Positions 1 through 64,000 of a stretch of 64,000 nucleotides of DNA are shown here, in pieces (positions within the stretch are counted from its first letter, which is position 1; each line of letters begins with the position of its first letter). The position numbers were made by a program, and so were the translations under genes. Under the pieces are notes generated by a model. That model searched no databases, was not told where the DNA came from, and saw nothing but the letters and a program-made list of their open reading frames with translations. The stretch comes from Hydrogenobacter hydrogenophilus (GTDB lineage: Bacteria; Aquificota; Aquificia; Aquificales; Aquificaceae). The stretch is taken from the NCBI RefSeq assembly GCF_900215655.1, contig NZ_OBEN01000006.1, positions 1 to 64,000 on the forward strand, written 5' to 3'.

Positions 1-360
1 CTTTTAAAACCCATAGCGGACACCTTCAGGGAACAGTTCTACACAGAAAGACTCTACCACAAAGTGCTTGCCAAAGGCTATCTGATGGTGTCTAAAGGGT
101 TGTATTATGCGGGGGATAGGCTTACCCTAGATGGTTTTATAAACCTTCTGAGCTTTTTATACCTCAAAGTGGTAAGGTTTTTGTGGATGAAGTTGGATAT
201 AATGGTGGTAGACCTATTTATAAACGGTGTAGCAAAGTTTTCTTTCAAAACAGGAAAACACATAAGAAATGTGCAAACAGGCCTCCTGAACAACTATGTT
301 CTGTTTTTGCTCATTGGTATAATCTTCATACTTGGTGTGATAACTTACTCCCTGAGGTGA
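1..360 (+). CDS. nuoL: NADH-quinone oxidoreductase subunit L, C-terminal end (partial)
   Basis: The frame is open from base 1 to a TGA at 358-360, so only the last ~119 residues are visible. They include the motif FREQFYTERLYHKVL, a following amphipathic stretch and a last hydrophobic segment (YVLFLLIGIIFILGVI), as in the long C-terminal arm and final transmembrane helix of the antiporter-like NuoL subunit of complex I. Assignment rests mainly on position directly upstream of nuoM and nuoN, the usual L-M-N order. The stop is followed 4 bp later by the nuoM start, so the two are co-transcribed. The 5' part lies outside the window. Confidence 0.85.
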   Translation, partial: LLKPIADTFREQFYTERLYHKVLAKGYLMVSKGLYYAGDRLTLDGFINLLSFLYLKVVRFLWMKLDIMVVDLFINGVAKFSFKTGKHIRNVQTGLLNNYVLFLLIGIIFILGVITYSLR

Positions 361-364
361 GGTC

Positions 365-1876
365 ATGGAAAAGCTTGGAGCGCAGTTTCCGCTCATATCA
401 GTAAGTATGATCATACCCATTTTGGGAAGCCTTCTTGTACTTGTACTTCCTGAGAGGTTCACCAAAGGGATAAGTCTTCTGTCAACAGGAATAAGCTTCC
501 TTATAGCATTATGTTCTCTGATGTTTTTTGATTTTTCAAAAGGTGAGGTAGTTCAGTTTTACGAACACTATCCCATCATTCCTGAGTTGGGAATAAATCT
601 GTCTTTGGGGCTTGATGGACTTTCCATGCTTATGTACCTTCTTACTACGCTCGTTTCTTTTGTTGCTGTTCTTTGGTCTGTACGGGATAGGCAGATAGAC
701 CACAGAATAAAAGAGTACTTTTTGTGGTTTTTGCTTGCTGAAAGCTTTCTTATAGGTGTATTTTCAAGCTGGGACCTTATAGTTTTTTATGTCTTTTACG
801 AGCTTACCTTAGTACCTATGCTTTTTGTGATAGGCATATGGGGCTATAAGCTCAGGTTATATTCCGCTTACAAGTTCTTTATATACATATTTGTCTCCTC
901 GTTGTTTTTACTTTTGGGAATAGTTAGCCTTGCGGTACAACATTACAAGCTTTTTGGACGCTTTTCCTTTAGTTATTTTGACCTTATGAACAACGATTAC
1001 TCCCTTTGGCTGGGTGTATTTCTGTTTATGCTCTTCTTTATAGCCTTTGCGGTGAAAACGCCCATAGTACCCTTCCACACTTGGCTTCCTGATGCTCACG
1101 GGGAAGCTCCCACTGCTGGTTCAGTAGTGCTTGCTGCAATACTCTTAAAGATGGGAACTTATGCTCTTTTTAGGTTTAACATAGGGCTATTTCCAAAAGT
1201 GGTGGTTTTCCTAATGCCACTACTCGTTCTGTGGGGCATATTCTCCATAGTGATGGCTTCTTGGTTTACTATAAGCCAGAACAATCTCAAAAGGTTTGTA
1301 GCTTACTCTTCTGTAAGCCATATGGGTTTTGTAGTAACAAGTATGTTTCTACTGAATCTGGATGGGTTTAGGGCAAGCATAATGGAAATGTTTGCACACG
1401 GACTTACATCTGCTTCTCTCTTTATGATAGCGGGGTTTATATATAACAGGCTTCACAGCTTTAACATGGATGCGCTCAAGGGAAGTGCCAAGTTCATGCC
1501 TGCTTTTGCTATAATTACTGTCATAACTGCTTACTCCTCTATGGGTCTTCCGGGTGGTTCTTCCTTTTGGGGTAAATTTCTCACTGTGCTTTCCGCAAGA
1601 GAGTATACAACACAGTTGGCTCTTTTGGTCATTGCAGGCGCTTTCTTCAGTGCAGTTTATGTGCTCTACTTCATGAAGGTCCTCTTTTTGGATACCAAAG
1701 AAGAAAGCAGGTTGATACATTTTACGGATATAAGGGGTTTTAAGCTATCTGCCTTTTTACTTCTTCTTATTCCCATGTTTATGGTAGGGTTATTACCCTC
1801 TCTGTTTTTCAACATCTTTGATATGTCTGCAAAGAAACTCTTGCTTTCTGTAATGCACAAATTGATAGGAGGATAG
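365..1876 (+). CDS. nuoM: NADH-quinone oxidoreductase subunit M
   Basis: This 503-residue polytopic membrane protein is the antiporter-like NuoM proton-pumping subunit of complex I. Charged residues typical of the family are visible: a Glu near residue 146 in YELTLVPMLFVIG and a Lys near residue 231 in AVKTPIVPFHTWLPDAHGEA, the signature of the Mrp/NuoLMN proton_antipo_M domain. Length matches the family. The start ATG is preceded by GAGGTGAGG, which overlaps the nuoL stop. It is followed after 7 bp by nuoN. Confidence 0.96.
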   Translation: MEKLGAQFPLISVSMIIPILGSLLVLVLPERFTKGISLLSTGISFLIALCSLMFFDFSKGEVVQFYEHYPIIPELGINLSLGLDGLSMLMYLLTTLVSFVAVLWSVRDRQIDHRIKEYFLWFLLAESFLIGVFSSWDLIVFYVFYELTLVPMLFVIGIWGYKLRLYSAYKFFIYIFVSSLFLLLGIVSLAVQHYKLFGRFSFSYFDLMNNDYSLWLGVFLFMLFFIAFAVKTPIVPFHTWLPDAHGEAPTAGSVVLAAILLKMGTYALFRFNIGLFPKVVVFLMPLLVLWGIFSIVMASWFTISQNNLKRFVAYSSVSHMGFVVTSMFLLNLDGFRASIMEMFAHGLTSASLFMIAGFIYNRLHSFNMDALKGSAKFMPAFAIITVITAYSSMGLPGGSSFWGKFLTVLSAREYTTQLALLVIAGAFFSAVYVLYFMKVLFLDTKEESRLIHFTDIRGFKLSAFLLLLIPMFMVGLLPSLFFNIFDMSAKKLLLSVMHKLIGG

Positions 1877-1883
1877 GGTAGGA

Positions 1884-3344
1884 ATGGAACTTAAGGGCTT
1901 GATAGGTAGTATAGAGTTTCCGAAGATGGCACTGATAATACCTGAACTTACAGTGCTCATAACGGGCTTTTTGCTCTTTACTCTTGATCTTATCTTCAAA
2001 AGAGCTAATTACAAGCTTTACACATGGATAAGTGTAGTGGGTTATTTTATGGCACTGCTTTACATAGCCTTTAATCCTTCCTTATCGGGAAGCACCTTTT
2101 ATGGCCTGTATGTACGGGACTACTTTTCTTCCTTCTTGCATTTTTTTATGATACTTCTGACCATATTTGTTCTTGCTTTCACTTACCGCTACTATAGACA
2201 GAAACTTTCACTCTACAGGGAGTTTTATTACATACTCTCCTTTGCCTTAGTGAGTGCCATGTTCTTAGCATCTTCCTATAACTTGATCACTCTCTATGTA
2301 GCCTTAGAAGGTGTTTCCATTTCCTTTTACATACTTACCGCTCTTTTGAGGGGTGATTTCAACTCAAAGGAAGGATCTTTTAAGTATCTCATACTGGGTG
2401 GTTTAAGTATAGCTTTGGCTTCTTATGGTGCAGCTTTTATGTACATCTACGCGGGATCCCTTGACCTTCAAAAGATACTCACCTATTCTGGACAAAACAA
2501 GGACCTTTTGATACTTGGACTGGTCTTTTTCCTTATAGGATTTGCTATAAAAATAGGTGCGGTTCCTTTCCACTTTTGGCTTCCTGATGCCTATCAGGGT
2601 GCACCAACACCCATAACAGCCTATATGGCATCTGTGGGAAAGCTCGCCTTCTTCGCACCCGTTGTGAGGATAATGCCCCTAATTCAAGAACACTTCGCTT
2701 ATGCTTGGGTGATAACTGTAGGAATTATATCCGCTATGACTATGCTTTACGGAAATTTAGTCGCCCTTGTACAAAAAGATGTGAAAAGGCTTCTTGCTTA
2801 CTCCTCCATAGCTCATTCGGGATACATACTGGCAGGCATAGCTGTTGCAAAGGCTATAGGACTAAAAGCTGTTCTTTACTTTCTGATCGCCTATGCTCTC
2901 ATGGGTGCTGGTTCTTTTCTACTGCTGGCACTCTTAGAAAGACATCCCCAGTGGCAAAACAAGATGGAAGAGTTCTCAGGACTGCGCTTTAGCATGCCTT
3001 GGATAGCAATATCTTTTATGATATTCATGTTCTCCCTTTTGGGGGTGCCCCCTTCGGTGGGTTTTGTGGGAAAGGCTCTTGTATTTACCGCTTTGTCCTT
3101 TGACAGACTTTGGTGGTTAGCATTTATCATGATACTCGCAACGGGTATATCCACAGGCTACTATGTAAGGCTGGTAGTTCTCACCTTTATGAAGGAGAGC
3201 AGTAGGTCCATCAAAGTGGAGAGTTCCCTTGCGGAAAAGGTGGTTATATTTGTGCTGACGCTTTCTGTTGTCATTTTGGGTGCTGTGCCTATAATAATAT
3301 GGAGCTTTGCCAGTCAGTCTGCGGACATACTTTTCAAGAGGTAG
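1884..3344 (+). CDS. nuoN: NADH-quinone oxidoreductase subunit N
   Basis: This 486-residue integral membrane protein is the NuoN antiporter-like subunit of complex I. It has a Glu near residue 142 (YVALEGVSISFYI) and a Lys near residue 223 in AIKIGAVPFHFWLPDAYQGA, followed by the proton_antipo_M core. A GGAGG lies about 10 bp before the ATG. It belongs to the nuo operon: the TAG stop sits only 4 bp before the nuoA start. Confidence 0.95.
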   Translation: MELKGLIGSIEFPKMALIIPELTVLITGFLLFTLDLIFKRANYKLYTWISVVGYFMALLYIAFNPSLSGSTFYGLYVRDYFSSFLHFFMILLTIFVLAFTYRYYRQKLSLYREFYYILSFALVSAMFLASSYNLITLYVALEGVSISFYILTALLRGDFNSKEGSFKYLILGGLSIALASYGAAFMYIYAGSLDLQKILTYSGQNKDLLILGLVFFLIGFAIKIGAVPFHFWLPDAYQGAPTPITAYMASVGKLAFFAPVVRIMPLIQEHFAYAWVITVGIISAMTMLYGNLVALVQKDVKRLLAYSSIAHSGYILAGIAVAKAIGLKAVLYFLIAYALMGAGSFLLLALLERHPQWQNKMEEFSGLRFSMPWIAISFMIFMFSLLGVPPSVGFVGKALVFTALSFDRLWWLAFIMILATGISTGYYVRLVVLTFMKESSRSIKVESSLAEKVVIFVLTLSVVILGAVPIIIWSFASQSADILFKR

Positions 3345-3348
3345 TGGC

Positions 3349-3726
3349 ATGGATTACATGGGGCTTTTGATATTTTTAGGTGTAATGGTGGTGCTTTCTC
3401 TGCTTCTCATATCCTTGAACTCTCTGCTTGGTCCCAAAACTCCGGAAAGTATGGAAGATTACCCTTACGAGTGTGGAGTTCCCCTTTACGACATGAGCGC
3501 TCAGTCTACCTTCCATCAAGGTTATTACCTTCTTGGACTTTTGCTACTGCTCTTTGACATAGAAGCTGCCTTTCTCTTCCCTTGGACAGTGGTTTACAAA
3601 CATCTTGGCATCTTTGGATTTGTTGAGATGTTCCTGTTTATACTGATACTCACCTACGGGCTTTTGTATGCTTGGAGAAAAGGTGCCTTAGATTGGCAGT
3701 TTGAAGAAGAGGTCTTTGAGAGGTGA
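3349..3726 (+). CDS. nuoA: NADH-quinone oxidoreductase subunit A (operon copy)
   Basis: 125 residues with three hydrophobic segments and the NuoA signatures YECGVPLYD, GYYLLGLLLLLFDIEAAFLFPW and YAWRKGALDW. I chose the ATG at 3349 (MDYMGLL) because AGAGGTAG overlapping the nuoN stop is its ribosome-binding site; a longer frame would run back into nuoN. NuoA helps form the quinone-access region of complex I with NuoH. A second, divergent NuoA is encoded at 42147-42503. The usual next gene, nuoB, is absent: nuoCD starts 4 bp after this stop. Confidence 0.94.
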   Translation: MDYMGLLIFLGVMVVLSLLLISLNSLLGPKTPESMEDYPYECGVPLYDMSAQSTFHQGYYLLGLLLLLFDIEAAFLFPWTVVYKHLGIFGFVEMFLFILILTYGLLYAWRKGALDWQFEEEVFER

Positions 3727-3730
3727 AAGC

Positions 3731-5446
3731 ATGCCTTGGGCTAAGGAAGAGGACTTTATAGAGCTAAAAAGGAAGTTTCCGGACCTGCAGATAGAAGTAA
3801 AACCCACTATAACTAACCTTCACATAAGTAAAGATAAACTAATAGAACTGCTAAAAGACCTGAAAGACCTTGGTTTTAAGCTTTTTGTGGACCACTCTGT
3901 GATAGACTTTCCAGATAAAAAACCCAGGTTTCAGGCTTTCTACATACTCTACAATGTAGAAGAGAAAAAGAGAGTGGTAGTAAAGACTTGGACAGATGAT
4001 ACTCTTCCCAGCATAGAAAAACTTTGGTTTGCGGGCAAGTGGGCGGAAAGAGAATGCTACGATATGTTCGGAATACACTACGAAGGGCACGAAAACTTGG
4101 TAAGAGCCTTCATGTGGGAGACCTACCAGTACCACCCACTGCGCAAGGACTTTCCCTTAGAAGGTTATGCCAATGTAGACCTTCCTTCCCTTAACGAGGT
4201 ACTCTATGGGGATAACCTTACTGGCACTATGAACTACAGTAGGATGCACACTGCTGTACCTACCCTTGAAGATCTTGAAATAACAGAAAAGAAAAGACTA
4301 AAGAAGAAAGCTCAGATAGTGCTAAACTGGGGACCTTTGCATCCGGGTACTCACGGCACCATGTGGTTTCTCTTTGATTTGGAAGGGGAAAGGGTGGTTC
4401 AGTGCGATGTGATCCTTGGACAACTCCACAGGGGTGTGGAAAAACTCGCAGAAAACCAGATGTATAACCAGTTTCTCGTCTATACAGACCGAATGGATTA
4501 CATATCCGCTCTTTGTTCTAATCAGGCTTGGGTAGTGGCTGTGGAAAGGCTCTTGGGTATAGAGGATCTTGTGCCAGAAAAAGCCAAGTACATAAGAACT
4601 ATGATGTCCGAACTTCAAAGGATAAACTCTCACCTTCTTTGGCTTGGCACTTATGCTTTGGACCTTGGGGCTTTGACCATATTCCTTTATGCCTTCAAAG
4701 AAAGGGAAAAGCTCATGGACATCATAGAAGGTATTACAGGTGCAAGGCTCACCATAAGCTACCCACGGGTGGGGGGTGTCAGGATGGATCTGCCAGAAGG
4801 TGCTTTAGAGGTAATTAAAGCCTTCATAAAGAGATTTCCTAAAGAACTCAAAGATTGGGAGAACATACTCACCAGAAACAGAATATGGCTAAGGAGAAAT
4901 GTGGATGTAGGAATAATTAGTAAAGAGGATGTGTACTTCTACGGTCTTACCGGTCCTGTGGCAAGAGGCTCGGGTGTAGCGTATGACATAAGGAAGCTTG
5001 AGCCCTACGATGCGTATCCTTATGTAGACTTTGATGTGCCTGTAGGTGAAAAGGGAGATGTGTACGACAGATATTTGGTGCGCCTTGAGGAGATGAGACA
5101 AAGTGTAAGGATTATAGAGCAGTGTGTTGCTGTCTTAGAAAAGATGCCTCCCTCTGCACCCTTCTTTGCGGAATCTCCAGACCCTAAAAAGATAAAACTT
5201 TCCATTGACGGAATAGGACTAAAGGTGCCAGAAGGTGAAACCTACTCTTCGGGAGAAAACCCAAGGGGTGAGCTTGGATTCTTTATATACTCAACAGGTG
5301 GGGTAAAGCCATATAGAGTCAAGATAAAACCCGGAAGCATGTATAACCTTTGCATTTACCCAAAGCTTATGCAAGACAGAGTTATAGCGGACGCTGTTGC
5401 CATACTGGCAAGCTTAGACCCTGTTGTAGGAGAGATAGACAGGTAA
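3731..5446 (+). CDS. nuoCD: NADH-quinone oxidoreductase fused subunit C/D
   Basis: One 571-residue protein joins NuoC (about 1-165) to NuoD (about 190-571). The NuoC part carries ERECYDMFGIHYEGH and YHPLRKDFPLEGY. The NuoD part begins with LNWGPLHPGTHGTMWF and has the 49-kDa hydrogenase-like fold that forms the quinone cavity. Start chosen at 3731 (MPWAKEED) because AGAGGTGA precedes it. The C/D fusion is known from enterobacteria and some other lineages. nuoB, which normally lies between A and C, is not here. Confidence 0.95.
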   Translation: MPWAKEEDFIELKRKFPDLQIEVKPTITNLHISKDKLIELLKDLKDLGFKLFVDHSVIDFPDKKPRFQAFYILYNVEEKKRVVVKTWTDDTLPSIEKLWFAGKWAERECYDMFGIHYEGHENLVRAFMWETYQYHPLRKDFPLEGYANVDLPSLNEVLYGDNLTGTMNYSRMHTAVPTLEDLEITEKKRLKKKAQIVLNWGPLHPGTHGTMWFLFDLEGERVVQCDVILGQLHRGVEKLAENQMYNQFLVYTDRMDYISALCSNQAWVVAVERLLGIEDLVPEKAKYIRTMMSELQRINSHLLWLGTYALDLGALTIFLYAFKEREKLMDIIEGITGARLTISYPRVGGVRMDLPEGALEVIKAFIKRFPKELKDWENILTRNRIWLRRNVDVGIISKEDVYFYGLTGPVARGSGVAYDIRKLEPYDAYPYVDFDVPVGEKGDVYDRYLVRLEEMRQSVRIIEQCVAVLEKMPPSAPFFAESPDPKKIKLSIDGIGLKVPEGETYSSGENPRGELGFFIYSTGGVKPYRVKIKPGSMYNLCIYPKLMQDRVIADAVAILASLDPVVGEIDR

Positions 5447-5456
5447 GGAGGAGGAT

Positions 5457-6506
5457 ATGGAAGGACTCTTGTCCGCCCTGATAATCATCGGTATAAAGAT
5501 ACTGGTGATCCTTGCTATAGTGTTGGGTGTGGGTGCTTATCTTACTTTGGTAGAAAGGAAGGTAGCTGCACACATTCAAAGAAGACCAGGACCTATGGTG
5601 GTAGGCTGGCACGGTCTTTTACAACCCTTAGCGGACGGCATCAAACTTTTGACCAAGGAAGACCTTTTCCCAAGGTACGGAAACAAGTTCCTTTACAACT
5701 TGGCTATAGTTATGGCTCTTGTTCCAGCATCTTTGGTTTTTGCGGTGGTGCCTTTTGGTCCCGAGTTTGAAGTATTTGGCATAAAGGTAAAACCCATATT
5801 AACGGATGTAAATGTGGGTCTTTTGCTCTTTTTTGCTCTTGGTTCTTTGGCTGTATATGCTATAGCCTTAGCAGGATGGGCGTCTAATTCCAAGTATGCC
5901 CTCATAGGCTCTATGAGAAAGGCAGGTATAGTGATCTCCTACGAGGTTGTGATCACTTTTGCCCTCATGGGACCCATAATATTGGCTCAGACCCTTTCCA
6001 CTTACGGCATAGTTCAACAACAGATAGAACAGAAGCTTTGGTATCTGTGGCTACAACCTATAGCCTTTGTGGTTTATATGTTTGCCATGCTTGCAGAGAC
6101 GGGCAGAGTTCCCTTTGACATACAAGAAGCGGAGGCAGAACTGGTCACTGGCTTTACCGTGGAGTACGGTGGTATGAAGTTTGGACTTTTCCCCCTTGTA
6201 GAGTGGTATGTGGAAACGCTGTCTCTATCAGCTATAGCTGTAGTGGTTTTTTTAGGTGGATGGTCTCCTATAAACATACCCTTTGTGGGCTTTATAGACC
6301 CTCTCTTTTTCTTGGGTCCTTTGTCTCCCTTTGTGTGGTTTGTGCTCAAAGTATCCTTACTCTTTCTGTTCGTCCTTTGGCTTCACTGGACACTTCCAAG
6401 ATACAGAATAGACCAGATCACATCAACCGCTTGGAAAGTTATGCTACCTCTAACGCTTGTAAATTTGGTCTTTACCGCTATTATTGCTCCTATGGTGTGG
6501 CGCTAA
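5457..6506 (+). CDS. nuoH: NADH-quinone oxidoreductase subunit H
   Basis: 349 residues, polytopic. NuoH is the membrane subunit that forms the quinone tunnel of complex I. Visible signatures are RRPGPMVVGWHGLLQPLADG near residue 43 and the acidic motif AETGRVPFDIQEAEAELVTG after mid-protein. A strong AAGGAGGAGG site precedes the ATG. Its TAA lies 1 bp before the following flavoprotein gene, so the two are in one transcript. Confidence 0.96.
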   Translation: MEGLLSALIIIGIKILVILAIVLGVGAYLTLVERKVAAHIQRRPGPMVVGWHGLLQPLADGIKLLTKEDLFPRYGNKFLYNLAIVMALVPASLVFAVVPFGPEFEVFGIKVKPILTDVNVGLLLFFALGSLAVYAIALAGWASNSKYALIGSMRKAGIVISYEVVITFALMGPIILAQTLSTYGIVQQQIEQKLWYLWLQPIAFVVYMFAMLAETGRVPFDIQEAEAELVTGFTVEYGGMKFGLFPLVEWYVETLSLSAIAVVVFLGGWSPINIPFVGFIDPLFFLGPLSPFVWFVLKVSLLFLFVLWLHWTLPRYRIDQITSTAWKVMLPLTLVNLVFTAIIAPMVWR

Positions 6507-6507
6507 G

Positions 6508-7893
6508 ATGAAAGTAGTTATAGTGGGCAACGGTCCAGCATCTGCAAGCGCTGTAGAAGCCTTCAGGCAGGTGGATAAAGATTCTGACATTATAGTCCTG
6601 TCTGATGAGGAGTATCCTACATACGCTCCTAACTGTATGGAAAACGTGATAAGAGGAGATATATCCCAAGATGCACTCTTCTACAAAGGTGGGTATGCCT
6701 TCTATGAGAAGTACAAAGTGGACTTTAGACCCAAGAAAGAAGTGATAAGCATAGACAACAAAAGAAAGGTGGTGATAGTAAAGGGTGGAGAAGAGATACC
6801 TTACGATAAGTGCCTTTTGGCAGCTGGGGCTAGTAGCTTTGTGCCACCTATACCGGGAAAGGAGCTGGGGGGAGTAACTACAGCCAAAAACTTAGATGAT
6901 GCAAAAAGAATAAGGGAATGGATACTCTCTGGAAAGGTAAAAAGGGCGGTCATAGTAGGAGCCGGACCCATTGGAGTGGAGGATGCAGAAACCTTAAAGC
7001 ATATGGGAATTGAGGTGCATGTGGTGGAGTTCTTTGACAGGGTACTTCCTCGTATGTTAGATAAGTCTATGGCGGACAGATACATGAAGGCTCTGCAAGA
7101 TGAGGGTATAAACTTTTACCTTAACCATCAGGTGGTAGCTATTCACGGAGAGGATGGTTGGGTGGAAGCGGTAGAGATAAAGCACTTGGGTTCTGACGAA
7201 AGCAAGTTTATAGAAACGGACATGGTGATACTTTCCACTGGTGTGAGACCAAGGACACACATTATTCAGGATACGGACATAAAGCTACACATAGATGAGA
7301 ACAAAAACAGGGTGGTGGGCGGTGTGCTGGCCAACGAGTATCAGCAAACATCAGACCCTGATGTGTACGCTGCTGGAGACATATGCTCTGGAAGGGATGC
7401 TTGGGGAAATTACAGGTGGATAGCTCTGTTTCCTACCGCACAGCAAGGGGGAGCAATAGCGGGATACAACATGGCTGGGCTAAGAGTAGAAAACCCAGGG
7501 CTTGTGGATTACAACGCAGTCAAGACAAGGGGAGCTGTGGCAGGCAGTGGAGGAACTTTTGAGGATGCGGAAGAAGCCTTTACCGCAGAATACGAGAACT
7601 ACCTTATAAAGGTCTTTCTCAAGGAAGGAAAGGTTTGTGGATACCAGTTTGTGGGCATACCTAAGGGAGGGGCACTTAACTTGAGGAACGCCTTCCTGCA
7701 AGGAAACCAAGAGTTTATAAAGAGGGTTTTAAAGGACAGAGGTTTGGGGCTGGAGGCTTCTGGAGTTCTCTTTCATCACTTTATGAGGTTTAAAGACAGG
7801 CGTATCTCACCAGAGATTGTGAAAGCGATAAAGATGGGTATGTTAAGGAGTCTTGCCAATCCCAAATACGAAGTGCCCCTTTTCTATGTTTAA
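6508..7893 (+). CDS. NAD(P)/FAD-dependent oxidoreductase (NADH oxidase / CoA-disulfide reductase-like)
   Basis: 461 residues. An N-terminal FAD dinucleotide fold starts KVVIVGNGPAS, a second nucleotide fold has AVIVGAGPIGVEDAE near residue 150, and the FAD motif VYAAGDIC follows. A single Cys at residue 43 (YAPNCMENV) sits where NADH oxidases and CoA-disulfide reductases keep their redox cysteine. The start at 6508 is 1 bp after nuoH, so this flavoprotein is expressed with complex I genes. Its substrate cannot be read from sequence; it may supply or remove reducing equivalents near the complex. It overlaps nadD by 8 bp. Confidence 0.8.
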   Translation: MKVVIVGNGPASASAVEAFRQVDKDSDIIVLSDEEYPTYAPNCMENVIRGDISQDALFYKGGYAFYEKYKVDFRPKKEVISIDNKRKVVIVKGGEEIPYDKCLLAAGASSFVPPIPGKELGGVTTAKNLDDAKRIREWILSGKVKRAVIVGAGPIGVEDAETLKHMGIEVHVVEFFDRVLPRMLDKSMADRYMKALQDEGINFYLNHQVVAIHGEDGWVEAVEIKHLGSDESKFIETDMVILSTGVRPRTHIIQDTDIKLHIDENKNRVVGGVLANEYQQTSDPDVYAAGDICSGRDAWGNYRWIALFPTAQQGGAIAGYNMAGLRVENPGLVDYNAVKTRGAVAGSGGTFEDAEEAFTAEYENYLIKVFLKEGKVCGYQFVGIPKGGALNLRNAFLQGNQEFIKRVLKDRGLGLEASGVLFHHFMRFKDRRISPEIVKAIKMGMLRSLANPKYEVPLFYV

Positions 7894-8491
7894 AGTGTTC
7901 TTTGGCGGTAGCTTTGACCCAGTACACATAGGACATCTCATCGTAGCAAGAGATGTTCTTGAACAGCTACAAGCAGAAAGCATAGTGTTTCTACCAGCTT
8001 TTCAATCACCACTCAAAGAGCCTCATGTAGCAACACCACAGGAAAGGCTTGAGATGCTTTCTTTGGCAGTAGAGCAAGAAAAGGGCTTTGAGGTTAGCAG
8101 TTTAGAAATAGAAAGACGAGGTGTGTCTTACACAGTTGATACAGCTCAGGAGCTTTTCCACACCTTGGGTGAAAGACCCACTTTTTTAGTAGGAGCGGAC
8201 AGTGTAATGACTTTGCACCTGTGGAAAGACCCCCAAAGGCTTACAAAGATGGCAAAGTTTGTGATAGCAGATAGGTACGCAAAGGCAAAGGAGGTAAGAA
8301 GTTATATGAGCTCTACCTTTCCCAACCTGAAAGAAGGTGAGGACTACATAATCCTTAGCACCAGAAACATAGATATATCATCTACAGAGATAAGAAACAG
8401 GATAAGGGAAGGCAGGAGCATAAAGTGGCTTGTGCCAGAAAAAGTAGAAAACTACATACTCCAGAAGAGTATCTACATCAGAGAGAGATGA
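7886..8491 (+). CDS. nadD: Nicotinate-nucleotide adenylyltransferase
   Basis: 201 residues. The adenylyltransferase nucleotide-binding motif FGGSFDPVHIGHL is at the N-terminus and ISSTEIRNRIREG near the C-terminus, as in NadD, which makes deamido-NAD from nicotinate mononucleotide and ATP. The ATG at 7886 places the motif at the N-terminus and overlaps the upstream flavoprotein gene by 8 bp. A longer frame from 7853 would add 11 residues read from that gene and is rejected. It meets sulP tail to tail with a 14 bp overlap. Confidence 0.92.
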   Translation: MFKVFFGGSFDPVHIGHLIVARDVLEQLQAESIVFLPAFQSPLKEPHVATPQERLEMLSLAVEQEKGFEVSSLEIERRGVSYTVDTAQELFHTLGERPTFLVGADSVMTLHLWKDPQRLTKMAKFVIADRYAKAKEVRSYMSSTFPNLKEGEDYIILSTRNIDISSTEIRNRIREGRSIKWLVPEKVENYILQKSIYIRER

Positions 8492-10259
8492 CTGGCTTGA
8501 ACTCCGCAGGCTTTACGCTGTAGCACTCTCTAAAGACTGCGTAGGGACATCTTTTTGCACAGTATTCGTGATCCAGCCTGTTGAAGAGTTCCACTATGGA
8601 CTGACCTTTTGAATCAAAAATGAGGTCTATATCTATGTGCTTGTCAAACTCGGCTCTTTCAAGTATAGGATATACATCGCAGGCTATGTTCGCCATGGCA
8701 GGCTCTACCCCTTGTTTTTTAACCTCGTCAAAGAGCCTCATTAGGGTAGAGACGCCTGTAGCATCAATGTAATTCACCGCCTCCATGTCAAGGAGCAGAA
8801 ACTTGAGCGGTCCTTTGGACTTCCTACTTCTGACCTTTTCAAGCACATACTCGTACACATATTCTGCGTTAGCAAAGTATATGGGCATATTGGGCCTTAT
8901 ATAGAGTATCTGTGGGCATTCGGGTAGATGCTCTCTCTCTGCATTCACGAAGGTCTGGGACTGGGGGTTTCTTGTAAGGATCACAAGCCTTGGGTACATG
9001 GTCTTGTATACGAAAGAGCCAAGAGCGATAAGAGTTCCCAAAGTGAGGGCTACCCAAAGCTCCATGAAGAAAACGCTACCAAAAGTTATGCCAGCAACGA
9101 TGCCATCTATCCTGTTTACCTTGTAGAGCTTTATTATCTCTTGGGGTCTTATGAGGTTTATGACTGCGGACAGAACTATAGCAGAGAGGGTAGCTTTGGG
9201 AAGATAATAAAAGGCAGGCGCTAACAGAAAGAGGGTTATACCCACCGTAGCACCGGTTATGACGCTTGCGATGGGCGTTTTGGCGCCAAGTTGGAAGTTA
9301 AGAGCGGACCTTGAGAAAGAACCTCCTACAGGAAAACCTTTAAAGAGTCCTGATGCTATGTTGGCTATGCCTTGTCCTATGAGCTCTTGGTTTGCATCCC
9401 ACTTGTCTCCCGCTTGCATAGCCAGACGCTTTGCTACGGCAACCGCTTCTATGAGGCCAAAGGAAGCCACCACTATGGCACCGCCCCAGAGGGAAGCTAC
9501 AGTTGAATAGTCTGCATTGGGTAAAGAAGGCGTGGGAATACCTTGAGGTACGCTTCCTACTATAGCTACACCAAACCTTTCAAGACTGTAAAAGTAAGAT
9601 AGAAGAGAAGTAATGATCACAGCTAAAAAGGCACCTGGAATTAAAGGATGAACCTTTCTAGAGAACCATATGATGGCGTAAGCTAATATGCCTATCCCCA
9701 CCGTATAAGGATTAGTTTTTTCTATCTTTGATAAAATGTCCACTATGACATTGTATATGAGGGTACTTTGAGTTATCTTGAAACCCAAAATATGTCCTGC
9801 CTGACTCAGAGCTATTACAAGAGCACCTGCACTTATAAAACCCGTTATCACGCTTGTAGATATGAGTTCTACAACAAAGCCAAGCTTGAAAAGTCCTATG
9901 GTAAGTCTTATAAAACCCACCATAAGGGCAAGGACACCCATTAGGTTTATCCACTTTTCCGAACCTGGTTCTGCCATACCGTAAAGCACAGAAGCGGAAA
10001 GAAGCGCGGTCATAGCAACTGGACCTGTGGCTAAAAACCTTGAACTTCCAAAGAGAGATGCCAGTATGGTAGGAAGGAAGGAAGCGTAAAGTCCGTATAT
10101 GGGAGGCATACCCGCAAGGAGGGCGTAAGCCATAGATTGAGGCACCAAGACTGCTGCAACGGTGAGACCTGCTATAAGGTCTCTGGTTAGTTTATCTCTG
10201 TCGTAATGTTCCAGCCAACGTAAAAAGGATGTAAGCTCAAAAGATATGTTAACCCTCAT
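8478..10259 (-). CDS. SulP family anion (sulfate-type) permease with STAS domain
   Basis: 593 residues. The N-terminal SulP transporter core has PQSMAYALLAGMPPIYGLY near residue 40 and many transmembrane segments, and a cytoplasmic STAS domain follows from about residue 440 (LLLDMEAVNYIDATGVSTL). SulP proteins carry sulfate, bicarbonate or other anions. After the STAS domain is a short tail with three Cys (CAKRCPYAVFREC) that I do not recognise. It is last in the minus-strand operon with the CzcCBA-like pump, overlapping czcA by 4 bp. Confidence 0.88.
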   Translation of the reverse strand: MRVNISFELTSFLRWLEHYDRDKLTRDLIAGLTVAAVLVPQSMAYALLAGMPPIYGLYASFLPTILASLFGSSRFLATGPVAMTALLSASVLYGMAEPGSEKWINLMGVLALMVGFIRLTIGLFKLGFVVELISTSVITGFISAGALVIALSQAGHILGFKITQSTLIYNVIVDILSKIEKTNPYTVGIGILAYAIIWFSRKVHPLIPGAFLAVIITSLLSYFYSLERFGVAIVGSVPQGIPTPSLPNADYSTVASLWGGAIVVASFGLIEAVAVAKRLAMQAGDKWDANQELIGQGIANIASGLFKGFPVGGSFSRSALNFQLGAKTPIASVITGATVGITLFLLAPAFYYLPKATLSAIVLSAVINLIRPQEIIKLYKVNRIDGIVAGITFGSVFFMELWVALTLGTLIALGSFVYKTMYPRLVILTRNPQSQTFVNAEREHLPECPQILYIRPNMPIYFANAEYVYEYVLEKVRSRKSKGPLKFLLLDMEAVNYIDATGVSTLMRLFDEVKKQGVEPAMANIACDVYPILERAEFDKHIDIDLIFDSKGQSIVELFNRLDHEYCAKRCPYAVFRECYSVKPAEFKPVISL

Positions 10260-13200
10260 TTATTTGGTGTAATTTTACCATACTTTTCGTAAACTAAGGG
10301 GAGGATCAAAAGGGTGAGCAGGGTGGAAGTGAATATACCACCTATAACTACCACTGCCAAGGGTTTTTGTATCTCGGAGCCTATGTCCTTTGTAAATAGC
10401 ATGGGTAGAAGACCTAAAGAAGAGGCAGTTGCGGTAATAAGTATGGGTCTTAGTCTTCTGCTGGCACCTGTTAGCACTGCGTCTCTCAGGCTGTATCCGT
10501 TTTCTAAGAGAGACCTTATGTAAGATATTAGCACCACACCGTTTAGCGTAGCTATACCAAAAACAGCTATAAAGCCGATGGTTGCGGGCACAGAAAGGTT
10601 ATATCCCGAAAGGTGCAGGGCAAACACACCCCCTATCACCGCAAAAGGCACATTAAGAAGCACTATAAGAGCATCTCTGAAGGAGTTGTAGTTTAGGTAC
10701 AAAAGCAGGAAGATAAGAAGCACAGAAAGGGGCACCACCACTGAGAGCCTCTTCATGGCTCTCTCTTGGTTTTCAAACTGTCCGCCAAAAGCTACAAAGT
10801 AGCCAGGAGGTAGCTTTATCTCTTTTGATATCCTGCCCTTTAGTTCCTTCACAAAACTACCCAAATCTCTACCCGAAAGGTTAGACTGCACTAAGGCAAA
10901 TCTCATACCGTTTTCACGCCTTATCTTCTGAAAACCTTGACCTATCTCCAAGTCCGCCACCTGAGAGAGGATCACTATGCTACCATCTTTGAGAAGCAGG
11001 GGAAGGTTCTTTAGGCTCTCTAAGTTCCTGTCCTTTAGGGAGAGGACGATAGGGAAGAGGATAGTGTCCTGCTGTAGGTAGCCTACCTCCTTTCCACCAA
11101 GGGCGTAGGATATTAAGTTCATGAGGTCTGAGGTGGTAAGCTGGTATCTCTTTAACTCTTCGGGCTTTGGGATGATTCTGAGCTGGAGCTTACCAGACTG
11201 GGCTTCTGTCTCTACATCCACTGCTCCTTTTGTGGACTTGACCACCTGTTCTATCTGGCTGGCTATCTGATTTATCTTCTCAAGGTCATCCCCAAAGACC
11301 TTTATGGCTACAGTGGATTTTACTCCTGAAAGGAGCTCATCTATCCTCATCTGTATGGGCTGTGTAAAGCTAAACTCCACACCCGGTACATCCTTGAGCT
11401 TCTCTCTTAGAAGGTTCACAAACTCTTCCCTGCTTTTGAAGCTCTTCCACTCGGAGATGGGCTTTAGGATAATGAAGGTCTCTATGTAGCTCACATCTTC
11501 TGGCTCTCCTACCTCCGCTCTGCCTATGTTAGAAAAGGCTCTTACTACCTCTGGATACTCAAGGGCTGTGCTCTCCACAAGCCTTGCCACCCTCTTGGAT
11601 TCTTCTAAGGATATGTTGGGGTCCAAAAAGGACTTTACCAGCAGGGCACCCTCCTCAAGCTCTGGCGCAAACTCAGTACCTGTCCTTGACACCAAAAAGG
11701 CAGAGATGACAAATCCCACAAGCGTCGTGCCTATAAGCACCCACCTTATCTTGAACGCTCTTTCAAGAAGCTTTATATACCCTTCCCTTATCTTCCTAAA
11801 AAGATATGTCTCTTCTTTACCCGGCTTGAGAAGGTAGTAAGACAGCACAGGCATAAAGAGAAAGGCTACCACAAGAGAAGAAAGCAGGGCAAAGATGATG
11901 GTGGTGGCTAAGGGTTTGTAGTACTTGCCTTCAACGGACTGAAGGCTAAATATGGGCAGAAAGACGGTTATTATGATGCCTATGGCAAACACCACCGGGC
12001 GCATCACCTCCCTCACAGAGTCCGCTATGATGGATACCTTGTGTCCATCTTTTCTTTCGGAGAGGTGCTTGTATATATTTTCCACTACCACCACAGTAGC
12101 GTCCGCAAACAAACCCACACCTATGGCAAGCCCTCCCAAAGACATGAGGTTTCCGGAGATGCCTGCTTGCTTCATGAATATGAAAGTGTATAGAATGGTA
12201 AGAGGCACAGAAAGCACCACCAAAAGGGCGGTCCTTATGTTCCAAAGGTAAAGGCTTATGGCTATGGATACAAGCACTATACCCTCCACTAAGGCTTTCT
12301 CTACCGTTGAAAGAGCCTTCTTAGTGAGGTAAGCTTGGTCATAGAGTATGTCCACTTTGACACCGTCAGGTAGTATTTTCTGCACTTCCTGAAGCTTCTT
12401 TCTTAGGTCCTGCACCAGCTCCATGGTGTTAGTGTTTATACGCTTGAGTACGATGTTTCCTTGCACCTCTTTACCGTTCAGGGTAAAGGCTCCTCTTCTG
12501 TTGGGAAGTTCCGAGGGTACAACTTGCGCTATCTGTCCAAGGCTCACAGAGATACCCTCTGACTTTTTCACAGGTATGTTCTCTATGTCCTGTATACTCC
12601 TTATTCTACCTAAGCCTCTTACCACCACATCACCCTGAGGAGTAATCAAAAACCCACCTCCCGCTATCTGATTGTACTCCTCCAAAGAGTTTATGATGTC
12701 CTGCCAAGTGATGCCGTAGAGCACCATAGCATCCTGATTTACCTTGATCACATAGGCGCGCTCTGGTCCCCATTGGGAGACCTCCTCCACTCCATCCACA
12801 GCTTTTATGAGGGGTTTTACTTTCCACATCTGCAGGGTTTTTAGGTCCTCAAGGGAGTAGTTGCCTTTTGTGTCTTCCAAAGCATAAAAGAGCACATTTC
12901 CCAAACCAGAGGTGTTTGGTCCCATCCTTGGCACATACCCTGAGGGAATCTGTGCCTGAGCTTCTGGAAGCTTTTGAGCTACCAAGTTTCTGGCAAAATA
13001 CACATCTGTACCATCTTTGAAAAAGGCGGTCACATAAGAGAGACCCGGCAGGCTCACAGACCTAACCGTTTCCACATCCTTTATACCCGAAAGCACCGCT
13101 TCTATGGGACGTGTCACTAAGACTTCTGTCTCTTCCGCAGAAAGCCCCGGTGTCTCTGTGTATATGACCACCTGCACAGGTGTTGGGTCTGGGAAGGTGT

Positions 13201-13294
13201 CTATGGGAAGCTTTAAAAAGCTCCAAAGTCCCACCCCCACACTCAAAAGCAGAAGAACAAGCACGAGTAGCCTGTAGCTAAGGATTTTTGTCAT
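10256..13294 (-). CDS. czcA: Heavy-metal RND efflux pump, inner-membrane subunit (CzcA/CusA-like)
   Basis: 1012 residues, the usual size for an RND pump, with twelve expected transmembrane helices and two large periplasmic loops. The N-terminus contains FPDPTPVQVVIYTETPGLS. The fourth-helix region has FADATVVVVENIYKH, and the second half has GRDLGSFVKELKG and LPPGYFVAFGGQFENQ, both typical of the heavy-metal (HME) branch rather than drug pumps. Metal specificity (Zn/Co/Cd versus Cu/Ag) is not settled by these motifs. It overlaps both neighbours by 4 bp. Confidence 0.92.
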   Translation of the reverse strand: MTKILSYRLLVLVLLLLSVGVGLWSFLKLPIDTFPDPTPVQVVIYTETPGLSAEETEVLVTRPIEAVLSGIKDVETVRSVSLPGLSYVTAFFKDGTDVYFARNLVAQKLPEAQAQIPSGYVPRMGPNTSGLGNVLFYALEDTKGNYSLEDLKTLQMWKVKPLIKAVDGVEEVSQWGPERAYVIKVNQDAMVLYGITWQDIINSLEEYNQIAGGGFLITPQGDVVVRGLGRIRSIQDIENIPVKKSEGISVSLGQIAQVVPSELPNRRGAFTLNGKEVQGNIVLKRINTNTMELVQDLRKKLQEVQKILPDGVKVDILYDQAYLTKKALSTVEKALVEGIVLVSIAISLYLWNIRTALLVVLSVPLTILYTFIFMKQAGISGNLMSLGGLAIGVGLFADATVVVVENIYKHLSERKDGHKVSIIADSVREVMRPVVFAIGIIITVFLPIFSLQSVEGKYYKPLATTIIFALLSSLVVAFLFMPVLSYYLLKPGKEETYLFRKIREGYIKLLERAFKIRWVLIGTTLVGFVISAFLVSRTGTEFAPELEEGALLVKSFLDPNISLEESKRVARLVESTALEYPEVVRAFSNIGRAEVGEPEDVSYIETFIILKPISEWKSFKSREEFVNLLREKLKDVPGVEFSFTQPIQMRIDELLSGVKSTVAIKVFGDDLEKINQIASQIEQVVKSTKGAVDVETEAQSGKLQLRIIPKPEELKRYQLTTSDLMNLISYALGGKEVGYLQQDTILFPIVLSLKDRNLESLKNLPLLLKDGSIVILSQVADLEIGQGFQKIRRENGMRFALVQSNLSGRDLGSFVKELKGRISKEIKLPPGYFVAFGGQFENQERAMKRLSVVVPLSVLLIFLLLYLNYNSFRDALIVLLNVPFAVIGGVFALHLSGYNLSVPATIGFIAVFGIATLNGVVLISYIRSLLENGYSLRDAVLTGASRRLRPILITATASSLGLLPMLFTKDIGSEIQKPLAVVVIGGIFTSTLLTLLILPLVYEKYGKITPNK

Positions 13295-14316
13295 TTTGTC
13301 ACCTGAGACTTGAGGAAGATAATACCGCTCACTGCAACTCTGTCGCCTTCTTTGAGGCCATCTACAAGCACTTTGCCTGCCTCCTCTCTTATCGTTCTTA
13401 CCTTCCTGACCTCAAACTCTGCTGGTGCTTTCACAAACACCACATCCGCATCTCCAATCCTCTGGACCGCCTCCGCAGGAAGCCACACACCCACAGTGCT
13501 TCCAAGCACAATAACCGTTTCCGTCATAAGCCCAGGTCTCAGAAGGCCACCTAAGTTATTCACCAAAAGCCTAACGGGAACTCTCTTAGTGTTTTGGTCC
13601 ACCTCGTGGGATACATAATCCACTACACCCGGAATCTTGTGTCCCTGCCAGAGCACATAACCCTTCATGCCTTTTTTTATTCTTATGGCAGACTCTGGGG
13701 TAGCATAAGCATATACCCAGAGCTTTTCGTGGGAGTGGATCTTGAACATCTCCTTAGAAGGGTCAACACCGCTTCCTGTGAGCACCTTCTGTTCCACCAC
13801 ATAACCACTTATGGGAGACCTTATCATGAGCGAGTCGCCCACCACTTCACCAAAGGACCTAAGAGATGCAAGGAGCGCCTCATACTCACCCTTCGCTCTT
13901 TCGTACTCTATCTTTGCAGAGTAGTACCGTGCGTAGGGTATGACCTCCTCCTTGTAGAGCATCTCTTCCCTTGTGAGTGTGTCTTTTGCTGTCTTTAGTT
14001 TTACCCTTGCCATCCTTATCTGTGCCTGTAGGTCCGCAATGTGGGGAGAGTATACAAGAGCAAGAGGAGAGCCTTTTCTAACTCTGTCCCCTTCTTTGAC
14101 AAAGAGCTTTTTTACTATACCGCTCACAGGTGGATAGACCTCCGCTGAAAAAGCCGAATACTCACTAACCTTTGAAGGAAGCTTTATCTCCTCTTGCACC
14201 CTCTCAAGCTTTACAGTCATGAGCTTTATACCCAATTTTTGCTCAAGCTCTGGGCTAACCCTTATGGTCTGGGAGAACGCCATCAAGGGTAAAACAAGAA
14301 AAAATAGGAGTATCAT
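13291..14316 (-). CDS. czcB: RND efflux periplasmic adaptor (CzcB/CusB-like)
   Basis: 341 residues with an N-terminal signal sequence (LLFFLVLPLMAFS). A split lipoyl/barrel-sandwich motif is visible: YPPVSGIVKKLFVKEGDRVR near residue 60 and IRSPISGYVVEQKV near residue 165, flanking an alpha-helical hairpin. It is the membrane fusion protein linking the RND pump to the outer-membrane channel. No metal-binding His/Met-rich N-terminus is visible. It sits between czcC and czcA with ATGA overlaps on both sides. Confidence 0.9.
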   Translation of the reverse strand: MILLFFLVLPLMAFSQTIRVSPELEQKLGIKLMTVKLERVQEEIKLPSKVSEYSAFSAEVYPPVSGIVKKLFVKEGDRVRKGSPLALVYSPHIADLQAQIRMARVKLKTAKDTLTREEMLYKEEVIPYARYYSAKIEYERAKGEYEALLASLRSFGEVVGDSLMIRSPISGYVVEQKVLTGSGVDPSKEMFKIHSHEKLWVYAYATPESAIRIKKGMKGYVLWQGHKIPGVVDYVSHEVDQNTKRVPVRLLVNNLGGLLRPGLMTETVIVLGSTVGVWLPAEAVQRIGDADVVFVKAPAEFEVRKVRTIREEAGKVLVDGLKEGDRVAVSGIIFLKSQVTK

Positions 14317-15482
14317 AACTCACCCCCAAGGGAGAGGTATCTGGCATACTCTTCATGCGCTTGCATAAGAAGGTCTGCTCTGTATCTCAAAAGCTGAAGG
14401 TATCTCCTCTTTGTGTCTGAGAGCTCAAGGGATGTGATGGTCCTGAGCCTGTAGCTCTTTAGTGCAAGGCTGAGCTCCTCTTTTACCTTTGGGATCATAA
14501 AGTTCTCCACGTTATTTACCTCTCTCTTTAGTGCTTCGTATCTGCTTAAAAGCCTCTCATACTCACTCCTTGATCTCTTTAACTCAAGACTTCTGTAGCT
14601 CTCCAAACTCCTCACCTTGGCAGATAGCTGTATTATCTCGCCTTCCCGCCTGTAAAAGACAGGAAGAGTTGCAGAAAGAGCTACTCTCGCGCCGTACTCG
14701 TTCTGAGAGACTTTCTCTCCTATGGCTTCTACGCTCACCTGCGGTTTGGCAAGGGTCTTCTCTAAGTCTATGCCTGCTTTTGTACTTTTTATCATGTATT
14801 CATACTGCCTGACCTGTGGTAGGTTTTCTGGGTTTATCTCCTTCATTGGGGGTAGGTCCTGCAGTTTTCCTTCCACATTTCTTACTTCCTCACCCACCAA
14901 GAAGGACAGCCTCTGCAAGGCATTCTTTAGGTCTGTGTTGGCAAGCTCTAACTCCGTCTTTGCAAGGTCCAGCTCCCTTTCTACTCTGAAAAGCTCCAGC
15001 TTTGTGATCTCTCCAAGCTCAAAGAGCTTTTTAGTGAATTTGTATAGGTCCTGGCTTATGCGGTAGTTCTCTTGGGCAATGTTCAAAAGCTCCTTTTTGT
15101 AAAGCACAGAGTAAAAGGCACTATAAACCTCTCCCCTCAAGGTATTTCTCTCTTGGGATATGCGCTCTTTGAAGGCTTCCGTCTCGTACCTGACTACCTC
15201 TTTGCTTAGTTTTCCAATGGGATATATAAGCAGAGGTTGAGAATAAGAGACCCTATAGATGGGATTGGAGCTAACTCCATCTTTGGAAGTGCCAAAGTTG
15301 CCTACCTCAACACCCAACGTAGGGTTTAGGTAGCTCTTGTAGGTTAAGGACTTTCCCTCAAAACCCTTTAGTTCCTCCTCCAGAGCTCTTATGGAAGGAT
15401 AAGATAAGATCGCCTTCTCTATTGCGGTTTTAAGATCCATACCACAAGAGAGCCCTACCACCAAAAGTAGTAATAGAATCAT
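14313..15482 (-). CDS. czcC: TolC-family outer-membrane efflux channel (CzcC/CusC-like)
   Basis: 389 residues. A signal peptide (LLLLLVVGLSCG) is followed by two long helical OEP repeats rich in heptad-like Leu/Glu patterns, for example the stretch around LYKFTKKLFELGEITKLE. This is the trimeric channel partner of the RND pump. The Cys at the signal end could be lipidated, as in some CusC proteins. It overlaps the upstream DUF2231 gene and the downstream adaptor by 4 bp each. Confidence 0.88.
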   Translation of the reverse strand: MILLLLLVVGLSCGMDLKTAIEKAILSYPSIRALEEELKGFEGKSLTYKSYLNPTLGVEVGNFGTSKDGVSSNPIYRVSYSQPLLIYPIGKLSKEVVRYETEAFKERISQERNTLRGEVYSAFYSVLYKKELLNIAQENYRISQDLYKFTKKLFELGEITKLELFRVERELDLAKTELELANTDLKNALQRLSFLVGEEVRNVEGKLQDLPPMKEINPENLPQVRQYEYMIKSTKAGIDLEKTLAKPQVSVEAIGEKVSQNEYGARVALSATLPVFYRREGEIIQLSAKVRSLESYRSLELKRSRSEYERLLSRYEALKREVNNVENFMIPKVKEELSLALKSYRLRTITSLELSDTKRRYLQLLRYRADLLMQAHEEYARYLSLGGEL

Positions 15483-15901
15483 AATCCTTTTTTCAGTAGG
15501 TAATCATAAACAATTATGCCACCCCACCTGCCCTGCACAAAAAGAAGCAAGACACCCAGCACAAGGAGCACGGTGTAAATGTTCCTGAGAGAGCCAGGAC
15601 CCCTATCCATCAAAAACCTCACAGCGCCAATAGCCAAAAACCACAAAGCAAGAAAAAGCCCAAGAGACTGATGAAAAGGAAACACAGGCACACTTGCGAG
15701 TTTGTCCTCTATAGGTTCATGAGCCAATATGCCAGATACGGTAGCCATCAGCACTGATATCACACTCAGGTAAGTAAGAAGCGCATGAAGACCATTGGGG
15801 GAATTTTTCTTAAACCTGTAGTAAAGGTCCATTATTAGGGTCATAAGGGGAAAGGCTATGGCAAAATGCACCAAAGGTGGGTGAAGTTTTATAAGATCCA
15901 T
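15479..15901 (-). CDS. DUF2231-type membrane protein
   Basis: 140 residues with four hydrophobic segments. The opening LHPPLVHFAIAFPL and the following helical layout resemble the DUF2231 family, whose function is not established. It is the first gene of the minus-strand metal-efflux operon and overlaps czcC by 4 bp. AGAGGT lies about 11 bp before the ATG. It is divergent from purE across only 40 bp. Confidence 0.75.
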   Translation of the reverse strand: MDLIKLHPPLVHFAIAFPLMTLIMDLYYRFKKNSPNGLHALLTYLSVISVLMATVSGILAHEPIEDKLASVPVFPFHQSLGLFLALWFLAIGAVRFLMDRGPGSLRNIYTVLLVLGVLLLFVQGRWGGIIVYDYLLKKGL

Positions 15902-15928
15902 AACTGCTTACCTCTTAAAAAATTTTAC

Positions 15929-15934
15929 TATACT
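15929..15934 (+). promoter_or_regulatory. -10 box TATACT of purE (predicted leaderless)
   Basis: TATACT ends 7 nt before the purE ATG and no Shine-Dalgarno sequence lies between. A start site at the normal spacing would put +1 on the A of the ATG. No convincing -35 hexamer is seen. Confidence 0.5.
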
Positions 15935-15941
15935 ATAGACT

Positions 15942-16427
15942 ATGAAAGTTGCCATCATAATGGGTAGCATTTCCGACTGGGAGCACTTAAAGGATGCATA
16001 CCAAGTGTTAAAAGAGTTTGGTGTTGAGTGTGAGGTAAAAGTGGTATCCGCACACAGAACGCCAGAGCTTATGTACGAGTTTGCCAAGACTGCCAAAGAC
16101 AGGGGTATAGAGGTAATCATAGCAGGAGCGGGTGGGTCCGCACACCTTCCGGGCATGACAGCATCTCTTACTACACTGCCAGTAATAGGAGTGCCTGTGC
16201 CCTCAAAACATTTATCTGGCATAGACTCTCTATATTCCATAGTGCAGATGCCACCGGGTGTTCCTGTTGCCACTGTAGGTATAGGAAACGCTACGAACGC
16301 AGGACTTTTAGCCCTAAGAATATTAGCCCTAAAGTATGACGTAATAGCCCAAAAACTCCAAGAGTACAGAAATATCCTTCAGGAAAAGGTAGAAAAGATG
16401 AACCAAGAGCTAAATTTTAAGTTATGA
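15942..16427 (+). CDS. purE: 5-(carboxyamino)imidazole ribonucleotide mutase
   Basis: 161 residues, class I PurE length. It moves the carboxyl group of N5-CAIR to give CAIR in purine synthesis. Motifs are [11 protein letters not shown] at the N-terminus, SAHRTPELM near residue 45 and [12 protein letters not shown] near residue 70. There is no ribosome-binding site; a -10 box sits just upstream. The ATG of uvrB overlaps its stop, so the two are translationally coupled despite unrelated roles. Confidence 0.95.
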
Positions 16428-18415
16428 AAGTCAAAGAAGGCTTTTCCCTAAAAACCCACCTAAAGCCTGCAGGAGACCAGCCCAAAGCCATAAAAGAACT
16501 GCTTGATAACTTAGAAAGTGGTGTAAAAGAGCAGGTGCTTCTGGGAGCTACCGGGACAGGAAAGACCTTTACTTTGGCATGCGTGATAGCCCAATACAAC
16601 AAACCCACCTTGGTCATATCCCATAACAAGATACTCGCAGCACAGCTCTACAGAGAGTTCAAAGAGCTATTTCCAGAAAACGCGGTGGAGTACTTCATCT
16701 CTTACTACGACTACTATCAGCCGGAGGCATACATACCCGAAAAGGACCTCTACATAGAAAAGGATGCCTCCATAAACCAAGTCTTAGAAAGATACAGACA
16801 CTCCGCCACCATATCCGTCTTGGAAAGAAGAGATGTTATAGTGGTTGCCTCCGTGTCCTGCATATACGGACTTGGCTCTCCCGATAACTACTACTCTCTG
16901 AGGATAAAGCTAAAGGTGGGAGATAGGCTAAGCATGAGCAAACTCATCAGGAGGCTCGTAGATATAGGATACGAGAGGAACGATTATGCATACACCAGAG
17001 CCACCATGAGTGTTAGAGGTAATGCAGTGGAGGTAGTGCCTTCCGATGCGGAGGACAGAATAGTACGCATAGAGTTCTGGGATGATGAGATAGAGAGGAT
17101 AACCATTATAGACGCACTAAACAGAAGTATTATCAGTGAACCCAAAGAGTTTACACTGTTTCCTGCGTCTCACTATATAGCACCAAGAGAAAACTTAGAG
17201 TTTGTGTTAGAACAGATAAAAAAGGACTTAGATGAGAGGGTAAAGTTTTTCAAGTCTCAGGGTAGAGAGCTTGAGGCAAGAAGGCTCTATCAGCGAACTA
17301 TGCACGACATAGAGATGATAAGAGAAATAGGACACTGCAAGGGCATAGAGAATTACTCAAGGTACTTTGACGGTAGGAAACCCGGAGAGCCACCCTTTAC
17401 CCTTCTTGATTACTTCCCCGAGGACTTTCTACTCATCATAGACGAATCGCATGTGAGTGTGCCTCAGATAAGAGCCATGTACAACGGAGACAGATCCAGA
17501 AAAGAAAAGCTCGTAGAGTATGGCTGGAGGCTTCCTTCCGCTCTTGACAACAGACCCCTAAAGTTTGAAGAGTTTCTTGAAAAGATAAATCAGGTGATTT
17601 ATGTCTCCGCAACACCCGGTGATTGGGAGATTCAAAGGAGCAAAGGAGTTATAGTAGAGCAGATAGTAAGACCCACAGGACTTTTGGACCCAGAAGTGGA
17701 GGTAAGACCAAAGAGAGGACAGCTTGAGGACCTTCTCAGAGAAGTACAGGAAAGAAAGAAAAAAAATGAGCGAGCACTTGTGCTTACTACCACCAAAAGA
17801 CTTGCAGAAGAGGTTGCGGACTATCTCACAGAGAGGGGGCTTTCTGCAAAATACATGCACTCTGACCTTGATGCTATAGAAAGAGCAAAAGTGATAAAAG
17901 AGCTCAGAGAAGGTAGCATAGACGTTATTGTGGGTGTAAATCTTCTGAGAGAGGGTCTTGACCTCCCAGAAGTATCCTTAGTTGCCATTTTGGACGCGGA
18001 CAAAGAGGGCTTTTTGAGAAGCTACACATCCCTTATACAGACCATAGGTAGAGCTGCAAGAAATGTAAACGGCAAAGCAATACTGTACGCTGAGAGGATC
18101 ACAGAATCTATGAGAAGAGCCATAGAAGAAACCAACAGAAGAAGGGAAAAACAGAAACTATACAACGAGCTTCATGGCATAACCCCAAGGAGTGTGTCCA
18201 AGCCCATAAAAGACCTTCTCTCCATAGAAGAACTGGACTATGTTAAAATGCCTTCAAATATACCCAAAGGTATAAACAGTGAGGAGGACTTACTGAAAAA
18301 GATAGAGAGGTTGGAAAAGGAAATGCTTGAGTGCGCAAAGCGCTGGGAGTTTGAAAAAGCTGCAAAGTTAAGAGATGAGATAAAGAAGCTAAGAGAATTA
18401 CTAAATCTTATGTGA
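16424..18415 (+). CDS. uvrB: Excinuclease ABC subunit B
   Basis: 663 residues, normal length for UvrB, the helicase-fold damage-verification subunit of nucleotide excision repair. Walker A is [13 protein letters not shown] near residue 40, the beta-hairpin region is [13 protein letters not shown] near residue 92, the DEAD-like box is [10 protein letters not shown], and the last motif is QTIGRAARN. The C-terminal UVR motif ([17 protein letters not shown]) that contacts UvrC ends the protein. It overlaps purE by 4 bp. Confidence 0.97.
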
Positions 18416-18425
18416 GGTGTAAGAT

Positions 18426-19055
18426 ATGGCTCACAAATTTGATCCATCTAAGCTGGAAAAACTTGACGATCCTTCAAGGATTGAGCTTTTTGATCCCCCC
18501 AAAGTGCTTAAGGAGTTTGGGCTAAGAAAGGGTATGACAGTGCTTGATGTAGGCACAGGTGCAGGTTTTTACCTTCCTTACCTATCTGAAGCGGTAGGAG
18601 AAGAAGGAAAGGTTTATGCCATAGACATAGAGGAGTCTGCAGTTGAGTATGCCAAACGCAAGGTGGAAAGTTTAGGTTTAAAAAATGTAGAAGTCCTAAA
18701 GTCTGAAGAAAACAAAGTGCCTTTACCTGACGGTAGTGTTGATTTTATATTTATGGCTTTTGTGTTTCATGAGCTGGAAAACCCCGTTGAGTTTATAAAG
18801 GAACTAAGGCGTGTTGCTAAAAGGTTTGCTTACCTTGCTATAATAGACTGGAAAAAAGAAGAAAGGGACAAGGGACCACCCCCTCAAGAGGTGTATTCTG
18901 AATGGGAGATAGGACTTATCCTTGAGGATGCAGGCGTAAGGGTTGGTAGGGTTGTAGAACTAAGCAAATACGCTTTTGGAGTTTATGCCATGTTTGTGCA
19001 AGAAGACACTGAAGGCTTCAAAAGTCCTATAAAAGTCCCCCCGGGAATAGTATGA
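18426..19055 (+). CDS. Class I SAM-dependent methyltransferase
   Basis: 209 residues. The SAM-binding motif I is VLDVGTGAGFYLPYLSEAVG near residue 40, with the acidic motif II YAIDIEESAVEYA after it, and PLPDGSVDFIFMAFVFHELE as motif post-II/III, as in Methyltransf_11/UbiE-like enzymes. The substrate is not identifiable. It starts 10 bp after uvrB behind a GAGGTG and overlaps the next gene by 4 bp. Confidence 0.82.
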   Translation: MAHKFDPSKLEKLDDPSRIELFDPPKVLKEFGLRKGMTVLDVGTGAGFYLPYLSEAVGEEGKVYAIDIEESAVEYAKRKVESLGLKNVEVLKSEENKVPLPDGSVDFIFMAFVFHELENPVEFIKELRRVAKRFAYLAIIDWKKEERDKGPPPQEVYSEWEIGLILEDAGVRVGRVVELSKYAFGVYAMFVQEDTEGFKSPIKVPPGIV

Positions 19056-19480
19056 AGGACGCAGAGATAATAAAAGAGCTTTTGAAAAGAAACAAAATAA
19101 AAAGGGAGGATGTGGAGTTATTCCTTAAAGAAAGATATAAAAACGAAAGCATCTTACTTTTTTTGGTAAGAAAGGGTATTCTTTCAGAAGCAGAAGCTCT
19201 TGAGTTATCTCAGGAACTTCTCATGTCTGATGAAGACTCTAAAGACTTAATGCTCGATGAAGGGGTGCTTTTAGAAGACAGATACCTCCTTTACAGAGTA
19301 AAAGACAGCACCTACGCCATACCTTACTCACACATAAGAACTATGGAGTTGAAAGGCAAAAGTGTCATACTTTACACGGGAGGCATAGAAAGGATTACTA
19401 TACAGCTCAAAGATGAAGAGAGCGCAAAAAGGCTTTTTGAGGAGATACTTTTGGGTATAGAAAGACTTTACATAAGGTAG
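19052..19480 (+). CDS. Conserved hypothetical protein
   Basis: 142 residues, not recognised. The first ~75 residues are charged and helical, with LVRKGILSEAEALELSQE resembling the N-terminal domain found in type II secretion/pilus ATPases; the second half looks like an alpha/beta domain. There are no membrane segments or Cys motifs. It is coupled to the methyltransferase by an ATGA overlap and overlaps the convergent moaD-like gene by 13 bp. Confidence 0.7.
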   Translation: MKDAEIIKELLKRNKIKREDVELFLKERYKNESILLFLVRKGILSEAEALELSQELLMSDEDSKDLMLDEGVLLEDRYLLYRVKDSTYAIPYSHIRTMELKGKSVILYTGGIERITIQLKDEESAKRLFEEILLGIERLYIR

Positions 19481-19752
19481 CCACCCGCTATGGCAGGCAC
19501 TATGGACAGCACATCACCGTCCTTTAGCTCACTGTCTATACCCTTTAAAAATCTTATATCCTCATCATTGAGATAGAGGTTTACAAACCTTCTTAGTTCG
19601 CCATTTTCATCTACGAGCCTCTCTTTAAAACCCGGAAACATCTCTTCCAGTTTTTCTATGGCATCTCTTACGGTTTTTGCATCTACCTGCACCTCTCCTT
19701 GTCCGTTTGCCAATCTTCTCAAAGGTGTAGGTATTCTCACCACTACTGCCAT
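19468..19752 (-). CDS. MoaD/ThiS-family ubiquitin-like sulfur carrier with C-terminal extension
   Basis: 94 residues with a beta-grasp pattern and the C-terminal motif DGDVLSIVPAIAGGYLM. MoaD, ThiS and CysO-type carriers normally end in Gly-Gly, which is activated by an E1-like enzyme. Here Gly90-Gly91 is followed by Tyr-Leu-Met, so the reactive end would be masked until processed. Pathway (molybdopterin, cysteine or other sulfur transfer) cannot be fixed. It may be co-transcribed with the two minus-strand genes upstream. Confidence 0.8.
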   Translation of the reverse strand: MAVVVRIPTPLRRLANGQGEVQVDAKTVRDAIEKLEEMFPGFKERLVDENGELRRFVNLYLNDEDIRFLKGIDSELKDGDVLSIVPAIAGGYLM

Positions 19753-19755
19753 CTT

Positions 19756-20073
19756 TTACCTCCGTTCCGCTGTGTTTGTAATATTAGTATACTCCAATTC
19801 AAAGGTGTAAGGTGTCTTCTTTGGGTATTTTTCCGCTTCTTGAAAGAACTCCTTTGCCTGACTTTCCTGGCCCAAAGCGGTATTTACAAGCCCCAGCAGA
19901 AAATACTTTTCGTAGGAATCTTCCGAAAGCATGAGCCATTTGGTAGACTCAAGATACTTAAACTCAAGTATGTATCTAAGAGCAATAGAAAAGGCATCCC
20001 TCTTGTCTACAAAATCGCTTTTCTTTAGCTTTATCCCTTCCTTGTAAATGGCTATTCTGAACTTGACACGCAT
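19756..20073 (-). CDS. Small hypothetical protein, TPR-like
   Basis: 105 residues. The central part (YFLLGLVNTALGQESQAKEFFQEAEKYP) reads like one and a half tetratricopeptide repeats; the rest is unrecognised. Its start overlaps the end of the 4Fe-4S protein gene by 22 bp, and its stop is 3 bp from the moaD-like gene, indicating one operon. No function can be assigned. Confidence 0.65.
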   Translation of the reverse strand: MRVKFRIAIYKEGIKLKKSDFVDKRDAFSIALRYILEFKYLESTKWLMLSEDSYEKYFLLGLVNTALGQESQAKEFFQEAEKYPKKTPYTFELEYTNITNTAERR

Positions 20074-20603
20074 GCTGGCTCAGACTCTTTCCAAATAAAG
20101 AGTTTTAAAAGAGATTCTGAGTTTATCCTGTTGGCTATATGCCGTTCCTTAGGCATCTGATCCACTTGGACAAAATACAGACAGTTAGTTACGCATTTGG
20201 AAACGCAGGAAGGAAGCAATCCTTTGTCTATTCTTTTATAACAGTAATCGCACTTTTCTACCTTCATGGTGTTTGGATTGAAAGTTATAGCTCCGTAAGG
20301 ACAGGCTATTATGCACGCCTTACAACCAATGCAGAGTGTCTCTTGCACATACACTACCCCATCGTGTCTTTTTCTCATGGCTGATGTGGGACAGGCAAAA
20401 ACACAAGGTGCAGGATCACAGTGATAGCAGTTCATGGGAAGGAAAAAAGCATCTGCAGTCTCACCGAGCCCTTCTACTCTGAATACTTTCATAGGTCTTA
20501 TGTTAAGACTCTCCAGTCCTTTCTCCTGTTTGCAGGCTACCTCACAAGACAAGCAACCTATACACCTATCTAAATCTATAATCATTACCGGCTTTTTACC
20601 CAT
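20052..20603 (-). CDS. 4Fe-4S ferredoxin-type electron-transfer subunit (DmsB/HycB-like)
   Basis: 183 residues with four cysteine clusters: CIGCLSCEVAC near residue 16, CYHCDPAPCVFAC near 60, CIGCKACIIAC near 92 and CDYCYKR followed by CVSKCVTNC. This is the arrangement of the electron-transfer subunits of molybdopterin oxidoreductases and hydrogenases. No catalytic or membrane-anchor partner lies nearby, so its redox partner is unknown. A TATAAT lies 11 nt before the ATG and an FNR/CRP-type palindrome lies further upstream. Confidence 0.88.
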   Translation of the reverse strand: MGKKPVMIIDLDRCIGCLSCEVACKQEKGLESLNIRPMKVFRVEGLGETADAFFLPMNCYHCDPAPCVFACPTSAMRKRHDGVVYVQETLCIGCKACIIACPYGAITFNPNTMKVEKCDYCYKRIDKGLLPSCVSKCVTNCLYFVQVDQMPKERHIANRINSESLLKLFIWKESEPACVSSSE

Positions 20604-20614
20604 AACTTGAATAA

Positions 20615-20620
20615 ATTATA
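20615..20620 (-). promoter_or_regulatory. -10 box TATAAT of the 4Fe-4S protein gene
   Basis: A perfect TATAAT on the minus strand ends 11 nt before the ATG. The predicted start site is near 20608, giving a leader of only a few nucleotides. Confidence 0.55.
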
Positions 20621-20639
20621 CGCCCAGCCAAGAAATTAA

Positions 20640-20999
20640 AGCTAAAACCAACAACACACTTTATGATCTATATCATAAGCAATTTCTCTCTCTAAGGGTT
20701 AAAATAAAAAAAAGGATTGAGGGGTTTTATAAGCCCCTTGTCATCTTGACAGTTGAATAAGGACTGTGTTTGTAAGATAAGAGGGGTGATATGGCTTTAA
20801 TACCTTCATCAAAACATTTTGGTGTTTTGATGTTTTGATGAGGCATTTCTGGAATAATTGAGTTTCAATAGTTAGAAATGGCAATTTTTCAGCCTCTTTT
20901 TGGGAACTGAAGATTTCCGAAAATTAACTTCATTTGAAGAGGGTACCCCTTTTAGCAAAGTGTTGATGTACAATGTTTTTCTTGAATATCCCTTTTGGG
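20640..20999 (+). other. Gene-free AT-rich region, probable CRISPR leader
   Basis: About 360 bp with no credible gene, lying before the first CRISPR repeat. It has a 10-11 bp inverted repeat (TCATCAAAACA at 20806-20816; TGTTTTGATGA at 20831-20841, with an alternative partner at 20823-20832) and an AGGGG/CCCCT hairpin near 20720-20740. Repeat decay is at the far end of the array, so this AT-rich side is the likely leader. A TACAAT at 20969-20974 is a possible but unsupported -10 box. Confidence 0.6.
20661..20678. promoter_or_regulatory. FNR/CRP-family operator-like palindrome
   Basis: TTATGAT and ATCATAA form a perfect 7-bp inverted repeat around CTAT, giving the core TGAT-N4-ATCA of CRP/FNR-family sites. 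Its centre is about 61.5 bp upstream of the start site predicted from the TATAAT at 20615-20620, the classic position for class I activation. Confidence 0.55.
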
Positions 21000-21775
21000 G
21001 TTTCTAATGTACCGTGTGGAGTTGAAAGAAATATTCTCTTAATTTTTTATACAGCAGTATATAAGTGTTTCTAATGTACCGTGTGGAGTTGAAAGGATCC
21101 TGCACTATCTTGGGAAGCTCCTTGAGCGTTATGTTTCTAATGTACCGTGTGGAGTTGAAAGTTCTTGATGAGAAAGTATCCCAATAGCCCTGCGGTATGT
21201 TTCTAATGTACCGTGTGGAGTTGAAAGAAAAACAACCAGACATAAAAGAGCTTCTGGCTCAGGGTTTCTAATGTACCGTGTGGAGTTGAAAGTTTCTTTT
21301 CCACCTCTTTTTTGATCGCTTCTATGAGACGTTTCTAATGTACCGTGTGGAGTTGAAAGCGGGAATTAGCACTTCCAGATATCTTAGTGTTGCCTAATAT
21401 GATTCCCAGTGTTTCTAATGTACCGTGTGGAGTTGAAAGAGTGATGAGATAGTCCTTGCTTTCAAAGTATCCATCTTTGTTTCTAATGTACCGTGTGGAG
21501 TTGAAAGGTTCAAGAAGTCCCTCAAGAAGCTTTTTCCTTGCGGAGTTTCTAATGTACCGTGTGGAGTTGAAAGAAGGACTTGCCACACTTTCTAAGACTT
21601 GCAAGGGATTGTTTCTAATCTACCGTGTGGAGTTGAAAGTCTTCTTCAACGAGAATTCTATTCTCGTGAGCAAACAAGTTTCTAATGTACCGTGTGGAAT
21701 TGAAAGTTTAATATCCTTATTGCTTGGTTCTTCCCAGTCAAAAACAGTTTCTAATGTACCGTGTGGAATTGAAAG
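21000..21775 (+). CRISPR. CRISPR array, 12 repeats of 29 bp and 11 spacers
   Basis: The 29-bp repeat begins GTTTCTAATG, continues TACCGTGTG and ends GAGTTGAAAG. Repeats start at 21000, 21067, 21133, 21199, 21264, 21331, 21411, 21479, 21545, 21611, 21678 and 21747. Spacers are 36-40 bp except the sixth (21360-21410), which is 51 bp. Repeats 1-9 are identical; repeat 10 has one G-to-C change and repeats 11 and 12 share a G-to-A change near the 3' end. The decay is therefore on the right, so the leader is on the left and transcription runs left to right. No cas genes are in the window. Confidence 0.97.
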
Positions 21776-21792
21776 GTATTAAATTTAATGCT

Positions 21793-23535
21793 ATGAGTAA
21801 GAATAAAGAGATAGCACGGATTTTTGAAAAGATGGCTGATATTCTTGAATTTCTTGGTGATAATCCCTATAGGATAGCTACATACAGACGGGTTGCTAAC
21901 ATTCTTTCGGAGCTTAATGTAGATGTTGAGGAACTTGTAAAAAGCGGAAAGATATACAACATACCCGGCATAGGACAGTCAAGCGTAGAAAAGATACTGG
22001 AATATCTCAAAAAGGGAAAAATATCTAAATACGAAGAGTTAAAGGCTAAAGTACCAGAAGACCTTCTTGAACTTATGGATGTTCCAAACATAGGACCGAA
22101 GACTCTAAGGTTAGCTTACGAAAAGCTTGGGATAAGAAGTAAAGATGACTTTTTAAGAGCGGTGCGTAGTGGTATGTTAGCTACGCTACCAGGTTTTGGT
22201 GAGAAGAAGCTTCAGAACATAATGAGAGGTATAGAGTTGTGGGAAAAAAGTAAAGAAAGAATGACCTTAATAGAAGCCTTTGAGATAGGTCAGGAATATC
22301 TTGACTACATGAAGCATCTAGAAAATCTTATAGAAAAAATCGAGCTTGCTGGAAGTCTGAGAAGAAGAAAAGAAACAGTTGGGGATATAGACATACTCGT
22401 GTCTGCACCACGCCAAAATTGGGTCAAAATACACGAACATTTTGTAAGCTTTAATGGTGTTAAGGATGTGCTTTTAAAAGGGGAAACCAAGTCAAGCGTG
22501 GTGTTAGAAAATGCAAGGCAAGTAGATTTGAGAACTGTTGAACCCCATCAGTGGGGGGCTGCACTCCAGTACTTTACTGGTTCAAAAGAACACAACATAA
22601 GGGTTAGAGACATAGCTAAAGCAAAAGGCCTGAAACTCAGCGAGTATGGAGTGTTCAAAGCGGATACAGACCAATGGATAGGAGGAAGTAGCGAAGAGGA
22701 AGTTTACGCACTACTGGGTATGCAAACACCACCTCCCGAAATAAGGGAAAACGCAGGAGAGATAGAATTAGCTCTTGAAGGAAAATTACCTAAACTCGTA
22801 TCCTTTCAAGATATAAAAGGAGACTTTCACATACACACTAACTGGAGCGATGGTATAGGAACTTTAGAGGAAATGATTGAAACTGCTTACCGAATGGGTT
22901 ATGAGTATGTGGTTGTAGGTGATCACTCCCTCTCTTCAAGGGTAGCAAAAGGACTCGATGTGGAAAGATACAGACAGCAGTGGAAAGAGATAGATAGGCT
23001 GCAGAAAGAATACTCTTCTAAGGGTTTTTACATTCTCAAAGGTTGTGAGGTGGACATACTTCCTGACGGAAGCCTTGACCTTCCTGATAGTGTACTTGCA
23101 GAGTTTGATTTTGTAGTAGCATCTATACACACAAGGTTTTCTCAGGATAACACCTACAGGATATTAAAAGCTATAGAGAATCCTTATGTGAATCTCATAG
23201 GGCATCCAACTGGTAAGTCTTACGGTTCAAGGCAGGGCTACCCTTTGGACATGGAAAAGATTATAAAGCTTGCAAGGGATACCGGCACTGCACTGGAGCT
23301 AAACACATTCAGAGCAGACCTCTCACCTGAACATGTGCGCATGTGTATGGCAGAAGGCGTCTATATAGCCATAGTAACAGATGCACACGCACCAGCTCAC
23401 CTAAAATACATGCATTTAGGTGTAGGGTTGGCAAGGAGAGGGTGGGCACTGCCAGAGCTCGTCCTTAACACTAAGGACATAAAAGGTGTTAAGGAATTTG
23501 TGCTCAAAAAGAGAAAGCTGTTAGCTGTTGTCTAA
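21793..23535 (+). CDS. polX: DNA polymerase/3'-5' exonuclease PolX (Pol X plus PHP domain)
   Basis: 580 residues, normal for bacterial PolX, a gap-filling repair polymerase. Helix-hairpin-helix motifs occur at IYNIPGIGQSSVEKI and LMDVPNIGPKTL, and the palm has GSLRRRKETVGDIDILV near residue 195. The C-terminal PHP exonuclease domain shows DFHIHTNWSDG, VVGDHS, LIGHPTG and TDAHAP metal ligands. The ATG at 21793 starts the domain; a longer frame from 21724 would translate a CRISPR repeat. The start is 17 bp after the last repeat and has no ribosome-binding site. Confidence 0.94.
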   Translation: MSKNKEIARIFEKMADILEFLGDNPYRIATYRRVANILSELNVDVEELVKSGKIYNIPGIGQSSVEKILEYLKKGKISKYEELKAKVPEDLLELMDVPNIGPKTLRLAYEKLGIRSKDDFLRAVRSGMLATLPGFGEKKLQNIMRGIELWEKSKERMTLIEAFEIGQEYLDYMKHLENLIEKIELAGSLRRRKETVGDIDILVSAPRQNWVKIHEHFVSFNGVKDVLLKGETKSSVVLENARQVDLRTVEPHQWGAALQYFTGSKEHNIRVRDIAKAKGLKLSEYGVFKADTDQWIGGSSEEEVYALLGMQTPPPEIRENAGEIELALEGKLPKLVSFQDIKGDFHIHTNWSDGIGTLEEMIETAYRMGYEYVVVGDHSLSSRVAKGLDVERYRQQWKEIDRLQKEYSSKGFYILKGCEVDILPDGSLDLPDSVLAEFDFVVASIHTRFSQDNTYRILKAIENPYVNLIGHPTGKSYGSRQGYPLDMEKIIKLARDTGTALELNTFRADLSPEHVRMCMAEGVYIAIVTDAHAPAHLKYMHLGVGLARRGWALPELVLNTKDIKGVKEFVLKKRKLLAVV

Positions 23536-23538
23536 AAG

Positions 23539-24888
23539 ATGAGAGAAGAACTGCTTAGGTCTTTACCTCAAGTATCAAAACTGATAGAGCATTATAAAGA
23601 TAGATATCCTGAAGTCTATGTCAAACAAGCGGTAAAAGATACTCTTGATCAAATACGTAAGGAAATAAAAGAGGGAAAAAGAAGTACGCTAACAGACCTT
23701 TATGAATTTTTAGAAGAAAGTGTACGCAAAAAGGCTCAGACTAAGCTAAGGAGGGTTATAAACGCAACAGGCGTGGTTATAAATACAAACTTGGGAAGAT
23801 CTCCTTTAGCTGAAGAAGTGGCTGAGTTTGTAAGCTACATAGCAAAAGGTTATTCCAACCTGGAGTATGACCTTGATGAGGGCAGAAGGGGTTCAAGGTA
23901 TAAGCTTGTGGAGGAATACCTTATACAACTAACTGGCTGTGAATCTGCCTTTGTGGTAAATAATAACGCAAGCGCAGTTTTCTTAGTGCTCAACACACAT
24001 GCCAGTGGTAAAGAGGTAATAGTGTCAAGGGGGGAGCTGGTAGAGATAGGCGGAAGCTTTCGCATACCTGACATAATGAGAGCAAGCGGTGCAAGGCTGA
24101 TAGAAGTAGGAACTACTAACAAAACACGATTGAAAGACTACGAAATAGCTATAACGGAAAACACCGCTCTTATTATGAAAGTACACAGAAGCAACTTTTA
24201 TATGGAAGGTTTTGTGGAAGATGTGAAAGTGGAAGATCTTTTAAAGCTATCCTTACCCGTTTATTACGATACAGGAAGTGGACTTCTTTTGGATCTGAAG
24301 ACCTTAGGAATAAACTCAGAAGAGCCAGACCTAAAAAGCTGTGTGGAAAAAGGCATACACCTAATATCCGCAAGCGGAGATAAACTTTTAGGAGGTCCCC
24401 AAGCTGGCATCATCTTAGGCAAGAAGCATCTTGTAGAACCCATAAAGAGAAATCCCCTAAGCAGAATAGTCAGGATAGATAAAATGACGCTGGCGGGACT
24501 TGAGATGACCTTAAGACTCTATATGGAAGAGAGGTGGCAGGAAATCCCCATCTTGAGAATGTTATCTTACAAACCATCTTATCTAAGAAGGCGCGCCAAA
24601 AAGCTCTATAACTTGATAAAAGAAAAAGTTCCTGAGCTGGAACTTGGGATCGTCAAAGACACATCTAAGTGTGGTGGAGGCTCCCTTCCAGAGCTAACCT
24701 TACAAACTTACTGCGTATCTATAAAACACGAAAAACTTTCTGCTCAAGAACTTTCAAGAAGACTTAGAAACCTTGACACACCCCTCATAGGCAGGATAAA
24801 GGAAAACACTTTGCTTCTTGATGTGAGAACCATACTGGACGAGGAACTAAAGCTCATACCTGACATTATCAGGAAAGCTCTGCTTTAG
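23539..24888 (+). CDS. selA: L-seryl-tRNA(Sec) selenium transferase
   Basis: 449 residues. SelA is a PLP enzyme that converts seryl-tRNA(Sec) to selenocysteyl-tRNA(Sec). RRVINATGVVINTNLGRSPL near residue 76, GCESAFVVNNNASAV near residue 135 and the PLP-lysine motif SASGDKLLGGPQAGII near residue 285 are all present. It starts 3 bp after polX and is probably co-transcribed. selB, selD and tRNA-Sec are not in the window. It overlaps engB tail to tail by 20 bp. Confidence 0.94.
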   Translation: MREELLRSLPQVSKLIEHYKDRYPEVYVKQAVKDTLDQIRKEIKEGKRSTLTDLYEFLEESVRKKAQTKLRRVINATGVVINTNLGRSPLAEEVAEFVSYIAKGYSNLEYDLDEGRRGSRYKLVEEYLIQLTGCESAFVVNNNASAVFLVLNTHASGKEVIVSRGELVEIGGSFRIPDIMRASGARLIEVGTTNKTRLKDYEIAITENTALIMKVHRSNFYMEGFVEDVKVEDLLKLSLPVYYDTGSGLLLDLKTLGINSEEPDLKSCVEKGIHLISASGDKLLGGPQAGIILGKKHLVEPIKRNPLSRIVRIDKMTLAGLEMTLRLYMEERWQEIPILRMLSYKPSYLRRRAKKLYNLIKEKVPELELGIVKDTSKCGGGSLPELTLQTYCVSIKHEKLSAQELSRRLRNLDTPLIGRIKENTLLLDVRTILDEELKLIPDIIRKALL

Positions 24889-25435
24889 CTTCCATAATCA
24901 CCTTTAGAAGTTCCTTTTTACCTCTGCCTTCTTTGGCTGATGTAATTATAACTTTTTGCACACCAATTCTTTTTAGCTCTTTCAGACTTTTTGAGAGCTC
25001 CCTTTGATCTGCTTTGTCGCTTTTTGTAAGCACCGCTAAGTGATTTATTCCTTTGTGCCTCAACCACTCTATCATTAATCTGTCAAGCTCCGTAGGTCCC
25101 ACTTTGCTGTCTATTAGCACGAACACACACTTTATATTATTTTTTCTTTCTGTGAAATACCTTTCCATAAGCTCTTTCCAACTTTCTCTTTCTTCTTTTG
25201 AAACTTTTGCAAAACCGTATCCCGGCACATCAACGAGCTTTATGTAGTCTTCTAATAGAAAAACATTTATAGCCCTTGTTCTACCTGGCTCTTTGCCCAC
25301 TTTTGCGATGGGTTTTCCCACCAGCATGTTTATGAGGGAGGACTTGCCCACATTGGATCTTCCTACAAATACCACCTCCTTTATGTTATCTTGTGGAAGA
25401 TCTTTAACGTAAGAGCCTAAAAACTCAACTTTCAT
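24869..25435 (-). CDS. engB: Ribosome biogenesis GTPase YsxC/EngB
   Basis: 188 residues, the compact size of EngB, a GTPase needed for large-subunit assembly. GTPase motifs are G1 GRSNVGKSSLIN near residue 25, G3 VDVPGYGFAKV near residue 70 and G4 LTKSDKAD near residue 137. Its ATG overlaps the folC stop by 4 bp, so it is translated with folC. Confidence 0.94.
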   Translation of the reverse strand: MKVEFLGSYVKDLPQDNIKEVVFVGRSNVGKSSLINMLVGKPIAKVGKEPGRTRAINVFLLEDYIKLVDVPGYGFAKVSKEERESWKELMERYFTERKNNIKCVFVLIDSKVGPTELDRLMIEWLRHKGINHLAVLTKSDKADQRELSKSLKELKRIGVQKVIITSAKEGRGKKELLKVIMEAKAELS

Positions 25436-26661
25436 AGTTTCCTCGCATTTTCTAAAGCGGATTTTACTTCCCCCACCAAGTAAAGGGAGCCTATCACAAG
25501 AAGGTCCTCCTCTATGTAAGGCACCTCTTCAGAAGAGGAAAGAGACACAACTTCTTTGAAGCCTACCTCTTTTGCGTGCTTTTCAAGATGCTCAAGCTTT
25601 TCTCCTCTGTGGTGTTTAATTTGAACCAGATATATGCGTTCAGAAAGCTCCCTGAGAAAGGACATACTCTCTTGCCACTCTTTTTCCCTCAAACCCGTAA
25701 ATACAGGGGTTATACTGCCTATATACTTCTTTACCTCTCTAACAACCTTCTTTATGCTATCTGTGTTGTGCGCACCGTCAAGGATAAGGAGTGGGTCATC
25801 TCTCACTATCTCCATTCTTCCTTCCCAATAGGTATTCTTTAAAGCCTCTTTTAGTGTGTCGGTATTGAGCCTTATAAGACTGCCTGCGGCGGTTATGGCT
25901 AAACTGGCGTTTCCTATCTGCCATCTACCCCACAGTCCCAAAGGTGCCTCTCTAATGCGCAGTTCTTCCCACACATACTCCTCAAGGACCGTTTTTTCTC
26001 TGCTTACTCTTCCGTAAGAGAAAAAGTCCAAGCCTCCTACTATTAGATCCCTGTGATCGCACATTTCCAAAGCTTTAGTATACAGAGGAAACTTCATGCT
26101 TCCAAGGATTAGAGAAACACCCTTTCTGTAAATGCCGAGCTTTTCTATAGCCCTGCTTTCCACATCTGCACCTAGCCATTTGGTGTGATCCCGTTCCACA
26201 TTGGTGATTATACACACAGAGGGATTGCACACCTTTGTTGCATCCCACCTTCCCCCCATGCCTACTTCAAAAACCGCTACATCTACCCTTTCGTCTTTAA
26301 AGTATTCAAGGGCTATCAAAGTACAGGCTTCAAAGTAAGTAAGCTCAAATCTTTCAAATACGCTTTTTAATTCTTTTACATAATACTCCAATTTTGTAGA
26401 AGGCATTTTTTGACCGTTTATTCTCCATCTTTCCTCTTCTTCCACTAAGTGTGGAGATACAAACCAGCCCGTTTTGTATCCGTGATGCCTGAGTATGCTT
26501 TCTAAGAAGGCACATGTAGAACCTTTACCGTTAGTCCCTCCTACCTGAAAGGATACATAAGGCAGACTCTCTAACCCAAGAAACTTCACTGCTTTTTGGA
26601 TGCGATCAAGAGTAGGAACTATACGATAATCCCTACCTCTGTAAAGGTCATACAGAAGCAT
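25432..26661 (-). CDS. folC: Folylpolyglutamate / dihydrofolate synthase
   Basis: 409 residues from the ATG at 26661 (MLLYDLYRGRDY). The Mur-ligase type P-loop is VGGTNGKGSTCAFLES near residue 42, with FEVGMGGRWDATKVCNP near residue 130 and ILDGAHNTDS near residue 295. It adds glutamate to folate or dihydropteroate. A frame starting at 26706 would translate the csp terminator hairpin and is rejected. There is no ribosome-binding site; a TATATT lies 8 nt before the ATG. It is coupled to engB. Confidence 0.92.
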   Translation of the reverse strand: MLLYDLYRGRDYRIVPTLDRIQKAVKFLGLESLPYVSFQVGGTNGKGSTCAFLESILRHHGYKTGWFVSPHLVEEEERWRINGQKMPSTKLEYYVKELKSVFERFELTYFEACTLIALEYFKDERVDVAVFEVGMGGRWDATKVCNPSVCIITNVERDHTKWLGADVESRAIEKLGIYRKGVSLILGSMKFPLYTKALEMCDHRDLIVGGLDFFSYGRVSREKTVLEEYVWEELRIREAPLGLWGRWQIGNASLAITAAGSLIRLNTDTLKEALKNTYWEGRMEIVRDDPLLILDGAHNTDSIKKVVREVKKYIGSITPVFTGLREKEWQESMSFLRELSERIYLVQIKHHRGEKLEHLEKHAKEVGFKEVVSLSSSEEVPYIEEDLLVIGSLYLVGEVKSALENARKL

Positions 26662-26669
26662 AAAGAAAT

Positions 26670-26675
26670 AATATA
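26670..26675 (-). promoter_or_regulatory. -10 box TATATT of folC (predicted leaderless)
   Basis: TATATT on the minus strand ends 8 nt before the folC ATG. It lies in the T-rich tail just after the csp terminator hairpin, so terminator and next promoter share the same bases. Confidence 0.45.
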
Positions 26676-26677
26676 AG

Positions 26678-26694
26678 CCCCCCAAAAAGGGGGA
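26678..26694 (-). terminator. Intrinsic-type terminator after csp
   Basis: Minus strand: five C, a T5 loop and five G form a stable hairpin just after the csp stop codon, followed by a modestly T-rich tail (CTTATATTATTTC). Confidence 0.55.
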
Positions 26695-26702
26695 GCATGG
26701 GA

Positions 26703-26912
26703 TCAACTTAGAAGTCTTACATTCTTTGCTCTTGGTCCTTTACTGTCCTCCTCTATTTCAAACTCTACTCTCTGCCCTTGTTCTAAGGTTTTGAAACCCC
26801 TCTGTTGTATGGCAGAAAAATGGACAAAAACGTCCCCTTGGTTATCATCACGGGTTATGAAACCATAACCCTTCTCCTTACTAAACCACTTTACAGTACC
26901 TTTGAGTGCCAT
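26703..26912 (-). CDS. csp: Cold-shock domain protein
   Basis: 69 residues, one S1-like cold-shock domain. RNP1 is [10 protein letters not shown] near residue 14 and RNP2 is VFVHFSAIQ near residue 28. It binds single-stranded RNA/DNA and is likely an RNA chaperone. AAGGAGG lies upstream of the ATG, and the predicted promoter at 27006-27034 implies an ~87-nt leader, long for this genome. It is divergent from the tat operon. Confidence 0.95.
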
Positions 26913-27005
26913 GGAACTAAAAACCTCCTTAAAACTAAATTTACGGAGCTTAAAGTAGCGAAGGTAAGGCGCCCTCCCTTACGCGTACCTAAACTCCTAC
27001 ATATA

Positions 27006-27034
27006 ATGATAATTCTTAGGCTTGTTTTTGTCAA
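27006..27034 (-). promoter_or_regulatory. Promoter of csp (TTGACA / TATCAT, 17-bp spacer)
   Basis: On the minus strand TTGACA (27029-27034) is separated by 17 bp from TATCAT (27006-27011). The -35 and spacer lie inside the palindrome at 27015-27041. Confidence 0.6.
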
Positions 27035-27041
27035 GCCTAAG
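27015..27041. promoter_or_regulatory. 10-bp perfect inverted repeat between divergent csp and tat promoters
   Basis: CTTAGGCTTG and CAAGCCTAAG flank a 7-nt centre. The repeat overlaps the csp -35 on one strand and lies between the -35 and -10 of the tat promoter on the other, as a shared operator would. It is not at the 3' end of any gene, so a terminator role is unlikely. Confidence 0.6.
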
Positions 27042-27049
27042 GATATAAT
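27022..27049 (+). promoter_or_regulatory. Promoter of the tat operon (TTGTTT / TATAAT, 16-bp spacer)
   Basis: TTGTTT (27022-27027) and a perfect TATAAT (27044-27049) lie upstream of the AGGAGGT and first tatA start. Confidence 0.5.
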
Positions 27050-27072
27050 AAAAGAGATAGGAGGTAATGGTA

Positions 27073-27237
27073 ATGCATTTTCCTTTGCCTTGGCAACTTA
27101 TACTTATACTTTTGGTGGTCTTTGTAATATTTGGAGCAAGTAGGCTACCTGAACTCGGAAAAGGTCTTGGAGAAGGTATAAGAAACTTCAAAAAGGCTCT
27201 TTCTGGAGAGACGCAAGACCAAAAGGAAGGAGGTTAA
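27073..27237 (+). CDS. tatA: Twin-arginine translocase TatA/E-like protein, first copy
   Basis: A 54-residue gene. One N-terminal transmembrane helix ([15 protein letters not shown]) is followed by the hinge and amphipathic helix [20 protein letters not shown], the TatA signature. It ends with a short polar tail. The ATG at 27073 sits 7 nt after AGGAGGT; an in-frame ATG at 27067 is too close to it. Its stop is 1 bp from the second tatA. TatA oligomers form the pore for folded, often cofactor-containing, exported proteins. Confidence 0.88.
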
Positions 27238-27238
27238 T

Positions 27239-27448
27239 ATGTTTCACACACCTACTCTGCCAGAACTTTTGGTGATCCTTGCCATCATCTTCCTCCTTTT
27301 TGGAGCGTCTCGCCTTCCAGAAGCTGGCAAAGCGCTTGGAGAAGGCATAAGAAACTTCAAAAAGGCACTTTCTGGAGAGACAGAGGAAGAAAAGAAAGTC
27401 AAAGAGGTAAAAGCTGAAGAAGTAGATAAAGAAGAGAAAAAAGCCTGA
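27239..27448 (+). CDS. tatA: Twin-arginine translocase TatA, second copy
   Basis: 69 residues. A single transmembrane helix ([16 protein letters not shown]) is followed by [20 protein letters not shown] and an acidic/lysine-rich tail. It is nearly identical to the first copy through the amphipathic helix and differs in the first 12 residues and the tail, indicating a tandem duplication. AAGGAGG lies in the end of the upstream gene. Confidence 0.93.
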
Positions 27449-27470
27449 GCTTTTGAATTAAACTATAACT

Positions 27471-27746
27471 ATGGAACTTCAAATAGCACTAATACTTCTT
27501 ATAGCCTTTATTTTTTTAGGACCAGAAAAGATGATGGAGCTTGCTATTAAGCTGGGAGACCTTCTCAGGAAGGTAAGGGAGACTTGGGATGAACTAAGAT
27601 ATCAGATGTATCTGGAAAGTATAAACAAAAAGGTACTTGAGGAACAGAACGAAGAAATTCAAGAGGTGAAAGAAGATGGAACCGCAGGAACTTCCCAAGA
27701 TGCCCCTGACGGAACATCTGAGGGAACTAAGAAGCAGACTGATTAA
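27471..27746 (+). CDS. TatB-like twin-arginine translocase component
   Basis: 91 residues. An N-terminal helix (LQIALILLIAFIFLGPEKM) leads into a longer charged amphipathic helix than in TatA, then a Thr/Gly/Asp-rich tail. The GPEK hinge and helix length favour TatB over TatA, but short TatA/B proteins are hard to separate. Its last 71 bp overlap the start of tatC in another frame. Confidence 0.75.
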   Translation: MELQIALILLIAFIFLGPEKMMELAIKLGDLLRKVRETWDELRYQMYLESINKKVLEEQNEEIQEVKEDGTAGTSQDAPDGTSEGTKKQTD

Positions 27747-28434
27747 GTCTATCATTGCCCTGCTGGTGGGTGTAGCGGTATCTTTTTACTTTGCGAGTTA
27801 TATTTTTGAAATTCTAAAAGAACCTGTCAAAAAGTCTTACCCAAAGGTAGAGCTCATCACATTATCACCTACAGAACCTTTGTTTATACTACTTAAGATA
27901 TCCTTTGTGTTTGGTTTCATATTGGCTTCTCCGATAGTACTTTATCAAATATGGAAGTTTGTAGAGCCTGCACTCTACCCTAATGAGAAAAGACTCATAA
28001 TTCCTATAACGCTCTTTTCTATAGTGCTCTTCCTTTTGGGTGGCAGTTTTGCTTATTTTGCCGTGCTTCCTATAGCTCTAAAGTTTCTCATAGGTATAGG
28101 CTTTTCCCAGCTTCAAGCTACCCCTTTTCTTTCAGTAGATATGTACGTTTCCTTTCTGCTGAAGATGATAATAGGCTTTGGCTTGGCTTTTGAGATGCCC
28201 ATAATACTTTATCTTCTACAGAGAGCTGGATTGGTCACAGAAGAGCAGTTAAAAAGCTTTAGAAAGTATTTTATAGTAATAGCTTTTACCATAGGTGCTT
28301 TGATAGCTCCGGATGTTACCACACAGGTACTTATGGCTATTCCTCTTCTTTTGCTCTACGAAATTTCCATATTACTGGGAAAATTAGCTAAGAGAAAGAA
28401 CAAAACTACAGCTATAGAGGTGGCAGGGGAATGA
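27676..28434 (+). CDS. tatC: Sec-independent protein translocase TatC
   Basis: 252 residues with six hydrophobic segments. Family motifs are MPLTEHLRELRSRLIKSI near the N-terminus, FILASPIVLYQIWKFVEPALY after the second helix, and FGLAFEMPIILYLL. TatC binds the twin-arginine signal. The start overlaps the TatB-like gene by 71 bp and the stop overlaps the next gene by 4 bp. Confidence 0.94.
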   Translation: MEPQELPKMPLTEHLRELRSRLIKSIIALLVGVAVSFYFASYIFEILKEPVKKSYPKVELITLSPTEPLFILLKISFVFGFILASPIVLYQIWKFVEPALYPNEKRLIIPITLFSIVLFLLGGSFAYFAVLPIALKFLIGIGFSQLQATPFLSVDMYVSFLLKMIIGFGLAFEMPIILYLLQRAGLVTEEQLKSFRKYFIVIAFTIGALIAPDVTTQVLMAIPLLLLYEISILLGKLAKRKNKTTAIEVAGE

Positions 28435-29366
28435 GAGTGTTAATAACAGGCAGTACGGGCTTTGTGGGAAGATACATAGTGGAAAACCTGCTAAATGAAG
28501 GTTATGAAATAGCATCTCCCGTTAGGAATGTGGATAAGTTAAAGAACCTTTATGGGGAAAGGGTCAAAGCTTACAAAGTAAATTTTGAGGACATACCATC
28601 TATAAAGTATGCCTTTGAAGACTTTAAACCAGACTATCTTATACACCTTATAGGTATCCTTTACCAAGAACCAAGCAAAGGCATCACCTTTTACAAAGTT
28701 CATTATCTTTACTCAAAAAACCTTTATCAAGTAGCTAAGGAGTATGGTGTAAAGAAAGTCCTTCACATGAGTACTTTAGGCACACATCCCGATGCGCCCT
28801 CTTCTTATCATAAGACTAAATACATGGCTGAGCAAGAACTTATAAATACTGGACTTGACTACACCATATTCAGACCTTCCATCATACTTGGACCCCAGCA
28901 GAGGCTCTTTTTTGATATGTGGAAGATAACACGCTACTTGCCTGTTATTGCGCTTCCCGGAGGAGGTTCTTACCTATTTCAGCCTGTAGATGTGAGAGAC
29001 TTAGCTTGCTGTTTTTCACAAGCTCTAAAAGACGAGCAAACTACTAGAAAGATTTACGAAGTGTGTGGTGATAAAAGGGTGAGCTTTAAAGAGCTGTTAG
29101 AGGATATATTTTCTTACTGGAATAGGAAAGTCGTGTTGGTGCCTGTCCCGAAAGCTTTGATGTACATAGGCGGACTCATAGCGGAAAAGGTACTTGAGCC
29201 TCCACCCTTTAGCTCAGACCAGGTATTAATGATGTGGAGGGACAATGTGTGCGGTCTTGACACAGATGTAGAGAGCCAAGCGGTGCAGAAGCTGTGCGGT
29301 AAAGAACCCATTCCCTACGAAGAGAGCCTCAGATGGAGCTTAGAAGGGTTTAAAAAGTTGTTATGA
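28431..29366 (+). CDS. NAD(P)-dependent SDR protein (NDUFA9/atypical SDR-like)
   Basis: 311 residues. The Rossmann motif is VLITGSTGFVGRYIVE at the N-terminus, with LIHLIGILYQEPSKG and the conserved YHKTKYMAEQEL around the catalytic-type Tyr-Lys. This pattern fits the atypical SDR group related to the complex I accessory subunit NDUFA9. Its substrate is unknown. It overlaps tatC by 4 bp, so it travels in the tat operon. Confidence 0.8.
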   Translation: MRVLITGSTGFVGRYIVENLLNEGYEIASPVRNVDKLKNLYGERVKAYKVNFEDIPSIKYAFEDFKPDYLIHLIGILYQEPSKGITFYKVHYLYSKNLYQVAKEYGVKKVLHMSTLGTHPDAPSSYHKTKYMAEQELINTGLDYTIFRPSIILGPQQRLFFDMWKITRYLPVIALPGGGSYLFQPVDVRDLACCFSQALKDEQTTRKIYEVCGDKRVSFKELLEDIFSYWNRKVVLVPVPKALMYIGGLIAEKVLEPPPFSSDQVLMMWRDNVCGLDTDVESQAVQKLCGKEPIPYEESLRWSLEGFKKLL

Positions 29367-29401
29367 GAGCGAAGCTTTACATTGCAGGAGGTCTCATATA
29401 A

Positions 29402-30349
29402 ATGTATGACCTTTCCATCACTCTTTTTGGGATAACCTTTAAAAACCCCGTTTGGACTGCGAGCGGGACCTTTGGCTACGGAATTGAAGCAATGGAGCTA
29501 TATGACATATCTAAGTTGGGTGCGGTGGTCACTAAGGGTATATCTTTAAAACCCAGAGAAGGTAATCCTCCGGAGAGGATCGCAGAGACACCTTGTGGAA
29601 TGTTAAACTCCATAGGACTTCAGAATCCTGGCGTGGAGGGGTTTTTGAAAAAGATATATCCAAAAATAAAGCATGTGGATACGCACTTTATAGCCAATGT
29701 TTTTGGAGAAACAGAGGAAGAGTATTTAGAGGTGTGTCTTGCCTTAGAATCTGCGGAAAAGATAGTGGCTTACGAGCTTAATGTTTCCTGTCCTAATGTG
29801 AAAAAGGGAGGATTGCTTTTTGGACACGATCTTGTGGTTCTTGGAAGGCTTGTGGAAAAAATAAAAGCAAAAGTGAAAAAACCTCTGATTGTAAAGCTAT
29901 CTCCAAATACAGGCAGTATAAAAGAATTTGCTAAGGTTTGTATAGATGCAGGTGCGGACGGCTTGGTTCTAATAAACACTCTGCTGGGAATGAAGATAGA
30001 TGTAAAGTCCCAGAAACCCGATCTTTCAACCTTTACAGGCGGGCTATCTGGTCCTGCCATACTGCCAATTGCGGTAAGAATGGTTTGGGAAGTTTTTTCT
30101 GAGTTTGGAAATACTGTCCCTATTGTAGGTGTAGGTGGCATCCACGATACTGATTCCGCACTACAACATATTTTGGCAGGTGCCAGTGCTGTACAAGTGG
30201 GAACTGCAAACTTTTCAGACCCTCTGTGCCCTCTGAGGATAATAGAAGGCATAAAAAGCTACATGGAAGAAAGGAAAGAAAGTTCCTTTAAAAACCTGAT
30301 AGGTAAGGCTCACAGAGTACCCCTTAGCATGGACAAATATCTCCTTTAA
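29402..30349 (+). CDS. pyrD: Dihydroorotate dehydrogenase, class 1
   Basis: 315 residues. It oxidises dihydroorotate to orotate in pyrimidine synthesis using [18 protein letters not shown] at the N-terminus, the catalytic-Cys motif [14 protein letters not shown] near residue 123 and [13 protein letters not shown] near residue 240 identify class 1 (probably 1B, which needs a PyrK partner not seen here). AGGAGGT precedes the ATG. Its last 26 bp overlap the tnpB frame on the other strand. Confidence 0.93.
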
Positions 30350-31815
30350 GGTTATTTATCCACACCTCGGGTTTGGAACTATCACCCAGAACCTTTTTAA
30401 AGTATGGGTTCTGAGTGAGTAAGCTCCGTGCCTTACCCCTGAGGCACTTAAACCTCTCAGAAGACAGGTTTTGTAAGAACCTCTCCACCTGCCATCTGAG
30501 GGCTTGCTCCATACGGCGTAAATGCAAGCTCCCAAGGAAGCGTTCCCTGAGATTTCTGCTTGCATTCACATCCGCATGGAGTTTGATGCCACAGCACTTA
30601 CACTCAAATGTGTCTCTATCCTTTCTGTTTTCTCTATCTACATACCCACACTGACAGCATGCTTGAGAACTGTAAGCCTGATTTACCTCTACTACTCTTA
30701 TGCCATACTCTTCTTGTAGTTCCCTTAGCTTCTTTCTTATCTCTCCAAGTCCAAACCTGATTAAAACTCTCTTGACGCTCTTAGGAAAGTTATTGATAAC
30801 CTCATTGAGAAACCCATTTAGGTTTTCTATCACTATCACCTCTGGACTGTAAAGCTTTATTATCCTGTTTAATAGCCTCCTTATTTCACTTTTGACAAAA
30901 GCACTAAGTCTTTCCTGTAGTCTCCTGTATCGCTTACTCTCTTTTGGCTTTATTCCCTGCCTTTGTAAGTTCCTCTGCAATTTGTCTATCTTCTCTGCAT
31001 ACTCTTTTACCTTCTGATAAAAACTCCTTCCAAAAAGGTCTCCTCTGTCTGTGGCAAAAAGTGAGTTCATGCCAAAGTCCAGTGCTACTACTCCATGCCT
31101 TTGCATTTCTCTTTGATGCACCTCTTTCACAAGCCTTAATTTTAGCTCTCCATCTTCCTCAACTATCTGAACTACTGGTGTTAGAACACCTTCTCTTTGA
31201 TGAAAGTAGTCATGAAGATTAATAGGTATCCATACTGGTTTTCCTTTCTCAAGAGTGGATATCTTTACCCACAGGTCATATGATCTTGCTTTTGTTGGTC
31301 TTTCTATCAAAGCACATTTGCTATCCAAAATGAGAGTGTTTTTTCTAAAGCTTGGCTTTTTGTATTTGCTAAGTAGGTGTTTGAAAATCTTTCTTGCCAA
31401 CAATCTCTCATATTCAGTTATTTCAAGTTCCTGATCTTTCCACTTGGCGGTTTGGCTTTTCACACAAAATATCTCCTGCCTGCTTGCAAGGTAAAGCAAA
31501 ACTTTCTTTGTCTTCTCTTCAAGTGTGGAATTCAACACAATATCCACAAAACTGTTTAAAAGGTTAGACACAAAGCTTTCTAAGGTAGGCACTACTAAGT
31601 GATACTGGGATGGTGTATTTGTACCTCTCTGAAAGCTTGCTTTGTATGTGCTTTATGTTTGCTTTTCTGTTGAAAGAGCCAGTCCTGAAAAAGACCTGCC
31701 ATTGATAGTGTTCTATGGCTTGGGCGGTCTGTTTAGCGGGTTTGAAGAGAGCCTTTATCTTTTCAACCTTTCCTTTGTTTGCGTAGTGTTTGACTTCAAT
31801 GGCTCTGTAGGGCAA
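30324..31815 (-). pseudogene. tnpB: IS605-family TnpB (RNA-guided nuclease) gene, frameshifted
   Basis: Two minus-strand frames make one TnpB. The first, 31564-31815 (TTG start after GGAGG), gives ~83 N-terminal residues (KALFKPAKQTAQAIEHYQW). The second, 30324-31592, gives 422 residues with the RuvC triad: Asp in VVALDFGMNSLF (172), Glu in VIVIENLNG (256) and Asp in LHADVNAS (341). A four-Cys zinc finger (C312, C315, C331, C334) lies before the last Asp. Reading the second frame upstream gives TPSQYHLVVPTLESF, which continues the protein, so a one-base shift near 31600-31625 broke the gene. No tnpA lies beside it. Confidence 0.85.
30387..30413 (-). other. Hairpin near the right end of the tnpB element (possible omega/reRNA part)
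   Basis: CAGAACC and GGTTCTG form a 7-bp stem around a 13-nt loop inside the 3' end of tnpB, close to the junction with pyrD. In IS605 elements the guide RNA scaffold comes from this region. That it is transcribed is inference. Confidence 0.4.
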
Positions 31816-31895
31816 GGAGTTCCTCCTTTAGTTTTTTTTAGCATATTAAGAGTATATTTGTCAAGAAATTATAGGACTAATCATAAAGACTTAAA

Positions 31896-33194
31896 CTAAA
31901 CCCTCACTTCTTGTAAGAAAGGCTTTATCCACAGGTACTCATCTCTTTCTGGTCCTGTAGAGAGCATAACTACAGGCACACCCGTGTATGTCTCTATAAA
32001 GTTTATGTAATCTTTGGCTCTTTCTGGTAGGTCTTCCGGTCGTTTCGCTCCCTTTGTGTCTTTTAACCATCCTTTGAAGGTCTTATATACGGGTCTTACT
32101 TTTTCAAGAACGCTAAGGCTTGCAGGAAAGTGTTCCATATACCTGCCTTCGTACTCATATCCTACACAAACCTTTATTTCTTCAAAAGTATCAAGCACAT
32201 CAAGTTTTGTAAGTATCAGACCATCAAGGCTATTTATATCTACCGCATACTTTAAGGCTACAAGATCAAGCCACCCACACCTCCTTGGCCTTCCCGTAGT
32301 AGAACCATACTCTTTACCTCTGTTTCTAAGATTTTCTCCTTCTTCGTTAAAAAGCTCCGTAGGAAAAGGACCTTCTCCTACTCTAGTGGTGTATGCTTTT
32401 GATACCCCAAGGAAGAAGGTATCGGTAAAAAACTTAGGTGATAGTCCAGTACCGTTGGGAAGACCAAGAGCAGATGCGTTGGAGGATGTTACATAGGGGT
32501 AAGTGCCCATGTCCACATCTAACATGGTGCCTTGCGCACCTTCAAAGAGCATCCCTTTGTCTGCATTTTGCATAAGAAACCTAGATACATCAATTACACA
32601 ATCTTTTATAAACTCGTAATAGTTAAGGGTTTCCTCATAAACCTTGTCTATGTCAATGGAGTGGTTCTCACAGTATATTTTTTCACATATGTCCTTTACA
32701 AACTCCCAGTCCTCTCTTATAAGTTTGTAGAGCCTATTCTTGTCTTCAAGGTCGCACACCCTTATACCTTTTCTGCCGTATTTAAACATGTAAGAAGGAC
32801 CTATTCCCCTAAGGGTTGTCCCTATCTTACTTTTTCTTTCCAAAAGAGCGTCAAGAAGCTTGTGATAAGGCATAACAAGGTGCGCACGATCGCTTACCAG
32901 CAGTCTCTCTCTTACGCTGATCCCTCTGGCTTCTAAATGCTCTATCTCCCCTTTGAGAAGTTCTAAATCCAACACCATGCCCTGTGCGACTATGCCTGTT
33001 GTGTGGTGATGAAGCATCCCGGTGGGTAAAAGATGAAGTATAAATTTTTCTCCTCCTACGACTACCGTGTGTCCTGCGTTGCTACCACCTTGATACCTTA
33101 TAACTATCTGGTAGTTGCTTGAAAGGAGGTCCACCACTTTGCCCTTACCTTCATCTCCCCACTGGGCACCCAAAAGCAGAAGGTCCTTTTTCAT
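31896..33194 (-). CDS. purA: Adenylosuccinate synthetase
   Basis: 432 residues, the usual length. PurA joins aspartate to IMP using GTP. LLGAQWGDEGKGKVVDLL at the N-terminus is the GTP-binding and catalytic loop, GGSNAGHTVVV follows near residue 36, and GIGPSYMFKYGRKGIRV and RPRRCGWLDLVALKYA are family motifs. The ATG overlaps the hflX stop by 4 bp, placing it in a hfq-hflX-purA operon. Confidence 0.97.
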   Translation of the reverse strand: MKKDLLLLGAQWGDEGKGKVVDLLSSNYQIVIRYQGGSNAGHTVVVGGEKFILHLLPTGMLHHHTTGIVAQGMVLDLELLKGEIEHLEARGISVRERLLVSDRAHLVMPYHKLLDALLERKSKIGTTLRGIGPSYMFKYGRKGIRVCDLEDKNRLYKLIREDWEFVKDICEKIYCENHSIDIDKVYEETLNYYEFIKDCVIDVSRFLMQNADKGMLFEGAQGTMLDVDMGTYPYVTSSNASALGLPNGTGLSPKFFTDTFFLGVSKAYTTRVGEGPFPTELFNEEGENLRNRGKEYGSTTGRPRRCGWLDLVALKYAVDINSLDGLILTKLDVLDTFEEIKVCVGYEYEGRYMEHFPASLSVLEKVRPVYKTFKGWLKDTKGAKRPEDLPERAKDYINFIETYTGVPVVMLSTGPERDEYLWIKPFLQEVRV

Positions 33195-34306
33195 CTTCCT
33201 ACCTCTGTAAGTTCTTCTGCGGTTTGCCTTATAACATCTGTAAGCTTTCTCAAGCCCCAGCCCTTTTTGACAGAGATCACCACGCTCTTTTCACTTAGAA
33301 AGGCTGGTTCTGTAAGAAGCTCCGTGTCTTCTTCTTTCTCTACCACTTTGTCCGCTTTATTGAAAACATATATAGTTGGCTTTTCATCTACACCAAGTTC
33401 TGATAGTACCTTTTTGACCACCTTAACTTTTTCCAGCCACTTCCTGTCAGATATGTCCACCACATGAAGCAGTATGTCTGATTCTTGTAGCTCTTCCAAT
33501 GTGGCTTTAAAGGATTCTATAAGCTCATGAGGAAGGTCCCTTATAAAACCCACGGTGTCTGTTATGAGAAGTCTTATATCCTGTGAAAGGTTCATACCAG
33601 AAGTTTTTGTGTCCAATGTAGCAAAAGGCATATCTGCTACAAAAGTTTCTTTTCCGGTGAGTGCCTGCATAAGACTGGATTTACCTACATTGGTGTAGCC
33701 AACGAGTGCTACCTTTATTAGCTTTTTGTCTGCACTTAATCTTTCTCTGCTCTTTCTTTGCTCCTTTCTCTGTCTCTTTACCTCTTCCAGCTCTTCTTTT
33801 ATCTGCTGTATTCTCCTCTTTATCCACCTTTTGCGCACCTCTGCCTCTTGCTCACCTGGACCCCTTGTTCCCACACCACCTCCAAGCCTTGAAAGTTCTT
33901 TACCTTTACCGTAAAGTCTTGGAAGTTCAAGCTCCAACCTTGCTAACTCTACCTGAAGCTTAGCGGTCTTACTTCTCACCCTTCTTGAGAATATCTCAAG
34001 CACAAGGTCTGCCTTATCAAGAACTTTTACTTTCAGCGCACCTTCAAGGTGGTGTATTTGAGATGGGCTCAGAAAACCATTAAAAACTACTGTATCCGCA
34101 CTTATACCCTCCAGAATCTCCCGTATCTCCTCTACTTTCCCAGCTCCTATGTAAAAGCGCCCATCGGGAGAAGTTCTTTTTTGCACCACATACCCAAGCA
34201 CTTTTCCATCCACTGCTTTGACTAACTCTTTGAGCTCCTCCAAGGATTCCCTTAGGTCTTCCTTTTTCTGATTTGGAAAGGCAAGGCTTACAAGTAGTGC
34301 TCTCAT
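33191..34306 (-). CDS. hflX: Ribosome-associated GTPase HflX
   Basis: 371 residues. An N-terminal HflX domain with the glycine-rich LSRLGGGVGTRGPGEQEAE near residue 140 is followed by a coiled linker and a GTPase domain: G1 VGYTNVGKSSLM near residue 210, G3 ITDTVGFIRDLPHELIESF and G4 FNKADKV. It splits or rescues stalled ribosomes. It lies immediately after hfq, the classic hfq-hflX arrangement, with a 1-bp overlap. Confidence 0.94.
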   Translation of the reverse strand: MRALLVSLAFPNQKKEDLRESLEELKELVKAVDGKVLGYVVQKRTSPDGRFYIGAGKVEEIREILEGISADTVVFNGFLSPSQIHHLEGALKVKVLDKADLVLEIFSRRVRSKTAKLQVELARLELELPRLYGKGKELSRLGGGVGTRGPGEQEAEVRKRWIKRRIQQIKEELEEVKRQRKEQRKSRERLSADKKLIKVALVGYTNVGKSSLMQALTGKETFVADMPFATLDTKTSGMNLSQDIRLLITDTVGFIRDLPHELIESFKATLEELQESDILLHVVDISDRKWLEKVKVVKKVLSELGVDEKPTIYVFNKADKVVEKEEDTELLTEPAFLSEKSVVISVKKGWGLRKLTDVIRQTAEELTEVGR

Positions 34307-34518
34307 TAAGCTCCTTGAACTATGGTACTTATGGCATGCTTGTATATTAGGTTAGGTTGACCCTCTACTTCAAGTAGTATGGTGTACTTGTCATGGTCTA
34401 AGACTCTTCCCGTTATTCTGTTTCCTCTGGTTAGAAAGACGGTTATTGTGGCACCCTTTCTCTTAAATTCCTCTATCAGTTCATCCTGAATGCTATTGTT
34501 CTTTTCCGTTGGGTACAT
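34306..34518 (-). CDS. hfq: RNA chaperone Hfq
   Basis: 70 residues, near the minimal Hfq core. Sm1-type sequence ITVFLTRGNRITGRVLDHDK and the Sm2 motif YKHAIST (canonical YKHAIST/V) are intact, as is the N-terminal IQDELIEEFKRKG. It pairs small RNAs with mRNAs. The C-terminal disordered tail of enterobacterial Hfq is missing. GGAGGT lies just before the ATG. Confidence 0.96.
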   Translation of the reverse strand: MYPTEKNNSIQDELIEEFKRKGATITVFLTRGNRITGRVLDHDKYTILLEVEGQPNLIYKHAISTIVQGA

Positions 34519-34536
34519 ACCTTACCTCCACTATTA

Positions 34537-34564
34537 ATTATAGAATAATTTTCTTTGAGTGCAA
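34537..34564 (-). promoter_or_regulatory. Promoter of hfq operon (TTGCAC / TATAAT, 16-bp spacer)
   Basis: Minus strand TTGCAC (34559-34564) and TATAAT (34537-34542). This is a leadered promoter with a GGAGGT before hfq, unlike the divergent hemB. Confidence 0.6.
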
Positions 34565-34569
34565 CGGGT

Positions 34570-34575
34570 TATATT
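34570..34575 (+). promoter_or_regulatory. -10 box TATATT of hemB (predicted leaderless)
   Basis: TATATT ends 8 nt before the hemB ATG, with no Shine-Dalgarno sequence in between. Confidence 0.45.
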
Positions 34576-34583
34576 AAATATTT

Positions 34584-35567
34584 ATGGAGTTTCCACTACT
34601 CAGAGCCAGAAGGCTTAGGAATAAGGAAGGGATAAGGCGTTTAGTAAGAGAGACTAAGTTAGACCTTAGCGACCTTATATGCCCTGTGTTTGTGCATTAC
34701 AGAGAAGGTATAAAGGAAGAGATACCATCCATGCCGGGTGTTTTCAGGTATAGCCTTGACAAGTTAATAGATGAGGTAAAAGAGATAAGAGATCTCGGCA
34801 TTCCTGCCATTATACTCTTTGGTATTCCGGAACACAAAGATCATGTAGGCTCAGACACTTGGAACGACGAAGGTATTATCCAAAAAGCCTTGAGGCTTAT
34901 AAAGAAAGAAGTTCCCGACATTTATGTAATTACAGATGTTTGCTTTTGTGAGTATACTACGCACGGACACTGCGGTGTGGTGATAAATGGTGATGTGGAC
35001 AACGACCTTACCCTTGAAAATCTCAAAAAACAGGTGGTTTCTCATGCTATGAACGGTGCGGATATGGTTGCTCCTTCGGGTATGATGGATGGCATGGTAA
35101 AGGCTATAAGGACTGCCTTGGACGAAGCGGGTTTCCACCATATACCCATAATGGCTTATTCTGCTAAGTTCGCTTCTGCTTTTTATGGACCTTTTAGAGA
35201 TGCTGCTGAATCAGCACCTGCCTTTGGTGATAGGAGAACTTACCAGATGGATCCAGCAAATGCGAGGGAAGCTTTAAAAGAAGTGCTCTTAGATGTGGAA
35301 GAAGGTGCAGACATAATAATGGTAAAACCTGCTCTTTCTTACCTTGATGTAATTTACCGTGTGAAAGAAATTACCCTTCTGCCTGTGTGTGCATACAATG
35401 TTAGCGGTGAGTACTCTATGATAAAAGCGGCAGGAAGGCTCGGATGGATAGATGAAAAGAGAGTCATCTGGGAAGTGCTCACTTCTATAAAGCGTGCGGG
35501 TGCTGATATGATAATAACTTACTTTGCAAAGGAAGTAGCCAAAATTATAAACAGAGGTGAGATATGA
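34584..35567 (+). CDS. hemB: Delta-aminolevulinic acid dehydratase (porphobilinogen synthase)
   Basis: 327 residues. Two ALA molecules are condensed to porphobilinogen in heme synthesis. [15 protein letters not shown] near residue 120 carries the three cysteines of the zinc-type active site. The Schiff-base lysines lie in [18 protein letters not shown] near residue 195 and [12 protein letters not shown] near residue 245. The next gene, miaB, overlaps its stop by 4 bp. Confidence 0.96.
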
Positions 35568-36868
35568 AGTACTATATAAAAACTTTTGGATGTCAGATGA
35601 ACTTTAACGACAGTGAGAGGATAAAGGGATTACTGCGTACCCTTGGATATCAAGAGGCAGAAAGCTGGCAGGAGGCAGACCTCATCCTTATAAACACATG
35701 CACCATAAGGGAAAAGCCAGACCAAAAGGTATTTTCTCATTTGGGTGAGTACAGGAAGATAAAAGAAGAAAACCCTAAGGCTCTTATAGGCGTGTGTGGA
35801 TGTTTGGCTCAGAGGATGGGTTATCAGCTCGTCCAAAAAGCTCCTGTAGTAGACATTATGTTTTCCAGCTTTAATATACACCAGCTACCAGAACTCATAC
35901 AGCGTGCTCAAGCAGGCTATAAAGCCATAGCCATACTAGAAGAGCCACCCCAAGATGAGGACAAGCTTTGGGAGTATCCCACCGTAAGAGATAACCCTTA
36001 CTGTGCTTACGTTACCGTTATGAAGGGCTGTGATAAAAACTGCACTTACTGTGTAGTGCCAAAAACCAGAGGAAGACAGAGATCAAGAAGCATAGAGAGC
36101 ATACTAAAAGAGGTAAAACAGTTAGTGGCAGAAGGTGTAAAAGAGATACACCTGCTGGGACAAAACGTTACCGCATGGGGTCAAGACATAGGAAGTCACT
36201 TTTCGGAACTTCTCTACAGAGTTGCGGAGGTTGATGGAGTGGAAAGAATAAGATTCACTACAGGACATCCCAAAGACCTTGACGAAAAGATAGTAAAAGC
36301 CATGGCGGAGATACCTCAAGTGTGTGAACACATACACCTTCCCTTCCAGGCAGGATCTGACAGAATACTCAAGCTCATGGACAGAGGCTACACTAAGCAA
36401 GAGTATCTTGAAAAGATAGAGATGTTAAAAGAGTATGTAAAAGGGATCACTTTTTCCACTGATGTGATAGTAGGTTTTCCAACGGAAACAGAGGAAGATT
36501 TTGAGGAGACCCTTGACTTGCTGAAAAAAGTAAAATTTGAACAGGTTTTTTCCTTTAAGTATTCCCCAAGGCCAGATACACCTGCTTATTCCATGCAAGA
36601 TCAGGTTCCAGATGAGATAAAGACAGAAAGAATGCAAAGGCTTTTGGAACTGCAAAAAAGCATACTTGGAGAAATAGCCAAATCCTACGAAGGAACTCTT
36701 CAGGAACTGCTCGTTGAAAGCGTAGAGGACGGAAATAAATTTATAGGAAGAACCAGAACTAACAGGTGGGCAAGTGTGAAAAGCAGAGAAAACCTGCTTG
36801 GAAGAGTGGTAAAGGTAAAAGTAATTAGGTCTCACCCCTTTAGTATGGAGTGTGAGCTTTTAAATTAG
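35564..36868 (+). CDS. miaB: tRNA-2-methylthio-N6-dimethylallyladenosine synthase
   Basis: 434 residues. It adds the methylthio group to ms2i6A37 of tRNA. The N-terminal UPF0004 domain has [13 protein letters not shown] and further cysteines ([15 protein letters not shown]) for one cluster. The radical-SAM cluster is [19 protein letters not shown] near residue 150. A TRAM domain ([18 protein letters not shown]) ends it. It follows hemB with an ATGA overlap. Confidence 0.95.
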
Positions 36869-36880
36869 GAGGTAAGTGTT

Positions 36881-37363
36881 ATGATAGAGATGGTAGTGCA
36901 CGGCGTTACTTTAGACCCTGTGTCTCAGATGCCTATAGTGGTGCTCAGAGCAAAGGACAATGAGGAGCTACTTCTTCCCATATGGATAGGTATTTTTGAA
37001 GCAGACAGTATAGTAAGAGAGCTACAAAAGGTAGAACCTCCAAGACCCATGACCTATGAACTTCTCAAAAGTATAATCCAGCAGATGGGAGGTACTGTAG
37101 AAAAAGTTGTGATAACTGACTTGCGCGACAGTACATACTACGCGGAAATATACATAGTTCACGGCACTAACACGCTTGTAGTGGATTCAAGGCCAAGTGA
37201 TGCCATAAACATAGCTCTGAGGTTTGAAGCTCCCATATATGTGGAACCAGAAGTTCTCGAAAAATCAAAAGTTCCTAAACCAGAGGAAGATGAAGAAAAA
37301 CAGCAGTTAAGAGAGTGGCTTGAGAACATAAAACCTGAGGACTTTGAAAAAGGTTTAAGCTGA
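36881..37363 (+). CDS. Bifunctional nuclease family protein (BFN/DUF151)
   Basis: 160 residues. The N-terminal MVVHGVTLDPVSQMPIVVLR and LPIWIGIFEADSI, with SRPSDAINIALRFEAPIYV near residue 110, match the BFN (DUF151) fold, reported to have DNase/RNase activity in some members. An acidic tail follows. TTAGGAGG lies upstream of the ATG. It overlaps the convergent unknown gene by 9 bp. Confidence 0.87.
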   Translation: MIEMVVHGVTLDPVSQMPIVVLRAKDNEELLLPIWIGIFEADSIVRELQKVEPPRPMTYELLKSIIQQMGGTVEKVVITDLRDSTYYAEIYIVHGTNTLVVDSRPSDAINIALRFEAPIYVEPEVLEKSKVPKPEEDEEKQQLREWLENIKPEDFEKGLS

Positions 37364-37774
37364 AAGTGCCCTTTTCAAACAGGAATACATCACATCTACA
37401 GATGGCGTTCCCACATCCACTATTGGTTCTACCATCTTGAGCTCACCAAACTTCCTTAGATGTTCAAGAAGTATTTTATAAATCTTTGTGAGTCCTTCCT
37501 CAAAGCTAATACCTTCGTCAAATACATAAAGGTCCAGGTCCTCTCTGTAATGAAGAACCTTATCGTTAATGGGTATATCTGTACCTATGGCATAGGCGTA
37601 GGCTGACTTTATGGCGGTTTCTTGCGGAAGGTACTCTTTGGCGTAGCACTCCATATCTACATCTTTGAGCTTCTCATCCTTAGGGACTGCAACTACATAG
37701 AGAGCCCCTTCTTCCTTTAAAGTTCCATCTTGATAGTGAGCCCTAAGCTGTATGTAATAAACCCAAGATCTCAT
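37355..37774 (-). CDS. Conserved hypothetical protein
   Basis: 139 residues, soluble and acidic, not recognised. It has no membrane segment; YYIQLRAHYQDGTLKEEGALYVVAV at the start suggests a beta-rich domain. Its start overlaps the NERD-domain gene by 32 bp, so the two are likely co-transcribed. Confidence 0.65.
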   Translation of the reverse strand: MRSWVYYIQLRAHYQDGTLKEEGALYVVAVPKDEKLKDVDMECYAKEYLPQETAIKSAYAYAIGTDIPINDKVLHYREDLDLYVFDEGISFEEGLTKIYKILLEHLRKFGELKMVEPIVDVGTPSVDVMYSCLKRALSA

Positions 37775-38285
37775 GACAAAGCTCCTTTATAGATATTATC
37801 TTTAAGTCCTTATAATAAAAGCTCTTACCTGTTGTGTTGATAACGAATGCCCTTATGCGCTTATCAGGGTAAATTTCTTTCATCTCTTGTATCTGCCTTT
37901 GTATTTGATTGTAAGTATTCTCAAGCCTTTTGCCCTTTAGCTTACCTGCCTTGACCTCAAGTATTAGGATTTGATCTTCACCTAAGATAAGAAAATCAAT
38001 GTTGCCATATGTTATCTTCATATCGCTTATAAGCAAGGCACTTGGAGGAAGGCATGCTCTTAGGATCTGCTCAACTTGTTCTTCCACCTTTCTCCCAATT
38101 CTGTAGTTTTCTGACCTTCTACGGTAGCTCAAAGATCCTAGAAACATAACTGTACTTAGGCTTGCACCTAACATGAAGGGTATCAAATCTGCAAAAGACA
38201 TCATCAAAGGAAGAGGAGAAAGTGCTCCCATTGATATGGAAATTAACTTTAACTTCAATTCATTCCACCTTAGGTAAAGCCTCAT
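37743..38285 (-). CDS. Membrane-anchored NERD-type nuclease-related protein
   Basis: 180 residues. Two N-terminal hydrophobic segments (LISISMGALSPLPLMMSFA and IPFMLGASLSTVMFLGSL) precede a cytosolic domain with RKVEEQVEQILRACLP, YGNIDFLILGEDQILILEVK and KAGKLKG. The D...E-V-K pattern is that of the NERD domain, a restriction-endonuclease-like fold. Its substrate is unknown. Confidence 0.75.
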   Translation of the reverse strand: MRLYLRWNELKLKLISISMGALSPLPLMMSFADLIPFMLGASLSTVMFLGSLSYRRRSENYRIGRKVEEQVEQILRACLPPSALLISDMKITYGNIDFLILGEDQILILEVKAGKLKGKRLENTYNQIQRQIQEMKEIYPDKRIRAFVINTTGKSFYYKDLKIISIKELCHEILGLLHTA

Positions 38286-38291
38286 ATACCC

Positions 38292-38933
38292 TTATCCTCC
38301 CATGAATAAGTTATACAGAAAAAGTATAGGAGGATACATGATCCTACCCAGCACTCCTGTAAACAAAAGTAGCGTCAAGATAAGAAACCCATACATCTCA
38401 AACCTGTAAAAAGTCTCCCAGTATTTGATAGAAAAGAAACTCATAAGCGCCCTTGAACCGTCAAGTGGGGGTATGGGTATAGCGTTGAAAACAGCCAGAA
38501 TGACATTTATCAATACTGATTTGGCAAAAAATATGGCTAAAGGCAGAATGGTTTTCTGCCCCAAAAAGTCCAAATACCCAGCATCTATGAGTCTGTAAAG
38601 AAAACCAAAGATGAGAGCAAGCATTAAGTTCATTCCTATACCAGCAATGGAAACAAAGAAGGTACCTATCTTGAGGTCTCTAAACCTCAGTGGATTTATG
38701 GGTACGGGCTTAGCCCAACCAAAAAGGATGGGAGAACCAATCAGGATAAACATAGCAGGTAATATGAGTGTGCCAAAGGGGTCTATGTGAGGTATAGGTT
38801 TTAAGGTTAAGCGCCCAGCCTCTTTAGCAGTAGGATCTCCCATTCTGTAAGCCATCCAACCGTGTGCGTACTCATGAAGTATAACCGCCACCATAATAGC
38901 AGGTATGGTTATTACCGCTTCCCTTAAGTCCAT
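38292..38933 (-). CDS. Site-2 protease family (M50) membrane metalloprotease
   Basis: 213 residues, multi-pass. The zinc motif HEYAHG is in the first helix (VAVILHEYAHGWMAYRMGD), and the third ligand motif NAIPIPPLDGSRAL lies near residue 155. The short form without a PDZ domain resembles the YwhC/SpoIVFB-type branch. The substrate is not known. It is 6 bp upstream of the NERD gene. Confidence 0.88.
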   Translation of the reverse strand: MDLREAVITIPAIMVAVILHEYAHGWMAYRMGDPTAKEAGRLTLKPIPHIDPFGTLILPAMFILIGSPILFGWAKPVPINPLRFRDLKIGTFFVSIAGIGMNLMLALIFGFLYRLIDAGYLDFLGQKTILPLAIFFAKSVLINVILAVFNAIPIPPLDGSRALMSFFSIKYWETFYRFEMYGFLILTLLLFTGVLGRIMYPPILFLYNLFMGG

Positions 38934-38955
38934 TTCCCTGATTATAGCATTAAAC

Positions 38956-39396
38956 TCAAGGTTTCACAACGGCAAAATATACGATTAGCAAGGATATCAC
39001 TAAGAGAGGTAAAGCTACTAAATAATTAAAAAGGTCATACCTCCTGTAAGCTTTTAGCTTGTCTTGAGACTTAGGTATGTATATATTAACAAACCAAAAA
39101 TTGAGCACCTCAAGAGGCAGGATCACTCCAAACACTAAGGGAAGCTTGTAGTTAAGCCAAATTATATCAAACTTATAGCGTAGTAAGTGTAGCATGTAAA
39201 GACCAGAAAAAATAGCTAGAACAAAGCCAGCTATTTCAAGATTAGTCATCCAACGATAGAAGTTTCTGAGTATGTGCTGATTGCAACCAGTTTCTTTTCT
39301 CGTTGAATAGATCATGAAAAGTCCCAATGAAGAAGAAGCGCTTATCCAAATAAAAATTCCCAAAAGATGAAAAAACTTTGTTATCGGGTAGTCCAT
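38956..39396 (-). CDS. Small integral membrane protein (DUF2269/CopD-like)
   Basis: 146 residues with four hydrophobic helices. The N-terminal FFHLLGIFIWISASSSLGLF has a His in the first helix, as in the DUF2269 and CopD/HemJ-type four-helix proteins that may bind heme or copper. I cannot decide between these. Its start overlaps the upstream DUF454 gene by 16 bp. Confidence 0.6.
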   Translation of the reverse strand: MDYPITKFFHLLGIFIWISASSSLGLFMIYSTRKETGCNQHILRNFYRWMTNLEIAGFVLAIFSGLYMLHLLRYKFDIIWLNYKLPLVFGVILPLEVLNFWFVNIYIPKSQDKLKAYRRYDLFNYLVALPLLVISLLIVYFAVVKP

Positions 39397-39611
39397 CGCT
39401 TTGCGTACCTTACACTCTTTTTAATCTGATTATATATTGCTTTACCTGCAAAAGGAATGCGTTTTAACTTCACAATTTCGCGTTTTGAGACCTTTGCGAG
39501 AAGAATTGCGCTAAGAATATAAAAAGGTACAGTAGGAAGTAAAGGTAGAAAAATCCCTATCGTTCCAATGATGAGGAAAAATATACCAATTAACTTTAAA
39601 AGCTTTTTCAT
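39381..39611 (-). CDS. DUF454 (YbaN-like) membrane protein
   Basis: 76 residues. Two hydrophobic stretches surround the motif GIFLPLLPTVPFYILSA, characteristic of the DUF454/YbaN family of unknown function. It has a basic C-terminus and overlaps the following membrane protein gene. It starts 4 bp after surE. Confidence 0.8.
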   Translation of the reverse strand: MKKLLKLIGIFFLIIGTIGIFLPLLPTVPFYILSAILLAKVSKREIVKLKRIPFAGKAIYNQIKKSVRYAKRWTTR

Positions 39612-39615
39612 ATTT

Positions 39616-40368
39616 TTACAATTTCCAGCTACTTTTTAACTCTTCCAAGGCTCTGTAGTTGGTCATATCTAATTGTAGTGGGGTTATGGAAACATACCCG
39701 TGATAAACCGCCCAGTAGTCCGTACCTTCCTCAAGCATCCACCCAAACTGCTCTGCGGTAATCCAGTATATGGGTTTACCCTGAGGGTCTGATAGTTTCA
39801 AAACCTTTTCCTTATAGCTTCTTCTACCTTGTTTGGTTATAAGAAAACCCTTTATCTCTTCTCTCCTGAGATTGGGTATGTTCACATTCAGATAAGCATC
39901 TTCTGGCATGCCTTCTTCTAAGGCTTTTATTACTACTTGCTTGGCAACATCTGCTACCTGCGTGAAGTCTATATCTTCTCTACCAAATACAGAAAAGGCT
40001 ATGGAAGGTATACCCAGTATTCTACCCTCCATAGCTCCGGAAACAGTTCCCGAGTAAGTGATATCTTCACCTAAATTGGGACCATCGTTTATACCTGAGC
40101 AAACCATATGGGGTTTTTTACCTTCCAGTATAAGGTAGTAGCCAAAGTGTATGCAGTCTGCTGGTGTCCCACCTATTACAGTCCAAAAGTCTTCTTCTAT
40201 CCTCCTTATTCTCAAAGGGGAGTTGAAAGTCAAAGAATGTCCTACACCACTTAAGTTCCTATCTGGAGCTACACATACAACCCTTCCTATTTGCTTAAGT
40301 GCAGACCTGAGAGCTCTTATGCCTTCTGAGAAATAACCATCATCATTAGTAAGCAAAAAGGTAAACAT
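39616..40368 (-). CDS. surE: 5'/3'-nucleotidase SurE
   Basis: 250 residues from the ATG at 40368 (MFTFLLTNDDGYFSEG). The Asp-Asp metal motif TNDDG is at the N-terminus and VAPDRNLSGVGHSLT and CSGINDGPNLGEDITYSGT are SurE signatures. A longer frame to 40497 would place 43 unrelated residues before the motif and overlap the divergent gene, so it is rejected. There is no ribosome-binding site; TAAAAT lies 8 nt before the ATG. Confidence 0.93.
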   Translation of the reverse strand: MFTFLLTNDDGYFSEGIRALRSALKQIGRVVCVAPDRNLSGVGHSLTFNSPLRIRRIEEDFWTVIGGTPADCIHFGYYLILEGKKPHMVCSGINDGPNLGEDITYSGTVSGAMEGRILGIPSIAFSVFGREDIDFTQVADVAKQVVIKALEEGMPEDAYLNVNIPNLRREEIKGFLITKQGRRSYKEKVLKLSDPQGKPIYWITAEQFGWMLEEGTDYWAVYHGYVSITPLQLDMTNYRALEELKSSWKL

Positions 40369-40373
40369 GCAGT

Positions 40374-40382
40374 TATATTTTA
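40374..40382. promoter_or_regulatory. Overlapping divergent -10 boxes between surE and the DnaC-like gene
   Basis: In an 18-bp gap, TATATT (40374-40379, plus) ends 7 nt before the plus-strand ATG and TAAAAT (40377-40382, minus) ends 8 nt before the surE ATG. The two boxes share three bases and neither gene has a Shine-Dalgarno sequence. Confidence 0.5.
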
Positions 40383-40386
40383 AGAT

Positions 40387-41043
40387 ATGGCAGAAGATTG
40401 TCCTGCGTGTGGTGGAACAGGTTTTGTGGACAAAGGACACAGTGTAGAGCTGTGCTCGTGTAGGTTTCAAAGTGTAGATATAGCCAAGTACCTGCATATA
40501 CCCCCAAGGTTCTCGGCTGTAGAATTTGAAAACTATGTTCCCATCTCACCTTCTCAATCTCAAGCTTTGAAAACATGCATATCCTATGCTTACAGTTTTG
40601 AACCAACGGAAGGCAAGGGATTGACTCTTTTGGGCCCTCCTCATATGGGGAAAACACACCTTGCGGTGTGTGTGTTAAAAACCGTCTACAGAAACAAAAG
40701 GATAAGGGGACTTTTCTTTGATACCAAAGATATGCTTTTTAAGCTAAAGAGCGTTATGGAAGATAACGGAAGGTATACAAAGTTTATGAACTTATTGCTC
40801 AGGATTCCTTTGTTGGTGCTTGACGACCTTGGTTCTGAGCGCCTCTCCGATTGGCAGAGAGAGATGATCACACACATCATCTCTTACAGGTATAACTATA
40901 TGAAAAGTACCATCATAACTACCAACTACGCCCTTAGAAAGCTTGATGAGAAGGAAGTGGCAAAAACTATAGAAGATAGACTTTCTGAAGCTGTAGTTTC
41001 TAAAATCTACCAGATGAACACTACACTCTACCTACTGCCGTAA
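40387..41043 (+). CDS. DnaC/DnaI-type AAA+ helicase loader-like ATPase
   Basis: 218 residues. An N-terminal zinc-knuckle-like set (CPACGGTG at residue 5, CSC at 23) is followed by an IstB/DnaC AAA+ core: Walker A GPPHMGKTH near residue 83, Walker B LLVLDDLGSE near residue 134, and TIITTNYALRKLDE. Such proteins load the replicative helicase DnaB. No transposase is adjacent, which argues against an IstB role. It overlaps trm1 tail to tail by 12 bp. Confidence 0.82.
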   Translation: MAEDCPACGGTGFVDKGHSVELCSCRFQSVDIAKYLHIPPRFSAVEFENYVPISPSQSQALKTCISYAYSFEPTEGKGLTLLGPPHMGKTHLAVCVLKTVYRNKRIRGLFFDTKDMLFKLKSVMEDNGRYTKFMNLLLRIPLLVLDDLGSERLSDWQREMITHIISYRYNYMKSTIITTNYALRKLDEKEVAKTIEDRLSEAVVSKIYQMNTTLYLLP

Positions 41044-42180
41044 AGATAAGGAGCCTAATCTTTTTAGTAATTCGCTGTGGCTCAATGTGGTCCTAAAACC
41101 TTCTCCTGTGAAGTGAGTTCTAACTCCTTCTATCAAAGGCAAAAACTTTTCCAAGTTTGGGAAACTGCCTATCCTAAGCTTCTCCCCTATAGCGGATAGC
41201 GTATAAAAGCCAACGGTCTGTTTGGTGGCTTCTTGCTGTACTTTACTAAGAAGTTTAATGGTTTCTTTACTCAAGATTAATCTATCCTTTGGCTTTTGCA
41301 TGCCTGTGATAAGCTCTTCATTCCAGAGCTTACCTATCCAAAGAGGCCCAGCATAGAGAAGCTCATTACCACATATGGGACAAATGTTTATCATGCCCTC
41401 ACACTTCAAAGCTTTACGGTATAAACACTTAGAACAGTAAACTATGTATCCTATGTCTCTCATAAGCTGGTCTGCCCTTCTTGCGCCTATATCCTTTCTT
41501 AAAAAAACCTTAAAGTGGTGTCTGTAAGAGTAGCAAAACACAGGCGTTAAGGCGCAGTCTAACTTAGCCCCTTCTTCTACAACTTTTTTTATGAGTATTC
41601 TTATACCCACTTCGTGGTAAAACTCTGCTTCAAGCAAGGGTTTGGAGCCGTATCTTCTAATGCAAGTAGTAGGATATGTGCCAGAAAGCACTGCGGTGTC
41701 AGTAGCAGAAACTCCCAGCAATCCACCCCTTTTCACGGACAGGATGGCACTCTCTAAGAAATCTACGGGTGAACCAAAAGGGTCTATATCTACGTAATCA
41801 AAACCTCTTAACTTTCTGAGTAATAAACTTGCATCCTCTGAGTATATCTCCACCTTACTTTCATCCACACAGTTAATTTTTATAAGTCTCTTAAACTCCT
41901 CCACAGCCATTGGGTTTATGTCATTGTATATGACTTTTTTAGCTCCTGCTTCAAGTAAAAACCTTATGCCCCTTATACCGCTTGCACCCATAGGATCACA
42001 GATGATGGCACCTTCTCCTACAGATGCTAAGACTACGAGTAAGCTCATGTCCCTATTTATTACCATATGGGGATTATAAAAGACGGGCATACGAGAGGAT
42101 ACGATTGAGGGAATCTGGATGTGAAGCCTTGCTTTCCCCTCTTGTATCACATCTGCCACTTTAGTGCACCTTTCCTCCAC
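41032..42180 (-). CDS. trm1: tRNA (guanine-N2)-dimethyltransferase Trm1
   Basis: 382 residues. The Trm1 family motifs are PVFYNPHMVINRDMSLLVV near residue 33, the SAM site DPMGASGIRG near residue 62, the catalytic DIDPFGSPVDFLESA near residue 137, and a C-terminal zinc set (CSKCLYRKALKC, CPICG). Trm1 makes m2,2G26 and is mainly archaeal and eukaryotic; among bacteria it is known from Aquifex. It overlaps nuoA2 by 34 bp. Confidence 0.92.
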   Translation of the reverse strand: MEERCTKVADVIQEGKARLHIQIPSIVSSRMPVFYNPHMVINRDMSLLVVLASVGEGAIICDPMGASGIRGIRFLLEAGAKKVIYNDINPMAVEEFKRLIKINCVDESKVEIYSEDASLLLRKLRGFDYVDIDPFGSPVDFLESAILSVKRGGLLGVSATDTAVLSGTYPTTCIRRYGSKPLLEAEFYHEVGIRILIKKVVEEGAKLDCALTPVFCYSYRHHFKVFLRKDIGARRADQLMRDIGYIVYCSKCLYRKALKCEGMINICPICGNELLYAGPLWIGKLWNEELITGMQKPKDRLILSKETIKLLSKVQQEATKQTVGFYTLSAIGEKLRIGSFPNLEKFLPLIEGVRTHFTGEGFRTTLSHSELLKRLGSLSLRQ

Positions 42181-42503
42181 GCGTACACAAAGCCTAAGGC
42201 AAGTATGAAGATAAACATAAGAGCTTCTACAAGTCCGTAAAACCCTATCTCTTTAAACACTACAGCCCAGGGAAAGAGAAAGGCCGCTTCTATATCAAAG
42301 AGTATAAGAAGAAGTCCCAAGAGGTAATAGCCTTGTTTGAAAGTACCACGAGCCTCTGGATCGTAGAGGGGAACACCACACTCATAAGGGTAGTCTTCCA
42401 TACTTTCTTTTTTCTTAGGACCCAAAAGGTCGTTAAGGAAGGCAAAGGCAAAACCCACCGCTAAAGCTATTAGGAAAAAGATTAAAATACCCAAATACTC
42501 CAT
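42147..42503 (-). CDS. nuoA: NADH-quinone oxidoreductase subunit A, second copy
   Basis: 118 residues with three transmembrane segments and NuoA motifs YECGVPLYDPEARG, GYYLLGLLLILFDIEAAFLFPW and YAWRKGALKW. It is clearly homologous to the copy at 3349-3726 but diverged in the helices, and is far from any other nuo gene. It sits between ftsY and trm1, 1 bp downstream of ftsY. It may serve an alternative complex I. Confidence 0.93.
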   Translation of the reverse strand: MEYLGILIFFLIALAVGFAFAFLNDLLGPKKKESMEDYPYECGVPLYDPEARGTFKQGYYLLGLLLILFDIEAAFLFPWAVVFKEIGFYGLVEALMFIFILALGFVYAWRKGALKWQM

Positions 42504-42504
42504 A

Positions 42505-43890
42505 CTACACCTCCACAGACAGTAATTCTTCTACGAAAAGCTTTGCGTCAAAAGGTTGAAGGTCATCTATACCTTCACCCACACCTAAAAGCTTGACCGG
42601 AAGTTTTAGCTCCTGACATATGGGTATTATTGCTCCACCTTTGGCAGTCCCATCAAGCTTTGTAAGGACTATGCCCGTTATATTCAGAGCTTCCTTAAAA
42701 ACCTTAGCCTGTGCTATGGAGTTCTGTCCTATTGTAGCATCTAAAACGAGTAAGGTTTCCGTAGGTTCCTCAGGGTAGAATTTATTTATTACAGACTTTA
42801 TCTTTCTTAGTTCTCTTATGAGAGGCTCTTTGGTGTGAAGCCTTCCTGCAGTATCTATAAGTAGTAGATCGTAGTTATTCGCTTGACTCATGGCTTTGTA
42901 TACCACCGAAGCTGGGTCTGCGCCTTCTTCCCCTTTTACTATATGTGCACCGCTCCTTTCTGCCCACACCTCAAGCTGTTCCACAGCGGCAGACCTAAAA
43001 GTGTCCGCTGCACATAAAAGTACCCTTTTGCCTTCCGAAGAGAACCTGTAGGCTAACTTTCCTATGGTAGTAGTCTTACCTGAACCGTTCACACCCAAGA
43101 AAAGGTAAACATTGGGTCTTCCTTCGTTAAACCTTATACTCCCTTCACAGTTGGAAAGCAATAGTAAAAACTTTTCTTTAAGGATATCCCTTAGACCATC
43201 AGATTCTTTTATGTTCCTTTTTATGGCTTCTTTTCTGAGTTCTTCAACTAAGTTTATGGCCGTTTTTGCCCCTACATCTGCCCTTATGAGGGTCTCTTCT
43301 AACTCTTCAAAAAGCTCATCGTCCACTTTTCTGCCTCTTAGTATGATGCCAAAAAGTGCCTTCTCCTTAGTCTTGTGTAAACCTTTCCTTATTTTATCAA
43401 GTAGGCTTTCCTTCTCCTGTGCTATAAGTCCCATCTCTTGCTTTATTTTGTTTATGACCTTTTCCAAATTTTCTTTTTCGTAAGGGGGTGAGAGCTTCAT
43501 AGCCCTTTCAAAAACTTTTAGAGCGTCTTCTTTGTTGCCCATCTTGTAGAGGAGATTTCCTGCACTTCTTAGACTTTCAAAACTTCCTATTTTCAGGTAC
43601 TCTTCTATGGCTTTTTGATTCTCACCTACCTTTTCGTATATGAGAGCTCTCTCTTGAGCGTTTCCTAAGCTTTTATCGTAATGCTCTATAAGCTGGTAAG
43701 CGTAGTAGTATTTGCCTTCTTGCATATAAAGGTCGTAAAGTAAGCGCAAAAGCTGGGGATCATCTTTGAATCTTTCAAGGATCTCTATGGCTTTTTCTTT
43801 TTTGCCCTGCTGTATAAGTCTAAGTATAGCGTTTTTATCGCCTTTCTCTGCTAACTTTTCTTCCTGAGATCTTCTCCAAAAGAAAGCCAT
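42505..43890 (-). CDS. ftsY: Signal recognition particle receptor FtsY with TPR-like N-terminal extension
   Basis: 461 residues. The SRP-type NG GTPase occupies about residues 165-461: [20 protein letters not shown]1 [15 protein letters not shown] near 266, the [15 protein letters not shown] insertion and DTAGRL. The first ~150 residues are repeated helical pairs ([39 protein letters not shown]) that look like TPRs, in place of the usual acidic A domain. TAAAAT lies 9 nt before the ATG. Confidence 0.92.
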
Positions 43891-43905
43891 GGGATAGTTA
43901 TTTTA

Positions 43906-44163
43906 TCACTTTTCCTCACCTGCTAACCACTTGCTTACTATTTCTATTTCCATATCCGACAGATTCCTACCCCAAGGACATTGCTTGGCAAGAACCATAA
44001 CCGCATCAGCCCTACCTTTGTATTCTTTCTTCAGGTAAGATAGAGGTTTTTTTGAACCTTCTTGGTGACACCTAAGACAGTTGTTCTCAAAGATCATCTT
44101 TCCTTCTGAAACTGCAAAAGAAAAGTTTATAAGTGTCAAAAGGTATAAAAGAAAAAACTTCAT
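43906..44163 (-). CDS. Small c-type cytochrome, periplasmic
   Basis: 85 residues from the ATG at 44163, which follows AAGGAGGTG. A signal peptide (FFLLYLLTLINFSFA) is followed by one heme site, CLRCHQ, within MIFENNCLRCHQEG, and a distal Met in DLSDMEIEI-like sequence could be the second ligand. This is a minimal monoheme cytochrome c. A GTG 9 bp upstream lies inside the ribosome-binding site and is rejected. Confidence 0.85.
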   Translation of the reverse strand: MKFFLLYLLTLINFSFAVSEGKMIFENNCLRCHQEGSKKPLSYLKKEYKGRADAVMVLAKQCPWGRNLSDMEIEIVSKWLAGEEK

Positions 44164-44221
44164 GGTAAGCACCTCCTTATTTATTTATAATTCCACACTC
44201 CCAGAAAAGGAAGAGATTTTT

Positions 44222-44229
44222 GCTATAAT
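44222..44229 (+). promoter_or_regulatory. Extended -10 promoter of serA
   Basis: TG-C-TATAAT, a perfect extended -10 element, lies 25 nt before the serA ATG, followed by AAGGAGG at 44241-44247. This is a normal leadered promoter. Confidence 0.55.
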
Positions 44230-44254
44230 TATAAACCTTTAAGGAGGTTGGTAT

Positions 44255-45847
44255 ATGTTTAGGCTACTCATTACAGACCCCATATCGGAGAAGGGTATTG
44301 AACTACTGAGTAGAGAACCAGACATACAGGTGGACAATCAGCCAGACATATCTTACGATGAGTTATTGCAAGTAGTTGAACATTATGATGCCATTATAAC
44401 AAGAAGTAGAACACCTGTAACAGCAGAGCTTATAGACAGAGCTAAAAATCTCAAAGTTATAGGGAGGGCAGGTGTAGGTGTTGACAATGTGGATATAGAG
44501 AGAGCATCTCTTAGAGGTATACTTGTAGTGAACACTCCCGGAGCTAACACCATAGGAGCTACAGAGCTGACCATAAATCACATGCTTAGTGTTATGAGAA
44601 ATGCTCATATGGCTCATCAATCCATAATTGACGGTAGATGGGACAGGAAAAAGTTTATGGGTAGGGAGCTTTATGGAAAAACCTTAGGTATCATAGGTTT
44701 AGGTAATATAGGTTCTCAGGTAGCCATAAGGGCTAAGGCTTTTGGTATGAAAGTTATGGCTTATGACCCTTACATACCCAAAGAGAAGGCAGATAGATTG
44801 GGGGTAAAACTTATGGATAATCTTCATGAGATGTTAAAGCAAATAGATGTGCTTACTATACATGCGCCTCTTACGCATGAAACGAGAAACATGATAACAA
44901 AAAAAGAATTTGAGCTGATGAAGGACGGTGTTGTGCTTATAAACTGTGCAAGGGGAGGTATTGTCAACGAAGAGGATCTACTTTGGGCTTTGGAAGTGGG
45001 AAAGCTTTCCGGTGTAGGGCTTGATGTGTTTTCCAAAGAACCACCTCCCATAGAGTTTGTGGAAAAACTCAAAAAGTTTCCCAATGTGTCTCTTAGCCCT
45101 CATATAGGTGCCAACACGTATGAGTCCCAAGAAAATGTGGCGGTTATAGTTGCCCAGCAAGTTATAAAGGCCTTAAGGGGTATGACTGTTGAGTATGTAG
45201 TGAATGCACCCTTTCCAGATCTATCGGTTCTAACCCTTATAAAACCTCACCTTGACCTTGCAGAAAAAATGGGTAAGTTTATAGTCCAATGGGTAGAAGA
45301 AGGTATAAGGGAAGTGCATGTAGAAGTAAGAGGGGATATAGCACAGCACTTTCATCCCATATCCTCTGCAGTTTTGATGGGTATACTTAGGCAAGTGGTG
45401 GACTTTCCGGTAAACATAATAAATGCGAGCTATGTAGCGAAGGACAGGGGCATAAAAGTAGAAGAGGTCATGTCAGAAGATGTAGAGGACTTTAAACATT
45501 ATATAAAGGTGGTGGTAAGGTCTAACGGTTCTGAAAGAATTGTTGCAGGATCTGTTCTTGAAGGATACATACCCAGAATATTCCGCATAGACAACTATAG
45601 AGTAGACATAGAACCAGAGGGAATAATGCTTATCTTTGAAAACAAAGATGTGCCAGGAGTTATAGGTAAGGTAGGTTCTATCTTGGGTAAAGCTGGTGTA
45701 AACATAGCGGGATTTAGGCTTGGAAGAGAAAAGAGAGGTGGAATAGCTCTTGGCATACTAAATCTTGACGATCCTGTTCCCGAAGATGTGCTTTTGGAAC
45801 TTTCAAAGCTTCCAGAGGTACTTTTTGTAAAGCAAGTCATTGTGTGA
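44255..45847 (+). CDS. serA: D-3-phosphoglycerate dehydrogenase (long form with ASB and ACT domains)
   Basis: 530 residues. The first step of serine synthesis. The NAD-binding motif is TLGIIGLGNIGSQVAIRAKA near residue 145, catalytic Arg/Glu/His lie in NCARGGIVNEEDL and SPHIGANTYESQ. The region after residue 320 is the intervening domain, and an ACT regulatory domain (LIFENKDVPGVIGKVGSIL) ends the protein, suggesting serine feedback control. It abuts the convergent LOG gene with a 1-bp gap. Confidence 0.95.
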   Translation: MFRLLITDPISEKGIELLSREPDIQVDNQPDISYDELLQVVEHYDAIITRSRTPVTAELIDRAKNLKVIGRAGVGVDNVDIERASLRGILVVNTPGANTIGATELTINHMLSVMRNAHMAHQSIIDGRWDRKKFMGRELYGKTLGIIGLGNIGSQVAIRAKAFGMKVMAYDPYIPKEKADRLGVKLMDNLHEMLKQIDVLTIHAPLTHETRNMITKKEFELMKDGVVLINCARGGIVNEEDLLWALEVGKLSGVGLDVFSKEPPPIEFVEKLKKFPNVSLSPHIGANTYESQENVAVIVAQQVIKALRGMTVEYVVNAPFPDLSVLTLIKPHLDLAEKMGKFIVQWVEEGIREVHVEVRGDIAQHFHPISSAVLMGILRQVVDFPVNIINASYVAKDRGIKVEEVMSEDVEDFKHYIKVVVRSNGSERIVAGSVLEGYIPRIFRIDNYRVDIEPEGIMLIFENKDVPGVIGKVGSILGKAGVNIAGFRLGREKRGGIALGILNLDDPVPEDVLLELSKLPEVLFVKQVIV

Positions 45848-45848
45848 T

Positions 45849-46595
45849 CTACACTTTTCCCATTCTGTTCAAAATTTTCTCTAACTTTTCCAAGACAGGG
45901 TTGAGAGGTTCTTTTTCTTTTAAGTATTCATACTGCTGTATTGCTTCATTTAGCACCCTATCCACTACCTGTTCTGGATCATCCACAAGGGTAAGCAAGC
46001 TCAGATCCTCTTCTTCTATGGTACCTTGTGGAACCATAACATGACGCATAAATTCAATAAGCTGTTTCCAATATTCGCTTCCGAAAAGGATAATGGGAAA
46101 GCGATGGCTTTTTCCGGTCTGTATAAGCGTAAGAGCTTCAAAAAGCTCGTCAAAAGTACCAAAGCCACCTGGAAAGATAACATAAGCGAAGGAGTATTTT
46201 ATGAGCATAACTTTTCTTACAAAGAAATAATCAAAGTAAAGGGACTTAGTTTGGTATTTGTTAGGTACTTGTTCTTTGGGAATCTCTATGTTCAACCCTA
46301 CCGATAAAGCACCGGCATCATAAGCTCCCCTGTTGGCAGCTTCCATTATACCAGGTCCCCCACCAGTTATTATACAAAAACCCATCTTACCAAGCCTAAA
46401 AGCGGTTCTGTAAGCCGACTTGTAAAAAGGATTATCTTCACCTATTCTTGAACTACCAAAAAAAGTTATGGCTGGACCTACATGAGCAAGTTCGTCAAAC
46501 CCTCGGACAAACTCACTCATTATCTTCAGAACGCGCCAAGTATCACCCTGCTTTATCTTAAGCTCTTCTATAAGCCTAAGTTCTTCACTGTTCAT
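45849..46595 (-). CDS. LOG family (lysine decarboxylase-like) nucleotide hydrolase
   Basis: 248 residues. A Rossmann-type fold with ITFFGSSRIGEDNP near residue 43, ITGGGPGIMEAANRGA near residue 76 and the LOG signature FPGGFGTFDELFEALTLIQ near residue 160. LOG proteins cleave nucleoside 5'-monophosphates to base and ribose phosphate. The physiological substrate is unknown. Its start overlaps the upstream small secreted protein gene by 11 bp. Confidence 0.87.
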   Translation of the reverse strand: MNSEELRLIEELKIKQGDTWRVLKIMSEFVRGFDELAHVGPAITFFGSSRIGEDNPFYKSAYRTAFRLGKMGFCIITGGGPGIMEAANRGAYDAGALSVGLNIEIPKEQVPNKYQTKSLYFDYFFVRKVMLIKYSFAYVIFPGGFGTFDELFEALTLIQTGKSHRFPIILFGSEYWKQLIEFMRHVMVPQGTIEEEDLSLLTLVDDPEQVVDRVLNEAIQQYEYLKEKEPLNPVLEKLEKILNRMGKV

Positions 46596-46815
46596 TAATG
46601 TCCTTTACCATACCCTCAAGCTTTAGAAGTTCACCTTCCTGTGGACTGTTTATGTTCCTTGAAGGTTTGATGGCCACCTTTTTCTTACCTTTCTTAGCTT
46701 TTTTCTTGTGTAAGTGAGTTTTTTTGTGATGGTTATTTGCATAAGCTTGCTGATAAATAGGTTCTAACAGAGTTATACCTAAAAAGAGTGTGAAAATAAC
46801 AGCCAAGTATCTCAT
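46585..46815 (-). CDS. Small secreted His/Lys-rich protein
   Basis: 76 residues from the ATG at 46815, which follows AAAGGAGG. A signal peptide (YLAVIFTLFLGITLL) ends near AYA-NNHH. The mature N-terminus is very basic and His-rich (NNHHKKTHLHKKKAKKGKKK), then a polar acidic segment. Not recognised; metal or polyanion binding is possible but unproven. The frame can be read back to 46845, but those codons fall in the 5' hairpin and ribosome-binding site. Confidence 0.72.
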   Translation of the reverse strand: MRYLAVIFTLFLGITLLEPIYQQAYANNHHKKTHLHKKKAKKGKKKVAIKPSRNINSPQEGELLKLEGMVKDINEQ

Positions 46816-46827
46816 GCTATACCTCCT

Positions 46828-46845
46828 TTGTCCCTTCGGGGACAA
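46828..46845 (-). promoter_or_regulatory. 5'-terminal mRNA hairpin before the small secreted protein gene
   Basis: TTGTCCC and GGGACAA form a perfect 7-bp stem with a CGAA loop on the minus strand. The stem starts at the transcription start predicted from the promoter at 46851-46880 and ends against the AAAGGAGG site. Confidence 0.55.
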
Positions 46846-46850
46846 TAGAA

Positions 46851-46880
46851 ACTATAAAACAAAACTCTTGAAAATGTCAA
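46851..46880 (-). promoter_or_regulatory. Promoter TTGACA / TATAGT, 18-bp spacer
   Basis: Minus-strand TTGACA (46875-46880) and TATAGT (46851-46856) in the gap between comM and the small secreted protein gene. Confidence 0.55.
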
Positions 46881-46891
46881 GCAACAGCTTA

Positions 46892-48409
46892 TTACACAAG
46901 GAGCCTTTCATCAACTCTAAACTGCAAAGCTTGAGATAAGTGGTGTGCCTTTATGATCTCTTCTCCTTCCAGATCAGCTACAGTTCTTGAAACCTTTAGA
47001 ACCTTCATATAAGACCTACCGGTGAGATGGAGTCTGTCCATGGCATATTCTAAAAGTCTTTTGGCTTCACTATCCATAACGCAGTACTTTTCTACCTCTT
47101 TTTCCTTCATCATACCGTTAAAGCGTGTGGAACTGCCTTTGAACCTTTCCCTCTGTATTTGGAAGGCTCTCTCTATCCTCTTCCTGACTTCAGAAGAGCT
47201 TTCTCCTTTCTTTGTATTTAAAAGCTCTTCCTTTTCCACAGGCTCTACCCAAACCTTCATATCTATGCGATCAAGAATGGGTCCAGAAAGTTTAGATTGA
47301 TAGTTCTTTATCTGCAAAGGGGTGCAGGTGCAGGCTTTGTAAGGATTTGAGTAGTTTCCGCATGGACATGGGTTTATAGCACCTACCAGAAGAAACTCAG
47401 CTGGAAATCTAACCTTTGCACTGGCTCTTGTTATGTTCACATATCCATCTTCCAATGGCTGTCTTAGTACCTCAAGGGTCTTCCTGCTAAACTCTGTCAT
47501 CTCATCAAGGAAGAGAATACCTCTGTGAGCTAAGCTTATCTCACCAGGCATAGGAACAGCTCCTCCACCTATGAGAGACACATCAGAGGCAGTATGGTGT
47601 GGGGATCTAAAGGGTCTTGTTTTTACGATGGGATCAGAAAGCAAACCTGCAACGCTATAAATTCTGGTTATCTCAACAGCTTCTTCAAAGGTAAGGGGTG
47701 GCAATATGGTGATCATCCTTTTGGCAAGCATACTTTTACCCACTCCTGGAGGACCAATAAGAAGCAAATGGTGATAGCCCGCGCAACTCGCCTCTATAGC
47801 CCTTTTGGCAAGCTCCTGTCCACACACATCGCTCAAGTCTATATCAAAATTCTGACTCTCTTTTAAAAGTGTCTCTACATCCACTTCTACGGGAGATTTG
47901 GAAATTTCACCTTTCAGATACTCCACAAGCTCCTGCAAGGTACTAAAGCCGTAAACTTCTGTTCCCTTTACTATCGCACCCTCAAGAGCGTTGCCTTCTG
48001 GCACAAAAAACCTGCGATATCCTTTTTCTTTCAAAGATAACACTATGGGCAGAACTCCGTTTATCTTGTTTATCTTCCCATCAAGAGACAGCTCACCCAA
48101 TATGACGGTATCTTCTGACACCTTTATAACCCCCTGTGTTTGCAGTATGCCTATGGCTATAGGAAGGTCGTAAAGGGTCCCTTGCTTTTTCAAATAAGAC
48201 GGTGATAAGTTTACCGTTATCTTCTTTGTAGGCATGCTATAGCCTATGTTTTTGAGAGCAGACCTTACCCTGTCTTTGGCTTCGTTAATGGCTTTATCAG
48301 GAAGTCCCACTATGTTAAACTGTGGGATACCTTGGGATACATCCACCTCCACATCCACCTCAAACCCATCTATCCCCAGCACCCCACCACTCTTTATCCT
48401 ACAGAACAT
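46892..48409 (-). CDS. comM: ComM/YifB-type Mg-chelatase-like AAA+ ATPase
   Basis: 505 residues. An N-terminal Lon-like ChlI domain (VDVSQGIPQFNIVGLPDKAI) precedes the AAA+ core: Walker A LLIGPPGVGKSMLAKRM near residue 218, Walker B GILFLDEMTEFSRKTLEVLR near residue 295, zinc-like CPCGNYSNPYKACTC, and a Mg_chelatase_C domain. ComM is a helicase promoting branch migration in natural transformation. TATAAT lies 7 nt before the ATG and no ribosome-binding site is present. Confidence 0.93.
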   Translation of the reverse strand: MFCRIKSGGVLGIDGFEVDVEVDVSQGIPQFNIVGLPDKAINEAKDRVRSALKNIGYSMPTKKITVNLSPSYLKKQGTLYDLPIAIGILQTQGVIKVSEDTVILGELSLDGKINKINGVLPIVLSLKEKGYRRFFVPEGNALEGAIVKGTEVYGFSTLQELVEYLKGEISKSPVEVDVETLLKESQNFDIDLSDVCGQELAKRAIEASCAGYHHLLLIGPPGVGKSMLAKRMITILPPLTFEEAVEITRIYSVAGLLSDPIVKTRPFRSPHHTASDVSLIGGGAVPMPGEISLAHRGILFLDEMTEFSRKTLEVLRQPLEDGYVNITRASAKVRFPAEFLLVGAINPCPCGNYSNPYKACTCTPLQIKNYQSKLSGPILDRIDMKVWVEPVEKEELLNTKKGESSSEVRKRIERAFQIQRERFKGSSTRFNGMMKEKEVEKYCVMDSEAKRLLEYAMDRLHLTGRSYMKVLKVSRTVADLEGEEIIKAHHLSQALQFRVDERLLV

Positions 48410-48416
48410 TGTATAA

Positions 48417-48422
48417 ATTATA
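48417..48422 (-). promoter_or_regulatory. -10 box TATAAT of comM (predicted leaderless)
   Basis: A perfect TATAAT on the minus strand ends 7 nt before the comM ATG. Confidence 0.55.
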
Positions 48423-48446
48423 AGATACGCTGGAGAGAAATTTAGA

Positions 48447-48452
48447 TATACT
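48447..48452 (+). promoter_or_regulatory. -10 box TATACT of the flavin reductase-like gene (predicted leaderless)
   Basis: TATACT ends 8 nt before the ATG at 48461, with no ribosome-binding site. The divergent comM promoter is 25 bp away. Confidence 0.5.
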
Positions 48453-48460
48453 ATAAAAGA

Positions 48461-49033
48461 ATGATATTTTTACGCACCCACGAAGCAGATCCTGATGAGG
48501 TCTACAGATTTCTTACAAGGCTTGTAGTTCCAAGACCCATAGCTTGGATATCTACTGTAAGCCCAGAGGGTATAAAAAACTTAGCACCCTTTAGCTTTTT
48601 TAACGCAGTTTGCGACGAACCGCCTATAGTAATCGTATCAATCAGTAGAAGAGACGATGGAAGAAGAAAAGACACAACGGATAACATATTAAGAACGGGT
48701 GAATTTGTGATTAATTTAGTGTCTGAAGAGCTAATAGACAAAGTGGAATTAACCTCAGAAGAGTTCCCACCCCAAGTGGACGAGTTTATGGTAGCTGGTC
48801 TCACACCCACAGAGTCTTTTTGCGTTAAAGCTCCATCTGTAAAAGAAGCGAAGGCTTGGCTTGAATGCAAGCTTTTCAAACACGAAGAGCTCTTTAGCTA
48901 CGACCTTATATTTGGTTTAGTCCTGTGTATCAGAGCGGAAAACCTTGACTACGAACACCTAAAACCTGTAGGTAGGCTTTCTGGCAGGTACTGCAGGCTT
49001 ACTGAGATAAATACAAGGGCTTACTCAGGGTAG
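48461..49033 (+). CDS. Flavin reductase-like FMN-binding split-barrel protein
   Basis: 190 residues. RLVVPRPIAWISTVSPEGIKN near residue 20, APFSFFNAVCDEPPIVIVSI near residue 44 and DNILRTGEFVINLVSEEL near residue 84 are the flavin_reduct domain motifs of FMN-binding split-barrel proteins. Whether it is a flavin reductase or only an FMN-binding protein is open. It overlaps the convergent gene by 13 bp. Confidence 0.87.
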   Translation: MIFLRTHEADPDEVYRFLTRLVVPRPIAWISTVSPEGIKNLAPFSFFNAVCDEPPIVIVSISRRDDGRRKDTTDNILRTGEFVINLVSEELIDKVELTSEEFPPQVDEFMVAGLTPTESFCVKAPSVKEAKAWLECKLFKHEELFSYDLIFGLVLCIRAENLDYEHLKPVGRLSGRYCRLTEINTRAYSG

Positions 49034-49656
49034 AACTCCTCGTCCGCATCTATCTGTAGTAAATCGCTCCTTATGCGAAAGACTGAGTCCTGTATGGGTT
49101 GGGTGCTTACCTTTTGCACTTTCCAGATGGTCTTACCCTTCTGGTCTTCTATAAGAAGTGGTACGCCAAGCTTTTCTGACCAGCAAACGCTATGAGATCT
49201 TTGGGACTCTTTTATCAGATACCAATTGCAATAATAATTACCAAGACGGTAGGGCTTTCTCTTCAGAGCTTCTACGCTATAGGTCTTTTCAGGTGGTCGC
49301 CTCAATACGTGTGCCAAAGAGTACCAGTTGTAGAAAGCTCCCAAACGGTAAAGATTGGTTCTGTTTATCTTAACCACTATCGCTTTCTGTCTGTTTACCA
49401 CAAAGTACTGGTAGTCACCATCCTTAGTCTTGAAGGCATAAAGGTCCATCTTGTCATCCGTAGATCTTCTTAACCTTCTGTCCCCATCGCGCCAGTACTC
49501 AAGCCTGTGGCTTTTACCCTCTGCATCTGTGTAATGAACGATCATATGAAGGTACTTTACCGCGTGGGATACAGAAAAGGCTCTCTCCCAAGAAAGTGTA
49601 TTAGAAAAAGCCCACGCATAAAAGAGAAAAAAGAGGGAAAGAAGGCGCAGGATCAC
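49021..49656 (-). CDS. Exported protein of unknown function
   Basis: 211 residues. A signal peptide (LSLFFLFYAWAFS) precedes a beta-rich mature part with HMIVHYTDAEGKSHRLEYW and YFVVNRQKAIVVKINRTNLY. The alternating pattern suggests a LolA/LolB-like barrel, but I do not recognise the family. It overlaps the upstream phosphodiesterase gene by 4 bp, so the two are made together. Confidence 0.68.
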   Translation of the reverse strand: MILRLLSLFFLFYAWAFSNTLSWERAFSVSHAVKYLHMIVHYTDAEGKSHRLEYWRDGDRRLRRSTDDKMDLYAFKTKDGDYQYFVVNRQKAIVVKINRTNLYRLGAFYNWYSLAHVLRRPPEKTYSVEALKRKPYRLGNYYCNWYLIKESQRSHSVCWSEKLGVPLLIEDQKGKTIWKVQKVSTQPIQDSVFRIRSDLLQIDADEEFYPE

Positions 49657-51626
49657 TCCCTCACCCCCTTGGCAAAATCAAAGTAGGTGTAAGTCCTGCC
49701 ATTGTAAACTACTTTTTTGATCTGAAGCTTTACGTAGAAAGAGGATTTGGCATTGTCTATGTCTTTCCCGTCTGGGTCAGTGGGTAGTTTCATCTGAATA
49801 CCGCTTACCTTGTCAGAGTATATGTAGTCTATAGTAGGTCCAGATACAGCTTCGTTACTGTTGACAAGTGCCTCTACAAGAGGTCTGCCATCTGCATCTA
49901 GTAGGCTAATGCCCAGTATTCTGGCTACTGTAGGTGCTACATCCACATTGCCGGTTGGTAGCTTGTCTCTGAAACCTTTCTTAAAGTCAGGACCGTAGGC
50001 TATCAAAGTATTCCTCACGTCTATGGGGCTAAAGCTTCCGTGCATACCGCGCAGGTTAAACATACTCTCAAACTCTATGCCTCTAAAACCTTGTATCACT
50101 GCATTCTCGTCATAGTCATAGCTGACTATTATGTCTGGGTTGCGCTTTGCGGTATTTTCTAGTCTTACCATGCTCATGGGTAGAGTGCCCGGTATTTTGC
50201 CATAGCGATCATCCACGAATATGGCTCCAAACTCTTCCCTGCTTTGGAGGAATAAGACCACTTTTCTTACAAGGTCTGGGTTACGAGATGGCACATATAT
50301 GTACTCGCTTCCGCCGTTAGAAGCAATCACGATAGCATCTGGGGGTAGGTTTTGGGGTACTTTGTAGCTGGGTGTGGTGTACTTCTGACCCGGCTTACCG
50401 CATACGCTACCATCTGGATCTACCTGAGTTTGGTATACAGTAGTACCATCCGCCTTTATGCCGGACATCACTGGGTCATAGCTACATCCATTTCCATCAT
50501 AAGCCTTGAAACCTGCTCTGGTAAGCAGGTCCGCAAGCCTTACATCTCCAGATACAGAGTAGCCGTTGGGATCAGGAGCACCCACTTGAGCGTTGCCGAT
50601 AGACCTAAGAGGGAAAAGGTTTAGTGGTCCTGATACATTGCTGTGTCCATGGTCAGACACTATTATTATGTCTGTATTGTTGTCTATGCCAAGCTCTTTG
50701 AGCTTGTTAAGGAGCATCCCCAAGAGGTTGTCCATGCACCTCATTGCAGACCTGTAGTTAGGGTTGCCCACTCCGTAGGCGTGCTCGGTGCTGTCTGGAT
50801 CCCTAAACCATATGAGGGTTAGGTTTGGCTTCTTTTTTGGAAGTATGTAATCAAGGTAAACCTTCATCATGTATGTGTTTGCATCGCAGTAAGGAGAGCC
50901 CGATGTGTCTGTAGGGTCAGAGGTAATGCCATCGCTCAGGTTCTTTCTTGGCTTAAAGGCTGTTGGATCTCCGTTATTAGTAGAGAGAGTTATAGAACCC
51001 TGAGGGTAAGCTATTGGTGTTGTTTTAGGAAGTGGGTATCCTGCCTGCTGTAGTTCCTTTGCAAGATCAAGTGGATACACCATCTTTTCGTCGAGTATAA
51101 TACCACCTCTCTTGTAGTCCTGTATGTATGCGGAGCCAGACTTTCCTATAACCGCAGTCTTTAGCCCTGCCTCCTGAGCCTTCTGGAAAAGGGTAGCTAC
51201 CATTAAAAGCTGGTTGTTGTAGTAGGCATTAAGAGTATCCAGTATGGCGTAGTCCTCTGTGAACACAGGTTGGTTATAGTCCACAGGCTGGCCTGCAGAG
51301 TTGTTGCCCTTAGCGCCGGGTGCCCAAACAGTGTTTCCGTAAAAGCCTACCTTATCTGGAAAGCTACCAGTAGCAAAGCTGGATGCGTTTATCATTGTAA
51401 AGGTGGGGTACGTGGAGTGGTTATCCTCAAAGAACACGCCCTCTTGAGCCAGTTTGTAAAGGTTGGGCAAGTCTGTGGGGTTGATCGAGTCTGGGCGCAA
51501 ACCATCCCACACAAAGATTATCACATTTCTCTTTTGACCCTCGTAAGAAGTGCCACCGCCTCCACCGCACGATACCGCAAAGACAAGAAAAAAGACTGTT
51601 AGGAAAAACAGAAAACCTTTTCTCAT
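49653..51626 (-). CDS. Alkaline phosphatase superfamily lipoprotein (type I phosphodiesterase/pyrophosphatase-like)
   Basis: 657 residues. A lipoprotein signal ends at Cys in FAVSCGGGGG. The catalytic domain starts IIFVWDGLRPDSI near residue 37, has the nucleophile Thr in HSTYPTFTMINASSFATGSFP near residue 75, and metal ligands in RDPDSTEHAYG and IIVSDHGHSNVSG. It is a surface or periplasmic phosphohydrolase; the substrate is unknown. GGAGGAGGT lies upstream of the ATG. Confidence 0.85.
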   Translation of the reverse strand: MRKGFLFFLTVFFLVFAVSCGGGGGTSYEGQKRNVIIFVWDGLRPDSINPTDLPNLYKLAQEGVFFEDNHSTYPTFTMINASSFATGSFPDKVGFYGNTVWAPGAKGNNSAGQPVDYNQPVFTEDYAILDTLNAYYNNQLLMVATLFQKAQEAGLKTAVIGKSGSAYIQDYKRGGIILDEKMVYPLDLAKELQQAGYPLPKTTPIAYPQGSITLSTNNGDPTAFKPRKNLSDGITSDPTDTSGSPYCDANTYMMKVYLDYILPKKKPNLTLIWFRDPDSTEHAYGVGNPNYRSAMRCMDNLLGMLLNKLKELGIDNNTDIIIVSDHGHSNVSGPLNLFPLRSIGNAQVGAPDPNGYSVSGDVRLADLLTRAGFKAYDGNGCSYDPVMSGIKADGTTVYQTQVDPDGSVCGKPGQKYTTPSYKVPQNLPPDAIVIASNGGSEYIYVPSRNPDLVRKVVLFLQSREEFGAIFVDDRYGKIPGTLPMSMVRLENTAKRNPDIIVSYDYDENAVIQGFRGIEFESMFNLRGMHGSFSPIDVRNTLIAYGPDFKKGFRDKLPTGNVDVAPTVARILGISLLDADGRPLVEALVNSNEAVSGPTIDYIYSDKVSGIQMKLPTDPDGKDIDNAKSSFYVKLQIKKVVYNGRTYTYFDFAKGVRE

Positions 51627-51833
51627 CTTTGTACCTCCTCCGCCTGTGTTATTTTAGGTACTGTATGTTAAAAAATCGTTAATGGTCAGAGTAAGAGCTT
51701 GGGCCTGTATTCCTGAGAACTCGTATACCGCAATGTATTTGTTTATCCCAAGGAGTATATTTCTTACTTAAAGACACAGTTTGCCATGGCATCCTTTGCA
51801 CACGCAGAGGCAATATAAGAGTTTCAGCTTAGA

Positions 51834-52169
51834 TTAACCCTGTATGGTATACTTGACACTCTGGTTTACGTAAGTATATACCGCGGTGTAGTCAGTAGCG
51901 GTGCTGAATGCTGTTGATACATTAACTAACTTGTTGGAGGTGTATCGCTTGAGTTTTCTGTACACTATGCTACCATTGTCTAACATACAACCTCTGGCTA
52001 TAGTTTCTGCGTAGGAGCTTACTTTGGCTTTCCTCTGGTACTTTAGGTACTAAGGTATGATCAGGTATGCCAGTATGGCTATGATGGCAATAACAATGAG
52101 TAGATCAGTGAGAGTGAAACCTTTGAGCCGTTCATCCTTGCAGAATAAATCAAGCACATAACTCAACAT
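51834..52169 (-). pseudogene. Type IV pilin-like gene interrupted by an in-frame TAG
   Basis: Minus strand, 111 codons plus stop. A prepilin leader ends at Gly17, followed by the N-methylation helix FTLTDLLIVIAIIAILAYL, then Ile-Ile-Pro and a TAG at codon 40 (52050-52052). The same frame continues YLKYQRKAKVSSYAETIARG and on to a TAA at 51834-51836. Pilins usually have Gln at the broken position (IPQY), so one CAG-to-TAG change explains it. Position 5 of the mature protein is Asp instead of the usual Glu. No intact pilus gene is nearby. Confidence 0.8.
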
Positions 52170-52170
52170 A

Positions 52171-52599
52171 CTACTTTCCCATAATTTCCCTACTTTGTTT
52201 CAGTTTAAAGGAAAAGCGGTTCTTAAGGAGGTAGTAAGAGCAAAGAGATAATGTTATAGCACTTGTGGAAAAACTTATTATATTGTCAGTAGAGAAATTA
52301 AGCACATAACTGAAGCTTAATATTTCTGTAGGAGCATGCAAGTAGGCAAGAAAAGTAATTCTCCAAAACTGACTTCTCGCTAAACGCTTTATCTTAAGCT
52401 TTCTGCCTGCATTGAATTTTTGTTGTTGAGCACGATTTCTACTTGTTGCACTGTTTCCAGAAAGCCACAGGTATATATTTTTCTTAAGTACGGGAGAATA
52501 TTTATGGAGAATCTTAGCAAATAGCTAACATAACGGATTTCATATTCTCAAGTCTTATAAGAAGCTCCCTTTCTGGAAAACCCACAAAAAAGACTAATC
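52171..52599. other. Gene-poor stretch upstream of the pilin remnant
   Basis: No recognisable gene. On the minus strand 52171-52524 is free of stops for 117 codons and contains QQQKFNAGRKLKIKRLARSQ, but has no ATG near its start and no family I recognise. The bases AAGCACATAACT near 52153 recur near 52301, suggesting a local duplication. The 5' end of the DUF499 locus remnant begins beyond it. Confidence 0.45.
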
Positions 52600-54414
52600 C
52601 TATTGTTCTTCTTGAAACTCTATATTTTCCTGTATTAAGGTTTCCAGTATATTGTCATACTCTGATTTTTCAATGGTTCCATCATATGCTCTTATTTTTA
52701 TCTCTACAGTATTAAATTTTTTGCTTAACAAAGTTATAATCCTTGCCAAAGTTGACGCTTTTCCATGTTGAATCCAGACATGAAGCTTTACTTCATTTTT
52801 CCCAAATCTCAATTCATTCTCTTTATCCTGTTCTTCCAAAGTTTGCACTTGTAAGGTTTCCGCTCCTTGTTTTAGTTCAGTTTGTGTCGTAATGTCTATG
52901 TTTTGAGACGTGTATGTAAGGACTTCCTCTTGGTATTTTTCTGCCTTTTCTTCTTTACAAAGTTCTGACTTTATAATCACTTCTCCTTCACTTAAGGATA
53001 CTGTAGGTATTTCATTTATTTTCTTACATACAGGTTTTTCACCTTCAAGATATCCAAAACCAAACAGTCCCCTCTCAACACCCTCTTTTATTCCCTCAAT
53101 GAAACCTTCTTTTGAAATCACTCTCAATTCACCAGGCGTTTTTAGTAGAGCATCGTAGAGCTTTTTTATCTCCAGAAAGTCCCTCTCACTAAGGTATTTA
53201 TCTTTTATCACTTTTGAAGATATCTTCTCAAGTATTTCTCCCTGCCCTCTTAGAAAATTGTAAATTTCCTCGTCAAGCTTAGATTCACCCAAGGTAGGAA
53301 TGCCCATATCAAAATCTTTAAAGCCATCTTTGTTAGGAAGGAATAACTTACTATAGTACTTTCTTATCTCTTCATACTCTCTACTCTCTTGCTGTCTTAG
53401 CCTACTTTCCACTTCCTTTTTTTGGTTTTCTGTTAACTGTAATCTTTCGTCTTGCTTTATGCTTCTAAGAGCGATGAGCTTTCTTATGTAGCTGTATAAA
53501 TTATCTTTATTGTTGTCATCTACGCACAAAAATATCAGTGTGTTCCTATAAATCCTTGGAGTCTCTCCGCAGTTTTCTAAGAAGTCCTTATCGGGTTTGT
53601 CTTTGTTAAGTATTACAAGCTTTAGTTCTTCATTGTGCGGAATGTCCTTAGAGAATTTGGGATGAAGATAAACTTTGATCTTTGGATTTTTTGATATATG
53701 CCTTCGCAGAATGTTTTGTTCCTCTTGAACTATTTGGTTTTCGGATATGTTCTCTTCTTTTAAGAGTAAAATCCTGTTGAGGTTTGGTTGGTTTTGGAAT
53801 CTAAGATCATCGTCGGAGACGTAAAATAGTTGCCTTTTGAGTTCGTGCAGTGTGGTGTCTATGATGGCACTTTGGAAAGATGGTTCTGCGGTGTAGAGCT
53901 TTAGCTCTTTTAGGCTTATGCTCCTTGTACCTCTTCCAGAAAAAGAGGTCATGAATATGGTGGTGCTAACAACTGTACCAAGCCTATAGGGTTTGTAAGA
54001 GGATTGAAGGGATTCATCAACCTTTTTAGCTCCAGAATTTGGTGAGGTTATGTCTTGGGCTATTATACTGTCCCATTCAGAGCCAATGTGTGTTATAAGC
54101 TCACGCCTTAGCTCCTCATTGCCTAAGTTAAAGTCTCCAAGCCTAATAAAGGGTATTTTTTCATTGATCAAGTCATGTATGACTATGGATAGAATCCTCA
54201 GAGCTCCCCTTGTTCTTTGGAAAGTAGGGAAAGACCCCCACCTTTTATAAAGGATATCTATTACCTCGGGTTTAAAAGGGTAGCTTCTTAGAAATCTTTC
54301 TCTGTAATCTTGTACTTCGTCTTTAGAGAGGAGTCCCTCTCTTAGGGCGTAATTGACAAATTCATTAACCACTTTATTAGCTTCTTTTTCATCCTTTTTC
54401 ATCAATGTACTCAA
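52600..54414 (-). pseudogene. DUF499 ATPase, C-terminal fragment (frameshifted from the gene at 54389-55168)
   Basis: 604 residues in a frame shifted by one base from the upstream fragment. KKDEKEANKVVNEFVNYALR directly continues the protein that ends EYIDEKG in the upstream frame, and SYPFKPEVIDILYKRWG plus FQRTRGALRILS are typical of the AAA+ DUF499 (COG1483) family. The C-terminus has the LHVWIQHGKASTLA domain. With the upstream part it would make a protein of ~860 residues. It could still be translated separately. Confidence 0.78.
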
Positions 54415-55168
54415 AAAGTCTTTTTCTTATCACACTTTCTATCTCGTCATCTTCTACAGGGCTATGGGACTTTTCTACTCTGCCAACTATCTTTTGTAGC
54501 TGATGGAAGGCCCTTTCTGCGTTTTCGTCAAAGTGCTCCAAAGAGCTAGATGGAAGTGTAAGAACAAGCAAAGCGTTTCCTATCGTTGCTACCGCACCAG
54601 TGAGTTCCTGAATAAAGGCAAGGGTTTGAGAGCCAAGGTTAGAATCACCCACCTTTATACCAGATGCCTTGGTTATGTGTTCAAGAAGCTCGTCTATGAG
54701 TATAAGCACAGGAGCGTTTTGGTTCAGAAGCTTTCCAAGAGCGTCCTTTCCGGGTGCTGTGTCTCCTTTTGTAAGCTCTACCTTTCCCGTAAGCTGTCTT
54801 TCAAGATCTTCCCAAAGCCTAGTGTCTGCGGTTAGGGCTGTTCCATCTAAGACTGCAACCTTTGCGTTCCACTCTTTGGATTTGTGATAGAGTGCTATTA
54901 GTGTGTGAGTTTTTCCGCCACCAAAGGGTGTTTGAAGCTGGATCACCGCATCGCCACCCATACCCTTCAGTCTTGATTCCGCTAAGTTAAGTATGTGCTT
55001 TAAGCCTCTGGTGATGTATGTCTTTTGGACAAAGAGATCAGGGTCCTGATAGTCAGGTTTTGCAGTGCCCTTTGCTACCTGCCAAAGGTCTGCTGCAAAA
55101 ACGTCCATAGTGAGTCTTCCCTGTGCTACATCATCGTGGGGTATGGCGATGCTTGCAAAAGGTTTCAT
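54389..55168 (-). pseudogene. DUF499 AAA+ ATPase, N-terminal fragment
   Basis: 259 residues. Walker A is QTPFGGGKTHTLIALYHKS near residue 80 and Walker B is PVLILIDELLEHITKASG near residue 152, both as in the DUF499 family. The frame ends at a TGA just after a run of five A near 54397. Removing one A restores EYIDEKDEKEAN and joins it to the downstream fragment. It abuts the DUF1156 methylase remnant. Confidence 0.78.
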
Positions 55169-56370
55169 TAGAATAACCTCCCTTGAGTATCTCTCATGTC
55201 ATCTTTTAATTTTTCTTTCCCAATTAAAAATCCGTCAAGTAGTTTTTTCTCTTTGCTGTCGTTGGGAAGCGTTTCTGATATGGCTTGAGCTACCCTATAA
55301 AAAGATTCCTTTAGACCAAACCCGGTTTCTTTTAAAACTCTTTTCATCTCATCTTTTTTCCCTTCCTTCCACAAAAGTAAAACTTTATGAAGTACATCTA
55401 TCATATCCTCCGCATCTTTGAGCTCTTCAAGCTTTCTTTCGTGAGGTCCAAGAATTGTTATGAGCTCCTTTTCCTTTCTGATAAATCCTTTACCCCACTC
55501 TTTTTCAAGATTTACACCCGCTGATTGGGCAAGCTTTCTTGCATCATCGAATTGGACTTTTTCCTCTCCATAAGTCCAACGCCAAAGAATGTAGAACCTT
55601 GTAAGAGAAGACAGCTCTCCTGCTATGCTACCATCGTGGAGAATCTGCTTTAGGGCATGCTCTGTAACAAGCTCTCTCACATATTCAAGAAGTTCGCTTG
55701 TGGTGATCTCTCTTCCTTCGTAGTCCATAATTTTTTTGTATCTTCCAAATATCTCAATGGAAGCACCAATAGCAGATATAAAGTAGTCTGCACCTGCGAT
55801 GCCTTCTTTCCAGAGATTCTCAAGTTTTTCTGTGATGTGGTTCTTTATTTCCTCTTTTACTTCGTTTAGCCATCCTATCTCTTCTCTTTCCATTTTCCTG
55901 CAGACAAAGTAGATGGAAGAGGAAAGCGCAGCGGACTCTTTAGCCCTTAATCTTGACTTCATCTCTGTATCTATGGGCCAAGATGCTGTGATAACTAATC
56001 CAGACTCAAGCAGTGAGTTAATCATGGTTTCCCAACCTGTAGTGGATTTGTGAGTATAGACTATAATAGCTATACCGTTGGGTTTTAAAACTCTGCGTAT
56101 CTCCTTAAAGGCTTTCTTGAGCATGGATTCAAAAAACTCTTTTGCTTTCTGCGAATCACCGTGTCTGACAGGGTTTGAAACAATTTCTTTAGTTTTTGGA
56201 ACAAGTGGCGTTATAAAAAGTTCTGGATATAAATCTCCTATACTTCTCTTGAGCCATACATAAAAGAAATCAGAAAGTTCGGCGTAGTTTATATTGTCGT
56301 AATAGGGCGGATCTGTAAAAACTGCATCAAAGTAGTTATCTGGATAAGGTACTTGTAGCGCTGAGTTTTT
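55168..56370 (-). pseudogene. DUF1156-type adenine DNA methylase, C-terminal part (5' end deleted)
   Basis: The frame is open from a TGA at 56371-56373 to 55168 (400 codons), with the first in-frame ATG at 56124. Before that ATG it encodes methylase motif IV in DNYFDAVFTDPPYYDNINYA and the following FFYVWLKRSIGDLYPELF, so the true protein began far upstream. The later part (EIRRVLKPNGIAIIVYTHKS, EITTSELLEYVRELVTEHAL) matches the DUF1156 (COG1743) family. The N-terminal portion with SAM motif I is missing. Confidence 0.78.
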
Positions 56371-57080
56371 TCAACTTTATCTCCATATTTGTATGCAGAC
56401 ATCTTGTGGGCTTCATCAACTATAGTTAGGTCCCAGTGCACTGAGCTTAAACTCCGCAAAATATCATCCTGCTTGGCAAAATCTATAGAAGTGATAACCT
56501 GGTTATTTTTTTCCCAAGGATTTTCTCCATAATGAGCGTTAAAAGTGTTTCTATCAAGGACTACAAATGTTTCGTTAAACTTCTCCTTTAATTCCCTTCT
56601 CCATTGGTCTTTTAGATGCCCTGGTACAACTATGAGCACCCTTCTAACCAACCCTCTTAGCTTTAACTCCTTTATTATCAGCCCTGCCATAATGGTTTTT
56701 CCAGCACCAGGATCGTCCGCTATAAGAAACCTAATGTGAGGTTGCTTTAGAATATAGCCATACACTGCCTCTATTTGAAAGGGAAGAGGGTCTATCTTTG
56801 AGACATTCACCGCAAGTAAGGGATCAAACAAAGATGCGTATCTAAAACGCATTGCTTCAATCACAAGAAACACTTCTTGTGGGTCTGCAGAAAGGTCTAT
56901 ATCCGTGTTAATGACCTCTAAACCGCTAAGCTCTTCTATTTTAAACAGATGGTCTGTGCTTTTTTCCGTGTGAATGGTTCTAACTAACAACCGAATATGA
57001 TCGCCTCTTTTCTCCACCTTTTCAACCTTAACAGGTTCAGGCCAAAAATCTCCTTTTATTATGTAGCCTTCTTTAATCAC
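56289..57080 (-). pseudogene. SNF2-family helicase, N-terminal part (3' end deleted)
   Basis: 263 residues. The frame begins at a GTG after GAGGAG. Motif I is IADDPGAGKTIMAGLI near residue 121, motif Ia VLIVVPGHLKDQW near 148 and motif II TIVDEAHKMSAY near 220. Helicase-like sequence stops at KVEKTQRYK (residue ~243). The last 20 residues are the methylase DNA read out of frame. Helicase motifs III-VI are missing. Confidence 0.78.
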
Positions 57081-57287
57081 ACCGCGGTCTCCTCTTTTTA
57101 CTATACTGTGCTGTCCAATTTAATTATTATAGAGTACACGCTCAGTAAAGAAATTAGGGAAGAGTAAAAGCTAAAGCTGTACCCTCTTTTGAGTACTCTT
57201 TAGGTGTGTTCTCCTGACCTATAAATCTTTTTGCTTCCAATAACGACCTTAACAGAACCAGGATTTAAATAATCAAGAAATTGATAA
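57081..57287. other. Intergenic region between groEL and the helicase remnant
   Basis: About 200 bp with no gene seen. A minus-strand TATAGT lies about 20 bp before the helicase GTG start and may be its old promoter. Confidence 0.4.
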
Positions 57288-57306
57288 CTCCCCCCAGAAG
57301 GGGGAG
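57288..57306 (-). terminator. Intrinsic-type terminator after groEL
   Basis: On the minus strand CTCCCCC and GGGGGAG form a 7-bp stem with a short loop just after the groEL stop, followed by a moderately T-rich tail. Confidence 0.65.
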
Positions 57307-57314
57307 AGGAAGCA

Positions 57315-58952
57315 TTAGTCAAGCTCTGGCATTTCAGGTGTTGGTGCTTTTTCCTTCTTCTCCTCGGGTATTTCTGCCACCAAGGCTTCTGCTGTCAGCA
57401 TGGTGCCTGCAACGGACGCTGCGTTTTGTATGGCTACCCTTACCACCTTGGTGGGGTCTATGATACCAGCTTCAACCATATCTTTGTACTCTCCAGATGC
57501 TGCGTCAAATCCCCAGTTTTTACCTTTTTCTTTTCCAAGCTGGAGAACCTTTTCAAGCACCACATAACCTTCAAATCCTGCATTGGTAGCTATTTGTCTA
57601 ACAGGTGTTCTGCAAGCTTTCTTTATTATGTCTATACCCAACTGTTGGTCTGGATTATCTACCTTAAGATTATCCAAGGCTTCGGAAGCTCTTACTAACG
57701 CTACACCACCGCCGGGAACTATGCCTTCCTCAACAGCTGCTTTTGTAGCGTGTACAGCGTCCTCAACCCTTGCTTTCTTTTCTTTAAGCTCAGCTTCTGT
57801 AGCGGCGCCCACTCTTATTATAGCAACTCCACCAGAGAGCTTTGCGAGTCTTTCTTGAAGCTTTTCTCTATCGTAATCTGATGTAGTTTCAAGTATCTGT
57901 TTCTTGATCTGTTCTATCCTTGCCTGTATGGCTTCCTTAGAACCTTTACCACCCACTATGGTGGTGTTATCCTTGTCCACTATCACCTTATCCGCTCTTC
58001 CGAGCATATCAAGGGTCACGCTTTCAAGTTTTATACCAAGCTCTTCAGTTATAGCGGTACCACCTGTAAGAATGGCTATATCTTGCAGATAATCCTTCCT
58101 TCTTTGGCCAAAACCAGGAGCCTTCACAGCGCAAGCTCTTATAACACCCTTTATATGGTTTACCACTAATGTTGCCAGAGCTTCAGCTTCAACGTCTTCC
58201 GCTATGACGAGTAGAGGTTTGCCTGCCCTTACTACTTGTTCAAGTATGGGGAGTAGGTCTTTTACATTGGATATCTTCTTTTCGTATATGAGTATGTAGG
58301 GTTCTTCAAGTACAGCTTCCATTTTGTCAGGATTTGTTATAAAGTAAGGTGATAGGTATCCCCTATCAAACTGCATACCTTGAACTGTTTCAAGGGTCGT
58401 TTCTGCAGACTTGGATTCTTCAACGGTTATAACTCCGTCCTTTCCTACAGCTTCCATGGCATCTGCTATGATCTTGCCTATGTTTGTATCGTTATTGGCA
58501 GATATGGTTGCTACTTGCTCTATCTCTTTCCTGCCAGATACGGGAATAGAGAGCTTCTTTATCTCGTCTACGACCACTTGAACCGCTTTGTCTATTCCCC
58601 TTTTGAGGTCCATGGGATTTGCGCCTGATGCTATTGCTTTTAGTCCTTCGTTGAATATGGCTTGAGCAAGGACAGTTGCGGTGGTAGTTCCATCACCAGC
58701 CACATCAGAAGTCTTAGAAGCAACTTCTTTTACCAACTGAGCACCCATGTTTTCATAGGGATCCTTTAGCTCTATCTCTTTAGCTACTGTAACACCGTCT
58801 TTGGTGACAACGGGAGTACCCCACTTTTTCTCTATGATCACCTCTCTACCCCTTGGACCCAGGGTGACCTTAACCGCGTTAGCAAGCTTATCAACGCCAG
58901 ATTTGAGCCTTGCTCTTGCTTCTTCTCCATAAATAACCTTCTTTGCTGCCAT
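57315..58952 (-). CDS. groEL: Chaperonin GroEL
   Basis: 545 residues. The 60-kDa ring chaperonin subunit. [18 protein letters not shown] near residue 28, ATP-binding [16 protein letters not shown] near residue 85, the signature [18 protein letters not shown] near residue 402, and [12 protein letters not shown] near residue 475 are intact. The C-terminus ends acidic and proline-rich ([16 protein letters not shown]) instead of the common Gly-Gly-Met repeats. It lies 26 bp after groES. Confidence 0.97.
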
Positions 58953-58978
58953 CTTTCCACCTCCTTTTAAAAGTTTTT

Positions 58979-59272
58979 TTACTCAATTATCGCAAGAATT
59001 TCATCTTCAGACATTATTAGGTACTTTTCTCCATCAAGTTCCACTTCTGTACCAGCGTACTTGTTGAAGATCACCTTATCCCCCTTCTTCACCTTGGGAG
59101 AGACCACCTGTCCGTTGCTTAAAAGCTTACCATCACCTACAGCAATAACCTCACCTATCTGAGGCTTTTCTTTTGCGGTATCTGGTATGATAATGCCCGA
59201 AGGTGTCTTCTGCTCTTGTTCTTCCATTCTTTTGACAACTATCTTATCGTACAGTGGTCTCAGTTTAGCCAT
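58979..59272 (-). CDS. groES: Co-chaperonin GroES
   Basis: 97 residues. The GroES barrel with [20 protein letters not shown] at the start, the mobile loop [22 protein letters not shown], and the C-terminal [16 protein letters not shown]. It caps the GroEL ring. AAGGAGGT precedes the ATG and a consensus promoter lies upstream. Confidence 0.97.
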
Positions 59273-59304
59273 GTCCTTACCTCCTTAATGTTTTTTCTTA
59301 AAAT

Positions 59305-59333
59305 ATTATATTAACACTATCTTCTTTTGTCAA
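59305..59333 (-). promoter_or_regulatory. groESL promoter, consensus TTGACA / TATAAT with 17-bp spacer
   Basis: On the minus strand TTGACA (59328-59333) and TATAAT (59305-59310) are perfect and 17 bp apart. No CIRCE operator is present. An imperfect palindrome (TTTAG ... CTAAA, 59352-59370) lies just upstream. Confidence 0.75.
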
Positions 59334-59397
59334 GGGGTATAGACAAAATTTTTTAGTGTGATCTGCTAAACTTTATTGACTTTCTTAATATTAGAGT

Positions 59398-59610
59398 TTA
59401 AGAGAGCCTTTTTAGGTCCTTGTAAGTGTTCCAAAAACCCGAGATGATACCTACAAAGAAGAAAAAAAGAAGACCTAAAGGGAAGCTCTTGATTTTAAAA
59501 ACTCCCTCCATAAGCCATTTATCAAAAGCGTATCCTACCGCAAGCCCTGCCAATATGCCACCGAGGATGTTAAAGCCTGCTGTTAAAGCTAAAAAATCTT
59601 TACCTTTCAT
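59398..59610 (-). CDS. AtpZ/AtpI-like small membrane protein
   Basis: 70 residues with two transmembrane helices. AGFNILGGILAGLAVGYAFDKWL and FFFFVGIISGFWNTYKDLKRL match the AtpZ/AtpI family associated with ATP synthase assembly. No atp genes are in the window. It overlaps the upstream unknown gene by 4 bp. Confidence 0.75.
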   Translation of the reverse strand: MKGKDFLALTAGFNILGGILAGLAVGYAFDKWLMEGVFKIKSFPLGLLFFFFVGIISGFWNTYKDLKRLS

Positions 59611-60059
59611 ATGCCAAAAAGCCTTTTGATGCGTTTTATAAAGCCAGAACGCCTTCTTATCTCATAACCAAGTTTCTCCACCATATCTCCTATTTTGCCA
59701 GTTATGAGGGAGATAGTTTCTTTGTCCTTTACCCTTGGGTCGTAAAGAAACTCCTTTAGCAGTTGGTTGGTGCTTTCTAAAGCTTTTACCGCTCTTTCTA
59801 ATTGTTTTTCCTGCTGAAGGTCTATACCATTGACTGCGTTTTCAAGAGCTCTTCCTAAGGCTTCAACGGCGCTGTTTAGACTTTTGCTACCCATATCGTA
59901 ATCACCACTAAACTGGCTTAAGATCTGTAGTAGTTTGGACTTGAGCATAAACACATACTGAGAGAGCTCTGTGTTAAAGGGTTCCTTCTTGTCTATATCC
60001 TTAAAAAAATCCTCTACGATCATTGTTATACTGTCTTCTATGCTGTACACTTTATCCAT
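59607..60059 (-). CDS. Hypothetical helical protein
   Basis: 150 residues, predicted mostly helical and charged, with no membrane segment; the C-terminus is basic (RRRSGFIKRIKRLFG). Not recognised. It is coupled to the AtpZ-like gene (ATGA) and lies 3 bp after the lipoprotein-like gene, so it is part of the hisD-downstream operon. Confidence 0.68.
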   Translation of the reverse strand: MDKVYSIEDSITMIVEDFFKDIDKKEPFNTELSQYVFMLKSKLLQILSQFSGDYDMGSKSLNSAVEALGRALENAVNGIDLQQEKQLERAVKALESTNQLLKEFLYDPRVKDKETISLITGKIGDMVEKLGYEIRRRSGFIKRIKRLFGI

Positions 60060-60062
60060 ACT

Positions 60063-60623
60063 TTACCTCCTAAAATCTATTTGGTCTACACTTAGGTTAA
60101 AGCTAATATCTCCTACGCTTATCTTGACATTTCTGTAATAGCCTTGTTTGTTTCTCTCAGGATAATCAAGGACTACGAGCCTATCTCTCTTTTTGTCAAT
60201 AAGCTCTACTCTTTTTAGCTGTCCGTTGCTAAAAATGTACTTTCTTTTGTATAAGCCATCATCTCTCTCAAAAGCCAAAGAACCCAAAGAACAAGACGCT
60301 TTTTCCTCTCCTGTCAAAACTGTGCCAAATATGAGAGCGTCAGGAGTTAAAGGAAGGTCAATGCATGTTGCTCCCACACAAAGGTTGGTATCTTTAAAAA
60401 GCACAGTTCCCGTCTGGGGACTTCTGAGGGTGTATCCGTTTTGGGCTTTTTCAATATAGATGGGCACTTTCAGAATACCGTATCTTAGGGATACAAAAGC
60501 GTTGTAGCTCTTTGGTGCAGAATCTTCCGAATATACCTGCCTTACTTCTTTTTCACCGGGACATACAAGGGGTGCGCACGCATATGCTAAACACAAAACA
60601 CATAAAAAGAGTGCTTTCTTCAT
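60063..60623 (-). CDS. Putative lipoprotein of unknown function
   Basis: 186 residues. A short signal ends in a lipobox-like LAYAC near residue 16. The mature part is beta-rich, with RYGILKVPIYIEKAQNGYTL and a conserved-looking Cys pair (TNLCVGATC), reminiscent of LolB/DUF4292-type outer-membrane lipoproteins. The family is not certain. It overlaps hisD by 4 bp. Confidence 0.65.
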   Translation of the reverse strand: MKKALFLCVLCLAYACAPLVCPGEKEVRQVYSEDSAPKSYNAFVSLRYGILKVPIYIEKAQNGYTLRSPQTGTVLFKDTNLCVGATCIDLPLTPDALIFGTVLTGEEKASCSLGSLAFERDDGLYKRKYIFSNGQLKRVELIDKKRDRLVVLDYPERNKQGYYRNVKISVGDISFNLSVDQIDFRR

Positions 60624-61900
60624 GTTTCTCTCCTTATCCTCACAGACATATAGTGAGCAAATAGCCCTTCCGCTTTTGCTATGCTTTCGGTAGGTTCTGC
60701 AAGTCTATCAAAACCTTCTTTAGAAACATAAAGAACGGAGCTTCTTTTGACAAAGTCATAAACACCCAAAGGTGAGAAAAACTTGGCTGTCCCACCTGTA
60801 GGTAAGGTATGGTTAGGACCAAGAATGTAATCCCCTAAAGCTTCTGTGCTGTATCTTCCTAAAAATATGGCTCCTGCATGCTTTATATAGGGAAGGATAG
60901 AGAAGGGGTCTTCAGTGAGCAGTTCAAGATGTTCTGGTGCTATGTGGTTAGCCACTTCACAGGCTTTGTAGAGGTCTTCCACAAGGAATATGGTTCCAAA
61001 GCGCTCTATGGATCTTTTGGCGATTTCCTTCCTTGGGAAGTCTTCTATGAGTTTCTCAAGTTCTTCTTTTACTCTAATGGCATGTTTTTCATCAGTTGTG
61101 ATGAGAAAAGCTCCGGCAAGTTCATCGTGTTCTGCCTGAGAGAGAAGATCAGCAGCCACCCAAGATGGTTCGCAAGTGCCATCTGATATGATAAGTATCT
61201 CAGAAGGACCTGCAAACATATCTACATCCACTACACCAAAAAGAAGTTTTTTTGCAACGGATACATATATGTTGCCCGGACCCACTATTTTATCAACCTT
61301 TGGTATAGTTTGCGTTCCATAAGCAAGTCCTGCAATAGCTTGAGCACCACCTATTTGGTAAACTCTGCTTACGCCGGATATAAAGGCAGACGCAAGAGTG
61401 TATCTGTTAGGCTTAGGCGAGACCATTATAACTTCTTCAACTCCAGCAACTACCGCAGGTACTACATTCATGAGGACTGTTGAAGGATAAGATGCCTTGC
61501 CACCCGGTACATAAACCCCTACCCTTTCCAAAGGCATAACTTTCATACCAAGAAGGATGCCTTTCTCTTCCGTAAAAAAAGACTTCTCTTTTTGAAGTTC
61601 GTGAAACCTCCTTATCCTCTCGTGAGCTATCTCAAGAGCGGAACGCACATCTTCCTCTATTTCGTTGTAAGCGTTTTCTAACTCTTCATAAGGTATTTCT
61701 AAAGTATCCTCAGAAAGCTTTATCCCATCAAACTTCTCCGTATACTCTATGATGGCTTTATCACCTTCTTGCTTTACCCTTTTTATTATCTCCTTTACCA
61801 CAGGCTCGTACTCTTCCTCAAGCACCTCTCCCCTTTTTACTATGAATCTGAGCCTTTCGTTGAACCTCCACACAACACCTCTTAGGTCTTCTATCTTCAT
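60620..61900 (-). CDS. hisD: Histidinol dehydrogenase
   Basis: 426 residues. It oxidises histidinol to histidine in two NAD-linked steps with zinc. VYVPGGKASYPSTVLMNVVPA near residue 135, IGGAQAIAGLAYGT near residue 185, the zinc/catalytic segment LLSQAEHDELAGAFL near residue 255 and ANHIAPEHLEL near residue 325 are intact. It is the only his gene here. TATAAT lies 8 nt before the ATG and no ribosome-binding site is present. Confidence 0.96.
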   Translation of the reverse strand: MKIEDLRGVVWRFNERLRFIVKRGEVLEEEYEPVVKEIIKRVKQEGDKAIIEYTEKFDGIKLSEDTLEIPYEELENAYNEIEEDVRSALEIAHERIRRFHELQKEKSFFTEEKGILLGMKVMPLERVGVYVPGGKASYPSTVLMNVVPAVVAGVEEVIMVSPKPNRYTLASAFISGVSRVYQIGGAQAIAGLAYGTQTIPKVDKIVGPGNIYVSVAKKLLFGVVDVDMFAGPSEILIISDGTCEPSWVAADLLSQAEHDELAGAFLITTDEKHAIRVKEELEKLIEDFPRKEIAKRSIERFGTIFLVEDLYKACEVANHIAPEHLELLTEDPFSILPYIKHAGAIFLGRYSTEALGDYILGPNHTLPTGGTAKFFSPLGVYDFVKRSSVLYVSKEGFDRLAEPTESIAKAEGLFAHYMSVRIRRET

Positions 61901-61908
61901 AAGGTATC

Positions 61909-61914
61909 ATTATA
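61909..61914 (-). promoter_or_regulatory. -10 box TATAAT of hisD (predicted leaderless)
   Basis: A perfect TATAAT on the minus strand ends 8 nt before the hisD ATG. Confidence 0.55.
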
Positions 61915-61946
61915 AACCTTACTTAGTCCTAAACTACCTGTTGATC

Positions 61947-61958
61947 TGATCTTTATCA
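61947..61958. promoter_or_regulatory. FNR/CRP-family-like site upstream of the peroxiredoxin gene
   Basis: TGAT-CTTT-ATCA, with a weaker palindrome outside the core. It shares TGATCT-N-TATCATA with the site at 20661-20678. Its centre is about 42-46 bp upstream of the start sites predicted from the AT-rich -10 candidates at 61983-61991. Confidence 0.4.
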
Positions 61959-62021
61959 TATCGCAAATTGTTTTCATTTAATTATTATATTCAATACTAA
62001 AAACTTGAGGAGGTAAAAAAC

Positions 62022-62624
62022 ATGATGGTGGGACAGAGAGTTCCCAACTTTGAGCTGGAAGTTTATGACCCAAAGAGCGGAAGTTTTGGCAGAATCTCTT
62101 TGGAAGACCTATTGAAGGAGCGCAAATGGGTAGTGATCTTTTTCTATCCGGCAGACTTTACCTTTGTGTGTCCCACAGAACTTGCGGATTTGGCAGAAAA
62201 GTATGAGGAACTTCAAAAGATGGGAGTTGAGGTTATATCCGTATCAACAGATACTAAGTACGTGCATCTTGCTTGGCACAGAAGTGAAAAGCTCTTAGAA
62301 AAAGTAAAGTTTCCTATGGGTGCAGACCCTACAGGCAAAGTTTCCAAACTTTTTGGTGTTTATGATGAAAGCACGGGCCTTTCTTTGAGAGGGACTTTTA
62401 TAATAAACCCTGAAGGTGTTTTGGTAGGTTCTGAGATAAACTTTTATAACGTGGGAAGGAATGCAGAAGAGCTAATAAGAAAGATGGAAGCCAATATATA
62501 CCTTATGAGCCATCCTGACGAAGCATGTCCTGCCAAGTGGAGGAAAGGCAAAAAAACACTAAGACCTTCTGAAAAGCTGGTAGGAAAGGTTCATGAAGCT
62601 TTGAGTCGTGAGGAATATATTTAA
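62022..62624 (+). CDS. Two-Cys peroxiredoxin (AhpC-type)
   Basis: 200 residues. The peroxidatic Cys is in FYPADFTFVCPTELADLAE near residue 50 and the resolving Cys is in PDEACPAKWRKGKKTL near residue 167, the AhpC arrangement. It reduces hydrogen and organic peroxides. GAGGAGGT precedes the ATG. The thioredoxin-reductase-like gene follows after 24 bp and is its likely reductant partner. An FNR/CRP-like site lies upstream. Confidence 0.93.
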   Translation: MMVGQRVPNFELEVYDPKSGSFGRISLEDLLKERKWVVIFFYPADFTFVCPTELADLAEKYEELQKMGVEVISVSTDTKYVHLAWHRSEKLLEKVKFPMGADPTGKVSKLFGVYDESTGLSLRGTFIINPEGVLVGSEINFYNVGRNAEELIRKMEANIYLMSHPDEACPAKWRKGKKTLRPSEKLVGKVHEALSREEYI

Positions 62625-62648
62625 AAGTACTTTCTGTGGAGGTATAAG

Positions 62649-63620
62649 ATGGAGCTCACATTGGACTTTACCACTGATAAAGTTTACGATGTGGTAATAA
62701 TTGGAGCAGGACCAGCCGGTTCTTCTGCTGCCATATACACAGCAAGGGCTGGGCTTTCTACCTTGGTGCTCTACAGGGCAGAGGCGGACGGTGCTCTTGG
62801 TGTAACTCAGCAGATAGAGAACTATCCGGGCATAAGGGGACCCATATCAGGCTACGAACTTTTGAAACTTATGAGGGAACACGCAAAAGCCTTTGGTGCA
62901 GAGTTTGTAAGGGGTAAAGTGATAGCTACAGACCTTCTTGGTGAGATCAAAAAGGTATACACCATAGATGGTAGGGAATTTAAAGGAAGGGCGGTCATAA
63001 TAGCCTCAGGTGCTATGGAAAGGACTAACAAGTATAAAGGGGAAGAGGAGTTTTTGGGTAAGGGAGTATCTTACTGTGGTGTTTGTGATGCGGCTTTCTT
63101 CAAAAACAGACCTGTTGCAGTTGTAGGAGAAGATGATTACGCTTTAGAGGAGACAGAGTTCATTGCACGCTTTGCCAGCAAGATATACCTTGTGGTGCCA
63201 TCCAGCAGGATAAAGGCACCACCGGAGATGATCCAAGAGATAGAGTCTCACAAAAATATTGAGATACTTCTTCACCATAGGGTGCTGGAAATAGTAGGCA
63301 GTTCTTTGGTAGAAGGTATAAAGGTTCAGGATGTGAAGACCAAAGAAACAAAACTCCTTCAGGTGGACGGAGTGTTCATATTCCTTGGTGGGAATAAACC
63401 TTCTGTGGACTTTCTCATGAACCAAGTAGAAATGACTGATGATCACTGTATAGTGGTTAATGAGGAGATGATGACCTCTGTTCCGGGTGTCTTTGCTGCG
63501 GGTGATGTTCTTTGCACCAACATAAAGCAGGCGGTTATTGCTGCAGCAGATGGAGTAAAGGCAGCGCTTGCGGTAGATAAGTATCTGAACAAAAAGGCAA
63601 AAATTACATCCCAGTGGTGA
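62649..63620 (+). CDS. Thioredoxin reductase-like flavoprotein lacking a canonical NADPH motif
   Basis: 323 residues. The FAD motif is VVIIGAGPAGSSAAIYTARA near residue 16, the redox pair is CGVC (143/146) in VSYCGVCDAAFF, and the second FAD motif is GVFAAGDV. In the pyridine-nucleotide domain the usual GGGDSA is VGEDDYALEE (159-168) and the usual HRR...R is VVPSSRIKA (182-190). These changes are seen in reductases not using NADPH. It pairs with the peroxiredoxin gene; hldE starts 4 bp after it. Confidence 0.88.
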   Translation: MELTLDFTTDKVYDVVIIGAGPAGSSAAIYTARAGLSTLVLYRAEADGALGVTQQIENYPGIRGPISGYELLKLMREHAKAFGAEFVRGKVIATDLLGEIKKVYTIDGREFKGRAVIIASGAMERTNKYKGEEEFLGKGVSYCGVCDAAFFKNRPVAVVGEDDYALEETEFIARFASKIYLVVPSSRIKAPPEMIQEIESHKNIEILLHHRVLEIVGSSLVEGIKVQDVKTKETKLLQVDGVFIFLGGNKPSVDFLMNQVEMTDDHCIVVNEEMMTSVPGVFAAGDVLCTNIKQAVIAAADGVKAALAVDKYLNKKAKITSQW

Positions 63621-63624
63621 TTTA

Positions 63625-64000
63625 ATGAAGCTGGACAAAGAGATAGTATCTATTGCCTTTGAAAGATTTAGAAATTTAAGAATCTTAGTAGTGGGTGATG
63701 TTATCCTTGACAGATACGTGTTTGGGAAAGTAGAACGCATATCTCCAGAAGCACCCGTTCCTATAGTTGAAGTCCAAAGGGAGGAGTTCAGACTCGGAGG
63801 GGCGGGTAATGTTGCCAGTAATCTCAGCGCACTTGGTGTGAAAACCTACCTTGTGGGCATAACAGGAGAAGATTCTGGGATGAACTTAATAAAAGAGCTT
63901 TTAAGAGAAAGTAAAGTGCAGGATCTCACCGTACAAGACCCAAGCAGACCTACAACGCAAAAGGTAAGGGTAATATCCATGTCTCAACAGCTCATTAGAA
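63625..64000 (+). CDS. hldE: D-glycero-beta-D-manno-heptose-7-phosphate kinase, N-terminal part (partial)
   Basis: The frame is open to the end of the window (~125 residues). LRILVVGDVILDRYVFGKVE near residue 18, ISPEAPVPIVEV and FRLGGAGNVASNLSALG are the PfkB-type heptose kinase motifs of HldE/RfaE, which makes ADP-heptose for lipopolysaccharide. Whether the C-terminal adenylyltransferase domain is fused cannot be seen. It implies a Gram-negative envelope with heptose-containing LPS. Confidence 0.87.
   Translation, partial: MKLDKEIVSIAFERFRNLRILVVGDVILDRYVFGKVERISPEAPVPIVEVQREEFRLGGAGNVASNLSALGVKTYLVGITGEDSGMNLIKELLRESKVQDLTVQDPSRPTTQKVRVISMSQQLIR

Follow-up and report, generated by a model that had tools for sequence, protein, structure and literature searches.

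The described systems that come closest to the locus analyzed here are the intact type IV pilin genes of Hydrogenobacter itself, bacterial pseudogenes derived from duplicated or imported genes, and the pilS cassettes of Neisseria. In the present genome two adjacent intact pilin genes lie on the minus strand of contig C7, at 29925-30362 and 29486-29875 (or slightly longer), with products of 146 and 137 amino acids, and DNA of the same pilin pair is present in four other genomes of the genus (G001-G004). A functional type IV pilin gene is characterized by an intact prepilin frame, a leader, the Glu5 of the N-terminal helix and a C-terminal domain. The pilS cassettes, as presented in two papers (PMC4023411, PMC3899283), are partial, unexpressed pilin copies in a genome that also holds the expressed gene.

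The window, by which is meant the whole stretch of 64,000 nucleotides of Hydrogenobacter hydrogenophilus DNA that was analyzed, contains a locus which, judged from its sequence, is almost certainly what is left, after partial deletion and loss of function, of an operon of two type IV pilin genes, paralogous to the intact pair at C7:29486-30362. The gene order, the N-terminal helix, the C-terminal block and the intergenic sequence after gene 1 are those of the intact Hydrogenobacter pair, from which the window copy differs in that it is broken and shorter and lacks the conserved upstream region. With bacterial pseudogenes of duplicated or imported genes it has in common that an intact homologous pair exists in its own genome, that it carries several nonsense changes, indels and deletions, and that C>T and G>A changes are in excess; nothing notable sets it apart from them. 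The likeness to the pilS cassettes is that a partial copy, known in the window from sequence and apparently unexpressed, accompanies an expressed gene; unlike the cassettes, the window copy belongs to no array, is not linked to the expressed gene and has lost the frame of its variable part. In the literature library searched, no paper joined Hydrogenobacter, type IV pili and pseudogene.

The locus, its neighbours and the intact pair

The reading frame from which the analysis started, the two gene remnants and the genes on either side of them are as follows.

51834-52169, minus strand: reported frame, from ATG at 52169 to TAA at 51836-51834, with TAG at 52052-52050 inside it (translation)
51834-52159, minus strand: pilin gene 1 remnant (blastn to C7, 87% over 215 bp and 86% over 87 bp; alignment)
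51700-51818, minus strand: pilin gene 2 remnant, IASACAKDAMANCV ... GINKYIAVYEFS (blastn to C7 gene 2, colinear)
49653-51626, minus strand: type I phosphodiesterase gene, intact, downstream neighbour (Pfam PF01663, E 5e-40)
52600-57080, minus strand: broken Hma-like (helicase-methylase-ATPase) defence genes, upstream neighbour (PADLOC, partial matches to HmaC, HmaB and HmaA)

The pilin N-terminal helix GFTLTDLLIVIAIIAILAYLIIP is read in the minus-strand frame opened by the ATG at 52169. Its match to the Pfam N_methyl model is borderline, scoring 21.0 bits, or 21.3 with its neighbours, against a cut-off of 21.2, and twelve stronger matches to this family lie elsewhere in the genome. Against the intact locus on C7 blastn gives E=2e-72 over 215 bp, with three more colinear pieces, and on this comparison the resemblance of the locus to pilins is far above chance. 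Pieces of both C7 genes follow one another in the window in unchanged order and span about 450 bp, as compared with about 900 bp in the intact pair.

The neighbouring defence genes are also in ruins, in that HmaC is split over two overlapping open reading frames (52600-54414 and 54389-55168), HmaB is present as a C-terminal piece (55168-56124) and HmaA as an N-terminal piece (56289-57080), according to PADLOC; a GroEL-like gene follows at 57315-58952. Because the pilin remnant and the ruined Hma-like genes both fall between the phosphodiesterase gene and the GroEL-like gene, this stretch is a cluster of decayed genes. Among relatives the phosphodiesterase gene was found in just two of the genomes searched (G002 and G003), with no pilin remnant detected next to it; synteny in G002 covers one part of the region, the contig ending inside the gene.

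Lesions in the two gene remnants

The original prediction was that one in-frame TAG had killed or interrupted a type IV pilin gene whose leader, helix and downstream sequence otherwise share a single frame. That the gene is dead is borne out by its homology to the intact C7 pair and by its many lesions; the single cause is not, since, set against the intact genes, the copy has at least three codons turned into stops, gene 1 carries two single-base indels, and three large deletions are present besides. Those lesions that were placed in gene 1 are listed below.

52121-52126 (place approximate), minus strand: 1-nt deletion at the junction of leader and helix, CTCAAAGG as against CTCAAGGGG in C7
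52050-52052, minus strand: CAG to TAG at Gln 42 of the C7 pilin, with C in all four outgroup genomes
51976-51977, minus strand: 1-nt insertion, frameshift near codon 64 (alignment)
51965-51967, minus strand: TGG (Trp) to TAG in the ancestral frame past the insertion (alignment, tblastn, translation)
51926-51928, minus strand: CAG (Gln) to TAG in the ancestral frame past the insertion (frame -3 PPTS*LM as against PPTTQLAN, aligned by eye)
51903-51931, minus strand: net deletion of about 100 nt in the variable region (28 nt in the window as against 128 nt in C7 between two conserved blocks)

Clear DNA homology of the gene 1 remnant to C7 starts at about 52144, and the leader is shortened relative to that of C7. 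The ancestral leader, SARMNSSRG in C7, corresponds to CLIYSARMNGSK in the window and is read there as SARMNGSK in frame -3, off the frame of the helix; the alignment makes ATG 52159, in a frame other than the reported one, the most likely ancestral start. The reported start and leader are an accidental reading, because the shortened leader and the 1-nt deletion have put the ancestral leader out of the helix frame.

Codon 40 of the reported frame is the TAG at 52052-52050; the intact relatives read CAG there, and this part of the prediction is confirmed. Beyond it 71 codons are open up to the TAA at 51836-51834, but they are not of one kind: 24 are homologous to the intact gene, about 20 are out of frame, and the remainder are the homologous end. 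After the insertion at about 51977 the variable region reads on in the other frame as MVA*CTENSSDTPPTS*, and the net deletion then cancels the insertion (+1-100=-99), with the result that the last 22-27 or so codons, TATDYTAVYTYVNQSVKYTIQG, regain the reported frame. Used as tblastn queries, the intact proteins recover the same division, the helix and the end in frame -2, and SARMNGSK together with MVA*CTENSSDTPPTS in frame -3. The openness of the 71 codons is thus due to two compensating indels, the 1-nt insertion and the net deletion of about 100 nt, and the frame after the TAG, as these alignments read it, is not a preserved pilin frame. The TAG, the helix and the 71 open codons of the predicted single frame therefore stand, while its leader and its middle stretch are off frame; likewise the downstream similarity to pilins on which the prediction had been made to depend is missing from about codon 65 to the mid-80s and present in codons 41-64 and at the end. 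Compensating indels can in this way mimic a preserved frame downstream of a stop.

Homology continues past 51834 to about 51700 in remnants of a second pilin gene, which match C7 gene 2 by blastn in one stretch of 53 bp (79%, E 3e-8) and another of 62 bp (73%, E 6e-4). Its first 50 or so codons and an internal block are gone, and alignment to C7 indicates that about 150 nt are missing from the interval that runs from the end of gene 1 to the middle of gene 2. The assignment to gene 2 is based on pairwise alignments; the multiple alignment misplaced the remnant into unrelated columns, and the overall identities to the window remnant that it yields are too low for that reason.

Compared with the features of a functional pilin, the window copy has its leader off frame, a stop inside the gene, an Asp in place of the helix Glu5 of its intact relatives, and a C-terminal domain that has been deleted, with both C-terminal cysteines lost, each replaced by Tyr.

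Selection, decay and alternative explanations

Gene 1 differs from C7 at 36 of 280 aligned bases. Twenty changes could be polarised to the window copy, and 12 of these are C>T or G>A. Half of the 20 are non-synonymous, where about 73% would be expected if they were neutral (binomial P about 0.03), and half are synonymous as compared with about 27% under neutral decay alone; up to codon 64 the non-synonymous count is 9 of 20 (P about 0.008). Since synonymous changes make up about half of the total, selection probably acted on the copy before its death. These substitution counts suggest a period of constraint preceding decay, in which case the copy was probably not dead from birth. The decay is not very recent.

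The lesions bear directly on the suggestion that the mutation was recent or that the TAG is read through, which does not survive them. If the TAG were read through, or decoded as an amino acid, one full pilin would result, and the 71 stop-free codons appear to speak for this. Past codon 64, however, the sequence leaves the ancestral frame until the compensating deletion, so that what lies downstream is not conserved in the frame of the helix, and a protein made in this way would be missing the variable domain with its cysteines. TAG is moreover an ordinary stop, terminating 12 of the 49 long open reading frames of the window, and no tRNA gene of any kind was found in the window. With no continuous pilin frame after an ordinary stop codon, read-through or suppression is rejected, and its probability is as good as nil. 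Negligible probability also attaches to an assembly or base-call error in an otherwise intact second pilin operon. Sequencing errors can produce single-base indels, and the indels reported here are read from the assembly, but errors cannot explain all of the three deletions of about 100-150 nt, the density of differences from C7 and the radical changes at conserved sites, and the adjoining phosphodiesterase gene is intact; a single-base error is rejected in view of the multiple large lesions.

The locus is best explained as a decayed second operon copy. Such a copy would have split from the C7 copy by a duplication of its own or by the import of a near allele, and was probably functional for a time after the split. 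Nonsense changes, small indels and large deletions, in an order that can be put forward only provisionally, would then have destroyed it, with C>T and G>A changes in excess, as is usual. On this account the window locus would yield no pilin and have no present role, and pilin of this type would be supplied by the C7 operon. What had been taken for a single stop, perhaps read through, is corrected to an ordinary pseudogene with multiple lesions and an intact paralogue, which by itself is of little importance.

A second pilin fragment and the surroundings of the intact pair

A further piece of pilin DNA, 87 bp long and matching the pilin variable region at 95%, lies at C1:329218-329304. It sits in an insertion of about 187 bp (C1 about 329192-329379), which has an amidohydrolase gene on one side and a small conserved gene on the other. 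This insertion is absent from four relatives, in which the flanks almost meet (with 2 nt between them in G002); the remaining part of the insertion matches nothing else in the genome. Over the variable region the fragment, the window copy and C7 are mutually about 89-91% identical, as compared with 60-70% to relatives, and C7 differs from the fragment and the window copy in small details that these two have in common, such as AACTCAAGCGAT as against AACGCAAGCGGT. Both may come from an older version of the pilin of this lineage.

The existence of two partial copies, called unexpressed from their sequence and each covering part of the variable region, is what would be seen if they were silent cassettes donating to the expressed pilin by gene conversion, as pilS does in Neisseria. 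A pilS-like system consists of an array of in-frame variable segments sharing flanks with the expressed gene, whereas here there are two isolated scraps, neither arrayed nor linked to that gene; the window segment is out of frame, and a gene that received it, with its stops, its frameshift and its deletion of about 100 nt, would be destroyed. In relatives no such remnants were detected at the search sensitivity used. For want of an array, and given the broken donor segment, a silent cassette is judged very improbable. A broader reading, in which both pieces would be leftovers of pilin-diversifying recombination that moved parts of older alleles round the genome and left them able to exchange with the expressed gene, is also very unlikely, if a shade less so. 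The two dispersed remnants are a hint that pilin alleles have turned over in these thermophiles in the past.

In several genomes of the genus the intact pilin gene has on its 5' side a repeated TTCGTGAAG motif, possibly a regulatory site, which the window copy lacks; short matches to the motif are found elsewhere in G004 and G009. Upstream of the intact C7 pilins (C7 about 30443-31153) three consecutive open reading frames of 75-83 amino acids encode tandem copies of a single small protein, which has a membrane-like N-terminus, coiled-coil-like repeats and the ending RQLLYKVFE(V/I)PHKE.
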